Shown piece by piece: positions 1-47,596 of a DNA stretch of 47,596 bases. Position 1 is the stretch's first letter. Each line of letters starts with the position of its first letter. The position numbers and the translations under genes are program-made. The notes under the pieces are model-generated. The model did not search any database, was not told the origin of the DNA, and saw only the letters and a program-made list of their open reading frames with translations. Origin of the DNA: a virus; IMG/VR virus record IMGVR_UViG_3300025921_000691, positions 1 to 47,596 of that record; one strand, 5' to 3'.

Positions 1-1284
1 ATGGAAATTTCACTTTACCTGAAAAGGCCAACGGCCTCACAGGAAACGGTAATTTTTGCAAGAATCACTTATGAAGGTTATTCTTTCAAATATTACCTTC
101 CTGAAAAAATCAAACCTAAATACTGGAGCAAGGAAACACAAAGAGGAAAACAGATAAAACAGTTTCCACAGTACCCCGAATTTAACCAACGTTTGCAAAA
201 TATTATTGCCGGTATTGAGGACGTTTACAGAAAGTACCTAAACGATAATAAAGAACTACCAACAACCGAAATTTTTAAAGAGTTACTGGATAGTGAAATA
301 AAGAAAAAGGTTTCTGAAAAGGAAAGATTAAATTCTTTCTTTGGATATTTTCAAGACCTCATACAGCAAAGTATTTCAGGAACAAGGCGACACCCTAAAA
401 CAAGTAAACCTATTTCAAAGGGAACCATAAAGAATTACAATAGTGCCTTTAACCACCTTAGCGAATTTCAAAAAACACGTAAAAAGAAAATTGATTTTAA
501 AAACATTGATTTAGATTTTTACAAGGATTACACAGAATTTTTAATTAAGAAATTAAAACTTTCAAGTAATACAATCGGGAAGGATATTCAGGTAATTAAA
601 ATGATTATGAATGATGCCACAGAAAGAGGCATTAACACCAACCTTGCCTATAAGAGCAAACGATTTATTACTATTCGTGAAAAATCGGATAACATTTATC
701 TAAAGGAAAATGAGATAAAAGAAATTGAGGATTTGGATTTATCCAATGATAAAAGGCTGGAAAGAGTAAGGGATTTATTTTTAATCGGATGCTACACCGG
801 TTTAAGATATTCTGATTTTTCAATTTTGCGCCCGGATCAAATAAATGATGGGTTTATTGAAACCACGCAAATAAAAACAGGCGAACCGGTTGTAATACCC
901 ATACACCCGACCGTAAAGAGAATAATTGAAAAATACAATGGTGTGTTACCGGCCTCAATCAGCAACCAAAACACCAACGTTTATTTAAAGGAATTAGGCA
1001 AAAAAGTTAACTGTTTAAAAAATGCCTTTCCTAAAACCATAACAAAAGGCGGCCTTACCATTACAGAAAACTTTGAAAAATGGGAGCTTCTTTGCACTCA
1101 TACCGCCCGGCGAAGTTTTGCAACAAACGAATATTTAGCCGGCACACCTACCATTACGATAATGGCAATAACAGGCCATAAAACCGAAAAGGCATTTTTA
1201 CGCTACATAAAACTTACATCAAATGAACACGCCAAATTATTAAAACTGCAATGGCAAAAAAGGTTTGCATTAAAGGCCGTATAA
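1..1284 (+). CDS. Tyrosine recombinase / site-specific integrase
   Basis: A 427-aa tyrosine recombinase that should catalyse integration and excision of the left-hand element. The N-terminal half (about residues 1-220) looks like the Bacteroidota arm-binding and SAM-like core-binding domains. The C-terminal catalytic domain shows the full active-site set: R269 (in TGLRYSD), K292 (QIKTGE), H367-x-x-R370 (HTARR), H393 (TGHK) and the nucleophile Y402 (FLRYIK). The window begins at its ATG, so its promoter and the left attachment site are not visible. The next gene follows after 9 bp. Integrase function is near certain from the catalytic residues; the target site is unknown. Confidence 0.95.
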   Translation: MEISLYLKRPTASQETVIFARITYEGYSFKYYLPEKIKPKYWSKETQRGKQIKQFPQYPEFNQRLQNIIAGIEDVYRKYLNDNKELPTTEIFKELLDSEIKKKVSEKERLNSFFGYFQDLIQQSISGTRRHPKTSKPISKGTIKNYNSAFNHLSEFQKTRKKKIDFKNIDLDFYKDYTEFLIKKLKLSSNTIGKDIQVIKMIMNDATERGINTNLAYKSKRFITIREKSDNIYLKENEIKEIEDLDLSNDKRLERVRDLFLIGCYTGLRYSDFSILRPDQINDGFIETTQIKTGEPVVIPIHPTVKRIIEKYNGVLPASISNQNTNVYLKELGKKVNCLKNAFPKTITKGGLTITENFEKWELLCTHTARRSFATNEYLAGTPTITIMAITGHKTEKAFLRYIKLTSNEHAKLLKLQWQKRFALKAV

Positions 1285-1293
1285 AATTGATTT

Positions 1294-1869
1294 ATGAGTT
1301 TACAGGTAATACACAACAAAATATTTGAAGTAAGAGGGTTAAAAATAATGCTGGATTTTGATTTAGCCGAATTGTATGAAGTAGAAACAAGGCGGCTAAA
1401 CGAACAGGTAAAACGCAATACCGATAAGTTTCCCGAAGATTTTATGTTTAGGCTAACAGAAAAGGAATGGGAAATGATGCAGTCGCAAATTGCGATGAGT
1501 TCAAAAAATGGCAACTTGTCGCAAATTGCGATGAGTTCACGAAAACACCGGGGCAAAGTTTACACCCCCTATGCCTTTACCGAACACGGCGTTACCATGT
1601 TGGCAAGTGTATTAAGAAGTAAAACGGCAATTGCAATGAACATTGCAATAGTACGTGCATTTACCGCCATGAGGCATTTTGCCAACAGCCACAAGGATTT
1701 ATTTGAACAAATAAACGATTTGCGCAAAGAAATGCAAACCCGGATAGGAGAACATGACAGCCAATTAGCAGCTATTTACACTGCCTTAGAAAATTTACTC
1801 GATACCGAGACCGAAAAAAAGGCAAAAGAAGATGCCTGGAAAAACAGGAAACGGATAGGGTATAAATAA
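1294..1869 (+). CDS. ORF6N-domain DNA-binding protein
   Basis: A 191-aa protein whose first ~95 residues match the ORF6N domain (start MSLQVIHNKIFEVRG, then LYEVETRRLNEQVKRN and YAFTEHGVTMLAS), a KilA-N-like DNA-binding module common in Bacteroidota mobile elements. The C-terminal part is a charged, probably coiled-coil tail (FEQINDLRKEMQTRIGEHD). The segment SQIAMSS occurs twice, at about residues 64-70 and 76-82, through an internal DNA duplication. It lies 9 bp after the integrase and is probably co-transcribed. A regulatory role in the element is likely; the exact target is unknown. Confidence 0.85.
   Translation: MSLQVIHNKIFEVRGLKIMLDFDLAELYEVETRRLNEQVKRNTDKFPEDFMFRLTEKEWEMMQSQIAMSSKNGNLSQIAMSSRKHRGKVYTPYAFTEHGVTMLASVLRSKTAIAMNIAIVRAFTAMRHFANSHKDLFEQINDLRKEMQTRIGEHDSQLAAIYTALENLLDTETEKKAKEDAWKNRKRIGYK
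1482..1539 (+). repeat. In-frame 22-bp direct repeat inside the ORF6N gene
   Basis: A 22-bp unit beginning GTCGCAAATTGCGATGAG is present at 1482-1503 and again, identical, at 1518-1539, a 36-bp (12-codon) offset that keeps the frame. Each copy contains the near-palindrome TCGCAA-a-TTGCGA. Confidence 0.9.
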
Positions 1870-1873
1870 TATT

Positions 1874-1900
1874 TAGGTTTTAAAAACATTACAAAACCTA
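1874..1900 (+). terminator. Possible terminator after the integrase-ORF6N pair
   Basis: The arms TAGGTTTT (1874-1881) and AAAACCTA (1893-1900) form a perfect 8-bp stem with an 11-nt loop, 5 bp after the ORF6N stop codon. The stem is AT-rich and only a short T run follows, so it is a weak terminator candidate or another operon-end hairpin. Confidence 0.4.
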
Positions 1901-1940
1901 ACATTTTAAAAAGATTTATAAACGTTCAAAATTTGCAATA

Positions 1941-3290
1941 ATGGAATTTACCAAACTAAGTAAATTTTTAAATAGTACTCTTAATCTTCTATCAATAGAT
2001 TGTTTCTCATTTAAAATTGGCACTATTGAGCATGTCATTGGAGAAGAGGAAATGATTAATTACAAGGAATTACATAAAGAAGTCATCGAGGAGGTTTATA
2101 AAAATCTTTCAATTATTCAACCACAATCAGTACCTATTTATTTTCACGAAATATTCAAAACCTTTGAAAAGTATGAAACAAAAAAGGAGTGGGAATATAG
2201 ACCTCATTTACCTTCAAAAATGGATCACTATTATTGGGAATTTAGAGAAGTTTTAGTTAGAGACAACCAAGAAAATGAGGAGCTAATGGAAATCTATAAT
2301 TTTGGATTTAGGAAGTATCTAATACAAGAAAACAGCAAAAAAAGATTAGTCATTATTGAAAGATTAAAAGGTGAAATTGAGGAAATAAGAAATAAATTTT
2401 TTCAGGATCAAAACTTCAAAGAGAGAAAACCAGTTTTAATAATTCAACCCTCAAATACTGAAAATGAACTATTTTTTGAAGAGGCAACCAAAATACAAAT
2501 AAGTTATAAAGAGGACGAGGGAAAATACATAATACTCACTTATAACGGATTTGATGAGGTTGCAGATTTTCAGGCTAACCTAATTAGTCACTATAAAAAA
2601 GTACAAAAGGAAATATTAGATAATTTATTAGTAATGGAAGAAAATAAGGCGAGGGAGGATTATTTAAAAAGATTACGTTTCAAGTGTTTACATACTGAAA
2701 CTTATTTACTTGGTTGTGCCGAATTATTTTTAGAGGGAGGCAAATTATCTGGAGAATTAGAAAACTGGGAATTGGGAATTGAGGGATACATTTATGAAGA
2801 GCACACCATATCAGTCAAGCTACCTGAAAAAGAATTTACTATTCTGAATGAGAAAGATTTTTTAGGAGACTGCTACGAACACCAGATCAGAAAACTTGAA
2901 GGTTTAGGAAAATTTATTTTTACCCTTTGCCAGAATCAACAAATTGATATGAATGTTACTGAAGATGAATATTTAGAACTTTTGAGAAACAAACAGTTGG
3001 GAAAAATGAAAGAAAACAAAGAGCCATTAATTAACAGAATAAAATGGAAAGGTACACCCGGCGAATTTGGGGCAATCTTTGATTTACTTATTGGTAGTGG
3101 TTTTATTGAACAGATAAAGGATAAAAAAAGAATAGTAAATCTATTGCACTCTTTTTTTGAAATAAGAAATGAAAAAGGCAAGATTATTTCTGAAAATTAT
3201 TTATACAGATGTTTTACAGACAAGATGAAGGTTTACCCAAATGGATATTTAAAAATACCCTTTTCAGATAACTACTATAACGACAAATAA
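1941..3290 (+). CDS. Hypothetical mobile-element protein, RteC-like C-terminus possible
   Basis: A 449-aa, highly charged protein without a recognised catalytic motif. The last ~90 residues (about 360-449, containing IKWKGTPGEFGAIFDLL and LLHSFFEIRNEKGKI) look like the C-terminal module of RteC-type regulators on Bacteroidota conjugative elements, but this is a weak resemblance by eye. The middle (residues 110-250) is helical and Lys/Glu-rich. An alternative start is the Met of MINYKELHKE about 37 codons in. It stands alone between a possible terminator and a promoter-like site. Function unknown; regulation of transfer or excision is only a guess. Confidence 0.7.
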   Translation: MEFTKLSKFLNSTLNLLSIDCFSFKIGTIEHVIGEEEMINYKELHKEVIEEVYKNLSIIQPQSVPIYFHEIFKTFEKYETKKEWEYRPHLPSKMDHYYWEFREVLVRDNQENEELMEIYNFGFRKYLIQENSKKRLVIIERLKGEIEEIRNKFFQDQNFKERKPVLIIQPSNTENELFFEEATKIQISYKEDEGKYIILTYNGFDEVADFQANLISHYKKVQKEILDNLLVMEENKAREDYLKRLRFKCLHTETYLLGCAELFLEGGKLSGELENWELGIEGYIYEEHTISVKLPEKEFTILNEKDFLGDCYEHQIRKLEGLGKFIFTLCQNQQIDMNVTEDEYLELLRNKQLGKMKENKEPLINRIKWKGTPGEFGAIFDLLIGSGFIEQIKDKKRIVNLLHSFFEIRNEKGKIISENYLYRCFTDKMKVYPNGYLKIPFSDNYYNDK

Positions 3291-3321
3291 AACAATCCCC
3301 TACAAAACCCCTTACAGTACC

Positions 3322-3351
3322 CTTGAAAGGATAAAATAAAGAAAATCTTTG
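3322..3351 (+). promoter_or_regulatory. Promoter-like site before the HTH gene
   Basis: CTTG (3322-3325), an 18-bp spacer, then AATCTTTG (3344-3351), close to the Bacteroidota consensus TTTG-N19-TAnnTTTG. The predicted transcription start near 3355 would leave a leader of about 20 nt before the ATG at 3376. Confidence 0.4.
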
Positions 3352-3375
3352 CAGTTCACGCTAAAACAATGAACT

Positions 3376-3657
3376 ATGCAACTATTTTCAGCTCCTTTTA
3401 TTGAGCAATTAAAAACAGAAATTTCAGAGAACGTTTTTAATAAAATTTCCTGCCTGTTAGAAAAGGTACAAACCCCGGCACCACAAACGGAATTTATTAC
3501 CCGCAAACAAACGGCGCAAATATTAGGGGTATCATTACCAACGATAAACGATTGGACAAAGACCGGCAAAATACAAGGTTATCGTATTGGCAGCCGGATC
3601 CGCTACAAACGTAATGAAATAGAAAATTCCCTTTCACAAATTAAAACCCGGAATTAA
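3376..3657 (+). CDS. Excisionase-like helix-turn-helix protein
   Basis: A 93-aa protein whose C-terminal half is a MerR/excisionase-type winged HTH (HTH_17): ITRKQTAQILGVSLPTIN followed by WTKTGKIQGYRIGSRIRYKR. The N-terminal ~35 residues form a helical extension. Such proteins on Bacteroidota integrative elements act as recombination directionality factors or transcription regulators. It ends 2 bp before the next gene, so the two are translationally linked. Confidence 0.85.
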   Translation: MQLFSAPFIEQLKTEISENVFNKISCLLEKVQTPAPQTEFITRKQTAQILGVSLPTINDWTKTGKIQGYRIGSRIRYKRNEIENSLSQIKTRN

Positions 3658-3659
3658 CT

Positions 3660-4109
3660 ATGAACTACGCTATTCAAACTTTGCCGCAGTACAAGACCGC
3701 ATTTTACAGGAACCACCCGCAAACAGGATACTACACCAAAACAACGCAGCAACCGGATAAAACACCGGTAATGAGATTGCCCTATGAGTTAAAGGTGGAA
3801 CCCACACAGCTTCACCAAATAAAGTGTAATGCCTTAGAAATTATCAGAGGAAAAGAGAAATTTAATAAAGGCGGTTTTAAATTCTTTACCGGTTTGCAGG
3901 AAACGGAATTTAAACAATGGTATGCCGGGAACGATTATGAATTTTTAAAAGGCCAAAAGATACTTACTCTTTGCCTATTCCATTTTTCAGAGGATAACAG
4001 CCGGTTAACTGTTTTCTATTTTTCAAGATATTATTTAGAAAAAAGAGAGGCAAGGGAACGGTTTATAAATGATATTATCCCGGGATTATTGAGGAAACAT
4101 TTCATTTAA
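3660..4109 (+). CDS. Hypothetical protein next to the replication initiator
   Basis: A 149-aa soluble protein of unknown function. No signal peptide or membrane segment. A central GGFKFFTGLQETEF / WYAGNDYEFLKGQKI segment is the most distinctive part and, from memory, is found in similar genes sitting between excisionase-like and Rep genes on Bacteroidota elements. It starts 2 bp after the HTH gene and shares its transcript. A helper role in replication or excision is inferred from position only. Confidence 0.75.
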   Translation: MNYAIQTLPQYKTAFYRNHPQTGYYTKTTQQPDKTPVMRLPYELKVEPTQLHQIKCNALEIIRGKEKFNKGGFKFFTGLQETEFKQWYAGNDYEFLKGQKILTLCLFHFSEDNSRLTVFYFSRYYLEKREARERFINDIIPGLLRKHFI

Positions 4110-4133
4110 TTTTTACAGTAAACAAACAAATAA

Positions 4134-4268
4134 AATGGAAATGTATTTTGAAATAAATGGAATTTTCCGAGGCCATAAAAAGAAACACAAAAGGAAGGTT
4201 TTACCCTTCCCTTCGTGCGTTCAAAATTTGCCGAAATACATTTTTGTACTTCACTTAAAACGAAGATA
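4134..4268 (+). CDS. Possible 44-aa basic peptide upstream of Rep
   Basis: A short open frame starting MEMYFEINGIFRGHKKKHKR, strongly basic, ending 6 bp before the Rep start chosen here. A GGAAGG/CCTTCC hairpin (4193-4210) lies inside it. It may be a small Rep-leader peptide or simply untranslated leader. No family recognised. Confidence 0.3.
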
Positions 4269-4274
4269 GGATTA

Positions 4275-5528
4275 ATGATTGATGGAATTACCATAAACTA
4301 TGAAATTAACGATTTTAAGGCCTGGGAAAAGGCCGTTAACCCTTCATTATTTTTAAGTGTAGGGAGTAACACCGGCGAAGTAAGAACAAAGAAAAGAATT
4401 GATACCACCACCACCACCCACCGGGGGAAATTTGAAACTTATGATTTAATTGTGAAAGAGGTAATGAATGAGGCAACCGGGAAACAATCGTTTTACCTGA
4501 CTGTAAAAGGTAGTTTGCATAAAAACTATTACAAAGGATCAAATTACCTACCCTTTACTTTCCTGGATTTACAGGAACAAATAAACCACCTTTGTAAAAA
4601 CCTTTGGATTAATGCAAATGAGGCGCAAATTTCCACTTTGGAAATAGGTTTGAATATTTGCACCCCCTTTGAGGTAACACCCTTTATAAGGCGCAATATC
4701 ATTTGTTACAAAGGTTATTCACTCAATTACTACAAACCCGACCGGCAAGGAAAATGTTTAGGAAAAGTTTGCAACCAGCCTAAACAGTATGCTATTAAAA
4801 TTTATGATAAGGGTTTACAATTTGATTTACCTGAAAACTTAATGAGGTTTGAACAAAGATTTTTGAAAATGCAACCTCTCAATAAAAAGGGAATAAAATA
4901 TTTATCCGATTTACAAAACTTGTCCAAAGTTGACAGCCTGAAAGAGATATTATTTAAGGCATGGAACGATATTTTAATTTTTGATCTTCCCCGAAAAGTG
5001 AATAATCTGACATTGAAAAAACCTGAAAAAGATTTACTGAATGATGGAAAAAATCCCATGTTTTGGGAAGGATTAAAAGAAACACTTACCGGCGATCAAT
5101 ACAAATACCAAACGAAAAAGTTTAAAGAGTTAGTGGCAAAATTTGGCGATAATTGGCGAACAATCGTAATGAATTTATTGAAAAATGAATGGCAAAACCT
5201 ATTTAAAAATTCCCTGAATTTACCAACTGGCCAAAACCATTTTTTACCCGAATTTACCATTAAGATAAAGGGTAAGAATGGGGAAAAAGTTTTTATCCCT
5301 GAAAAAAGATATTGCCTTTCTTGTGGAAATGAATTGCACCCGGCACAAAAGATAAATAGTAGGTTTTGTAGTGCGAAGTATGTAGGTTATGAGAGAGCGC
5401 ACCAATGCCGGAATAATAGCAGCAACCCCAGGAACAATTTTAGAAACAAGATTAAGAAAATAACAGGCCGGGGATTGTTATTTGATATAAGACCATTTAT
5501 TGATCCGGGAAAAAGAAAATTTTTATAA
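4275..5528 (+). CDS. Replication initiation protein (plasmid/phage Rep, gpII/X-like)
   Basis: A 417-aa protein from the ATG at 4275 (MIDGITINYEIND), which I prefer to a GTG 20 codons upstream because the added residues look unstructured. The central stretch YAIKIYDKGLQF...LMRFEQRFLKM matches the pattern of rolling-circle-type replication proteins on Bacteroidota plasmids and phages, where the conserved Tyr/Lys and Glu residues belong to the nicking domain. The C-terminus carries a zinc-ribbon-like cluster (CLSCGNELHPAQ, then FCSAK and HQCRN). It would nick the element's origin and start replication of the excised circle. No origin sequence could be pinned down with confidence. Confidence 0.75.
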   Translation: MIDGITINYEINDFKAWEKAVNPSLFLSVGSNTGEVRTKKRIDTTTTTHRGKFETYDLIVKEVMNEATGKQSFYLTVKGSLHKNYYKGSNYLPFTFLDLQEQINHLCKNLWINANEAQISTLEIGLNICTPFEVTPFIRRNIICYKGYSLNYYKPDRQGKCLGKVCNQPKQYAIKIYDKGLQFDLPENLMRFEQRFLKMQPLNKKGIKYLSDLQNLSKVDSLKEILFKAWNDILIFDLPRKVNNLTLKKPEKDLLNDGKNPMFWEGLKETLTGDQYKYQTKKFKELVAKFGDNWRTIVMNLLKNEWQNLFKNSLNLPTGQNHFLPEFTIKIKGKNGEKVFIPEKRYCLSCGNELHPAQKINSRFCSAKYVGYERAHQCRNNSSNPRNNFRNKIKKITGRGLLFDIRPFIDPGKRKFL

Positions 5529-6035
5529 CCTGAATAATCCTAAATATTTAAAAAGAATAAGTTTTTTGTTTTCCATGAATTTTAACAGCAGGTCAGTAGT
5601 TTAAGGTTATAAACAAAAACCATTCAGATAATTAAAGAACCATGCCACCCACTTTATTAAAACCCTTTTCCCTATTGCATTTGATCCCCTTGCATTGTAT
5701 TGGTAACACCAACTTTGCAGTTATAAAAAAGATGCTATTTCTAAAAATAAAAAAGTAAGTATTTATACACTCAATAAAAGTGAAAAAGTATAACACCATA
5801 AAGACAGGCAGCAATAAAAAATTTAAAATAATTTAATTAAACCTGAATTAGTAAACAGAATAACAACATAAATTATTCGCATTAAGCCTAATGATTTAGG
5901 TTATTAATTTTTAATAAATATTAGAAAAAATTACGGAAATTATTAAAAATATAAGTTGCTATTTACATAAACGTGCTAATATTAAAGTTTGTAAAATAAA
6001 AAATATACGTTACGTTTAATCTTTAGAAAACTAAC
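5529..6035. other. AT-rich gene-free stretch with a promoter at its right end
   Basis: About 500 bp without a convincing gene. The sequence is extremely AT-rich from 5740 onward. The only structures seen are a weak inverted repeat around 5884-5904 and the promoter described separately at 5988-6018. An origin or a small RNA could lie here, but nothing specific supports either. Confidence 0.6.
5988..6018 (+). promoter_or_regulatory. Bacteroidota-type promoter of the small membrane-protein operon
   Basis: TTTG at 5988-5991, a spacer of exactly 19 bp, then TACGTTTA at 6011-6018. This fits the primary-sigma consensus TTTG-N19-21-TAnnTTTG with one mismatch. Predicted start of transcription is about 6022, with the ATG at 6036. 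Confidence 0.65.
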
Positions 6036-6389
6036 ATGAAGTACTTTTTTTTCATTCTAATTACTTGTTTATCATTTTCCTGTAATGCACAGAATTGCAG
6101 TACACTTTCAAATAAGTTTACATCATATACTCAGGCAATAACGACAGTAGAAAACAGTAATTTTAAAGTTAGCGAAAGTGTTAACACTTCGAAAAGTTCA
6201 TGGATAAATAGTGCTCATTATTATAGTTGTGATGGGAAAACCGGCTTCTTTATAATTGAACTTAAAAGGAAAACTTACATTCATGCAAATATGCCAATTT
6301 CAGTTTGGCGAGGCTTCAAAAAGGCCGTTTCATTTGGAAGTTATTATGATCATTACATAAGACATAAATTTCCTCTCTATTTAAACTAA
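6036..6389 (+). CDS. Secreted KTSC-domain protein
   Basis: A 117-aa protein with an N-terminal signal peptide (MKYFFFILITCLSFSC). Cys at about residue 16 may be lipidated, or cleavage may follow NAQ. The C-terminal ~55 residues (ELKRKTYIHANMPISVWRGF, then AVSFGSYYDHYIRHKF) match the KTSC-domain pattern, a small domain of unknown function in phages and mobile elements. First gene behind the promoter at 5988-6018. A periplasmic or surface location is likely; function unknown. Confidence 0.7.
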   Translation: MKYFFFILITCLSFSCNAQNCSTLSNKFTSYTQAITTVENSNFKVSESVNTSKSSWINSAHYYSCDGKTGFFIIELKRKTYIHANMPISVWRGFKKAVSFGSYYDHYIRHKFPLYLN

Positions 6390-6394
6390 TAACA

Positions 6395-6724
6395 ATGCTT
6401 TATTTTCCTAAATCAAAAACCAAATTACTACTGTATTTATTGGCCGTACTTTTATTTTTAAATACTCTTTTTATATCAACAAAAAGTTATTCAATTAATG
6501 ATATTGAATTGAAATTAAAATATATTTCGGAAACACAATATCAAGAAATTTTAAGTTCAACTTTCCGTTTCAATGTTAAGATTGATTATATCAAAAGTAC
6601 AGAAATAAACTACCTCTACATTTTACCACAATCGGCTATACTAATCATTTATTTTGGTTATTTTTTAATTGCGATTTTCTTAATTAAATACTTAAAAATA
6701 CGTACTGATGAAACAATTGCTTGA
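6395..6724 (+). CDS. Hypothetical two-helix membrane protein
   Basis: A 109-aa protein with transmembrane segments near both ends (about 12-30, LLLYLLAVLLFLNTLFI, and 76-100, YILPQSAILIIYFGYFLIAI) and a ~45-residue loop between them. It overlaps the next gene by 17 bp, so translation is coupled. No family recognised. Confidence 0.65.
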   Translation: MLYFPKSKTKLLLYLLAVLLFLNTLFISTKSYSINDIELKLKYISETQYQEILSSTFRFNVKIDYIKSTEINYLYILPQSAILIIYFGYFLIAIFLIKYLKIRTDETIA

Positions 6725-6974
6725 AGAAAATCAGTATTTCAAAGTGAATCTAATTAAGTTTCTTTTCGGGATTTTCTTATTGTTTTTCCTTTGCGGATCA
6801 ATTAGGCATGAATTACAGATTAGAAAGTTTAAGACAGAACTAATAAGACAACAGAATTCAAATAAACAGTTAGAAAACCAAGTAGATGATTTGGAAGGTC
6901 AAAATTCAGATTTGCAAGATAGGCTCGATGATCTTGAAAGTAGAGTTGATGATTTGGAAAGTAACCAAAACTAA
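6708..6974 (+). CDS. Membrane-anchored coiled-coil protein
   Basis: An 88-aa protein: a short cytoplasmic start, one transmembrane helix at about residues 13-28 (LIKFLFGIFLLFFLCGS), then a long C-terminal coiled coil with clear heptads (LENQVDDLEGQNSDLQDRL). The coiled coil suggests oligomerisation or a partner protein. It overlaps the upstream membrane-protein gene, and the two probably act together. Function unknown. Confidence 0.65.
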   Translation: MKQLLEENQYFKVNLIKFLFGIFLLFFLCGSIRHELQIRKFKTELIRQQNSNKQLENQVDDLEGQNSDLQDRLDDLESRVDDLESNQN

Positions 6975-6989
6975 TAATTTAAAAAAAAT

Positions 6990-7202
6990 ATGAAGGACAA
7001 ACCAGAAACCATACTAACAACCGATTTAAGAAATAGTTTAAAAGAATTGTTTAAAAAGGAATTAACCAAATTTCCGGTTTACATTAATCAATTACAGCCA
7101 AAGGATAAAATGGATTACCTTTTAAAATGATGCCCTAAACTGGAAAATGTAAACCATGAAACCGGCGAACCTGGAGAACATGAATTTAAACTTTTTAATT
7201 AA
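6990..7202 (+). pseudogene. Small acidic/basic helical protein gene interrupted by in-frame TGA
   Basis: The ATG at 6990 opens a 46-codon frame (MKDKPETILTTDLRNSLKEL...) ending in TGA at 7128-7130. The same frame continues directly after that TGA for 23 more codons (CPKLENVNHETGEPGEHEF) to a TAA at 7200-7202. The continued part resembles the C-terminus (PK-x-x-x-V-N-x-x-x-GEP) of a small protein family common in Bacteroidota, so the TGA looks like a nonsense mutation in a formerly 70-aa gene. Readthrough cannot be excluded. Confidence 0.6.
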
Positions 7203-7222
7203 TGTAACCTTATATTAGGTTT

Positions 7223-7825
7223 ATGGGAAGGAATAGCACCGGCGCAATATCAGTAAACCAATGTTTATTTATAAATGTAAATTTTTACCTCAAATACATT
7301 CGGAATAATATTTTTCCTTTTGCCGGTACTACTTCATGGAATACTGGAGCCTCAATAAGTTTTCTTTTATCAAAAGATGAGGCCGGTTTATTTTTAGAGT
7401 TAACCTATTCAAAAACCATTAAAGAGCAAAAGGAAAGTTTCAATTATAAAGTAAGAATTGTAAGTGTACTTTCTAATTTAGGGAAGGGAAATAATTATTA
7501 TTTCATTTGTCCTATTTCCGGGAAACGTTGTAAAATTCTTTACATGGGTTATGGATCAAATTATTTTAAATGTAGAAAGGCATACCAATACCGGATTTAT
7601 TACCCTTGTCAACTTAGCAGCCGATTAAACGTCAATAATGATATTTACTGGAGAATAGAAAGGGAACTGCAAACCCTTTACCCAAAACACCCCAAAACAC
7701 ATTATAAAGGGAACCTTACCCGACCACAAAAAAGAATAAAAAGATTAGAAGAAAAAAGAAATTTTCACGACAAAATAAGATGGGAAATTTCAGCAAAAAA
7801 TTTAATGAAAATAATGAGGCGGTAA
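7223..7825 (+). CDS. Conserved Bacteroidota mobile-element protein, cysteine motif
   Basis: A 200-aa protein beginning MGRNSTGAISVNQC, a start I recognise from many Bacteroidota integrative elements. The middle holds CPISGKRCKILYMGYGS (a CPxxGxxC knuckle, possibly zinc-binding) followed by KCRKAYQYRIYYPCQ. The C-terminus is very basic (RPQKRIKRLEEKRNFHDKI), which suggests nucleic-acid binding. It stands last in the left element. Function unknown. Confidence 0.75.
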   Translation: MGRNSTGAISVNQCLFINVNFYLKYIRNNIFPFAGTTSWNTGASISFLLSKDEAGLFLELTYSKTIKEQKESFNYKVRIVSVLSNLGKGNNYYFICPISGKRCKILYMGYGSNYFKCRKAYQYRIYYPCQLSSRLNVNNDIYWRIERELQTLYPKHPKTHYKGNLTRPQKRIKRLEEKRNFHDKIRWEISAKNLMKIMRR

Positions 7826-8277
7826 ATTTTAATTTAATATTCTATTCAATTCATTTCTCAAAATCTTAACCCACCGGCAACCAGTTTTGAATTCCCCTTT
7901 TTTCTTACACCCCTTCAATCTAAGTAATTAACCCATGTGCCCAAATACATAAACTATAGTTAGATTAATCTAAGTCAATTTAAAAAGTTAGATTACGATA
8001 TTAGAGTATTTACTTACTAAAGAAAATGTCAAAAGTCTTGCCTCTTTCATACAGGCATACAGCAAATAATTTTTTATTGAATTATTAACGAAATTAACGC
8101 CAAATGTACCCCTACGTGTACCCCAGCAAAAAAAATGCCTTGTAAAGTATTGATTTACAAGGCATTCGTACCCCACCCGGTACCTTAATTGAACTCCATC
8201 ATCAATTTTTTGAACTGCTATCGCAGATAAAATCTGCGTAGTTGATATCGCTATTTTATTAACTCAAACCACAAACC
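7826..8277. other. Junction region between the integrative element and the prophage
   Basis: About 450 bp without a convincing gene. It holds a 14-bp perfect palindrome TTAGATTAATCTAA (7960-7973), three GTACCCC repeats, a 12-bp inverted repeat (described separately) and a small hairpin CGCAGAT-AAA-ATCTGCG (8222-8238) just ahead of the first phage gene, possibly an operator. Base composition shifts from AT-rich to moderate across this stretch. Confidence 0.6.
8105..8174. other. Candidate attachment site: 12-bp inverted repeat flanked by GTACCCC boxes
   Basis: ATGCCTTGTAAA (8135-8146) and TTTACAAGGCAT (8154-8165) form a perfect 12-bp inverted repeat around a 7-nt centre (GTATTGA), the spacing expected for a tyrosine-recombinase core with two binding arms and an overlap. 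It is flanked by TGTACCCC at 8105-8112 and 8117-8124 and CGTACCCC at 8167-8174, which could be arm-type binding sites. It lies between the last gene of the left element and the first phage gene. A terminator is the alternative reading. Confidence 0.45.
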
Positions 8278-8550
8278 ATGCAAACTCTTGTAGGACAAAC
8301 AGTGCGCTTTTCTTCACGCGACAAAAAAGAATCCGGACTCATTACCAGGCAGGTCGAGATCAGACGTGAAGTATTTAATCCTGATGACAGCCGAAGATAT
8401 TACCAGGTGAAAGATGTAGCATCCGAAGAAGAATTTTTTGCCCTGGCTGATAAATATGATGAATATTTTTTAACACAACGATCGCTGATCAAACCGCAAA
8501 ATCACCGCGAAGCAATCCAAAACAAATCTCAAATCGATTATAAAAAATAA
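8278..8550 (+). CDS. Hypothetical early phage protein
   Basis: A 90-aa soluble protein (MQTLVGQTVRFSSRDKKESG) with charged, beta-rich composition and no recognised motif. It starts right after the CGCAGAT/ATCTGCG hairpin and ends 3 bp before the primase-helicase gene, so it is the first gene of the phage replication operon. Function unknown. Confidence 0.65.
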   Translation: MQTLVGQTVRFSSRDKKESGLITRQVEIRREVFNPDDSRRYYQVKDVASEEEFFALADKYDEYFLTQRSLIKPQNHREAIQNKSQIDYKK

Positions 8551-8553
8551 AGC

Positions 8554-11073
8554 GTGTCAGAAGAAAAAAACAATCAATCATTTTTTCACAAGCGCTTGGA
8601 TTCGTTAGGTGTAACGAATGAGAATAATAAGATCTCGCTGTGGCAAAATGATATAAATAATAAAGATTCGCATGAAGAGGTACTGGTCGATGTGCCCATT
8701 TTCAAAGAGGTGCCTGAAGGGATTGAAATCGCTGTCTATACATTGGATCGACTTGCAATAACCTATTCAAAGGAAGGTACGAAAGCGAAGAAAAAATTTT
8801 CAATTATAAGGCTCGAAAATCCGGTAACCCGGGCGGATGGGTCGGTTATGAAATATAAATTGCCGAAGGGCGCCGGGACTCATCCATTCTTTCCGCCGGC
8901 GCTGGTTGATCGGTACGACAAAAAAGAAAAGTTCAATATTCTTTACCTGGTGGAAGGCTATTTCAAAGCCTGGTTTGCCAGCTTACAAGGTGCAAACATT
9001 GTGGGCCTCAGCAGCATCACACACATGAAGAATGCTGAGACCGGAAAGCTTCATCCGGATATTGCAAAACTGATCGAAACCTGCGAAATCAAAAAGGTGG
9101 TTTGGCTGACTGATGGCGATGCGATTGATATCACGCAGAAAGAATTAACTGATGGTTTAGATCTATCAAAAAGGCCGAAAGGATTTTTTGCATCCGTTTC
9201 AACTTTCAAAACTGTTTTTGATGATTTTGAGCATCTGGAAAAATGGTTCTTTCACATCGATACAGACAATATTCTTTCGAACCATCCGGGCAAAGTTTTT
9301 CGCGAAGATGTAAAAGGAATTGATGATTTGCTGATCACGCTTGCTGACGAAAAAAGTGAGATCATGATGGATCTGCACAGCATGCAGCCAGGGAATTATT
9401 TTCAAAAGTTCAACGTTACATATTCCACTTCAAAAGCATACACGCATTTTCATTTGCGCGATGTGAAAGATTTTTATTTATTCCATGTAGAGCGCCGGCC
9501 CGAATTGAAAGGGAAAGAATTTATTTACAATGGCACAAGATACCAGTACAACGAAACAACCGGCGATTGTGACGTGAAGATCCCTGGCGCTGCAAAAATG
9601 TACTTCCGGTGTGGCGATGATTATTTCAAGTTTGTACAAATGCCGAATCAATATAAGCAGCTTGAAAGAACTTTTCATTCAAGAAAAAAGGGAACGATCA
9701 CAGATGATCACGGCGCAAAGTTTACCAAGTTCATTCCTAAATACGAAGCGTTTTGCAACGTTCCTGATCACTTCAATTTTGAACAGGTAATTCATAACTG
9801 CTTTAATGTTTATTCGCCTTTGGATTTCATTCCTGATGAAGAAAAATGCACGGAAGAAGATTGCCCAACGATCATGAATTTTATCAGGCATTTATTTGGT
9901 GAAAAGATTGTTTCCTATAACGATTCTGAAACCAAAGAAAAGCTGGAATACAGAACTATCGATCTCGCATTGGATTACCTGCAGCTGCTTTATCAACAAC
10001 CGCAACAAAAGCTGCCGATTGTGTGCCTGGTAAGTCGGGAAAACAATACCGGTAAATCAACATTTGCAAACTTTCTCCGGATGATGCTTGGAGCTAATAC
10101 CGCGATTGTTGGCAATGCGGATCTGCAATCTGATTTTAATGCACACTGGGCCACCAAATCAGTAGTAGTCTGCGATGAAACGAAAATTGATAAACAACAG
10201 GTCGTTGAAAAAATAAAAAACCTATCCACGGCCAGAAAGATCTTCATGAATGCAAAAGGTCGTGGCCAGGTAGAGCTCGACTGTTTTATAAAGTTTGTTC
10301 TGATCACCAACAATGAAGATTCTTTCATTCATGCAACCGATGATGACATCAGATATTGGGTAATCAAAGTGCCGGTACTAACGCAGGAAAATCCAACGAT
10401 CCTGGATCAGATAAAAGAGGAAATGAGCAGCTTTCTTTCTTTTCTTCAAAATAGAAAATTAGCCACAAAGCTGGAAAACAGAATGTGGTTTCATCCGAAA
10501 TTATTAAAGACAGATGCGCTGAGCAAAGTGATCGCGTACAGCCAGCCACAAGTCGAAAAAGAAATGCGCCATTATCTGAAAGAATTATTCCTGGATACCG
10601 GCGTTAGCGAAATCTGGATGACAACCGACGAAGTGCATAAAGAAATTTTTAAAAACAGCACCAGGTACGAACGCTATTATCTGAGCCGCATCATTAAAGA
10701 AAATTTAAAGTGCGACACGTACCATCTTTTTGAAGTGGAAGGCCTGCCGAAAAAATATAAAACAGAAGAAGAAGCCATCGCAGCTGCAGAGGTAAAATAT
10801 CCGGATGCAGCCGGTTACCTGGCTTTGGGTAAAATAAAAAAATATCACACCGTGGCCCGGTACACTTATCCCCGCATGGAAAAAATAATAACTGACGGCA
10901 AAGAAGATACAAAGCGCATCGAAGTTTCGGGCCACGGCCGTCCTTTCATTTTCCACCGCAAAGATTTTGTGAAGGATGAAGATAATGTGATCGTAAGCCC
11001 GGAAGATATTTTACTCAATTCTATGAGCATGAATGGTCAGCAAACTTTAAAAGCTGATGATCAACCTTTTTAA
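8554..11073 (+). CDS. Phage primase-helicase (TOPRIM plus SF3/D5-type ATPase)
   Basis: An 839-aa protein with a GTG start. Residues ~128-195 form a TOPRIM-like fold: LVEGYFKA (E134) and LTDGDAIDI (D187, D189). The C-terminal ATPase has Walker A around N498-T499-G500-K501-S502-T503, Walker B VVVCDE (D541, E542) and a sensor-1 ITNNED (N586, N587), as in the DUF5906/D5-like helicases of phages and mobile elements. It should prime and unwind DNA during phage replication. It is the main replication protein here; no separate DNA polymerase is seen. It is followed after 3 bp by the HNH-like gene. Confidence 0.85.
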   Translation: MSEEKNNQSFFHKRLDSLGVTNENNKISLWQNDINNKDSHEEVLVDVPIFKEVPEGIEIAVYTLDRLAITYSKEGTKAKKKFSIIRLENPVTRADGSVMKYKLPKGAGTHPFFPPALVDRYDKKEKFNILYLVEGYFKAWFASLQGANIVGLSSITHMKNAETGKLHPDIAKLIETCEIKKVVWLTDGDAIDITQKELTDGLDLSKRPKGFFASVSTFKTVFDDFEHLEKWFFHIDTDNILSNHPGKVFREDVKGIDDLLITLADEKSEIMMDLHSMQPGNYFQKFNVTYSTSKAYTHFHLRDVKDFYLFHVERRPELKGKEFIYNGTRYQYNETTGDCDVKIPGAAKMYFRCGDDYFKFVQMPNQYKQLERTFHSRKKGTITDDHGAKFTKFIPKYEAFCNVPDHFNFEQVIHNCFNVYSPLDFIPDEEKCTEEDCPTIMNFIRHLFGEKIVSYNDSETKEKLEYRTIDLALDYLQLLYQQPQQKLPIVCLVSRENNTGKSTFANFLRMMLGANTAIVGNADLQSDFNAHWATKSVVVCDETKIDKQQVVEKIKNLSTARKIFMNAKGRGQVELDCFIKFVLITNNEDSFIHATDDDIRYWVIKVPVLTQENPTILDQIKEEMSSFLSFLQNRKLATKLENRMWFHPKLLKTDALSKVIAYSQPQVEKEMRHYLKELFLDTGVSEIWMTTDEVHKEIFKNSTRYERYYLSRIIKENLKCDTYHLFEVEGLPKKYKTEEEAIAAAEVKYPDAAGYLALGKIKKYHTVARYTYPRMEKIITDGKEDTKRIEVSGHGRPFIFHRKDFVKDEDNVIVSPEDILLNSMSMNGQQTLKADDQPF

Positions 11074-11076
11074 AAA

Positions 11077-11502
11077 ATGGAACTAAAGAAAAATATTAAA
11101 CCTGGCATTTGTGCAACAAAGTTTTGCAAAAACAAAACCTATGGAGGTCGGAAGCTTTGCTCTTCCTGCCGCTGCAAAAAATCAAGAATGCAGGATCCAG
11201 TGAAATATGCTTTTACCAGTCTTAGATCCAATGCGAAAAGAAGGAATATTTTATTCACTATCACACTGGATCAGTTTCGCGAATGGTGTTCAAAAGTTAC
11301 TTACATCGGGTTTGCTGGAAGATCATCGGAGAGTTATACGATTGACCGGAGACATAATGATATCGGATATCATATTGACAATATAAAAGTGATGAAGAAA
11401 GGCGAAAACGTGAAGAAATATTTTTATTACGATTACCGGATGAAGGTTGCATCGTTTGCCACGCAGGAAGAAGTCGTATCAACAGAAGAAGATCCTTTTT
11501 AA
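11077..11502 (+). CDS. HNH-like zinc-finger protein
   Basis: A 141-aa protein. The N-terminus carries a four-cysteine cluster (CATKFCKNKTYGGRKLCSSC). The second half has the tail of phage HNH nucleases: YTIDRRHNDIGYHIDNIKVM followed by KGENVKK, matching the D-R-x-N-x-x-x-G-Y-x-x-x-N-I pattern that carries the last two catalytic residues. The first HNH histidine is not obvious, so activity is uncertain. It could be a homing-type or packaging-associated nuclease. It lies between the primase-helicase and the DGR genes. Confidence 0.65.
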   Translation: MELKKNIKPGICATKFCKNKTYGGRKLCSSCRCKKSRMQDPVKYAFTSLRSNAKRRNILFTITLDQFREWCSKVTYIGFAGRSSESYTIDRRHNDIGYHIDNIKVMKKGENVKKYFYYDYRMKVASFATQEEVVSTEEDPF

Positions 11503-11512
11503 AAATAAAGTT

Positions 11513-11791
11513 ATGCCAATTTATAAAGAAGAATTTTTAAAAATCATTTGGAATTCAGTTAAGAAAGGCGCCACGCTAAAAGATGTGATGGCCAACTATA
11601 ACTGCGATAAGCGCGAAGCCATCGACATGTACGATCAGGCTGCAAAATTATATGGCCGTGGGCCAAGAAAAGAAAAAAGGACGCCACAAAAGTACATTCC
11701 AACAGAAAGAAAGGAGAAGAAATTTGAGCGGCCACCGTCAGAATATTCTAACAGCGGATATTTTCAAACTTTAAATAAATACAATCATTAA
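11513..11791 (+). CDS. Small hypothetical protein upstream of the DGR
   Basis: 92 aa from the ATG at 11513. An upstream ATG at 11447 would overlap the previous gene by more than 50 bp and is rejected. The N-terminal half (FLKIIWNSVKKGATLKDVMA, then CDKREAIDMYDQAAKLYGRG) is helical and HTH-like. The C-terminal half is Lys/Arg/Pro-rich. Small proteins of this layout occur in other Bacteroidota prophages. Function unknown. Confidence 0.65.
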   Translation: MPIYKEEFLKIIWNSVKKGATLKDVMANYNCDKREAIDMYDQAAKLYGRGPRKEKRTPQKYIPTERKEKKFERPPSEYSNSGYFQTLNKYNH

Positions 11792-11802
11792 AAAACAAAA
11801 TC

Positions 11803-12276
11803 ATGCAAACATTAAAACTTGACGACAACACAGCCAGGAAGCTTTATCCAAAAGCAATTCCTGAATTTAAAACCATCCTGGAACAATCATGGCCGGCTGG
11901 TTTTTTTACTCAAAAAATTACTGAAAGAGTAAAAACTTTCGATGACATCCTGGCTATCAGTGGTCGCACTATGGCTTCTTTAATTAATCCGGATGACCGG
12001 CCGGATGATATTGCCCGCAAACAGATAGAACTGATCGCGGAAGTGTATAACGAAGGTGACCAGTTGGATCCACTCAACACCAAGCAAATCAAGTATTATC
12101 CCTGGTTTGAAATTACACCAGGTTCGGGGTTCGGCCTGTCGTATGGCGATTTCGATGGCTGGATTTCGGGCTCGCATGTCGGCGCTCGCCTTTGCTTTAA
12201 AAATTCAAGTCTGGCGATAGATGCAGGTAAAAAATTCATTGAGATCTATGCAACTTATTATCAAACCAAAAAATAA
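11803..12276 (+). CDS. DGR variable protein 1
   Basis: A 157-aa diversity-generating retroelement target. The N-terminal ~90 residues (MQTLKLDDNTARKLYPKAI) form a helical domain that differs from variable protein 2. The C-terminal part carries the variable region inside GSGFGLSYGDFDGWISGS, then HVGARLCFKN, ending in a helix (AGKKFIEIYATYYQ). The conserved frame xFGLSx...VGARLCFK is familiar from Bacteroidota DGR targets. Residues encoded by template adenines are scattered through the segment, the expected binding surface. The ligand and whether the protein is virion-bound are unknown. No signal peptide. Confidence 0.9.
   Translation: MQTLKLDDNTARKLYPKAIPEFKTILEQSWPAGFFTQKITERVKTFDDILAISGRTMASLINPDDRPDDIARKQIELIAEVYNEGDQLDPLNTKQIKYYPWFEITPGSGFGLSYGDFDGWISGSHVGARLCFKNSSLAIDAGKKFIEIYATYYQTKK
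12123..12196 (+). repeat. DGR variable repeat VR1
   Basis: 74 bp aligned without gaps to the template repeat at 12757-12830. All 55 non-adenine template positions are identical. Of 19 template adenines, 14 are replaced here (mostly by G, also T and C). It lies in the 3' part of variable protein gene 1, in the same reading frame as the open frame across the template. Confidence 0.95.
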
Positions 12277-12283
12277 AAACAAA

Positions 12284-12721
12284 ATGAAAAAAAGTACAAA
12301 ATTTAAAGAGCTATGCAAAACGTACGGCGTTGATTACAAGCTGGTGCCGGAAGTCCTTTCGTTCGAAGATGCCTGTGCGGCAACTGGTAACGATCCTATA
12401 AACGTACCAATTGTTAATCACCTTCCGGAAAGGCATCAGAAGCGGCTAATTGCTGATTACAAATTGAGCGTCATCGCAGATGCTTTAAGGGAGAATAAAG
12501 ATGTTAATTACAACACCCGCGACTATAAATATTTCGCAGTGTTTCTTGTGGAAGCTGATGAACAAAGGCTTTCGGGGTTCGGCCTGTCGTGTGGCGCTTA
12601 CGTTGTCTGGTATTCGTGCTCGGTTGTCGGCGCTCGCCTTTGCTTCGAAAACCGGGACACGGCGATTTTCTTCGGGAAGCACTTTTTGGCCTTACACATT
12701 GACCATCATTTATTAACCTAA
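12284..12721 (+). CDS. DGR variable protein 2
   Basis: 145 aa from the ATG at 12284; the upstream in-frame start would overlap variable protein 1. The N-terminus (FEDACAATGNDP, LPERHQKRLIADYKLSVIAD) is a helical domain that I recognise from other Bacteroidota DGR targets. The C-terminus carries the variable region LSGFGLSCGAYVVWYSCS, then VVGARLCFENRDTA, and ends in a helix. Two Cys residues in the variable part come from mutated template positions. It lies 7 bp after variable protein 1 and 35 bp before the template repeat. Confidence 0.9.
   Translation: MKKSTKFKELCKTYGVDYKLVPEVLSFEDACAATGNDPINVPIVNHLPERHQKRLIADYKLSVIADALRENKDVNYNTRDYKYFAVFLVEADEQRLSGFGLSCGAYVVWYSCSVVGARLCFENRDTAIFFGKHFLALHIDHHLLT
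12571..12644 (+). repeat. DGR variable repeat VR2
   Basis: 74 bp aligned without gaps to the template repeat. 17 of 19 template adenines are replaced; the 55 other positions are unchanged. Only the adenine in TAC (seventh) and the second of the first AAT (twelfth) are retained. Confidence 0.95.
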
Positions 12722-12756
12722 AAATTTAAGGCTGTGTATCGCATTGGGCTGGTGTT

Positions 12757-12830
12757 TTCAGGGTTCAGCCTGTCGTATAACGATTACGATAACTGGAATT
12801 CGAACTCGAATGTCAGCGCTCACCTATGCT
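12757..12830 (+). ncRNA. DGR template repeat (TR) region
   Basis: The 74-bp donor sequence for mutagenic retrohoming. It contains 19 adenines concentrated in AAC, AAT, TAT and TAC codons, the codon bias typical of DGR templates. It lies between variable gene 2 and the reverse transcriptase and would be transcribed as part of a non-coding RNA that is copied with adenine-specific errors. An open frame of 62 codons (GTG at 12734 to 12922) crosses it in the same frame as the variable proteins (SGFSLSYNDYDNWNSNS); I read this as a by-product of template function. Confidence 0.93.
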
Positions 12831-12934
12831 GGTTTTTAAAAAAGCGATACAGGCCCTGCCTCTTGGCAAAAAAAGATTCACCTATAGAATTCATTGGTAG
12901 CAGTAGCGAAGATGAATTTTAAAAAAGCAAAACA

Positions 12935-13894
12935 TTGAAACGGATCGGAAATTTATATCAACAAATTTGCAGCATTGAAAACCTCACACTGGCTGCACAA
13001 AAAGCTGGCAAAGGCAAAAGCATGCAGTACGGCGTTAAACTGTTTAATCGCAATCCGGAAGCCAATATAATGGCCATTCGGAAAATGCTGATCAACAAAA
13101 CTTATTGCACATCTGAATACGATGTTTTCAAAATTTTTGAGACTAAAGAAAGAGAAATTTATCGGCTTCCCTTTTTCCCGGACAGGATCGTTCATCATGC
13201 GATAATGAATGTCCTGGAAGAAATCTTTGTTTCTGTATTTACAGCAGATACCTACAGCTGCATTAAGAAACGCGGGATTCATGCTGCCGCCAATGCTGTT
13301 GCTAAATCATTAAAAGATGTACCAGGTACAAAATATTGCCTGAAGCTGGATGTAAAAAAGTTTTATCCAAACATTGATCATTGCATTTTAAAACAATTGA
13401 TCCGGAAAAAAATAAAGGATCAGGATCTGCTGTGGCTGTTGGATGAAATTATTGATAGCGCTCCTGGTCTTCCGATCGGGAATTATCTAAGCCAGTATTT
13501 TGCCAATTTCTATCTTACTTATTTTGATCATTACATCAAAGAAGTTCTCCGCGTAAAATATTATTCCCGATATGCAGATGACATAGTAATCTTATCCGAT
13601 AATAAGATCCATTTACATCAATTGCTGACCGAAATAAAAAGATATTTCAGCGAGCAATTAAAGCTTACTGTAAAACAAAATTACCAGGTGTTTCCGGTGG
13701 CCAGCCGTGGAATTGATTTTGTTGGTTACCGGTTTTATCACGAAAAAATTCTGCTTAGAAAAAGCATTAAGAAAAATTTTGCCAGGATGTTGGCCAGGCA
13801 TAAAAATAACTCTTCCATTGCAAGTTATATGGGATGGGCCAGCCATTGCAATTCCCGGCATTTAATAAAAAAATTATTACATGAAGCAATTTAA
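12935..13894 (+). CDS. DGR reverse transcriptase
   Basis: A 319-aa reverse transcriptase with a TTG start (MKRIGNLYQQICSIENL, the usual start of Bacteroidota DGR RTs). Motifs: RLPFFPDRIVHHAIMNVL (motif 1/2 region), KLDVKKFYPNIDH (motif 3 with the first catalytic Asp), the DGR-diagnostic PIGNYLSQ at residues 180-187 in place of the retroviral QG, and the catalytic YADD at 213-216. The C-terminus (SIKKNFARMLARHKN, YMGWASHCNS) is the thumb region typical of DGR RTs. It copies the template RNA with errors at adenines. It overlaps the next gene by 14 bp. Confidence 0.96.
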   Translation: MKRIGNLYQQICSIENLTLAAQKAGKGKSMQYGVKLFNRNPEANIMAIRKMLINKTYCTSEYDVFKIFETKEREIYRLPFFPDRIVHHAIMNVLEEIFVSVFTADTYSCIKKRGIHAAANAVAKSLKDVPGTKYCLKLDVKKFYPNIDHCILKQLIRKKIKDQDLLWLLDEIIDSAPGLPIGNYLSQYFANFYLTYFDHYIKEVLRVKYYSRYADDIVILSDNKIHLHQLLTEIKRYFSEQLKLTVKQNYQVFPVASRGIDFVGYRFYHEKILLRKSIKKNFARMLARHKNNSSIASYMGWASHCNSRHLIKKLLHEAI

Positions 13895-14177
13895 AGACTT
13901 TGGTATAAAGCCGGCCATGACAGGCTTTGTAGGAAATAGTATAGATATCAACAGGATTTTAAACAGGGAAGTTATTGTTCATAAATTTTCCGTTGGCCCA
14001 TCAAAGAAAAAAGAAAACACGCAGTGTCTCACATTACAAATAGAAATTGATAATTCGATGCGTGTGATATTTTCCGGATCTAAATTTCTCATCGATATGA
14101 TACAGCGCGTGCCGACAAATGAATTTCCGTTTAAAGCAAAAATTGAAAAAAGAAACGATCATTTTGAATTCACTTAA
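13881..14177 (+). CDS. Small protein translationally coupled to the DGR reverse transcriptase
   Basis: A 98-aa protein (MKQFKDFGIKPAMTGFVGNS) whose start lies 14 bp inside the RT gene. The middle (KENTQCLTLQIEI, MRVIFSGSKFLIDMIQRVP) ends in EFPFKAKIEKRNDHFEFT, a pattern I associate with a small conserved Bacteroidota phage protein. No Avd/HRDC-type DGR accessory protein is recognisable elsewhere, so this is the best positional candidate for a DGR partner. Its role may equally lie in phage replication. Function not established. Confidence 0.7.
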   Translation: MKQFKDFGIKPAMTGFVGNSIDINRILNREVIVHKFSVGPSKKKENTQCLTLQIEIDNSMRVIFSGSKFLIDMIQRVPTNEFPFKAKIEKRNDHFEFT

Positions 14178-14190
14178 AAATAATTACCAA

Positions 14191-14619
14191 ATGAAGGCTT
14201 TACACCTTAAATATACAGCACAAGTGTCCGGTTGTTTTGAAATACGCGATTCTCAGCGCCTTCATTTTAGCGTTACAACAGCCACTACCCTACATTTCAA
14301 AGAAGCGCCGCTACTTCGTGGCAACGACAGTAGTCGTGGAAAAATCAAAAATTTCTGTTTTTCAGGCTTTAAAATAGAAAGAAATGGCAATATGAGTGTT
14401 AAGAAAGCATTTTTTGAATCTGGTTTTAGAGCGTTACAAACGTTACATCTTTATTTCAAATTCAATAAAAATCAATATGGTAAAGGATTTAAGGTTGTAA
14501 CGCTACTTCTCAAAGGAATTGATTTTGTTACAAAACGTAACGGGATTTGTAACATGGCGTTACAAGTTTGTTACAAACCGCTTGTTACAAGGCTGGTAAA
14601 GGTTTTCGGTAAAATGTAA
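14191..14619 (+). CDS. Doubtful ORF within the GTTACAA box cluster
   Basis: An open frame of 142 codons from the ATG at 14191. The predicted protein (MKALHLKYTAQVSGCFEIRD...) has no motif, an uneven composition and a C-terminal half shaped by repeated GTTACAA DNA boxes that fall in different codon phases. This suggests that the DNA, not the protein, is conserved. It may be a rapidly evolving early gene or no gene at all. Confidence 0.3.
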   Translation: MKALHLKYTAQVSGCFEIRDSQRLHFSVTTATTLHFKEAPLLRGNDSSRGKIKNFCFSGFKIERNGNMSVKKAFFESGFRALQTLHLYFKFNKNQYGKGFKVVTLLLKGIDFVTKRNGICNMALQVCYKPLVTRLVKVFGKM

Positions 14620-14629
14620 CGTTTGTAAC
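14272..14629. repeat. Cluster of 11 GTTACA/TGTAAC boxes, origin- or operator-like
   Basis: GTTACA cores in plus orientation at 14272, 14433, 14442, 14527, 14559, 14570 and 14584; minus orientation (TGTAAC ending the box) at 14495-14501, 14547-14553, 14615-14620 and 14623-14629. Most are the 7-mer GTTACAA. Seven lie within about 100 bp (14527-14629). A hairpin CTACTTCGT...ACGACAGTAG lies near 14311-14333. The cluster follows the replication/DGR operon and is most simply read as iterons of the phage origin or as binding sites of a regulator. Confidence 0.65.
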
Positions 14630-14673
14630 GCATGATTTTTTGTCAGTAATATTTATAAAATAAAAAAATAAAG

Positions 14674-15015
14674 ATGGAAAAAAGTCTCATTCAGGAAGCA
14701 AAAGAACTTCCGCTTAAAAATTTCAACAACTGCCTGGGCTGCGACGCATTTGTTTATATCACGTTTGCGCCGGCAAACCGGCCAACAGAAGCTGACCTGG
14801 AAAGGATTTATTATACAAAAAATGGTGATCAGGAATTTTATTCGAAGATCGTAGATATTGAACGTTTTGATTTTAATCGAATGCCTTCAATTGCTACTTT
14901 GCCCGCCACCGGAATGGAGGCACACGAATGGTGTCTTTGGTGGTTGGAACAGCATCCGCAAACGCAGGCAGACACTAAGATTGCAGTGTATTATTATAAA
15001 AAAGTAAAAATGTAA
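14674..15015 (+). CDS. Hypothetical phage protein
   Basis: A 113-aa soluble protein (MEKSLIQEAKELPLKNFNNC) with no recognised motif. Distinctive is the aromatic-rich segment EAHEWCLWWLEQHP near residues 88-101. It lies just after the GTTACAA cluster and 2 bp before the next gene. Function unknown. Confidence 0.6.
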   Translation: MEKSLIQEAKELPLKNFNNCLGCDAFVYITFAPANRPTEADLERIYYTKNGDQEFYSKIVDIERFDFNRMPSIATLPATGMEAHEWCLWWLEQHPQTQADTKIAVYYYKKVKM

Positions 15016-15017
15016 AT

Positions 15018-15218
15018 ATGGAAATAATAAAAATTGAATCGGTACCGAAACATTCTTCCGAAACAGCAGGTACCAATTCTCAGGAATGGAATATTGATAA
15101 TTTAGAGGCTGGAAGAAAATTAATTATAGATCAAAGAGAAATCCATAAACAGAAATCGAAATGGTTTAAGATCTACCAAAACGATCAACTGATTTTCGAT
15201 TCACACCTTATTCATTAG
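15018..15218 (+). CDS. Small hypothetical phage protein
   Basis: 66 aa, starting MEIIKIESVPKHSSETAGTN, soluble, no recognised motif. Its start codon is 2 bp after the preceding stop, so the two genes are coupled. Function unknown. Confidence 0.55.
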   Translation: MEIIKIESVPKHSSETAGTNSQEWNIDNLEAGRKLIIDQREIHKQKSKWFKIYQNDQLIFDSHLIH

Positions 15219-15283
15219 TAAGCAAATAAATAATTCAGATTTCAATTTTTTTCCTTATATTAGGCGAACCGTCGTTAAATTAA

Positions 15284-15793
15284 TTGCGTTATATCAAATT
15301 ACCAATTCCTGTAAAAACCTATGTGCGGAAGTACATAGAAGCCAAATATCCGGGCCAGATTAAAATTGGCTACGGCAGCACCCTCGGCTCTTATATTTAT
15401 GTATGCCTGGAAAAACAATCGTCGCCGTGGTATAAAAAGAAACTGAATTTACTGCAAAAAAGATACGAATTGCTTACTGATCAGATCATTGTTTTGCTAC
15501 CGAGCAATGAAGATACTTTTTACAAAACCGGTTTTTCCATTCCCATTTCAAAATCCATACTGATCAATGATTTTTTTGAAGATAAAATCATTGAAGAAAT
15601 TAATTTTCGCTGCAAAACTTATACGCGTGTAGGATTCAGCCGCAACCAGGCTATTGAAGATTTTTGCGAAGAATATAATATCATCATAGATGAAGATATT
15701 ACGCATGGCGCTTTAAAGAAAGCTGAGTACCGGTACCGGGAAAATCTTAAAAAAAATAAGGCGCAAGTGTCCCCGCATAAAACAAACGTATAA
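15284..15793 (+). CDS. Conserved phage protein, candidate late-gene regulator
   Basis: A 169-aa protein with a TTG start (MRYIKLPIPVKTYVRKYIEA). The C-terminus SRNQAIEDFCEEYNIIIDED followed by LKKAEYRYREN resembles the end of a Bacteroidota phage family (pattern AIxxFxExYxIxxDxxxxxxLKKxxYRYR) that sits just upstream of structural genes. The helical, basic C-terminus could be an HTH. Its position, the last gene before the first late promoter at 15827, makes it a reasonable candidate for the activator of late promoters. This is inference from position and shape, not from a known function. Confidence 0.65.
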   Translation: MRYIKLPIPVKTYVRKYIEAKYPGQIKIGYGSTLGSYIYVCLEKQSSPWYKKKLNLLQKRYELLTDQIIVLLPSNEDTFYKTGFSIPISKSILINDFFEDKIIEEINFRCKTYTRVGFSRNQAIEDFCEEYNIIIDEDITHGALKKAEYRYRENLKKNKAQVSPHKTNV

Positions 15794-15826
15794 TAAACCA
15801 ATAATAAAACAAAAACTCATCTTTTG

Positions 15827-15864
15827 CTTGTCCCCTACTTCCTTTTTTCCTGCCGGTAATTTAG
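15827..15864 (+). promoter_or_regulatory. Late promoter 1 (tail-fibre operon), leaderless
   Basis: CTTGTCCCC at 15827-15835 and TAATTTAG at 15857-15864, with 29 bp from TTG to TA. The ATG at 15869 begins 4 nt after the box, so the predicted mRNA starts at or next to the start codon. Same architecture as the sites at 21874 and 30249. Confidence 0.7.
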
Positions 15865-15868
15865 CTGC

Positions 15869-16453
15869 ATGAATCAAACTTCTTACAATGGAGTTACCAA
15901 TTTTATAAAAGGATTGCCGGTGATCGGCGGCTTTTGCAAATTTTGGTTTATTCCCATCGAAGAAGTTGAATCTATGCCCGTTATTAATCCGGCAAACCAG
16001 GTATTGAAAACTGAAATTGTTTTAAAGGCCGGCAAGGCGTGGCGAGGCCCGGTGCCGGTTCCTGATGCGCAACTCGGATTTACTGAAACACTAAAAACAA
16101 GTAATTCCGGGCCTTATTATGAAATAAAAGTCGGTTGCGCTTATGCCGGCGATATTCCTGCAGCGCGTGTGAACATTGATAACATGGGCTACAGTCAATA
16201 TATGATTGTGGGCCAGTTAAGATCTACAGGCTTTTTTGTGGTGATTGGTAATAATGAAGTAGGTGCAGATTTCACCGGGAATTTTGACAGTGGCAATACG
16301 AATAGTAATGGCGCGCTGAATACCATTTCATTTGCAATCGACCAGGTAAATAAAGCATTGGTGCTGCCTTCATTTAATGGCAACGAAAGCGGATATGTTG
16401 ATTTCAGTGGACAAACGATTTCAAATAATAATGACTATTGGGAACTTGAATAA
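15869..16453 (+). CDS. Probable virion protein upstream of the tail fibre
   Basis: A 194-aa protein (MNQTSYNGVTNFIKGLPVIG) rich in Gly, Asn and beta-branched residues, with a C-terminal region (GNFDSGNTNSNGALNTISFA) like those of beta-sandwich or fibre-associated proteins. No signal peptide. First gene of a late operon and 6 bp ahead of the tail-fibre gene, so a tail-tip or fibre-attachment role is plausible. Not assigned to a family. Confidence 0.65.
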   Translation: MNQTSYNGVTNFIKGLPVIGGFCKFWFIPIEEVESMPVINPANQVLKTEIVLKAGKAWRGPVPVPDAQLGFTETLKTSNSGPYYEIKVGCAYAGDIPAARVNIDNMGYSQYMIVGQLRSTGFFVVIGNNEVGADFTGNFDSGNTNSNGALNTISFAIDQVNKALVLPSFNGNESGYVDFSGQTISNNNDYWELE

Positions 16454-16459
16454 AATACA

Positions 16460-18277
16460 ATGGCAACAAAAGTTTCAAATTTTACTGCTGCAGACGATTT
16501 GGATGGAACTGAAATAGTTCCTGTTATCCAGGGCGGTGCCAATAGAAGAACCACTGTTCAGAAAATTGCGGATAAAGCAAATGCTGCATCTATTATTGAT
16601 GATGCTGTGCCGGCGAATGATAAAGTTTTTTCTTCTGAGAAAACAGAGCAATTAATTAATGATATTGAATTGACACCAGGCCCTGCCGGTGCAGATGGCG
16701 AATCAGCTTATCAAATCGCTGTTGACAATGGTTTTGTTGGAACTGAAGCGGAATGGTTGACAAGCTTGCAGGGCGCAGAAGGGCCACAAGGTCCACAGGG
16801 TGTTCAAGGTGTACCTGGCACTGATGGAACCGACGGAACTAACGGAACTAACGGCGTTGGTGTTCCTGTTGGCGGTACTACCAATCAAATACTTGCTAAA
16901 GCATCAAATACAGATTATGACACAGCATGGGTTGATGCACCAACAGGAAGCTCTGTCTCAGGTACTACTGGCCGAATTTCCGTTACCGCCGGAGTGATTG
17001 ATATTGCTGCAGCCTATGTTGGCCAAAATACCATTACAACTTTAGGCACCATTGCAACCGGTACCTGGCAGGGAACCGCAATTGCATCCGGCTATGGCGG
17101 AACTGGTTTTTCTACTTATGCAAAAGGAGATATTATTTATGCAAGTGCAGTAAACACGCTGGCAAAATTAGCAGCCGGTACAGATGGATATGTTTTAACC
17201 TTGGCGGGCGGCATACCAATATGGGCAGCGGCAAGTGGAGGTACATCTTTACCAAGTATGACAGGGCAATCAGGAAAATATTTAACTAACGATGGTACTA
17301 CAGCCAGCTGGGGCGTATTAACAGGATGGGCAATAACAGGCAACGCAGGGACAGACGGTGGCACAACAAATTTTATAGGTACTACAGACGCAAGAAACCT
17401 TGTTGTTAAAACTAACAATATAAAAGCTTTCACTGTCACTACTGCCGCTCAGGCAATAATAATGGGTGACGGTAATACTCCTTCAAAAGAATATATTTAT
17501 TTTAGAAATATAGGTTTTGTAAGCTCAAGCGTAGGGATTGGTTTAACATCCGGGTATGGTATGGGATTTTTTACAGGTACTAATAATGCTCCTTTTAGAT
17601 GGATTTCCGGAGGAATTTCTGGGACTGATTTAATGTCTTTAGGTGGTTCAGGATTAAACGTTGCCGGGAATATATCTATTAGTGGAACACTTTCTGGAGT
17701 AACAGACTTAAATATTTCTGGAACCCTGTCTGCTAATTTATTTAAAGCGGACGGAGCTTTTAATATACCAAGAATTTATTACAGATCTCTTGGAGCCACT
17801 AATAATACTGGAGTAGGTTATCAACTTATATCAGGTATGGGTTCTGTGCAGTATTTTGCAAAAACGGCAGATACAGGTTGGTCATGGACTTATGGAGGAG
17901 ATTTGCAAACTACTTCTGCAAATGTACAGATGAATTTAACAACACTTGGTCTATCAGTAGTAAAGGGTATCATAGCTGGAACATCGTCGAACATAACAGC
18001 TTCAGCAGTACTTGAAGCAAGGAGCACCACGCAAGGATTTCTTGAACCACACATGACGGCAACTCAAAAAAACGCTATTGCAACACCGGCAGAAGCCTTG
18101 CAAGTTTATGATAGCACTGTTAAATGCTGGGGAGGATACAACGGGACAGCATGGCAAAATTTTCTTTATGCAGCGGATGGAACTTCTAAAGTAACCAGTG
18201 GAGCACCTTTCACTAATGATGGTTACATCTCTGTAAATATCGGAGGCACTGTTTATAAATTAATGACAACAACATAA
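16460..18277 (+). CDS. Tail fibre protein with collagen-like segment
   Basis: A 605-aa fibre. The N-terminus (about 1-70) is a probable attachment domain. Residues ~105-133 hold collagen-like Gly-x-y triplets (GAEGPQGPQGVQGVPGTDGT), which trimerise. A long Gly/Ser/Thr-rich beta region follows, with phage-fibre repeats (YGGTGFSTYAKGDIIYASA). The C-terminus (FLEPHMTATQKNAI, LQVYDSTVKCWGGYNG) matches a receptor-binding or trimerisation end common in Bacteroidota fibres. It should bind the host surface. Unlike many phages, this receptor candidate carries no DGR variable repeat. Confidence 0.88.
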   Translation: MATKVSNFTAADDLDGTEIVPVIQGGANRRTTVQKIADKANAASIIDDAVPANDKVFSSEKTEQLINDIELTPGPAGADGESAYQIAVDNGFVGTEAEWLTSLQGAEGPQGPQGVQGVPGTDGTDGTNGTNGVGVPVGGTTNQILAKASNTDYDTAWVDAPTGSSVSGTTGRISVTAGVIDIAAAYVGQNTITTLGTIATGTWQGTAIASGYGGTGFSTYAKGDIIYASAVNTLAKLAAGTDGYVLTLAGGIPIWAAASGGTSLPSMTGQSGKYLTNDGTTASWGVLTGWAITGNAGTDGGTTNFIGTTDARNLVVKTNNIKAFTVTTAAQAIIMGDGNTPSKEYIYFRNIGFVSSSVGIGLTSGYGMGFFTGTNNAPFRWISGGISGTDLMSLGGSGLNVAGNISISGTLSGVTDLNISGTLSANLFKADGAFNIPRIYYRSLGATNNTGVGYQLISGMGSVQYFAKTADTGWSWTYGGDLQTTSANVQMNLTTLGLSVVKGIIAGTSSNITASAVLEARSTTQGFLEPHMTATQKNAIATPAEALQVYDSTVKCWGGYNGTAWQNFLYAADGTSKVTSGAPFTNDGYISVNIGGTVYKLMTTT

Positions 18278-18285
18278 AAAAAACT

Positions 18286-18675
18286 ATGGCACTCATCTCC
18301 ATACCTCCAGTAGATATCGAAATTGATATTCCTGATCTTGTAGTAAACGAACAATTATCGCTAAAACGTAAAGCGAAACTGTTTACCATGACTTACAACC
18401 AGTTGGCAAAATATCTGACGCTTTCCTGGATTGTCAGCTATCCGGATTTGATTGATGTAAAAGGGTTTTCTCCTTATTCAAAAGAAAGCATTGCTGATAA
18501 TACCACAATAGTAGATGTGAATACCGGAGCAATCCTTACAGCAGATGCGGAAGGGAATTATCCAGGCGATTATATTGGCCAATATGATTGGTTCAACAAT
18601 GTAGCTGAAACTCAGCAGGTAAATGTACATGCAATGATTCGCCAGTATGGTTTACAGGCGGATTGGAATTCTTAA
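18286..18675 (+). CDS. Hypothetical fibre-associated protein
   Basis: A 129-aa soluble protein (MALISIPPVDIEIDIPDLVV) encoded 8 bp after the tail fibre. The N-terminal repetitive Pro/Ile/Asp stretch and the central YNQLAKYLTLSWIVSYPDLI are its main landmarks. Probably a fibre chaperone or minor tail protein by position. No family recognised. Confidence 0.6.
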   Translation: MALISIPPVDIEIDIPDLVVNEQLSLKRKAKLFTMTYNQLAKYLTLSWIVSYPDLIDVKGFSPYSKESIADNTTIVDVNTGAILTADAEGNYPGDYIGQYDWFNNVAETQQVNVHAMIRQYGLQADWNS

Positions 18676-18697
18676 AAAGTAAAATCAAAATCAAAAT

Positions 18698-18973
18698 ATG
18701 ACAACATTAAATTTCAACATTCCTTTAAAAGATTTGACTGGAAAAGATTCTAAAGAACAAACCCTTGCATCAGTATTATCAGAATATATCGGCAGCAGAA
18801 GCAAAGGGCAAACATTAAAGTTATTCGGCTGGCACAAAACATTGCAGGTCGGAGATCCATTAATTCTGGACGATGCAGATCTGGAAGAATTGAAAAAACT
18901 GATCACCGACAATGAAGATATGTACATCTTCGTAAAAGGCCAGATTTTAGAAGTAATCAAAGCCGCAAAATGA
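18698..18973 (+). CDS. Hypothetical phage protein
   Basis: A 91-aa protein (MTTLNFNIPLKDLTGKDSKE) ending in LEVIKAAK, soluble and mostly helical. Its stop overlaps the ATG of the next gene (ATGA), so the two are translationally coupled. Function unknown. Confidence 0.6.
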   Translation: MTTLNFNIPLKDLTGKDSKEQTLASVLSEYIGSRSKGQTLKLFGWHKTLQVGDPLILDDADLEELKKLITDNEDMYIFVKGQILEVIKAAK

Positions 18974-19329
18974 AGTATGTAGCCGCACTGTTATTTGCAA
19001 TCCTGCTGGCAATAATTCTGTTGCCAGTGGGATTTATTATGTCGCTTTTTTACACAGCCCGCGCAAAATTCCTCTTCAAAACCTGCTTAGGCATTGATCA
19101 ACTCGGAAACGTTGTTTGCGCCCGCCTCTTCAATGCCACTTTAATCAAATCAACCGGTTATCAATTCGGAAATGAAGATGAAGTGATCAGCAGCGTGATC
19201 GGGAAAAATTATGAATCGGGCACACTTTCTTTCATCGGGAAACTTTTAAACTGGCTGCTGAATACGATTCAAAAACAACACACCATCCGGGCCATCGAAC
19301 CGGGTAAGCAAAGCCTCACAACACTGTAA
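18970..19329 (+). CDS. Hypothetical membrane-anchored protein
   Basis: A 119-aa protein with an N-terminal transmembrane helix (VAALLFAILLAIILLPVGFI, about residues 3-22) followed by a ~95-residue soluble part. No lipobox. It overlaps the preceding gene by 4 bp and is the last gene before the weak late promoter at 19333. Its place near the lysis cassette suggests an envelope-related role, but none is recognised. Confidence 0.6.
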   Translation: MKYVAALLFAILLAIILLPVGFIMSLFYTARAKFLFKTCLGIDQLGNVVCARLFNATLIKSTGYQFGNEDEVISSVIGKNYESGTLSFIGKLLNWLLNTIQKQHTIRAIEPGKQSLTTL

Positions 19330-19332
19330 AAT

Positions 19333-19370
19333 CTTGTCCTCCCCTACACAAAAAAATATCTCAACTTTTA
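19333..19370 (+). promoter_or_regulatory. Weak late promoter copy ahead of the lysis genes
   Basis: CTTGTCCTC at 19333-19341 and AACTTTTA at 19363-19370, again 29 bp from TTG to the second box. Both boxes have one or two mismatches to the three strong copies. Here the ATG (19404) is about 33 nt downstream, so this transcript would have a normal leader. Confidence 0.45.
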
Positions 19371-19403
19371 CATTTCTAAATTTTTACTCAAAATAATTTC
19401 ATC

Positions 19404-19601
19404 ATGAAACGCATTCCTACTTTGGCCTATATCGGATTATTCATCGGATTGGCATTTTTCTTTTTATTGTGTGTAACCAGGCTTGCTTATTTCCACAACA
19501 ATTTTTTTCAACGAAATCATATTGTGATTGGCGTGGTAAGCTTCGTGATCGCAGGCGTCATTTTCGCACTGAATTATCATAAGGGCAAAAAGAAATTCTG
19601 A
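19404..19601 (+). CDS. Small two-helix membrane protein
   Basis: 65 aa with two hydrophobic segments (AYIGLFIGLAFFFLLCV, and HIVIGVVSFVIAGVIFALNY) and a basic C-terminus (HKGKKKF). The topology fits a class II-type holin, but small membrane proteins are numerous here. First gene of the lysis cassette. Confidence 0.6.
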   Translation: MKRIPTLAYIGLFIGLAFFFLLCVTRLAYFHNNFFQRNHIVIGVVSFVIAGVIFALNYHKGKKKF

Positions 19602-19629
19602 TTTTAAAACTTTAATCATTAAAACCGCT

Positions 19630-20010
19630 ATGCTAACCGCTATTTTTTACATCTACAACATTGCTTTCACCTTCGTTTTTGCGCTATACACAAAATATCA
19701 GTTTGAAGATGAAAAAGCAGGCTGGGCAAAGTCGAAAGGCCAGTGGCACAAATACGGATTGTTGATGCGGCTGATGGTTCCGGGCGCCTTTGTGGTAGCA
19801 AATTATATAAATTTTGCTCTGGATGATCTGTTGTTGGCTGGCGCTATATGTATGCCTCTGTGGGATATTCTCATTAATAAAATCGCTTTAAAAACATCGT
19901 GGTTTTATAACGGATCTACATCCACAACAGACAAAACAATGAAAGGCATCAAATGGATTGCCTACGCTGGCATCCTGATCGGATCCGTAGTGATAAAATT
20001 TACCTATTAA
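19630..20010 (+). CDS. Polytopic membrane protein of the lysis cassette
   Basis: A 126-aa protein with about three transmembrane helices (ILTAIFYIYN-like start, MVPGAFVVANYINFALD, and a final IAYAGILIGSVVIKF). A cytoplasmic loop carries FEDEKAGWAKSKGQWHKYG. Holin or holin-regulator by location. No family recognised. Confidence 0.6.
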   Translation: MLTAIFYIYNIAFTFVFALYTKYQFEDEKAGWAKSKGQWHKYGLLMRLMVPGAFVVANYINFALDDLLLAGAICMPLWDILINKIALKTSWFYNGSTSTTDKTMKGIKWIAYAGILIGSVVIKFTY

Positions 20011-20041
20011 TCCTTAATCCTTTGTGAAACCCAATCTAACA

Positions 20042-20227
20042 ATGACACCTGATAACTCGTATCCATCTTCCGGGCCTTATACTTTTATTTCCATACTGGG
20101 AACCGTTTTTTCTTTCACTTATGATGACGCGCTGTTTTGGCTTAAAATAATAAGCCTTTCGGTGTCAATTGTGGCTGGTTTTTATGCCATCAAATTATCT
20201 CGGCGAAAATTAAAAAAAAATGAATAG
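20042..20227 (+). CDS. Single-helix membrane protein of the lysis cassette
   Basis: 61 aa from the ATG at 20042; a GTG at 20024 would add six residues. One clear transmembrane helix near the C-terminus (ALFWLKIISLSVSIVAGFYA), then a basic tail (SRRKLKKNE). The end overlaps the next gene by 8 bp. Single-span proteins with basic tails can act as pinholins or antiholins; this is inference. Confidence 0.55.
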   Translation: MTPDNSYPSSGPYTFISILGTVFSFTYDDALFWLKIISLSVSIVAGFYAIKLSRRKLKKNE

Positions 20228-20720
20228 CAAACCTTTTTATTATAGCTTTTTAAGCTTCCTGGTCGTACTGTTTATCGGACTGGTTGTGCTGATGTGCACC
20301 AGTTCATGCAATATCACCAAAGGCAAAAAAACTTTGTCCGTTGACAGTACACGAACAAATAAAGTTGATTCCGGATCTGTAAAAAAATCACAATCAACGG
20401 AAAAAACAACCGGCGGTTATGAAAGACAAACACTGATTTATTATCGCGATACCGGCATCAGCTCTAAACCTTCACCGTCAGCATTTGATTATTCACGGCT
20501 CGCCGCTGTGATTAGTGAGCGCGGTAATTATCAGCAGGAAAAGCAAAAAAACACTTCCGATTCTTCCTGGAAGCGATCATACGATTCTTTGAAGCTAATG
20601 TTTAAAGAATCATTGAAAAATAAAGAAGAAAAACCGACACCTATTTTAATCAAAATCGTCGGCGCTGTGGTTCTCTTTTTGGTAGCTGCCGCGGCAATAA
20701 AATATGTCATAAAAAAATGA
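20220..20720 (+). CDS. Candidate unimolecular spanin (lipoprotein plus C-terminal membrane helix)
   Basis: A 166-aa protein with an N-terminal signal-like helix (residues 10-25) followed by CTSSC (C30, possible lipidation site), a ~110-residue polar, Ser/Thr/Lys-rich periplasmic stretch, and a C-terminal transmembrane helix (residues ~142-162, ILIKIVGAVVLFLVAAAAIK). A lipid anchor for the outer membrane plus an inner-membrane C-terminal helix is the design of u-spanins such as phage T1 gp11, which fuse the two membranes in the last lysis step. It overlaps both neighbours and lies 365 bp before the endolysin. The lipobox is not ideal. Confidence 0.55.
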   Translation: MNSKPFYYSFLSFLVVLFIGLVVLMCTSSCNITKGKKTLSVDSTRTNKVDSGSVKKSQSTEKTTGGYERQTLIYYRDTGISSKPSPSAFDYSRLAAVISERGNYQQEKQKNTSDSSWKRSYDSLKLMFKESLKNKEEKPTPILIKIVGAVVLFLVAAAAIKYVIKK

Positions 20721-20944
20721 ATCTTAAAAACAGCACTCTTTACGAGCGACTGAAAGCAGAAACGCCGCAATGGTTCAAAGTGATCAGAACTGTAAGCATC
20801 ACCGTTGCCGCGATAGCCGCTGCATTGCTGGCCGCGAATGGCGTTGGCGGATTCGTGTTGCCTGAAGTATTAAACGCACCTTGTCAATGGATCACCGTTG
20901 CGGGAATAACCGGCGGCGTGATCAGTACGACAGCAAAAAAATAA
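20717..20944 (+). CDS. Probable holin-like membrane protein
   Basis: A 75-aa protein: a charged, amphipathic N-terminus (LYERLKAETPQWFKVIRTVS), a transmembrane segment (ITVAAIAAALLAANGVGGFV) and a second hydrophobic stretch (WITVAGITGGVIS). This pattern (R/K-x-x-T-P-x-F/W-F-K at the start, two Ala/Gly-rich helices) recurs in small Bacteroidota phage proteins next to endolysins. Its ATG overlaps the stop of the preceding gene. A holin role is likely by size, topology and place. Confidence 0.6.
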   Translation: MNLKNSTLYERLKAETPQWFKVIRTVSITVAAIAAALLAANGVGGFVLPEVLNAPCQWITVAGITGGVISTTAKK

Positions 20945-20948
20945 TAGT

Positions 20949-21083
20949 ATGTATAGTTTCAATTTAGGCCCTAATTGGTTTTGGCGATTGCTGTTTATTC
21001 TTGCCGCTGTGGGTTTATTCTTCGGGATCTATGAAATTATTAAAGCCATCATTTGGCTTTTTCATCACGTTCAAATACACTGA
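20949..21083 (+). CDS. 44-aa single-helix membrane protein before the endolysin
   Basis: A short frame translating to MYSFNLGPNWFWRLLFILAA and so on to FHHVQIH. One transmembrane helix (LLFILAAVGLFFGIYEIIKA) with His at the end. It starts 4 bp after the previous stop and ends 2 bp before the endolysin ATG, so it is packed into the operon like a real gene. A second holin or antiholin is possible. Confidence 0.6.
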   Translation: MYSFNLGPNWFWRLLFILAAVGLFFGIYEIIKAIIWLFHHVQIH

Positions 21084-21085
21084 TT

Positions 21086-21592
21086 ATGACAGATATCGTT
21101 TCTGAAAATAGATTGAGATTATTACATCCCAAAGTCCGCGATCTTGCCATCGCAGCTTACCGCGAAGCAGTAAGAGTTACGCCGACGAATGTTCATCCGT
21201 TCATCACCGAAACTTTGCGAAGCTTCGAAAGATCCACTGCACTTTTTAATCAGCCACACGATGGCATTGATAATGATGGCGATGGAAAAATTGATGAAGC
21301 GGATGAAAAAGTAACCAACGCGCCGGGCGGATCTTCTTTTCATAATTACGGATTGGCTTTGGATTTTGTTATCCAGGTTAATGGCTTGCCGAAATGGACG
21401 GTAGATTATAACTGGATGTTGGTGGTAAAGTGTTTCAAAGAAAAAGGCTTCGCGTGGGGCGGTGATTTCCGGTCAATCAAAGATTACCCGCATTTCGAAA
21501 TGACTTTTGGATATACGTGGCGGCAATTGCTGGAAAAACACAATTGCAGTGATTATTTGCCTGGAAAAGACAGTCAATATTTAAGAATTTAA
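21086..21592 (+). CDS. Endolysin: M15-family peptidase with EF-hand-like calcium loop
   Basis: A 168-aa L-alanyl-D-glutamate / D-Ala carboxypeptidase-type endolysin of the M15 family from the ATG at 21086. Zinc ligands: H86 and D93 in SSFHNYGLALDF and H136 in YPHFEM; E138 is nearby. Between the N-terminal helices and the zinc motif lies D62-N-D64-G-D66-G-K-I-D-E-A-D73, a near-canonical EF-hand calcium loop. The M15 endolysin of phage T5 is known to be activated by calcium, so ion-gated activity is plausible. It would cut peptide stems of peptidoglycan after holin release. Confidence 0.88.
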   Translation: MTDIVSENRLRLLHPKVRDLAIAAYREAVRVTPTNVHPFITETLRSFERSTALFNQPHDGIDNDGDGKIDEADEKVTNAPGGSSFHNYGLALDFVIQVNGLPKWTVDYNWMLVVKCFKEKGFAWGGDFRSIKDYPHFEMTFGYTWRQLLEKHNCSDYLPGKDSQYLRI

Positions 21593-21605
21593 AATCAATA
21601 AATCC

Positions 21606-21860
21606 ATGAAAAATTTATTCGCAGCTTGCACCTTACTGCTCATCATGTTAATCGTGTTATTTTCCTGCAAACAAAAAAGCCAGGAATTACAATTTGACGA
21701 TCAGGGCATCATCCTGATTGACAGCGTTACTATTCAGCCGCATGACAGTTATTACCAGGGGCAGCAAAAGCCAACCCGCGGCACGGCCGCAACCGTGGAA
21801 ATTGTAAATAATAACGACACGGCCAAGACTTTCGTTGTGAAAATTTTGGAAGTTAATTAG
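21606..21860 (+). CDS. Small lipoprotein after the endolysin
   Basis: An 84-aa protein with a clear lipoprotein signal: hydrophobic h-region (LLLIMLIVLF) and lipobox LFSC with Cys at about residue 21. The mature part is a small polar domain (DDQGIILIDSVTIQPHDSYY). It could be the outer-membrane half of a spanin pair or a moron protecting the host surface. It ends the lysis cassette. Confidence 0.65.
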   Translation: MKNLFAACTLLLIMLIVLFSCKQKSQELQFDDQGIILIDSVTIQPHDSYYQGQQKPTRGTAATVEIVNNNDTAKTFVVKILEVN

Positions 21861-21873
21861 CCTCTTTATTAGC

Positions 21874-21911
21874 TTGTCCCCGTTCGCTTTTTCGCACCGC
21901 TCTAAGTTTGT
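21874..21911 (+). promoter_or_regulatory. Late promoter 2 (head operon), leaderless
   Basis: CTTGTCCCC at 21874-21882 and TAAGTTTG at 21904-21911 (perfect TAnnTTTG), with 29 bp from TTG to TA. The GTG start codon at 21915 follows after only 3 nt (TAT plus C). This supports the GTG start and a leaderless transcript. Confidence 0.75.
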
Positions 21912-21914
21912 ATC

Positions 21915-23108
21915 GTGAAAATAAGTACCGTACTTTCTATTCTTCGTGATAACTGGATGATGACTGAATCATCTATCCAGGCTTACGCCGAAGCTGCCAA
22001 AGAATATTTAGCAGGCAATGTAATCAGCACCGGTTTATTTTCTCAAATCGCGCTTCCGGATGTTCCTGACAACATCGCGCTCATTCCTATTAATGGAGCC
22101 ATGACAAAAGCAGATATATGCGGAGGCATGGGAACACGTTCTCTTAGCGAAGCTATTAGCCAGGCATCTGCCGACCCTTCGAAATCTTCTATTATTCTTT
22201 ATTGGGAATCCGTACCCGGTGGCCAGGTAGACGGAACCGCAATTCTTGCTGATGCCGTGAAAGCTGCATCAGAAAAGAAACCGGTATTATCTGCAGTGAG
22301 TGGCTTAATGGCCAGCGCAGGTGTGTGGGTAGGTTCGCAGAGCACAGAGATTTATGCAACCTCACAAACCGATCAGATTGGTTGTATAGGTGTAATGGCA
22401 AAATTGAAAAATCCGGCAACCGCCAGCAATGATATCATTGATGTGGTCAGTGATCTTTCTCCTGATAAAAATGCAGAATTCAAAGATGTGCAGATCCTGA
22501 AAGATATGTACCTGAATCCTGTTGCGCAGATGTTCCAGGATGCGGTAAAAGAAGGCCGTGGCGATAAGTTGAAAGCAGGCGATAAAGTATTAACCGGCGG
22601 CACATTCATCGCAACGGACGCAAAGAAAAACGGGTTGATCGATGGCATCATGCCATTTGAAAAAATCGTACAACGTGCAAATTATTTATCTAAAAAAAAT
22701 CAAAATAAAAATACCATGAGCGCTACAAAAAATATTGCGACCGCCGCAGAATTTCCTTTTAAAGATGTATTGGCAGCCGCCGGAGTGGAAGCCCTGGAAC
22801 CTATTGAACAAGGCTTTGCTATCAAAGAAGAAAACCTGACAACTCTCAATGCACGCATCGTGGCATTGAATACAGCAGAAACCAGCCTGGCAACCGCCAC
22901 AGCCCGTGTGACTGAATTGGAAAAAACAGTAGCTGAAAAAGAAACTGCAATCACGGCATTGAATGCGACCGTTGCGGAATATACAGGAAAGCCAGCGCCT
23001 GTGGTTGCTGATCCTATTGCAACCAAAGATGCAGATCCGGATCCAAAAGCAAAATATTTAACCAGTGTAGATGCAGAAGCTGCAAAGCTTGCTGCTGAAT
23101 GGGAATAA
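21915..23108 (+). CDS. Capsid maturation protease (S49) fused to scaffold domain
   Basis: A 397-aa protein with a GTG start. Residues ~50-260 form an S49 (SppA/ClpP-fold) peptidase: LIPINGAMTK near the start of the fold, the nucleophile S134 in GLMASAGVWVGS, and TDQIGCIGVMAKL with the expected downstream region. Residues ~268-397 are Ala/Glu/Thr-rich with a coiled coil (ARVTELEKTVAEKETAITAL), typical of an internal scaffold. An ATG at 22716 (Met268), preceded by an AT-rich spacer like those before other genes here, could give a separate 130-aa scaffold protein. It lies directly before the capsid gene. Confidence 0.85.
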   Translation: MKISTVLSILRDNWMMTESSIQAYAEAAKEYLAGNVISTGLFSQIALPDVPDNIALIPINGAMTKADICGGMGTRSLSEAISQASADPSKSSIILYWESVPGGQVDGTAILADAVKAASEKKPVLSAVSGLMASAGVWVGSQSTEIYATSQTDQIGCIGVMAKLKNPATASNDIIDVVSDLSPDKNAEFKDVQILKDMYLNPVAQMFQDAVKEGRGDKLKAGDKVLTGGTFIATDAKKNGLIDGIMPFEKIVQRANYLSKKNQNKNTMSATKNIATAAEFPFKDVLAAAGVEALEPIEQGFAIKEENLTTLNARIVALNTAETSLATATARVTELEKTVAEKETAITALNATVAEYTGKPAPVVADPIATKDADPDPKAKYLTSVDAEAAKLAAEWE

Positions 23109-23171
23109 AAAATATTTTTATTAAAATCAAAATCAATCCTTTTAAAAACCTTTTTAAACCTATAAAACACC

Positions 23172-24071
23172 ATGCCCACTCCCGATTTATCAGCCTTATC
23201 CAGCTCATTTAATGAGTTTGGAGGAAAGATTTTCCGTAAAAATATTAACCAATTAGACCTGAGTGATCAGGGTATTTTGGTTTTTAAAAATGTAAAAACG
23301 CCCATTGTGCTACCGAAAGCAAGTGTGAGCGGCGGGCCTCGTCCTTACCGTGCACAGGATGATGTAACAACTCCGGCTGCAATTACAGATCGAACACTTA
23401 CTGTTCGTCAATCAAAATGGGATTATGACGTGGAGCCGGAACAATGGCGCAATACTTATTTGGCAAAGTGGAAACCCGGCGCTCAGCAGTTTGCAGATTA
23501 TATAAATCAAATTGTGGCCGAGGAATACCTGGCAAACATTAATGATAATACGCTTTATTTGGGAAGCTACAATGCCGCAGGAACGACTGCAGCAACGATT
23601 GCTACAGGATGGGGCACTATTATCGCGAATGAAATCGCCGCCTCAAATTTGGTGGCCAAAACCACTACCGCCATCACTGACGGTGCATCGGCACTCGCTG
23701 CTGTTGGTGTGATCACTGCAGCCGCTCCGGTGTGGATGCGTAAAAAAGGATACAGAATTTTCTGCTCCTATACCTCTTTTGACTGGTATGCCAAAGGATA
23801 CAAAGCAGCCAACGCTTACGCGTTCCTTCCCGATGCAACCAATAGGTATCGTGTTGACAATCAAAATTGCTTTTTGCAACCGGTTAGCTGGATGGGCACA
23901 TCCGGAAGGCTGATTGCAACCATTGACAACAACCTATGCATGGGCACTGATGGCGATAATGTTGATGTATCTGCATCAGTTCGCAGGGATATAATTGAAG
24001 TTCGTCAGAAAATGCCTGTAGGATTAGAGATTGCCGATTTGGATGCATTAGTTGTAAGTTCAAATGCTTAG
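23172..24071 (+). CDS. Major capsid protein
   Basis: A 299-aa protein (MPTPDLSALSSSFNEFGGKI) immediately after the protease-scaffold gene. It has the layout of HK97-fold capsid proteins: a helical N-arm, a central part with WDYDVEPEQWRNTYLAKWKP, and a long helix (FADYINQIVAEEYLANINDN). Its place, size and the strong terminator behind it fit the most highly expressed virion protein. Fold assignment is inferred from context. Confidence 0.78.
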   Translation: MPTPDLSALSSSFNEFGGKIFRKNINQLDLSDQGILVFKNVKTPIVLPKASVSGGPRPYRAQDDVTTPAAITDRTLTVRQSKWDYDVEPEQWRNTYLAKWKPGAQQFADYINQIVAEEYLANINDNTLYLGSYNAAGTTAATIATGWGTIIANEIAASNLVAKTTTAITDGASALAAVGVITAAAPVWMRKKGYRIFCSYTSFDWYAKGYKAANAYAFLPDATNRYRVDNQNCFLQPVSWMGTSGRLIATIDNNLCMGTDGDNVDVSASVRRDIIEVRQKMPVGLEIADLDALVVSSNA

Positions 24072-24121
24072 AGTGAACAACCCTCGGTGGGCAGTAACTT
24101 TTAAATAAAATTTAAAACCCG

Positions 24122-24150
24122 GGTGGCCGGTAAAAACGGCCACCTTTTAT
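24122..24150 (+). terminator. Rho-independent terminator after the capsid gene
   Basis: GGTGGCCG (24122-24129) and CGGCCACC (24137-24144) form a perfect 8-bp GC-rich stem with a 7-nt loop (GTAAAAA), followed by TTTTAT. It probably limits readthrough from the capsid gene. Confidence 0.85.
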
Positions 24151-24166
24151 AAAATCAAAAAAAATT

Positions 24167-24553
24167 ATGGCAAAGGCTACAAAAGAAACCGGAAGCGCTA
24201 CACCTGAAGAAAAAGTTGCTTTGTTGGAAGCAAAAATAAAAGAGCAGGAAGCTGCAATCGTGGAATTGAATGAAATCAATGTTCAGTTGCAAAACACCAT
24301 TGAAGAGCAGGAAATTTTATTGAGCAAAAAAGGCGATAAAAGTTTGCCTGCTGTGAAAGAAAAAAAGAAAGCGAGCATTCCTTCCAAGTCTTTTAAAGTG
24401 GATGGCGAAGATCATGTATTTGTAGTGCCGCAATTTACCAACCCGTTGGACGGTCACGCGGTAATCACTGCAGAAGAAGCGCTCACCAACAAAGATTTGC
24501 TGGAACATTTGGTGAAAAACAATACCGGTATAACGAAGCGGAAAGGTTCGTAG
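24167..24553 (+). CDS. Hypothetical capsid-adjacent protein with coiled coil
   Basis: A 128-aa protein: residues ~12-55 form a coiled coil (KVALLEAKIKEQEAAIVELN), then a small globular part (SFKVDGEDHVFVVPQFTNPL, ALTNKDLLEHLVKNN). Found right after the capsid gene, so a minor head or head-decoration protein is plausible. No family recognised. Confidence 0.6.
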   Translation: MAKATKETGSATPEEKVALLEAKIKEQEAAIVELNEINVQLQNTIEEQEILLSKKGDKSLPAVKEKKKASIPSKSFKVDGEDHVFVVPQFTNPLDGHAVITAEEALTNKDLLEHLVKNNTGITKRKGS

Positions 24554-24620
24554 TTGATTGTTGATGGTTGAAGGTTTGAAAAGTTTTCGAATCATTTAAA
24601 ATTTAAAATAAAAAAACAGC

Positions 24621-25175
24621 ATGGCAAGTTTAAATCTGTATAAAAAATTCGATAAAAGCACCCAGGAAAGCACTAAAGGCGGTTATAAGAATGTGGTATT
24701 CTGGGCACCGGTGGATACCTTCACTGCTGTGCAGGTTCCAACCCCAACCCCGGCAGCATTAGGTGATAAGTTTAAGATCACCACCGCACACACCTTCCCT
24801 ACGGATGAAGGGTTCATCAGTTGGCTTTGTAAGATTGACAGCGTTACCATTACAGGCGCTACAACCGGTGATCCCGGCAGTAACGAAATGGAATGGACAT
24901 CAACCTTTGGACTGTTAGGCGATGGAGCGATGACACAGGAGGAAGTGACTGAGCAATTGAATGCGACCAATATTTGGTTGTTAAAAGACAGTGCCTGCCT
25001 GGAAGGAAATCCTTACGTTCAATTGGGCGATGAATGTGTGCCGGTTAAAGTATCTATTGCTTTTGATGGCAAAACCACTGCAGCAGGTTTGAAAGAATAT
25101 ACCATCACCCTGGTGTCAAAAGCTAAATATTTCTACAGCGGCACCATCACTGAAAAACCAGTGCCTGCACCATAG
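24621..25175 (+). CDS. Probable virion protein (tail tube candidate)
   Basis: A 184-aa, beta-rich acidic protein (MASLNLYKKFDKSTQESTKG, later TSTFGLLGDGAMTQEEV). It lies between the capsid gene and the tape measure, where tail tube proteins are expected, and its size fits. No sequence motif proves the role. Confidence 0.55.
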   Translation: MASLNLYKKFDKSTQESTKGGYKNVVFWAPVDTFTAVQVPTPTPAALGDKFKITTAHTFPTDEGFISWLCKIDSVTITGATTGDPGSNEMEWTSTFGLLGDGAMTQEEVTEQLNATNIWLLKDSACLEGNPYVQLGDECVPVKVSIAFDGKTTAAGLKEYTITLVSKAKYFYSGTITEKPVPAP

Positions 25176-25222
25176 TAAGCAAACAAAAAATTCATTTTTC
25201 CATTTTAAAAAAATAAATCAGT

Positions 25223-25441
25223 ATGGCTTTTTTTTTAAATCCGGACGTCGAAAAAAAATATCAGAATACCAACGGTGATGCAGATCCGGTTGTTACCGTG
25301 GCCATTCAATACCGCGGCAAATTAAGTGGCGTGCCGCTGAACATCGCCGATAAGCTTTTCGCCGATGGTGCGCACATCGCTCCAAAAACAAAAGCTGAAG
25401 CATCGGAAAAAATCATTGAAAAACCAAAGGTTGCGAAATAG
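25223..25441 (+). CDS. Small hypothetical head/tail-region protein
   Basis: A 72-aa protein (MAFFLNPDVEKKYQNTNGDA) with a central globular part and a Lys/Glu-rich tail. It precedes a strong terminator. Function unknown. Confidence 0.55.
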   Translation: MAFFLNPDVEKKYQNTNGDADPVVTVAIQYRGKLSGVPLNIADKLFADGAHIAPKTKAEASEKIIEKPKVAK

Positions 25442-25462
25442 CCTGGTATCATTTCTAATTGC

Positions 25463-25500
25463 AAAAGCCTCGCCGCCGTGAAAAGCAGCGGGGCTTTTTT
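25463..25500 (+). terminator. Rho-independent terminator
   Basis: AAAAGCCTCGCCGC (from 25463) pairs with GCAGCGGGGCTTTT (ending 25498), one mismatch and a G-U pair, around an 8-nt loop, followed by a T run. It lies between the 72-aa gene and the pre-tape-measure gene. Confidence 0.85.
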
Positions 25501-25514
25501 AATCGAAACATCGC

Positions 25515-25883
25515 ATGGAATACGGTTACGATAATGAAAAAATAATTGAGTGGGGCCACAAGAATTTAAATGACATCAAGAAAACCATTGATGCGCTTGG
25601 CATCAAGCATTCAAAGAATTCTCCCAATCCGAAACCACTAAAGAACAATATCACCTTAAAATTCAGAAAGGATCGTGATGGAACGATTATCCGCGTCAGT
25701 TATGGAATGCCGCGATCCGGCGTATTTGAGCATAAAGGCGTGGGCCGTGGCCATCCGATTAGCAATCCGCGAACCGCCAAACGCTGGTTTGATATTCCTA
25801 CCGAATTAAACATGGCGGATCTGCAAAAAATTGTCGCTGAAAACGATGTGACTTATGTAATTAATAATCTTAAAATTAAATAA
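25515..25883 (+). CDS. Hypothetical tail protein upstream of the tape measure
   Basis: A 122-aa protein. The central ITLKFRKDRDGTIIRVSYGM and FEHKGVGRGHPI suggest a small alpha/beta fold, and similar proteins occur just before tape measure genes in Bacteroidota prophages. A head-tail joining or tail-completion role is likely from position. It ends 4 bp before the tape measure gene. Confidence 0.6.
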   Translation: MEYGYDNEKIIEWGHKNLNDIKKTIDALGIKHSKNSPNPKPLKNNITLKFRKDRDGTIIRVSYGMPRSGVFEHKGVGRGHPISNPRTAKRWFDIPTELNMADLQKIVAENDVTYVINNLKIK

Positions 25884-25887
25884 TCCA

Positions 25888-28800
25888 ATGGCCGATTTAG
25901 CAAGAAAAACCGCCAGTATTTATATTGATCATGCCGCCGCATCGGACGCGTTGGTAAAATTGCAAAAGCAAGCGGACTCGCTTACCGCTTCTATCAAAAA
26001 AGGACAGGACGCCGGCAAGAACATGGTGAAAGAAATATCGAAATTAAACGATACTAAAAATCAGATTGCGGCCGTGCAGCATCAAATTGATGCAGGATTA
26101 AAACCATCGTTCAACCAGTTGCAGACATTGGTGGCAAAAACCCGGGCAGAGTTGAAAAAAATGAGTGAAAGCGATCCGGGATTTATTCAAAAAACAAAAG
26201 ACTTAAATAAATATTCCACCGAGTTGAACCGGCTGGGGACGCAGATAGGTGCGGTAAGAAAAGAAGGTGGCGGATTGAAAGATGCGTTTAAAGAAATGTT
26301 GCCGGTGGTCGGATGGGCAGCAGCTGGTGCAGCTGTTGTAGGATTTTTTAAAAATTCTATTGATGAAGCCTTGGAGGCTGATAGGATAACTGAGCAATTT
26401 AAAAATACGCTCGAAAAAGCCGGAAGATCTACCGCCTTTGATCGTTTGACTGATTCTGCAAATGCGATGGCGGCACGATTTAAGTTCTTGGATAATGATG
26501 ATATCACCAATGTATTTGACAAGTTGATCACGTATGGAAAACTGACCGAGGCGCAGATAAAACAATTAACGCCGGTGATCATCAACTTTGCTGCAAAAAG
26601 CCATACCTCACTGGATGAAGCGGCGACTACAATCATAAAAGCGTTGGAAGGCAGCGGACGGGAATTAAAAGAATATGGCGTCAACATTACGCAGTCGCAA
26701 ACACAAACCGAAAGGCTGTCACTCGTAATGAATGACCTGGCAAAAAAAGTGGACGGGGCAGGTGATGCATTTGGAGAAAGCACACAAGGAAATATTGCTG
26801 CAACCCGGCAGGAAATTAAAGATTTGGAAGAGGAATTAGGAACGGGGTTTCTTCCTGTTTTAAAAAGAGTTTTACAGGGTGTGTCTGCATTTTTTGAAGG
26901 ATTGGGCGACATAGGCGGCGGATTAAGAAAACCTTTTGATGATGCATTAGCAGCAGCAGATCCGGCAAAATTTGCAGAGAAAGTTGCTTCTGGTCTTGGC
27001 ACTAAAACTATTGAGGAACAAAAGAAATTGGCAGATTCTTATAAGGCCATTTATATTAATAGCCGCCAACAGCTCACCGATTTCTTAAATTCTTCAGATA
27101 AGGACAATAAAAAACGTCTGAAACAATTACAATCGCAGGTTTTATCGGACGGACAAATATTTTTAGCAACGCAACGAACTGTGCAGGATTCGGTTGACAC
27201 TGACAAAAAAAATAAGGATGCCCAGGCCAAGGCGGATGCGGATAAAAATGCGAAGGAAGCGGCGCAAAAAGCAGAGCAGGCAAGAAAGCAAGCGGAGCAG
27301 GAAAGGCAGGCGTCTTTATCCCGGGCCGATGGATTTAGAAAGCAAGCTCTGGATGAAATTGCCAAGGCCAACAACCAAGAAATACAGTTATTAAAAGATA
27401 AATATAAAAGTGAAGCCGATGATCAAACCAAATCATTGGCTGAAAGATTCGCCGCGATTCAATCTTATAATGATGCCGGCTTAAAACTGATTCAATCTAC
27501 AAAAGATGGCCAGCAAAATGCGCTGGATAATGAGATCGCGACCGATAAAAAGAATGCGAAATCAAAGGAAGAGCTGGCAGACATTGAGCAATTGCGAATT
27601 GCAAAGCAGGCTGATATTGAAAAGCAAAATGCTTTATCCCTTTCTAATTTTAAAATCGAAGTCGGCCAAAAATATACCCAGGTTGCTGAGCAGGAATTTA
27701 AGAAGCAAACGGATCTCATTGATAAAAATTATCAGCATCAAAAAGAGGTTGCTGATCAGTTGGCAAAAGATCAGGTTAATAATATTTCCATCAATACCGA
27801 TAATCAATTGCTGGCTTTGGATAAAGCTTTTCAGGATGGAAAAATAAAGAACCTGGAAGATTATCAGAAGCGCCGTGATGCGATTGTACAGGCCGGCCAT
27901 CAAAAAGAATTGCAGCAACAGTTAAAGCAATTGGAAACCATACAAGGTTATTTGCAGTTCTATGGTGTTAAAAATTCTGATATAGACAAAAAGGTCGCTG
28001 ATTTAAAGGTTCAGATCAATAAAGATGCGAATGATAAGACGGTTAAAGATGACCAGGTGACGATGGAACATAAACTGGAATTTGCCCAGTTTATTATTGA
28101 TTCAGTACAGCAGGTTGCCAGCATTATTTCTTCTATAAATTCAGCAAAGAATGCTCAGGATGAAGCCGAATTGGCGGATAATCAAAAGCGGCTGGATGAT
28201 AATACTAAAAAACTGGATCGTGAGCTGGCAAAGAATTTAATCAGCCAGAAAGAATATGATCGCCAGTTGAAAGCCCTGCAGGATAAAAAAGCGAAGGAAG
28301 ATGCAGCGATCAAGAAAAAGGAATTTGAAAGAAATAAACAGGCCCAGATCATCCAGGCAATTATGAGCGGTGCCCAGGCGATTGTTTCAACATTAGCAGC
28401 CCGGCCTGGCTTTACAGACATTATCAGTTTGGGTGCATTCCGGGCCATCAATATTGCATTAGCAGTGGCAACCACAGCGGCCGAAGTTGCCACAATATCT
28501 TCGCAAAAAGCGCCGACTTATGCAAAGGGTGGTTTGTTTAACGGGCCTTCCCATTCAGCCGGTGGCATGCCTATTATCAATTCGCGCACCGGGAAAAAGG
28601 TTGGTGAGATGGAAGGCGGCGAACCGATATTGAGTAAAAAAACTTATGCCAATAACAAAGAATTGGTTGATCAGTTATTGCGTTCCAGCATGTATGGCAA
28701 CGGCGCCCGGATCACTCCTTACTGGCAACAAAGAAGCGATTACAAGCCAATCAATTATTCAGGAATAAACAGATCCATGGAGCGGGTTAATTATTTAGCG

Positions 28801-29046
28801 AATGGTGGAATAATGCCAAGTGCTTCCAATGACAGTCAGGATATTTCTTCTATTCAAAAAACATTGGATGATTTGAAATCCAGCGTTGATACGAATAGTG
28901 CTGTGCTTTCAAGTTTAATTCCTGCGATCATGGCAATGAATGAAAAAGCAGATCAACCGGTGAAAGCTTACACGCTTTTAAGCGATGCGAATGCGCAACA
29001 GGAATTATATGATCGGATAAAAAAAGAAACAACGATAACGAGGTAG
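25888..29046 (+). CDS. Tail tape measure protein
   Basis: A 1052-aa protein, the longest in the window. The N-terminal ~120 residues are coiled coil (IDHAAASDALVKLQKQADSL), followed by a hydrophobic patch (LPVVGWAAAGAAVVGFF, ~137-153), a second domain to ~350, and a long helical, Lys/Gln-rich rod (about 430-830, e.g. AAQKAEQARKQAEQERQASL). A C-terminal hydrophobic helix (~850-870) and a small globular end follow (AKGGLFNGPSHSAGGMPI). This layout is diagnostic. At about 0.15 nm per residue it would set a tail near 150 nm, assuming the usual proportionality. Confidence 0.92.
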   Translation: MADLARKTASIYIDHAAASDALVKLQKQADSLTASIKKGQDAGKNMVKEISKLNDTKNQIAAVQHQIDAGLKPSFNQLQTLVAKTRAELKKMSESDPGFIQKTKDLNKYSTELNRLGTQIGAVRKEGGGLKDAFKEMLPVVGWAAAGAAVVGFFKNSIDEALEADRITEQFKNTLEKAGRSTAFDRLTDSANAMAARFKFLDNDDITNVFDKLITYGKLTEAQIKQLTPVIINFAAKSHTSLDEAATTIIKALEGSGRELKEYGVNITQSQTQTERLSLVMNDLAKKVDGAGDAFGESTQGNIAATRQEIKDLEEELGTGFLPVLKRVLQGVSAFFEGLGDIGGGLRKPFDDALAAADPAKFAEKVASGLGTKTIEEQKKLADSYKAIYINSRQQLTDFLNSSDKDNKKRLKQLQSQVLSDGQIFLATQRTVQDSVDTDKKNKDAQAKADADKNAKEAAQKAEQARKQAEQERQASLSRADGFRKQALDEIAKANNQEIQLLKDKYKSEADDQTKSLAERFAAIQSYNDAGLKLIQSTKDGQQNALDNEIATDKKNAKSKEELADIEQLRIAKQADIEKQNALSLSNFKIEVGQKYTQVAEQEFKKQTDLIDKNYQHQKEVADQLAKDQVNNISINTDNQLLALDKAFQDGKIKNLEDYQKRRDAIVQAGHQKELQQQLKQLETIQGYLQFYGVKNSDIDKKVADLKVQINKDANDKTVKDDQVTMEHKLEFAQFIIDSVQQVASIISSINSAKNAQDEAELADNQKRLDDNTKKLDRELAKNLISQKEYDRQLKALQDKKAKEDAAIKKKEFERNKQAQIIQAIMSGAQAIVSTLAARPGFTDIISLGAFRAINIALAVATTAAEVATISSQKAPTYAKGGLFNGPSHSAGGMPIINSRTGKKVGEMEGGEPILSKKTYANNKELVDQLLRSSMYGNGARITPYWQQRSDYKPINYSGINRSMERVNYLANGGIMPSASNDSQDISSIQKTLDDLKSSVDTNSAVLSSLIPAIMAMNEKADQPVKAYTLLSDANAQQELYDRIKKETTITR

Positions 29047-29103
29047 GTTTAAAAATATTTTTTGAGTGGAATAAGCAATCACTTTAAAAAATATAAAAAA
29101 ACC

Positions 29104-29889
29104 ATGAAAACACCAATCTCCTATTATGGAGGAAAACAAAAACTAATTCCCAAAATTCTGCCAATTATACCGGCGCATCAACTGTATGCAGAACCGTTTG
29201 TTGGTGGAGGTGCAATTTTCTTCAGTAAACCTCAAAGTGAAATTGAAGTAATTAACGACACGAATACCGAGCTGATCAATTTTTACCGGATGCTTCAAAA
29301 TAAGTTTGTTGAATTAGAAAGCATGGTGAAAGTTACACTGCATAGCCGGCGACTTCATAAAGATGCACGTGTAGTTTATGAGAACCCGCACTTGTTTGAC
29401 GAAGTTAAAAGGGCCTGGGCTGTATGGGTATTGAGTACTCAAAGCTTCTGCGCAATTCTGGATGGATCCTGGGGATATGACAAAAGCGAAAATACCACAA
29501 CAAAAAAGATCAGTAACAAGCGAAGCCAGTTTTCCGAAGAAATGGCAATAAGAATGCAGAACGTGCAATTGGAGTGTGCTGATGCGCTTTATATCATAAA
29601 GAGCCGCGATACCGTTAATTCTTTCTTTTATTGTGATCCACCGTACTTTAATTCAGATTGCGGGCATTACAATGGTTATAGTGCGCAGGATTTTGAAAAC
29701 CTTTTAATTCTTCTTTCAGGAATCAAAGGAAAGTTTTTGCTTTCGTCTTATCCATCACCATTACTGCAGCGTTATGCAAAGCTTCATGGATGGCATTTTA
29801 AGTGCTATGAAAGTGGCGTGAGTGTAAACACTAAAGGCGGATATTTAAAGCGGAAATGTGAGATGCTTACTGCGAATTATCCCATCTGA
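29104..29889 (+). CDS. Dam-type DNA adenine N6-methyltransferase
   Basis: A 261-aa class D12 (Dam-like) methyltransferase from the ATG at 29104. Motifs: YYGGKQKLIP at the N-terminus, the S-adenosylmethionine site AEPFVGGGA (residues 29-37) and the catalytic DPPY at 178-181. It probably methylates adenine in a GATC-like site to protect phage DNA from host nucleases or to affect regulation. It sits between tape measure and portal operons with its own terminator-like structure after it, like a moron. No partner nuclease is present. Confidence 0.9.
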   Translation: MKTPISYYGGKQKLIPKILPIIPAHQLYAEPFVGGGAIFFSKPQSEIEVINDTNTELINFYRMLQNKFVELESMVKVTLHSRRLHKDARVVYENPHLFDEVKRAWAVWVLSTQSFCAILDGSWGYDKSENTTTKKISNKRSQFSEEMAIRMQNVQLECADALYIIKSRDTVNSFFYCDPPYFNSDCGHYNGYSAQDFENLLILLSGIKGKFLLSSYPSPLLQRYAKLHGWHFKCYESGVSVNTKGGYLKRKCEMLTANYPI

Positions 29890-29896
29890 TAAAAAG

Positions 29897-29975
29897 GCCG
29901 GGACAGGTAAAGACTATGGTGGCAACCAATAATCAAACCCGCCAAAGATTTCTCTCTGACTTGTCCCGGCTTTAT
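29897..29975 (+). terminator. Long-range hairpin after the methylase gene
   Basis: GCCGGGACA (29897-29905) and TGTCCCGGC (29962-29970) form a perfect 9-bp stem with a 56-nt loop, followed by TTTATTTT. It may terminate the methylase transcript. The large loop makes it unusual. Confidence 0.5.
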
Positions 29976-30248
29976 TTTGAGCAGAATAAGCCGGAAAAAC
30001 TTTCAGGTTTGATTAGTTGATTTATATTGGTTGACACCAGATGCAAATATAACATGCCTTTCATCTTTTTTTGCAGTCTAATTTTTAAAAACGCAAATCC
30101 TTGACCCGCCTACTTTTCAGCAAAAATCATTTAAAAAAAAGTATAATTCGCGACGCTTGACCCCGGCAAATCCTAAAACGCCGCTGTACGTTCAGTCGAA
30201 GTGGTAGAAATATGACAGGGCGCACCCCACAGCGCCTGAGCGCGTGCG

Positions 30249-30286
30249 CTTGTCCCCGTGCCCGGGTGCGTGCAGCGGTACTTTTA
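30249..30286 (+). promoter_or_regulatory. Late promoter 3 (portal-terminase operon), near-leaderless
   Basis: CTTGTCCCC at 30249-30257 and TACTTTTA at 30279-30286, again 29 bp from TTG to TA. A GTG at 30292 follows after 5 nt. The spacer here is very GC-rich, unlike the two other copies, so the shared boxes and spacing are not due to overall similarity. Confidence 0.7.
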
Positions 30287-30291
30287 TATCC

Positions 30292-30615
30292 GTGAATGCA
30301 GCTACTTACATCAACATTAAAGACATGATTGCTTACATGAACAGTGGCAAGCCGTTCAGCATTGTGTATGTAACATGGGATCATGTGAAGGGTGCCGGTG
30401 GATCTGTGAAGGAAGTGCAGTTGGCATATAAACATTATTCCAATTCAACTGCTAAGAAGATGGTGGATGTTGAAAAGGAATCAGACATCAAAAGAAATCC
30501 AAATCATTTTTCAAACAGCACTATGAACATCAAGATCCCAGGACAGGCAGGCGTTGATGTTCGCAAAGTTCATGTGCAATTAATCCGCCGCTTCAATGGC
30601 GCAATAGTAAAGTAA
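30292..30615 (+). CDS. Hypothetical protein heading the portal operon
   Basis: 107 aa from the GTG at 30292, chosen because it sits 5 nt after the late promoter box; an ATG at 30325 is the alternative. Residues near IAYMNSGKPFSIVYVTWDHV and a C-terminal VHVQLIRRFNGAIVK look like a small beta-rich protein. Its stop shares a base with the portal start (TAATG). Function unknown. Confidence 0.6.
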   Translation: MNAATYINIKDMIAYMNSGKPFSIVYVTWDHVKGAGGSVKEVQLAYKHYSNSTAKKMVDVEKESDIKRNPNHFSNSTMNIKIPGQAGVDVRKVHVQLIRRFNGAIVK

Positions 30616-31970
30616 TGGATATAATATTCTCAGAAGGTAAAGCCATATCAGACATTGCCATGTATCAAATGGCAACGCCGGATCCTGTTGATCGTGCAGG
30701 TATTGTGCCATCTAATAAGGTGTACGCTGTTGGCAGCATTGATGGCCAGCCCTGGGTTAATTGGGGCCATGACAACAGGAAGCCTGAACTATTAGCTGAG
30801 AAGATTGGCAAGAGTGGTGTGTTGAATGCAGCGATAGGCGCTAAGGCACGTATCGCAATAGGTAAAGGTATTTGCCCAGTCATCGTTACCGGCCGCGATC
30901 CAAAGACAGGACAGGAAATAATCGAATGGCTATACGACGCAGAAATAGAAGATTGGTTGGAACTCAACAACGATTACTTTAATTCTCTTCGTTCTATTCG
31001 TGACAGCATTGGTTATGGTTGGACACATTCAAGAATTACAGTGGGCAATGGCCATAAGAATATTGCCGGTTACAAAACAGATGATGTAGTGAAATGCCGC
31101 CTCGGTGTCATGGATCCCGCATCCGGTGAAATAGGAAAAACTTTCTTCTCGCCGATCTGGCGTGAAGTGAATGGAGCAGATAGCGATAAGTATAAAGCTA
31201 TCGAAATGCTCAGTGAAAATAATGAGCTGACAGATCTTCAAAATAAAATTAAAGGTGGCAGTAAAACGACTGAGTTTTCAATTATTAGTCGCGGCGATTT
31301 GGATGGACGTTCTTATTACCCACACCCGATCTGGCATAGTGTTTCTGACTGGGTGGATCTGGTGATCAAAGTTCCTGAAATGAAAATGGCGATGTTCAAT
31401 AATCAAATGAGCATTAAGTACATGATCACCATCAATGTAAAATATTTTGAAAAGGCCGATACCAAATGGAATTCATACACTGCAGAAGAAAGGCAAGCAA
31501 AATTTGCCGAAAAAGTTGCCGAAATCAATAAGCATTTAACCGGGAATGACAAAGCGTATAAATCCATTGCAGTTTCGTCTTACATGGATCCTTCCGGAAA
31601 GGAAATAAAAGATATCACCATTGAAGTTTTGGACGACAAAGTAAAAGATGGAAAGCTTTTGCCCGAATCTTCTGCAGGGGATAAACAGATCCTTTTTTCT
31701 TTAATGATGAACCCGACCATCATGGGAGCCAACACATTTGGCGGCGGCGAAGGTGGCGCAGGATCCGGAAGCGATATCCGCGAAGCTTACCTGGTGCAAA
31801 TCATGCTGATGGAAGCTGAACGCCGCATGAATACCAAAGTTTTCAACCTGATCAAAAGATTCAATGGATGGCAGGATAAATACAAGGGCAAAAACCTTCA
31901 ATTCCGTTACCCGAATTTAATCCTTACAACACTTGACAAAGGCGGCAGCACGGCGCCAGTAAACCCATAA
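30615..31970 (+). CDS. Portal protein
   Basis: A 451-aa protein with the layout of portal proteins: N-terminal wing (YAVGSIDGQPWVNWGHDN), a central stem region, and a C-terminal part with YLVQIMLMEAERRMNTKVFN followed by FNLIKRFNGW, where portal clip/crown helices lie. It would form the dodecameric DNA channel at the capsid vertex. It lies directly before the head-tail adaptor candidates. Assignment is from shape and position; no strict motif exists for portals. Confidence 0.75.
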   Translation: MDIIFSEGKAISDIAMYQMATPDPVDRAGIVPSNKVYAVGSIDGQPWVNWGHDNRKPELLAEKIGKSGVLNAAIGAKARIAIGKGICPVIVTGRDPKTGQEIIEWLYDAEIEDWLELNNDYFNSLRSIRDSIGYGWTHSRITVGNGHKNIAGYKTDDVVKCRLGVMDPASGEIGKTFFSPIWREVNGADSDKYKAIEMLSENNELTDLQNKIKGGSKTTEFSIISRGDLDGRSYYPHPIWHSVSDWVDLVIKVPEMKMAMFNNQMSIKYMITINVKYFEKADTKWNSYTAEERQAKFAEKVAEINKHLTGNDKAYKSIAVSSYMDPSGKEIKDITIEVLDDKVKDGKLLPESSAGDKQILFSLMMNPTIMGANTFGGGEGGAGSGSDIREAYLVQIMLMEAERRMNTKVFNLIKRFNGWQDKYKGKNLQFRYPNLILTTLDKGGSTAPVNP

Positions 31971-31972
31971 AT

Positions 31973-32947
31973 ATGCCTCTTTTTAAAACCATACAGGAAA
32001 TAGCTTCATACGTTACCATCAGTAACGCGTCCACATCCAGCGGCATCATGCCAAAGCAGCGCGGCGCTGAAGAAGATTATATCTTACCCGTTTTGGGTAA
32101 TGATTTGTTTACAGCCCTACAAACACAGGTTACACCCGGGCCAATTACACAGGCTGAGTTATTAGATAAAGTGCGTGCGGCCCTGGCATTTCTTATTTAT
32201 TACAAAGAATTGCCACTGATGCATACCATCATTACTGAATCGGGATTGCGAACAGTGACCAATGATAAAGTACAGGGCGCGTATCGCTACCAATACGAAG
32301 CAACCCGCCAGCATTTGGAAAATGAAGGATTATCCGGGCTGGAAAAACTGTTTGAATATTTGATGGCTAATGCCGACACATTTCCTACATGGAAAACTTC
32401 CGATGCATTCACCAGGCTCAATAAAAACCTGATCAAAACAGGCAAAGATTTTTCTTCTTACTATTATCTTTTTCAACCGCATCGCACTTTTTTTGCCTTG
32501 CAACCGGTGATGCAGGAAGTGGAAGACTTTTATGTAAAATCAATTATCGGCGATACTTTCTTCGCGTTCTTAAAAGACACGGTTTCACTTTCTCCGGAAG
32601 AAATAACCGTGTTGGGTTATTTTAAAAAGGCTGTTGCTAACCTTACCATTCACAAAGCAATCACCAAGCTGGCGGTGAAGATTCGTCCTGAAGGCTTTAC
32701 CGTTCAGCTTGCCTCTTCTGATCGTTCACCCGCCAGTGAAAACAATGCCGGCGCTGATCAGTTGGAACAATTGCACCAGGAAACCTATCGCGATGGCAAC
32801 GCTTATTTATCCAAGGCGAAAACCTATCTCAACAGCCTGGCCAGTGAAGAAGTTTTCCACGATTATTTTCTTTCATCTTTTTACCAGGATCCTACAACAG
32901 CCATCACGGATCCAAACGATTGCATTACCGGCATCTATGCTTTTTAA
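31973..32947 (+). CDS. Head-completion / adaptor-like protein (DUF6712-like)
   Basis: A 324-aa, mainly helical protein (MPLFKTIQEIASYVTISNAS) starting 2 bp after the portal gene. The N-terminal GNDLFTALQTQV and later LASEEVFHDYFLSSFY fit a Bacteroidota phage family (DUF6712-like, from memory) found next to portals. A connector or adaptor role is inferred from position. Confidence 0.65.
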   Translation: MPLFKTIQEIASYVTISNASTSSGIMPKQRGAEEDYILPVLGNDLFTALQTQVTPGPITQAELLDKVRAALAFLIYYKELPLMHTIITESGLRTVTNDKVQGAYRYQYEATRQHLENEGLSGLEKLFEYLMANADTFPTWKTSDAFTRLNKNLIKTGKDFSSYYYLFQPHRTFFALQPVMQEVEDFYVKSIIGDTFFAFLKDTVSLSPEEITVLGYFKKAVANLTIHKAITKLAVKIRPEGFTVQLASSDRSPASENNAGADQLEQLHQETYRDGNAYLSKAKTYLNSLASEEVFHDYFLSSFYQDPTTAITDPNDCITGIYAF

Positions 32948-33715
32948 ATGAAAAAAATTATTTACCATAAAAACAAATCTTTTCTTCTTCCGGAAACGCC
33001 GGAAGAGTTAACCGGTAAACAATTCATCCTGATTGCCGGACTGTTGCACCAGGAATACACAACAGCGCTCAAAGCAAGCCTCTCAGCGTTGCGTATTCTG
33101 GCCGGGATGTCACGCTGGAAGTTTTTACGGCTTTCTGGGGAGGTTAAATTGAACAGTTTGGAGCATGTGCAATGGATTTTTGACAAAATCAGCATCACCA
33201 AAAATTTAATTCCTGTTTATAAAAATTTTTATGGCCCTGCAGAAGAATTGAATAACATGACACTCGCAGAATTCCATTTTGCCGAAAAATATTATTCACA
33301 GATAAAAGGAGAAAATTATGGCGCACTTCCCCATCTTATTGCGACGATCTATCGAAAGTCAAAGCCAGCGTATGATAAAAAGCTGGATAAAGATGGGGAC
33401 GTCCGCCAAAAATTTAATTCTAATGTCGTTGATTTTTATGCAAAGCAGATCGCCAAGTGGCCGGCGGCTGTAAAGTTTGCCATTCTTATTTTTTACGATT
33501 CATGCCGCGATCAGATTGCCAATGATAATAAAGAAATTTTTTCAGGAACCGGCGAAGGCGATGGATTGGGAATGTATTCCGTGATGCGCGGACTGGCCGG
33601 CCCAAAATTCGGCGAAATAGAAAAAGTGGAAGACATGCTGTTGCATAATGCATTGCTGGAATTGAATCTGATTCGGGACGAGGAAAAGGAATTGGAAAGA
33701 CTTTCAAAAAAATAA
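32948..33715 (+). CDS. Hypothetical structural-module protein
   Basis: A 255-aa soluble protein (MKKIIYHKNKSFLLPETPEE) with helical repeats and a C-terminal EDMLLHNALLELNLIRDEEK segment. Its ATG follows the previous stop codon with no gap. Tail assembly chaperones sit in similar places in other phages, but nothing in the sequence confirms this. Confidence 0.6.
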   Translation: MKKIIYHKNKSFLLPETPEELTGKQFILIAGLLHQEYTTALKASLSALRILAGMSRWKFLRLSGEVKLNSLEHVQWIFDKISITKNLIPVYKNFYGPAEELNNMTLAEFHFAEKYYSQIKGENYGALPHLIATIYRKSKPAYDKKLDKDGDVRQKFNSNVVDFYAKQIAKWPAAVKFAILIFYDSCRDQIANDNKEIFSGTGEGDGLGMYSVMRGLAGPKFGEIEKVEDMLLHNALLELNLIRDEEKELERLSKK

Positions 33716-33759
33716 ATTATACAGGTTTGGACGACCTTAAAAAATCCACTAAGAATACC

Positions 33760-33990
33760 ATGAGAGCAAAATTTAAAATTGTAAACATTCAGAGGGGCGA
33801 AACTTCGGAGCTTCTAAAGTTTTCTGCTGTTTGTGCAGATAATTACGGCGAACATGGCGAAAATGAAGATAACGATTTCGCCAGATATACGCCTTATGGA
33901 GAACTTTCAATGAGTGTTACAAACCCTGATCTGTTGGGTAAGTTTAATGAAGGCGAAAAATATTATTTAGACTTTACGAAAGCTGAATAA
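33760..33990 (+). CDS. Small conserved phage protein
   Basis: 76 aa from the ATG at 33760 (MRAKFKIVNIQRGE), preferred to a TTG eleven codons upstream. The ending MSVTNPDLLGKFNEGEKYYL followed by DFTKAE is recognisable from many small Bacteroidota prophage proteins. A beta-rich fold is likely. Function unknown. Confidence 0.68.
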   Translation: MRAKFKIVNIQRGETSELLKFSAVCADNYGEHGENEDNDFARYTPYGELSMSVTNPDLLGKFNEGEKYYLDFTKAE

Positions 33991-34034
33991 TTTAAAAGGT
34001 AAAGTAATGAGTTAACTGTAGTAAACCAACAAAT

Positions 34035-34550
34035 ATGGGCACTTTCAAATCAAAAGAAGATTACCTGAAGCAACTCTGCATCGATCATCCAGATGTGGCG
34101 TATGGATCTGTTGTGAATGGCGTTACCAGGAATAGTTTTTTCCGGATGAATGCCGATGAAGAATTGCTCGCAGCCACGGTTGCAAATATTTCTTATCCTG
34201 CGGTGGGTTACGTGTCGCTTCGTGGAAAATTAAAAGATACAGATAATCAACTGCTCGACATCAGGCATTCATTTTCAAACGCCTGGCTTTTCATCCAGCA
34301 CGTTTCAATGATCACAGTTACCGACGGTTTTACAGATGCCATCCAGGAATGCTACGATCAAACATTTTCTATCGTGGAAGATTTCATAAAAATGATGAAA
34401 GATGATTTTGAAGCAAACGGCAGTTGCGGCGCTTTTCAAAATTTTGACCTCAATAAAATTAGTTATGAGATGGTTGGCCCAGTGTTCGAAAATGAATATG
34501 GTTGGTATCTCTATTTCGATGACGAGCAAAAAGCGAGCAGAATAATTTAA
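34035..34550 (+). CDS. Hypothetical phage protein
   Basis: A 171-aa acidic soluble protein (MGTFKSKEDYLKQLCIDHPD). Visible parts: FSNAWLFIQHVSMITVTDGF and a C-terminal NEYGWYLYFDDEQ. It lies within the portal-tail operon. No family recognised. Confidence 0.6.
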   Translation: MGTFKSKEDYLKQLCIDHPDVAYGSVVNGVTRNSFFRMNADEELLAATVANISYPAVGYVSLRGKLKDTDNQLLDIRHSFSNAWLFIQHVSMITVTDGFTDAIQECYDQTFSIVEDFIKMMKDDFEANGSCGAFQNFDLNKISYEMVGPVFENEYGWYLYFDDEQKASRII

Positions 34551-34562
34551 AAATTTTCAATA

Positions 34563-35015
34563 ATGGTATACGATAGCAAACCTGACACACTACTGCATAT
34601 AAAAAGAGTAGCACAATTATTAACAGAAGCTGCATCAGAACTTATTCGCAGGGCAAATGTTCATGATCAGTCAAAACTTGAAAGTCCTGAGAAAGAGTTC
34701 TTTGATGAATTTACCCCAAAATTAGCAGGCAGCACTTACGGCAGTGATGAGTATAAGGATTTTTTAAAAAAGTTGAAAAATGGGCTGGATCATCATTATA
34801 AAAATAATTCGCATCATCCGGAACACTATAAAAATGGTGTGAATGGGTTCGATTTATTTGATTTATTGGAAATGTTTTTCGATTGGAAGGCGGCTGGTGA
34901 AAGGCATGATAATGGAAATATTTATAAAAGTATCAAATTCAATAAAGAAAGATTTTCTCTGTCAGATCAGACGGTTTCAATTTTTGAAAATACTGCCAAA
35001 AGACTAGGCTGGTAG
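34563..35015 (+). CDS. DUF5662-like protein with HD-type motifs
   Basis: A 150-aa protein with HIKRVAQLL, VHDQSK (HD pair), LDHHYKNNSHHPEHY and FDLLEMFFDW, matching the DUF5662 pattern found in phages. The His/Asp arrangement is like that of small HD-domain phosphohydrolases, which act on nucleotides. No experimental role is known to me. It is inserted among tail genes and may be a metabolic moron. Confidence 0.72.
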   Translation: MVYDSKPDTLLHIKRVAQLLTEAASELIRRANVHDQSKLESPEKEFFDEFTPKLAGSTYGSDEYKDFLKKLKNGLDHHYKNNSHHPEHYKNGVNGFDLFDLLEMFFDWKAAGERHDNGNIYKSIKFNKERFSLSDQTVSIFENTAKRLGW

Positions 35016-35037
35016 GTCAAAACAACTAACGTAAATT

Positions 35038-36936
35038 ATGAAAATTTCACAGCGGCCATATAAATTTTGTTTCAGCAAAAACCCGGTGCAGTACACTTTT
35101 GCAGAAATCACCAACTATGCTGATGACGGTTGTTATTTGCTGATCCGGATCTACAAAAGAGATATCGGCGGCGCCAATGAAATGTTGCTGTATGAAGAGC
35201 AAATCAAACCGCTTTCAGCAACGGTTGTTTATGATATGGCTTCCATCGTTGAATCTGCCCTGGAATATTCCATGCCCAATTTCGCAGGATCTCTTTTGCA
35301 AGCTGGCGGCAACATCAAAGAATTTTATGTATCATTTGCCACCATCACGGATGCAGCGCCCACAGCCACTTACACCAGCGATGCGGCAAATTTTATTTGT
35401 GCAATAAAAGGTGGCATTCCGCAACCTCAATGGGATTGGAATAATTATTTCATCAATTACGTTGCTGCCAACAAACCGTTTTTAACCTGGCAGCCAAATA
35501 ACCGGTTCATCGGATTGAACGATTCTTTTTTCATTTCATTCCTCAATTCGCTGGCCACCGTTACGCTGGCATTGATCGTTGATGTGGAATATATTGATGG
35601 CACAACTGATCAGGTAATTACCAATTTCACTGACAGTAATAAAGTTTTATATCACATCCAGGCCGGCCCTGATCAGCTTGGTTTAAATGCACTGCACGCT
35701 GATAAAAGATTGTACAAATATTCGCTGTCAATTGTCAGCGCTGCCAATCATGCCACGGTGTTTGTGAACCCTTATACTTATTACATCGATTACCGGAAAT
35801 TTTACAACACAAAATTTCTTCATTATTATAATTCACTTGGCGGCGTTGAAGCTGTACGCATCAATGGATTTATTGAAACCACCGCCGATGTTACGTTTAC
35901 AGATTCAGAAAGGTTTGGTGGCAATGTGATCATTGGCGCACCAAATTCTGAAGAATACATTCAAACCGCCAAAAGCAAAACAGATTCTTTCAAAGGCGAT
36001 TCCGGTTTTATTTTCACCGCAAAAGAGCAGGATGTTTTTCAGGAAATTTTATTGAGCCGTTTTGCCTGGGAAAGGATCATTGGCAAAAACTGGCGCATCT
36101 ATGTGACCAATAAGTCAACATCGCTTCGCAAAACCTCTGATAAAACTTTCAACATTCCGCTCGAGTGGCGTTATTCATTTACAAACAGTGTTTATGCGCC
36201 TCTCATTGATTTGGGTGCCGGCGCGGATGGTACCGATTATTGTATTCCCGTTGATGTAGTTGGTTCACCGTCTCTTCCTGATGCAGTAGCCGGCGTGGCT
36301 TACAGCGCTTCGTTCACGCTCAGTGGCGATAGCCCAATTACTGTTGGCGATGTTTCGCCTGCATGGCTTTCAGCTTCTGTTACCGGCCATACGGTAAATG
36401 TTACCGGCACACCAGCCGCCGGCGATGTTGGAACAGAAATTCTTGTTTCTATTGAATTATTAAACTGCTCAGCAGCAACAAAAATTTTTACAGATACAAT
36501 CAAAGTTTCGTGTGTCGCCTTCGCAGGATCTACCATTTTCCCAATCGCTCATTTGGATGTTGATTACGCTTTCAGCATTCCGCTCAGTGGTATCGCACCA
36601 TTTACACTTACGGCCTTTGATGGCCCATCTTGGATGGCCGCTGAGGTAGTTGATGATCATATTGATTTCACTGGCACGCCCGACACCGTCGATCCTTCCG
36701 TTCCAATTTCATTCACGATCAGCAGCTGCACCAGCCTGGATTATTCCAGTACGATGAGCGTACAGGATTCTTGTGAGGAATGGTATAACAATTCAGGAGA
36801 CACACAATTCAGCGTGCAGTATTATCCGTGCGGCAGCGATACACAAGTCACTGTCGATGTTCCCAATGGCGCCTCTATTTGTGGCAAAACAGTTACAAAC
36901 GGCGGATTCTTAACCAAGTTGGGTTATTGTTTTTAA
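35038..36936 (+). CDS. Tail protein with two Ig-like domains
   Basis: A 632-aa protein. The first ~400 residues are a beta-rich tail module (MKISQRPYKFCFSKNPVQYT). Two Ig-like (He_PIG/cadherin-type) domains follow, at about 410-485 (LPDAVAGVAYSASFTLSG) and 495-570 (FPIAHLDVDYAFSIPLSG), with the typical TGTP ends. A Cys-containing C-terminal domain closes the protein. Ig-like domains on tail proteins bind carbohydrates weakly. A tail-tip or baseplate part is likely. Confidence 0.75.
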   Translation: MKISQRPYKFCFSKNPVQYTFAEITNYADDGCYLLIRIYKRDIGGANEMLLYEEQIKPLSATVVYDMASIVESALEYSMPNFAGSLLQAGGNIKEFYVSFATITDAAPTATYTSDAANFICAIKGGIPQPQWDWNNYFINYVAANKPFLTWQPNNRFIGLNDSFFISFLNSLATVTLALIVDVEYIDGTTDQVITNFTDSNKVLYHIQAGPDQLGLNALHADKRLYKYSLSIVSAANHATVFVNPYTYYIDYRKFYNTKFLHYYNSLGGVEAVRINGFIETTADVTFTDSERFGGNVIIGAPNSEEYIQTAKSKTDSFKGDSGFIFTAKEQDVFQEILLSRFAWERIIGKNWRIYVTNKSTSLRKTSDKTFNIPLEWRYSFTNSVYAPLIDLGAGADGTDYCIPVDVVGSPSLPDAVAGVAYSASFTLSGDSPITVGDVSPAWLSASVTGHTVNVTGTPAAGDVGTEILVSIELLNCSAATKIFTDTIKVSCVAFAGSTIFPIAHLDVDYAFSIPLSGIAPFTLTAFDGPSWMAAEVVDDHIDFTGTPDTVDPSVPISFTISSCTSLDYSSTMSVQDSCEEWYNNSGDTQFSVQYYPCGSDTQVTVDVPNGASICGKTVTNGGFLTKLGYCF

Positions 36937-36949
36937 AAAGAAAAATTGA

Positions 36950-38701
36950 ATGTTAGCAATCCAGGTAAATAACGAATTTATAGATCTTCCGGCGCAGATT
37001 TCACTGGAACTGGAAAGGAATAATCCTTTCCTTTCTGATGATGATATCCAGGGACAGTTTAGTTTGGGCTTAACTATTCGCTACACGGAAAAAAATTACC
37101 GGTTGCTGCAGTACATCGGCAATTTTTATAAGACAAATTCAAAATATACCGTTGATGCAGCAATTTACGACGCTGGCATTTTTCGTTATGCCGGCAAACT
37201 CGTGATCACGCAGCATCAATCCAATATGAACAATATTGAACAAACGGTTTGGACGGGATTTTTTACCATCGGATCTTCTTCATTTTTACAAAGCATCCAG
37301 GATGTTCTTTTGCAGGATGTGGATTTTGGCGGTGAGCGAACTTTTAATTATACTACATCAGACCCTGATGATGGATCCGGTGGCTTTTGGCAACACATTC
37401 ATGCGGCAGTTGTGCCCGATGCTTTTCCTTATTGTTTTTATCCGATTAATAACGAAGGCTGGGCGCCCGATTATATCTCTCTTAAATGGATGAATCCTTT
37501 TCTTGCCGATACGCAGGAATTCGATTCGATCTTCAACGCTGTAACACTTTGCCCGGCGCTTTATCTGTCGTTTGTTTTAAATAAAATCTTCGAAAATTTC
37601 GGTTGGAAGTTAAGCGGCGAAATATTGAATGACACCGGATTTAAAAAAATAACAATCCCATCTTTCCAGGCAATTAATTGGTGCACTTTTACGAGAATGG
37701 CGCAACAGATAGTTTCCGTAAATCCGCGACCTGTAATTACGTTCGACCTTGCCGATCATGTACCGCCAGATGTTACCATCGGTTCTTTTTTGGTATCGCT
37801 GAAAAATAGAATGGGATGGTATTTTGAATTTGATTCCGGCACAAAAACCGCCTATCTGCACGGCTATCAAAAAATAATCGATGCTTCGGTAAAAGATTGG
37901 ACAAAATATGTACAGTCAAACTATACCAGCGATTATACAGATCCGGCGAAAATTTATTCATTAGTCAATAATATAGATTCGAGCGATGAATTTCCTGTAT
38001 TAAAAGAAATTGACGAGTCCGCCATTGTAAGGGTGAATTCGGTTGGTGATCTACCTTCACCAACAGCGGCCAATGAAGATCTAATCGGTTATGTTTTTTT
38101 AGATAACTCTTACTATCAATGCCAGTTAACACCCGATTCCGATCCTCCCACTTTCGAATGGGTATTTTATGCGCACAATATTGGCGATTATCAACAGCAG
38201 CCGGATTTTGATACTACAATAGAATCTGACATCAGCACGATGCCAACGCTATTGATGCTTTACGGCACCGGCAACAGTGCTAAGGTGCCGGTTTGTAGTC
38301 AGCCAGGCAATTTCAGATCGAATGTTAGCCCATGGGCCGTTCGGTTTCTTTTTTACCACGGAATGTACCCTTCGACAAATGGGCAATTATATCCATTCGC
38401 CAGCTGCGATAATACAGCTATATCTGGCACGGATCCAACAGGCGCATGGGTACTTCCCTATCGACATGAGTTTGGTGTTGTAAACGACGGCACGTATGAT
38501 TACTGGTGGAAAGATTGGTTAAGATTATTGAGCATCCAGGACAGCAGAACATTCACACTGGCCCTGCCGGTTACGGAATTGAAAAAATTTTCTTTCAGTG
38601 ATATTATTTTCATCAACAACGTTTTTTTCGTCGCGCAATCCGTTAAAGAAATGCTGCCGTATAAAGATTTGATTGAAATGAAAATGAAAAGGATTTATTA
38701 A
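36950..38701 (+). CDS. Tail tip / baseplate protein candidate
   Basis: A 583-aa protein (MLAIQVNNEFIDLPAQISLE) rich in aromatic residues and beta structure. The first ~70 residues resemble the N-terminus of Bacteroidota tail proteins that bind the tube end (ELERNNPFLSDDDIQGQFSL). It lies directly after the Ig-domain tail protein and probably forms part of the same distal tail structure. No enzymatic motif seen. Confidence 0.65.
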   Translation: MLAIQVNNEFIDLPAQISLELERNNPFLSDDDIQGQFSLGLTIRYTEKNYRLLQYIGNFYKTNSKYTVDAAIYDAGIFRYAGKLVITQHQSNMNNIEQTVWTGFFTIGSSSFLQSIQDVLLQDVDFGGERTFNYTTSDPDDGSGGFWQHIHAAVVPDAFPYCFYPINNEGWAPDYISLKWMNPFLADTQEFDSIFNAVTLCPALYLSFVLNKIFENFGWKLSGEILNDTGFKKITIPSFQAINWCTFTRMAQQIVSVNPRPVITFDLADHVPPDVTIGSFLVSLKNRMGWYFEFDSGTKTAYLHGYQKIIDASVKDWTKYVQSNYTSDYTDPAKIYSLVNNIDSSDEFPVLKEIDESAIVRVNSVGDLPSPTAANEDLIGYVFLDNSYYQCQLTPDSDPPTFEWVFYAHNIGDYQQQPDFDTTIESDISTMPTLLMLYGTGNSAKVPVCSQPGNFRSNVSPWAVRFLFYHGMYPSTNGQLYPFASCDNTAISGTDPTGAWVLPYRHEFGVVNDGTYDYWWKDWLRLLSIQDSRTFTLALPVTELKKFSFSDIIFINNVFFVAQSVKEMLPYKDLIEMKMKRIY

Positions 38702-38720
38702 TCAAAAACAAACAAACATT

Positions 38721-38918
38721 ATGCTTACAATTATTGTCACTGCCTGGCTAACAATGTCTATTCTTCATGTTGCAAAAGAAAAAGCATCGCCCTATTCTTC
38801 TACCGGATTATTTCTGCTAATTGAATTCATTTTAGCACCTTATTTAATTGTCTCAGACTTGATTTCTGAGTATAAAGACTGGCAAAAAATTATTGATGAA
38901 AGAAAGAAGAGCCTATGA
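38721..38918 (+). CDS. Small membrane protein in the tail-terminase operon
   Basis: 65 aa with two hydrophobic segments (MLTIIVTAWLTMSILHVA and GLFLLIEFILAPYLIVSDLI) and a basic C-terminus. It overlaps the next gene by 4 bp (ATGA). Function unknown. Confidence 0.55.
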   Translation: MLTIIVTAWLTMSILHVAKEKASPYSSTGLFLLIEFILAPYLIVSDLISEYKDWQKIIDERKKSL

Positions 38919-39553
38919 ATTATGATTTAATAAAAAACTGGATTGCCGGAAAGCGAAATTTCACGGTCGGCACTGTTCTTTACAAAAGATATGGCGATGA
39001 TGAAGCATTGAAAATTCTATTCGAAAAAGGCAAAACGGATTACACAGAAAAGAAGCTGCTGGATGAATTAAAAAAGATTGTTGAACCGGTCGTGACGCTG
39101 CAGCGGACTGAACGATCAACAATGAACCACGAACCATTCCCTGAGTCTTCCAACAAAGTAATTCACTCCCTGCGCGAGCAATGGATGCCGCTTTATACCG
39201 AAATGAATTACAAGCGCCATGAACTGGATAAATTTTTAAATCAAAAAACAGATGCAGCAATGCGGCGCCGCGCAAAGCTGGCCATGGAAATTTTATCACT
39301 GGAAAAACAATGTATGGCCATCTGGCGTCAGCGTGATCATTACATCGGATTTGGAAAGTTACCGGGCCGGGAAAAAACCGAACCGGTTGTGGATCCCATG
39401 AAGGTGGTGGAACGATACAAAAACGTGCAGGGTTACATCCGTCGCTATAAAATGTATCTGCGAAAAAATCCCGCGGATGCGAGAAGCCAGGCGCTTTTAA
39501 AGGGATACGAATATGAATTTGAAACATTGAAAAAACAATGTGCACGAAAATAA
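38915..39553 (+). CDS. Hypothetical protein upstream of the terminase genes
   Basis: A 212-aa basic helical protein (MNYDLIKNWIAGKRNFTVGT). Residues around LREQWMPLYTEMNYKRHELD and a C-terminal YEFETLKKQCARK suggest a coiled-coil protein, possibly DNA-binding. It overlaps the zinc-finger gene by 16 bp. It could assist packaging. No family recognised. Confidence 0.6.
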   Translation: MNYDLIKNWIAGKRNFTVGTVLYKRYGDDEALKILFEKGKTDYTEKKLLDELKKIVEPVVTLQRTERSTMNHEPFPESSNKVIHSLREQWMPLYTEMNYKRHELDKFLNQKTDAAMRRRAKLAMEILSLEKQCMAIWRQRDHYIGFGKLPGREKTEPVVDPMKVVERYKNVQGYIRRYKMYLRKNPADARSQALLKGYEYEFETLKKQCARK

Positions 39554-39723
39554 AATATAACAAACGCGAAGCACAAACGGCGCTCAATTTTCTTCATTCA
39601 AAAAGAAAGTTTAAATGCCGCCGCGAAAAAAGATATTACCATTGCGATGATTGCAATGGCTGGCATTTAACCAGCAAAGATTTATACGACGATGAGAAAA
39701 CTGGAAAACAAAAACAGAGATAA
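39538..39723 (+). CDS. Small zinc-ribbon protein
   Basis: 61 aa with FKCRREKRYYHCDDCNGWHL, a Cys/His arrangement (C-x8-C-x2-C-x3-H) typical of small phage zinc-finger proteins. It overlaps neighbours on both sides (16 and 32 bp). Nucleic-acid binding in packaging or late regulation is plausible. Confidence 0.65.
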   Translation: MCTKIKYNKREAQTALNFLHSKRKFKCRREKRYYHCDDCNGWHLTSKDLYDDEKTGKQKQR

Positions 39724-40285
39724 TTTTGATGTGATCCGGGAACACGTTTCCGGCGAAAGCGATATCCCTTTAAATGAGATCCAGCAGAAGCAATTGAATC
39801 GTTGGAATTTCTATATCAATCTGAAACTGCAGGGACAAAAATCAACCGGCGATATTGTAAAAGAAATGATGAAGGCCTTTGGCGTAGAGCGTGCCACCTG
39901 CTTCAACGACATGGGTTATGCGGAAAGGCTTTTTGGCTATTCCGCTTCGTTAAATAAACGTTTCCGGATTGGTGCACGCATTGATTTTTTAGAAGAAAAA
40001 ATAAATGAATTGTGGAATCATGATACATACACTTTTCAGGAAGGCGAAGGCGAAGGAGATGCGATTCAGTTACATCTTGAAGACATCCAGGCAAGGCATG
40101 AACTGGCTGCCAAACTGGAAAACACCTTGCAAAAATATTACGACATCTATCCGGAAGCAAAACACAATAAATCACCACGGATCATCAATTATAATTTCAC
40201 CAAGAACGAATACAACATTGATGAATTACCAACCGAGCAGGAAGCCGTTGAGATCTTAAAAAAGGAGTTGGAAGATGGAAAGTAA
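39692..40285 (+). CDS. Terminase small subunit candidate
   Basis: A 197-aa helical protein immediately before, and overlapping by 11 bp, the large terminase gene. An N-terminal HTH-like part (QLNRWNFYINLKLQGQKSTG, VKEMMKAFGVERATCF) fits the DNA-recognition domain of small terminases, which bind the packaging site. The acidic patch EGEGEGDA sits in the middle. Assignment is mainly from position and size. Confidence 0.7.
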   Translation: MRKLENKNRDNFDVIREHVSGESDIPLNEIQQKQLNRWNFYINLKLQGQKSTGDIVKEMMKAFGVERATCFNDMGYAERLFGYSASLNKRFRIGARIDFLEEKINELWNHDTYTFQEGEGEGDAIQLHLEDIQARHELAAKLENTLQKYYDIYPEAKHNKSPRIINYNFTKNEYNIDELPTEQEAVEILKKELEDGK

Positions 40286-41816
40286 AGAAGTTTTTCTCAA
40301 CAAACCACAGGCCGACATTCACATTGTGAACGCGAATAAAACGTATATTCTATGGGCACGTGCTGGCGGTAAAACAAGTGGCGGTGAAGGGCCGCGAATC
40401 GTCCATCTATTCAATCAGATGCCTGGCGCCCAAATTGGATTTACAGCGCCATCTTATAAAATGGCATTTGGGCAAATATTGCCCAACGTGATCGGCTTTT
40501 TACAAAATGAAATGTTTCTGTTTGAAGGCGAAAATTATGTAATCGGGAAAAAACCGCCGGATGAATGGCCACAGCCTATCATACCGATATTTGATCACAA
40601 ATATGTATTGAGTTTTGATAACGGTTGCGCTATGCCGATACTCAGCCTGGAAGCCGAAGGCACTGGCAATGGTTTTAACCTGCAGGCGAATGTGGGCGAT
40701 GAAGCAAAATTCTTTAATGAAAAAAAATTAAAATCAGAAGTGATCCGCGCCATTCGTGGTGGAAGGGCACAATTCGGACACCTTCCAGAGTTTCAATCTC
40801 AATGGTATTTTACAGATAAATACAATGGCGATATTGAATGGCTGCTGGCAAAGCGGGATTTGATGGATATAAACCTGATCAATGCGGTGATCAGATTGCA
40901 ATTAGAAGTAAATGAAATGAAAATGAAAGGCGGTGTGGAACTGTACAAAAAAATAAATCAATATGAAACGCTGTTAACCAACATAAGGAAAAAACTTGTG
41001 TTCGTTTCAGAAGCCAGCGCGGAAGAAAATAGAGACGTTCTTGGCGATGATTTTTTTGTGAATCAAAAAGCAGACAGCACGCCGATTGAATATGATGTAT
41101 CTATTTTGAACAAAGATCCCGATCGCACTGAAAATTCTTTCTACCCTCAATTATCCGATGAAAATTTGTACGCTCAAAATATTGATGTGGATCCATCGCG
41201 GCCGCTCATTATTGCACTGGATTACCAGTGGCGTATTTCTCCCATTGCGTGCGCCCAAATCGCAGAACTTCCCGGAAAAAAAGAATTATCACTAAATTTC
41301 GTGTATAGCTGTCACACGCTGCATCCGGAAGGAATTTCCGAGGCAATTGATAAATGGTGCCACCATTTTCGGAATCATCCGACAAAGTTGGTTTACTATC
41401 TTTTTGACAAAACCGCCACTGGTAAAAATCCAACGGTGCAGCCATTTTATGAAACAGTTATTGAATGTTTGCGCAGGCATGATTGGGATGTCGTTGCGGA
41501 GCACATGGGCGAACCGCCGCGCCACGATGATAAATTTAAAAGCATCAACCGGCAGCTAAAAGGCGAAGAAAATACATTGCCGATCCGGATCAACAAACTT
41601 CGCAATCCTGATATGCTCACATCGATCCGCATGACAGCCGCACGCAAATACAACGGCAAAACAGCAAAGAATAAAGATGATGAAAAAAACCTGAGCAAAC
41701 CGGCAGTAAAATCAACCCATTTCAGCGATGTATTTGATATGGTAATTTATGGAACGCTGGATCTGAACCTGGTGCCGCATAATATGAATAGCGGATTTGG
41801 GATGATTATTTCTTAG
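40275..41816 (+). CDS. Terminase large subunit
   Basis: A 513-aa packaging motor. The ATPase has a Walker-A-like WARAGGKTSG (K33, T34). The C-terminal nuclease domain (about 300-500) shows the first acidic strand IIALDYQW, then LVYYLFDKTA and a C-terminal HFSDVFDMVIYGTLDL with the usual Asp residues of RNase-H-like terminase nucleases. It pumps DNA into the prohead and cuts it. It is the last gene of the portal operon, so the late region ends where many phages begin theirs. Its 3' end overlaps an opposing small gene by 11 bp. Confidence 0.88.
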   Translation: MESKEVFLNKPQADIHIVNANKTYILWARAGGKTSGGEGPRIVHLFNQMPGAQIGFTAPSYKMAFGQILPNVIGFLQNEMFLFEGENYVIGKKPPDEWPQPIIPIFDHKYVLSFDNGCAMPILSLEAEGTGNGFNLQANVGDEAKFFNEKKLKSEVIRAIRGGRAQFGHLPEFQSQWYFTDKYNGDIEWLLAKRDLMDINLINAVIRLQLEVNEMKMKGGVELYKKINQYETLLTNIRKKLVFVSEASAEENRDVLGDDFFVNQKADSTPIEYDVSILNKDPDRTENSFYPQLSDENLYAQNIDVDPSRPLIIALDYQWRISPIACAQIAELPGKKELSLNFVYSCHTLHPEGISEAIDKWCHHFRNHPTKLVYYLFDKTATGKNPTVQPFYETVIECLRRHDWDVVAEHMGEPPRHDDKFKSINRQLKGEENTLPIRINKLRNPDMLTSIRMTAARKYNGKTAKNKDDEKNLSKPAVKSTHFSDVFDMVIYGTLDLNLVPHNMNSGFGMIIS

Positions 41817-41907
41817 TGCCTCGGCGCCTGATGTCTCCGATCCAGATGTAAAGCCGCAGTCCAACGAACCAAAGAATAATTCCTGCGATGATTTTTAAAA
41901 TGGTCAT
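41806..41907 (-). CDS. 33-aa membrane peptide, convergent with terminase
   Basis: A short minus-strand frame translating to MTILKIIAGIILWFVGLRLY followed by IWIGDIRRRGTKK. One transmembrane helix with a positively charged tail. Its end overlaps the terminase 3' end by 11 bp. It is downstream of the DUF4468-like gene on the same strand, so it may belong to a lysogenic cargo operon. The composition is too membrane-like to be chance only, but the gene is unproven. Confidence 0.45.
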   Translation of the reverse strand: MTILKIIAGIILWFVGLRLYIWIGDIRRRGTKK

Positions 41908-41929
41908 ATAGAAATGATGACTGGTCCTT

Positions 41930-42024
41930 GCGATCAACAGCAACGAGTGCCGTGGAAGATACTTTCAATCTCTTGCCAGCCACCAGTAAGGTGGTTGACA
42001 CTCGTATAATAAACTGTTGATCGC
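41930..42024. repeat. Nested inverted-repeat element
   Basis: Three nested stems: GCGATCAACAG (41930-41940) with CTGTTGATCGC (42014-42024), perfect 11 bp; ACGAGTG (41943-41949) with CACTCGT (41999-42005), perfect 7 bp; and CCACC (41980-41984) with GGTGG (41990-41994). The whole would fold into one long branched hairpin of about 95 nt. It lies between the two leftward genes. Confidence 0.8.
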
Positions 42025-42051
42025 GAAACGAAGATAGTTATAAATTAAAAT

Positions 42052-42573
42052 TTACCAATCCGCCGCTTGTGAGGCCATTTGCGTTTTTAGCTTTTCTATT
42101 AAAGCTTTCATCGATTCAGAAACCTGTTGCATCGCGTGCTCATATTGCTTTCCTACCATGTTTCTTTTAATCCTTTTGGCATCTTCCAAATCAAAAAAAT
42201 GATCCTCGCCATAATAAACCAGGTCATACTGAAAATTGCTGAAATCGTATTTATAGCGGCCATCCTTGCATTGGATATTTATTTTAAAAGAAACGTATTG
42301 TGTGCCGGTGGTTCCTTTTAAAATTATTTTAATCGCACCGGTGCCGGCAACGGTTTTACTGATCTCATCATTCAGCTGCGTTACATCCTTGCCAGATTTG
42401 AATGCATCCACAATAAACAGCTTCGCATTGCTGTAAAGCTTTTCTGCCGAAACGGAATCAACATTTACCACTTCGGAATATTCGTATTTTCCATCTGCAT
42501 TCTGTGGAATAGAATCAGTCTGGCAAAAAGACAACATAGGCAGCAACAAAGCCACCAGTAATATTTTATTCAT
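42052..42573 (-). CDS. Secreted DUF4468-like lipoprotein
   Basis: A 173-aa protein with a signal sequence ending in LSFC (possible lipidation at Cys 17). The mature part (YSEVVNVDSVSAEKLYSNAK, then YVSFKINIQCKDGRYKYDFS) matches the DUF4468 pattern, a TBP-like fold found in Bacteroidota envelope proteins. The C-terminus is an amphipathic helix. As a leftward gene beside the repressor it is probably expressed in the prophage state and may alter the host envelope. Function unknown. Confidence 0.75.
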   Translation of the reverse strand: MNKILLVALLLPMLSFCQTDSIPQNADGKYEYSEVVNVDSVSAEKLYSNAKLFIVDAFKSGKDVTQLNDEISKTVAGTGAIKIILKGTTGTQYVSFKINIQCKDGRYKYDFSNFQYDLVYYGEDHFFDLEDAKRIKRNMVGKQYEHAMQQVSESMKALIEKLKTQMASQAADW

Positions 42574-42730
42574 CGTTTTAAATTTTTATGCGTTCTAAAA
42601 AACAGGTAAAACAATCATCAAAATGAAACTACTTTCAGAGGATTATTTTTACTCTTTTTAAGTTTACATACTTTGGCCGCACCAACCTTCCTGCATTCGC
42701 ATTTACAGTCAAATTCATTGTTTAGCCACT

Positions 42731-43141
42731 CTACGCTGAGCGGCGACGGCCATCTTTTTTTTGTGGAATCTGTGACTTTAGTTCATCACGTTCCTTTTCC
42801 ACTTCCTTTAATTTTTGCATCAGCTCGATCTCGCGCTCGAGCAGCTGAATAATTTTCTGTTGTGAGTTCATAATAGGTGTTTCTGTTTCGGCTGCAATAG
42901 TTGGTGGCAGATCATTTCGATAAAAATCTGCAGTTGGGTTTCTCCGGAACCGGTACAAGTCGAGTCCAAGATCTTTCAAAGTCTTCTTAAAATCGGAACT
43001 AAATTTTCCACCATTTTTTTCCGCTTCGCGAATATGGTAGTTTATGTTCTGTCTGGACATACCAAACTTCTTTGCAAATGCAGTCTTGTTGCCGCTTTCA
43101 GCTTTGATAAGAAGGTCTAACAGTTGTACTTCGGTTTCCAT
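42731..43141 (-). CDS. CI-like phage repressor (HTH plus coiled coil)
   Basis: A 136-aa protein. Residues ~8-35 form an HTH (LIKAESGNKTAFAKKFGMSR followed by QNINYHIR). The C-terminus is a coiled coil (QQKIIQLLEREIELMQKLKE) for dimerisation or tetramerisation. There is no LexA/CI-type peptidase domain, so induction must work by another route. It is divergent from a small Cro-like gene across an ordered operator. Lysogeny repressor is the best reading. Confidence 0.75.
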   Translation of the reverse strand: METEVQLLDLLIKAESGNKTAFAKKFGMSRQNINYHIREAEKNGGKFSSDFKKTLKDLGLDLYRFRRNPTADFYRNDLPPTIAAETETPIMNSQQKIIQLLEREIELMQKLKEVEKERDELKSQIPQKKDGRRRSA

Positions 43142-43177
43142 GTTTTCTTTGGTTGTTCACATTATTTTTCAAAATGT

Positions 43178-43216
43178 GGAAAACTTTCTTTTCCGTTTCT
43201 TTTCCGTTTCGGAAAA
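43178..43216. promoter_or_regulatory. Lysogeny operator with four half-sites at 11-bp spacing
   Basis: GGAAAA (43178-43183), TTTTCC (43189-43194), TTTTCC (43200-43205) and GGAAAA (43211-43216) start exactly 11 bp apart, one helical turn each. Two of them lie in an 11-bp tandem repeat TTTCTTTTCCG (43185-43195, 43196-43206). A TACATTTG box (43224-43231) for the rightward gene follows directly, so a bound repressor would block it. A minus-strand ACATTTTG-like box lies at 43170-43177. Confidence 0.75.
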
Positions 43217-43301
43217 TAAACTTTACATTTGTTCAAGATTTTTAAAGACGTGCATTAAAATTTCAAAAACAAACGGTAAACGTACACTATAATTTTTAAA
43301 T

Positions 43302-43541
43302 ATGCAAAAAAAAATAAAAGATTTAACACAAGCAGCCTTGTTTGCTGCCGAATTAAAAGCGATCGCCGCTGACGTTACGGAAAAAGACCGGAAAAAATTT
43401 ATGGAGAAATTTAATAAGGGTGCAACGATAGTTTCAAACTATTTGAACGGGAAAGTTGCGAACGCCGACACAGCCGCCGATATGCTTGTTTTCTTCCGTG
43501 CCCAAATTGCAGAACGCAACAAATTAATTCTTCAAAAATAA
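43302..43541 (+). CDS. Cro-like small regulator candidate
   Basis: A 79-aa protein with a helical, HTH-like middle (KFNKGATIVSNYLNGKVANA, then AADMLVFFRAQI). It is transcribed away from the repressor over the shared operator, the usual position of a Cro-type antagonist. Motif strength is modest. Confidence 0.6.
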   Translation: MQKKIKDLTQAALFAAELKAIAADVTEKDRKKFMEKFNKGATIVSNYLNGKVANADTAADMLVFFRAQIAERNKLILQK

Positions 43542-43552
43542 AAATAACTGTG

Positions 43553-43942
43553 ATGCTTCAATTCGATTTCACATCCAATCCAAACGGAAAGTTGTTTAAT
43601 GACATTTTTGGCGATATCCGCCTTCGCAGCAATTCTTTCCAGGCAGGTACAGAATGCGAAATAAGTTACCACGGCCAATTCATGGGATATGCAAAAATAG
43701 AAGTGGTGCGCAGCTTTCCTTTTTCAAAACTTAACGATGCAGCATCTTATCTCAATTGTGGCAAACCGACACCTTACCAGGCATCATTACTGACAAGGTA
43801 TTACAACGGTGGCAAAATGATTTCTGCAGAAACGATTTTTCAAATAATCATTTTCCGTTGGATAGAAAGAAAAATGGAAGCCCAAAATATTTTAATTCAG
43901 GAATGGTGGGATAGTAAACAAACAAATAAAGTCGATTTATAA
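43553..43942 (+). CDS. Hypothetical early-right protein
   Basis: 129 aa from the ATG at 43553; a GTG one codon upstream is the alternative. A small alpha/beta protein (FDFTSNPNGKLFNDIFGDIR, then ECEISYHGQFMGYAKIEVVR). No family recognised. Second gene of the rightward operon after the Cro-like gene. Confidence 0.62.
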   Translation: MLQFDFTSNPNGKLFNDIFGDIRLRSNSFQAGTECEISYHGQFMGYAKIEVVRSFPFSKLNDAASYLNCGKPTPYQASLLTRYYNGGKMISAETIFQIIIFRWIERKMEAQNILIQEWWDSKQTNKVDL

Positions 43943-43952
43943 ATCAATAAAA

Positions 43953-44198
43953 ATGACAAGTATCAATTTTAAAGAATTACCCATAAAAGATCAGGATAAA
44001 CTGATTGAAAGTCTTAAAGGGCTTCCGTTTTTGGAAAACACTATCCGGCTTGTTTTGGAAGATATTGATCCAATGATAGTTTGCGACTATAGCCCTTTCA
44101 TTGACTATCAATATACCGAGGCGGTTTTTGTTTCTCTCTTAAAAATTCAATCAAAGAAAATCTTCCCAAATCCGCTACCAAAAACAACTGCATCATGA
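43953..44198 (+). CDS. Hypothetical small phage protein
   Basis: 81 aa (MTSINFKELPIKDQDKLIES), acidic and soluble. Its last codons overlap the start of the next gene (ATGA). Function unknown. Confidence 0.58.
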   Translation: MTSINFKELPIKDQDKLIESLKGLPFLENTIRLVLEDIDPMIVCDYSPFIDYQYTEAVFVSLLKIQSKKIFPNPLPKTTAS

Positions 44199-44314
44199 AT
44201 AAAATCTTAACCATCGCGGCAAAAATTGTTTATCTGATTTGCCAGGTGTCTGCCTTCGCGATTGTAGAAATAATGGCAGCAGTTTACATGAAAATTTATA
44301 ACTCTAAAAATTGA
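44195..44314 (+). CDS. 39-aa single-helix membrane protein
   Basis: A short frame translating to MNKILTIAAKIVYLICQVSA followed by FAIVEIMAAVYMKIYNSKN. One membrane helix. The ATG overlaps the preceding stop by 4 bp, which argues for a coupled real gene. Function unknown. Confidence 0.55.
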   Translation: MNKILTIAAKIVYLICQVSAFAIVEIMAAVYMKIYNSKN

Positions 44315-44336
44315 AAAACCAAATACAACCGTAATT

Positions 44337-44633
44337 ATGAAAAAGAAATTGATCATTACCTGGAAGCCTGATGTTTTACACATGGTTTCTCATCATGGAA
44401 GTGTTAAAAAGGAAGAGCACAAAACAGTCTTTCATTTTTATTCGGATAATAATTATAAAGGCAAAACGGCCAGATCCGAAAGAGAAGTTTTACGCTGCAA
44501 TTCATTTGAAGCTGCAAATAAGATTTTAAAAAAAAGGAACAGAAAAGAAATCTTGTTTGCAACTTTTGAAGGAAGAAAAACCAGTAGCGAAAAAATCAGA
44601 AATAGCGATCAAACTCAGTGTCGCTTTTTCTAA
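44337..44633 (+). CDS. Hypothetical basic phage protein
   Basis: 98 aa (MKKKLIITWKPDVLHMVSHH), Lys/Arg-rich, possibly nucleic-acid binding. Its last codons form a hairpin AGCGA...TCGCT followed by a T run (44604-44630), which could be a terminator inside the coding end. Function unknown. Confidence 0.55.
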   Translation: MKKKLIITWKPDVLHMVSHHGSVKKEEHKTVFHFYSDNNYKGKTARSEREVLRCNSFEAANKILKKRNRKEILFATFEGRKTSSEKIRNSDQTQCRFF

Positions 44634-44635
44634 AT

Positions 44636-44670
44636 GAACGGTTGAGCAGGTTCGAATCCTGTACCGTTCG
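44636..44670 (+). ncRNA. tRNA-like minihelix: acceptor stem plus T-arm only
   Basis: GAACGGT (44636-44642) pairs perfectly (7 bp) with ACCGTTC (44663-44669), followed by a discriminator-like G. Between them, after TGA, lies a full consensus T-arm: GCAGG-TTCGAAT-CCTGT, with the invariant G-C closing pair, TTC, R57 and A58. D-arm and anticodon arm are absent and no other 5' partner lies upstream at normal distance. The element starts 2 bp after the preceding stop codon. It may be a deleted tRNA gene, an attachment-site remnant or an active tRNA mimic. Confidence 0.55.
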
Positions 44671-44759
44671 CGGTTCATTATTGTACTCAGAATTTGGAAT
44701 ACCCGGTCTTATTTCTATTCGACCGGTACTTTTTGAAACAATTTTTTTAAGCACATATC

Positions 44760-44921
44760 ATGAAAAATCTTTTAAAACAATTTTTGAACAAAAGCCTTTT
44801 TTCAGCGGCCCGGAAATCAACGATGATAAAAGAAGCGGTGGAAGAAGTTTCCAGGCGTTTGACCATTGAAAAATTAGATTCTCTGATCAAAAATGATAAA
44901 GTGCCGGTGTGTCAAAAATAA
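44760..44921 (+). CDS. 53-aa helical phage protein
   Basis: A short frame translating to MKNLLKQFLNKSLFSAARKS followed by TMIKEAVEEVSRRLTIEKLD and so on. Amphipathic and helical, no signal peptide. It ends 12 bp before the beta-barrel-like gene. Preferred to a longer overlapping frame that runs through the tRNA-like element. Function unknown. Confidence 0.5.
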   Translation: MKNLLKQFLNKSLFSAARKSTMIKEAVEEVSRRLTIEKLDSLIKNDKVPVCQK

Positions 44922-44933
44922 AATTTCAATAAA

Positions 44934-45350
44934 ATGAAAAACCTTTTATTTGTTCTTTTACTATCGCCGCTGATCAGCATGGCCCAGCCTTATGCAGAAA
45001 TGGGCAGCGGCATCGAAACGGTTCATCATCGTCCACTGATGAAGATCTCAGCCGGTTACGAATTGAATAAAGTTTCTGTGGAAGCGGTTGAGCAGGTAAC
45101 GATCACCCGGGCAACCAATAGCAATAATTATTTTGGATTAAAAACCGGTTATAACATCCACAATTTTATTCCAGGCGTTGGATATTATTACAACTATCGC
45201 ACGGCCGATGATAAGACGCAAAACCATGCGACACCGGGCTTTTCATTAAAATATGTTTTAGATCTCAATGATCGCGGCGGCGTGTATGCAGAAGGGAATT
45301 ATGTTGAAAAAAGTTTTCAGGTAACGTTTGGATTTCATGCAATTTTTTAA
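44934..45350 (+). CDS. Secreted beta-barrel-like outer-membrane protein
   Basis: A 138-aa protein with a signal peptide (MKNLLFVLLLSPLISMAQ, cleavage after AQ). The mature part has alternating hydrophobic strands (LMKISAGYELNKVSVEAVEQ, NYFGLKTGYNIHNFIPGVGY) and ends in a terminal aromatic (HAIF), a hallmark of outer-membrane beta-barrels. With about 120 residues it could form a small barrel. A phage-encoded outer-membrane protein might exclude superinfecting phages; this is inference. Confidence 0.65.
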   Translation: MKNLLFVLLLSPLISMAQPYAEMGSGIETVHHRPLMKISAGYELNKVSVEAVEQVTITRATNSNNYFGLKTGYNIHNFIPGVGYYYNYRTADDKTQNHATPGFSLKYVLDLNDRGGVYAEGNYVEKSFQVTFGFHAIF

Positions 45351-45367
45351 AATAAAACTTTAAGATA

Positions 45368-45634
45368 ATGTACAACATTTTAGAAGCAAGGATTGAATTT
45401 AAGGGCAATAATATTCAATGCATAACCGTGTTGGTTGATTGTACCAGCAATCAATCTAAACCCTTAAGCGATGTAAGAGCCATTTATGCAGACACGAAAG
45501 CAAGTTGCGGGTATATGAGTATTCCGCCATTAGCAAAAATCAGTGAAAGTTTATTACAGGAAGTAGCTGGCTATGGAATGAAATTAGTTGATAGGGATGA
45601 AATCTTCCCTAAGTGGAAGGCTAAGCACATATAA
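45368..45634 (+). CDS. Hypothetical small phage protein
   Basis: 88 aa (MYNILEARIEFKGNNIQCIT), soluble alpha/beta, with Cys residues at positions about 18, 25 and 47. No family recognised. Co-directional with its neighbours. Confidence 0.58.
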   Translation: MYNILEARIEFKGNNIQCITVLVDCTSNQSKPLSDVRAIYADTKASCGYMSIPPLAKISESLLQEVAGYGMKLVDRDEIFPKWKAKHI

Positions 45635-45654
45635 AATTTTAAAATAAAAATAGT

Positions 45655-45948
45655 ATGAAACTAAATCATGAAATGTGTGACGAGCACTTTAAAGAACTCG
45701 CAATTGAAACAAAAAGATGGATTATTTGCATTGCAATGGAACTTCAAAAAGCTACTGAAATGCATCCGAACTGGCCAACCGATAAAATTCATGCAGCAGC
45801 AATTGTAGGCGAAGAATCCGGCGAACTCATAAGAGCCGCTATTCAATACCAACTCGAAAAGGGAAAGTATTATGAAATGCATAATGAAGCTATCCAAACC
45901 GGTGCAATGTCGATTCGCTTCTTGTTAAACGCTCCTGAAAAAAAATAA
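45655..45948 (+). CDS. MazG-like nucleotide pyrophosphohydrolase
   Basis: A 97-aa protein. The core WPTDKIHAAAIVGEESGELI matches the MazG/dUTPase-like pattern in which EExGEL supplies metal-binding glutamates; a second helix (MHNEAIQTGAMSIRFLLN) gives the partner acidic residue. Such phage enzymes hydrolyse NTPs or ppGpp-like signals. A single-domain, all-helical form is usual in phages. Confidence 0.7.
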   Translation: MKLNHEMCDEHFKELAIETKRWIICIAMELQKATEMHPNWPTDKIHAAAIVGEESGELIRAAIQYQLEKGKYYEMHNEAIQTGAMSIRFLLNAPEKK

Positions 45949-45960
45949 GATCATAAATTA

Positions 45961-46158
45961 ATGCCATCGCCTATAATAAATATTTCTGCACAAGTGAAGC
46001 CGCTTCTTTCCGAAGAGGAAAAAGATTGCCTACATTTATTGTCTCAAATTTTTGTACAAAAAATAATTGTTTATGAAAAAAGCCATCGGTTACATCAGGA
46101 TCAGCACCAAGGATCAGAGCAACTTCTCACTGCCGGGACAGGAGAAATACATCCGTGA
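45961..46158 (+). CDS. Small ORF overlapping the recombinase start
   Basis: A 65-aa frame (MPSPIINISAQVKPLLSEEE, then KDCLHLLSQIFVQKIIVYEK) ending 86 bp inside the recombinase gene. The first 40 residues look like a genuine helical protein; the part in the overlap does not. It may be a small regulator of recombination such as a directionality factor, or a frame by chance. Confidence 0.4.
   Translation: MPSPIINISAQVKPLLSEEEKDCLHLLSQIFVQKIIVYEKSHRLHQDQHQGSEQLLTAGTGEIHP
46049..46062. promoter_or_regulatory. 14-bp perfect palindrome before the serine recombinase
   Basis: TTTTTGTACAAAAA, a perfect palindrome ending 10 bp before the recombinase ATG, within the promoter/leader region. It could be an operator controlling recombinase expression or part of a recombination site. 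Confidence 0.5.
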
Positions 46159-47596
46159 ATACTGCAACCAGCACGACATTGAACTGCATTCGCTTTTTAC
46201 CGATGATGGAAAATCGGCAAAAAATTTTGACCGCCCGGATTGGAAATTACTGGAAAAATTTATTGAAAAACATTTCCGCGATATTGATTATCTCATCGTC
46301 GCCAAGTATGATCGTTTTTCCAGGAACGCAGCACAGGGCCTTTCTAAAATAGAACTGCTGGAAAGAAAATACAAGATCATTATTGTATCTGTGTTTGAGC
46401 AAATGTTCATTGATTACGATTCACCGTTTTTCTTTAAACAACGTGCCGACATGCTGATCAGCGCCGAATTTGAATGGCATGTGATCCGTGACCGCACGAA
46501 ATTTGGAATCCACAATGCATTAAGTGCCGGAAGATTTATCACGCTTGCACCTTTTGGATATACGAACGCTCGGGATGAACAAAATAAACCGATACTGTTA
46601 TTGAATGAAGCAAAAGCGAACATCATTAAAAATATTTATGCCGGCTTTCTTCGCGGCGTATCATTCAAAGAATTGAGTATCGCAGCAAGATCAGAAGGGT
46701 TGACAAATTCAGGCAGGTCGGCCATTCAACGCATTCTTACTAACCCGGTTTATGGCGGATTAATCTTTGTTCCTGCATACAAAAAGGAAACTGAAAAATA
46801 TGTGAAAGGATTGCATCAGGGGATCGTGGCAGAGCATACCTGGTGGGCCGTGCAGCAGCTGATGAACAAAAGCAAAGTGCGTACGATTGTAAATGATGAA
46901 GTTCCTTTAAGATCAGTGTTGCATTGCCATTGCGGCCATCCATTAACAGCCGGCAACAGCAAAGGGAAAACGAAATATTATTGGTATTACAAGTGCAACA
47001 AACACCCGGAAACCAGTTACAGCGCTACCATGTTACACAATCAATTTGATGAATTATTAACGAATCTTTCTTTGTCAAAAATTCATATTGATTACTTACG
47101 TGAAGATGCCAAAAAAGAAATGGAATTACAACTCCAAAACAGAGACATTGAATTGAAGGATTTGAAAAAAGAATTGCACACCACCATCACTAATATGCTT
47201 TCTTTGGAAGAAAAATTTATTACCGGTGATATTCAATCGGAAACATATAAAAGGTGGCATTCAAAATATTCAGCCACAGAAAGCCATTTGCGCCATCGCA
47301 TTGACATGCTCAGCGACAATACGAACGCAACATGGAAACTATTTAATCAGGAACTGCCAAAGCTTGGAGATATCAAATTATTGTATAGCTGGGCTACAGT
47401 TCCACAAAAACAATCCTTTATAAACCTGGTGTTCAACTCACAATTACGATATGTAGATGGTGCCTATCGAACACCTTTTATCCTACCGCTCTTTTCGCTG
47501 AACACTGCGTCGTTAAAGGAAAAAAGGCTGCTCGAAGTGGAGCAGCCAGAGGCAAAATTTGGAGAAAAATTGCTAAGTACCCGGGATGGGAGTTGA
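46073..47596 (+). CDS. Large serine recombinase (phage integrase)
   Basis: A 507-aa serine recombinase from the ATG at 46073 (MKKAIGYIRIS); a TTG two codons upstream is possible. The catalytic domain has YIRIS with S11 as nucleophile and VAKYDRFSRN with the active-site Arg. The recombinase domain (about 170-260) includes APFGYTNA and RILTNPVYGGLIF. A zinc ribbon (LHCHCGHPLTAGN, YYKCNKH) and a coiled coil (~355-420) follow, as in phage integrases such as phiC31 and Bxb1. It integrates and excises the prophage. It ends at the window edge; the attachment site beyond is unseen. Confidence 0.93.
   Translation: MKKAIGYIRISTKDQSNFSLPGQEKYIREYCNQHDIELHSLFTDDGKSAKNFDRPDWKLLEKFIEKHFRDIDYLIVAKYDRFSRNAAQGLSKIELLERKYKIIIVSVFEQMFIDYDSPFFFKQRADMLISAEFEWHVIRDRTKFGIHNALSAGRFITLAPFGYTNARDEQNKPILLLNEAKANIIKNIYAGFLRGVSFKELSIAARSEGLTNSGRSAIQRILTNPVYGGLIFVPAYKKETEKYVKGLHQGIVAEHTWWAVQQLMNKSKVRTIVNDEVPLRSVLHCHCGHPLTAGNSKGKTKYYWYYKCNKHPETSYSATMLHNQFDELLTNLSLSKIHIDYLREDAKKEMELQLQNRDIELKDLKKELHTTITNMLSLEEKFITGDIQSETYKRWHSKYSATESHLRHRIDMLSDNTNATWKLFNQELPKLGDIKLLYSWATVPQKQSFINLVFNSQLRYVDGAYRTPFILPLFSLNTASLKEKRLLEVEQPEAKFGEKLLSTRDGS

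Follow-up and report, generated by a model that had tools for sequence, protein, structure and literature searches.

To our knowledge, the diversity-generating retroelements (DGRs) of phages have been explained almost entirely as diversifiers of tail fibres. The locus described here raises the question of what such an element diversifies when its target genes are located among replication genes. The sequence analysed (the window) is the whole 47,596-base virus record IMGVR_UViG_3300025921_000691, in which no host genome is included. The phage is temperate, and an integrase is present. A tyrosine integrase lies at the left end of the window (1-1284), and the right end (46067-47596) carries a large serine recombinase, so that either one putative provirus carries both site-specific recombinases or the right one belongs to flanking DNA. 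The features of the locus and its surroundings are as follows.

8554-11073, plus strand: primase/helicase-type replication protein, upstream context
11077-11502, plus strand: HNH/endonuclease VII-like protein, upstream context
11803-12276, plus strand: T1, the distal DGR target, 157 aa, phrog_11581, predicted to be mainly helical, with its variable repeat (VR) near the C-terminus
12123-12196, plus strand: VR1, within T1, with 14 of 19 template adenines and 0 of 55 other positions changed
12284-12721, plus strand: T2, the proximal DGR target, about 145 aa, paralogue of T1, phrog_11581
12571-12644, plus strand: VR2, within T2, with 17 of 19 template adenines and 0 of 55 other positions changed
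12757-12830, plus strand: template repeat (TR), non-coding, 74 nt
12852-12934, plus strand: RT-17 structured RNA (Rfam RF03020) in the TR-RT spacer, with compensatory changes in relatives
12935-13894, plus strand: DGR reverse transcriptase (RT), 319 aa, TTG start, GNYLSQ at 13478 and YADD codons from 13571
13881-14177, plus strand: Acc, a basic (pI 9.6) 98-aa protein, probable OB-fold accessory
21915-23108, plus strand: head maturation protease, the first recognised structural gene, about 8 kb downstream

The T1 stop and the T2 start are 7 nt apart, and the 5' end of Acc overlaps the 3' end of the RT gene by 14 nt. The initial annotation spanned the 98-aa gene at 13881-14177 without naming it, and the RNA at 12852-12934 went unnoticed there.

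The TR, VR1 and VR2 align without gaps, and neither VR departs from the TR at any of the 55 non-adenine positions. For a duplicated repeat whose mismatches were placed at random, the chance of all of them falling on adenines would be 2.5e-11 for VR1 and 7.5e-15 for VR2. No further TR match was found elsewhere in the window on either strand, none exceeding 28 of the 55 non-adenine positions. The RT frame is open, the PIGNYLSQ and YADD motifs are intact, and the protein matches phrog_1423 (9e-124); its nearest phage relatives are annotated crAss-like DGR RTs (up to 56%, for example cr55_1 and cr60_1). A retron or group II intron RT was rejected, as the best models scored far below their curated cut-offs (110 versus 300 bits for group II introns, 64 versus 235 for retrons). 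On each defining feature that was open to testing, the element qualifies as a DGR. The TR, two VRs and intact DGR-type RT confirm the complete two-target element originally described, and the RT, with its open frame and conserved motifs, does not look catalytically dead.

The adenines at TR offsets 3, 10, 58, 65 and 69 are changed identically in VR1 and VR2. Fixed differences were surveyed in relatives, using 152 TR/VR pairs with the TR motif CACCTATG as anchor. Positions -61, -60, -54, -6, +1 and +5, at the repeat edges, show a single base, G or T, in 97-100% of the pairs, and position -13 is likewise fixed in a few of them; the VRs carry a mixture of A, G, T and C at inner TR adenines. The window TR adenines at -61, -54, -6, +1 and +5 are precisely the five that are changed alike in both VRs. 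Such differences occur at both the 5' and the 3' edge of the repeat, and might be marks of the IMH versus IMH* type or reflect selection for Gly or Arg. By this comparison, the five edge adenines are fixed TR/VR differences, either boundary marks or residues required or selected in the protein, and not independent mutations. Because they are fixed across the family, the informative counts are 9 of 14 adenines for VR1 and 12 of 14 for VR2. The original claim of adenine mutagenesis in both targets is supported, but its 14 and 17 changed adenines include the five fixed differences and cannot all be counted as independent mutations.

The RNA between the TR and the RT gene matches RT-17 with a score of 40.8, just above the gathering score of 40.4, and the gathering score is also exceeded in two relatives (L016 and L036). 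When 40 TR-RT spacers were aligned, the RT-17 structure, with nine base pairs, was present in nearly all. In this alignment 93.9% of cells are paired, versus 32-39% when the pairing is slid, and two-sided compensatory changes support eight of the nine pairs. The structured spacer of the BPP-1 DGR occupies the same place, where it both brings in the RT-Avd complex and serves to prime cDNA synthesis (PMC12875486). By analogy, RT-17 RNA may have the same recruiting and priming role. The location between TR and RT assigns this orphan Rfam family to a DGR template spacer. No papers on RT-17 or RF03020 were found in the open literature searched. The Rfam families RT-14 and RT-18 overlap RT-17 at 12824-12930 with sub-threshold scores, which suggests that several of the "RT-n" families may be DGR TR-RT spacers.

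Known DGR accessory proteins are of the Avd, HRDC and MSL types (PMC10053308). No Pfam match to any of the three was found among the cassette proteins. Some DGRs lack Avd, so its absence is not disqualifying. Instead, the RT gene is followed by Acc (phrog_19665), whose homologues are neighbours of the RT at 120 of the 138 distinct loci. A search starting from Acc retrieved 80 loci, all 80 with a DGR RT adjacent and 77 with targets; in the remaining three, the record starts only a short way upstream of the RT. In a set of 50,697 phage records, Acc has just two matches, both in archaeal viruses and each directly after an RT, one of them that of the ANMV-1 DGR. An "Avd" ORF has been drawn for ANMV-1 (PMC4372165), which may or may not be the Acc homologue. 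Pfam has no match for Acc, and 68 Acc members together give only one weak match, to Ribosomal_L31. The AF2 model (pLDDT 93) has the order beta3-alpha-beta2, and several OB folds are among its Foldseek matches, all of them weak (E no better than 0.02). Acc is probably an OB-fold nucleic-acid-binding protein to judge from this model, and is a candidate for a new type of DGR accessory that archaeal viruses also have.

The family was collected from RT relatives in viral contigs and from target relatives in genome and viral contigs. The target profile query was the closer 11-member subset; the full 67-member alignment has no conserved stretch. Among the 138 distinct RTs gathered are 119 non-redundant DGRs with small targets and A-only VRs, so the adenine pattern first seen in the window recurs when TRs and VRs are aligned across relatives. 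Two targets are found in 94 of these DGRs, three in 19, one in 4, four in 1 and five in 1; where a second target seems to be missing, contig truncation is partly responsible. Genome matches are mostly from Bacteroidota, with some from Ignavibacteria and a few from other metagenome-assembled genomes. By sequence comparison, the same cassette is carried by more than 100 phages or prophages, evidently viruses of Bacteroidota-group bacteria.

Pairs of related cassettes bear on activity. Two of them (L166 and L167) have six differences in about 2.2 kb, and all six are at VR adenines (6 of 41 VR adenines, 0 of 112 VR non-adenines, 0 of 73 TR positions and 0 of 1984 positions elsewhere). The prophages of Elizabethkingia miricola and E. 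occulta differ at 23 of 38 VR adenines, 0 of 116 VR non-adenines, 0 of 77 TR positions and 61 of 1882 positions elsewhere. Because near-identical cassettes differ only or mainly at VR adenines, the family is active. This activity is read directly from the sequences of relatives, and the window phage, represented by one genome, can be called active-type.

Several loci depart from the usual arrangement. In a 94-kb virus (L047:5695-7472), a single RT has one TR/VR pair on either side, and each of the pairs has a small target to itself. At L029:5331-5576, a VR with 14 of 20 adenines changed is located in an 80-aa ORF downstream of the RT; this ORF is without the usual target N-terminus, and might represent a transplanted VR or a broken target. 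Four target genes stand in tandem in an uncultured Aquimarina (L092:7965-9668); three of the four are nearly identical, and there is no RT within 7 kb. In Dyadobacter (L068:3453-15916), targets that match a single TR lie to either side of it, at distances of up to about 7 kb.

The function of phrog_11581, which both targets match, is listed there as unknown, and neither T1 nor T2 matches any family in Pfam or NCBIfam. The two proteins had been thought to join different N-terminal domains to one variable module. On the contrary, they are homologous over 125 residues, mostly outside the VR (BLASTP, 32% identity, E 5e-17). For the 117 loci at which exactly two targets adjoin each other, a target tree from which the VR columns were excluded separates RT-distal and RT-proximal targets into two paralogous clades, one of which holds 105 distal and 3 proximal genes. 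The distal/proximal label changes 9 times on the tree, versus about 77 times in shuffles. The tree indicates that the T1/T2 pair arose by an ancient duplication and that both copies have been retained together in the 117 dual-target loci.

In both targets the VR ends about 26 codons before the stop, and a conserved helix follows. The AF2 model of T1, made with 67 relatives, is all-helical (mean pLDDT 88), and the VR forms a low-confidence loop between a conserved KYYPWF motif and a C-terminal helix pair. Neither the C-type-lectin nor the Ig-like fold for which the initial annotation proposed a test is seen in this model, although the VR segment does resemble the VR of C-type lectins by sequence. 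Searches of the PDB with T1 by sequence and by fold found nothing, and its BFVD matches are uncharacterised phage proteins only. In hhalign comparisons of profiles, the C-type-lectin tail targets of related DGRs share only the VR segment with the target family (over 29 columns in the tandem family and 42 in the gut-phage branch), whereas the two branches of the target family match each other over their whole shared length. By sequence, the variable loop of T1 and T2 is thus of the C-type-lectin-VR type, set in an unrelated scaffold.

The genomic surroundings agree with the earlier view that the targets are near replication genes, away from the tail module, and so are probably not the receptor-binding fibre. 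The primase/helicase and HNH genes lie upstream, and in relatives the neighbouring genes belong to RecT, exonuclease, SbcC, primase, helicase, HNH and methyltransferase families, with no tail families among the best 25 families listed per side. Neither a tail-module location nor tail homology outside the VR was found for T1 and T2. The tail module itself is mapped only roughly, because most structural genes of the window are not recognised by PHROGs or Pfam. Some early-region genes are known to encode virion proteins, and this weighs against a non-structural reading drawn from position. A 605-aa protein encoded 2.5 kb downstream of the DGR (16460-18277) has PHROG and NCBIfam matches to collagen-like adhesins and tail proteins, and is possibly a fibre without a VR.

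Members of the target family are also found far from the RT. In LoVEphage, a member at 33613-34197 is flanked by genes for C5- and Dam-type methyltransferases and RtcB. Compared over 112 nt with the TR beside the tail-adjacent RT of the same phage, it is changed at 19 of 25 adenines and at 0 other positions. The Versailles member (10181-10762) has SbcC, NinB and DnaC-like genes as neighbours, and differs from the TR of the tail-adjacent RT at 14 of 22 adenines and 0 other positions over 107 nt. The remote member of crAss-like phage cr60_1 is changed at 14 of 20 adenines and 2 other positions. In all three phages, the same TR also matches the adjoining tail protein. Seven more RT-distant targets, several bacterial genomes being among their sources, each correspond to a TR next to an RT at another place in that genome or record. 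A DGR-independent role for targets that seem to lack an RT was considered and rejected for these seven; others in the set had no such match. According to Benler et al. (PMC8008677), Quimbyvirus has a second target located close to methyltransferases and a tRNA ligase; a second VR in the vicinity of counter-defence genes is reported from four prophages (PMC12629997). The accessible portions of these two papers do not state a family identity for the LoVEphage remote target. By sequence, this target belongs to the T1/T2 family, and it fits the published description of a second target.

We consider it probable that the window carries a dedicated, active-type DGR of a temperate Bacteroidota phage that diversifies non-structural early proteins. 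If the mechanism follows that of BPP-1, the TR would be transcribed through the RT-17 RNA, which would recruit the RT, together with Acc in place of Avd, and prime cDNA synthesis. Adenines would be copied with errors, and the cDNA would replace VR1 and VR2, with a potential output of up to about 1e10 protein variants per target. Because of their gene position, the lack of a tail neighbour and the absence of any export signal evident on reading their sequences, T1 and T2 are presumed to be cytoplasmic and early. Each would display a variable C-type-lectin-VR-like loop on a helical scaffold, and most likely would bind varying factors of the host or of rival phages, in counter-defence or inter-phage conflict. 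Perhaps, then, T1 and T2 are a diversifiable pair of intracellular binding proteins, forming a phage-encoded, antibody-like conflict system in which a C-type-lectin-type loop is grafted onto a helical scaffold and an OB-fold accessory serves for Avd; this more specific reading is offered tentatively. As a proposal only, we favour a role in conflict (counter-defence or inter-phage) over prophage immunity, and prophage immunity over a virion protein or a regulator.

Were the targets made in the lysogen, they might instead be prophage immunity proteins that bind variable parts of incoming phages and block superinfection. A temperate phage with an integrase, an early-region location and a diversification suited to a moving target would all accord with this, and DGRs have been proposed to act in prokaryotic immunity (PMC10053308, PMC10907252). 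However, the targets have no recognised toxin, nuclease or signalling domain, and neither they nor Acc have a PADLOC match, which makes this role doubtful. Many RT models in PADLOC do match, and these matches show RT kinship only. It is less likely again that T1 and T2 are virion components, such as minor tail proteins or internal ejected proteins, that recognise the host and whose genes merely reside in the early region. Well-studied phage DGR targets are all receptor-binding proteins, the VR segment resembles that of C-type-lectin tail targets, and the Versailles relative is annotated "tail protein", a label that may come from the VR segment alone. Against this, the neighbours are DNA-metabolism genes across many unrelated genome types, no similarity to structural families was found outside the VR, and the TR of LoVEphage and that of Versailles already have a tail protein to diversify, with the family member far off among methylase or recombination genes.

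Two further explanations have little probability. T1 and T2, as a pair of small and largely helical proteins encoded in a temperate phage's early region, could be regulators of the repressor or antirepressor type, whose immunity specificity would be shifted by the DGR. Searches of Pfam, the PDB and Foldseek found no DNA-binding domain in the targets, the TetR-like Foldseek matches to T1 have E of 2.7 or worse, and most targets are acidic (median pI 5.4), so a regulator is very improbable. We give slightly less credence still to an inactive relic, with an RT that has ceased to function and repeats whose divergence is a past event. The window phage is known from a single sequence, as a relic would allow, but its RT is open with YADD and the conserved motifs intact, both targets are open, identity at 55 of 55 non-adenine positions is kept in both VRs, and close relatives are active.

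If the non-structural reading is right, an entire RT subclade, equipped with an RNA and an accessory protein of its own, diversifies a family of small non-structural early-region proteins at a minimum of 119 non-redundant loci, with targets usually maintained as a paralogue pair. The T1/T2 family also includes the "second target", so far unexplained, that a common gut phage carries near methyltransferases, and the role of intracellular DGR targets becomes directly testable.

The DGR of Bordetella phage BPP-1 (Mtd, Avd, bRT) resembles the window element in its A-specific mutagenesis, its TR just upstream of the RT, its VR near the C-terminus of the target, and its structured spacer RNA between TR and RT (PMC12875486). 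However, BPP-1 has one target, a tail-fibre C-type-lectin protein, and its accessory is the four-helix Avd, whereas the window has two paralogous early-region targets, no Avd-family match and a different, basic accessory after the RT. An Acc homologue directly follows the DGR RT in the archaeal virus ANMV-1 (PMC4372165) and in vir525, as in the window, but the targets of these viruses are tail-module proteins, unlike T1 and T2. Two targets per TR are also found in the tentaclin phages (PMC10743442), where both have C-type-lectin domains and tentaclins are described as receptor-binding proteins.

The closest phage RTs are those of crAss-like DGRs (cr55_1, cr60_1 and crAssphage LMMB, PMC7290462). 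In cr60_1 there is, as noted, a remote family member with an A-biased VR, but the RT-adjacent target of crAss-like DGRs is a large tail protein, unlike in the window. The gut-phage DGRs of the Quimbyvirus/LoVEphage type (PMC8008677, PMC12629997) share with the window a non-structural target near methyltransferase and tRNA-ligase genes, Quimbyvirus being likened by its description. In these phages one TR serves a tail protein and one remote family member. In contrast, the window DGR serves tandem members of the family only, and sits with them in the early region.
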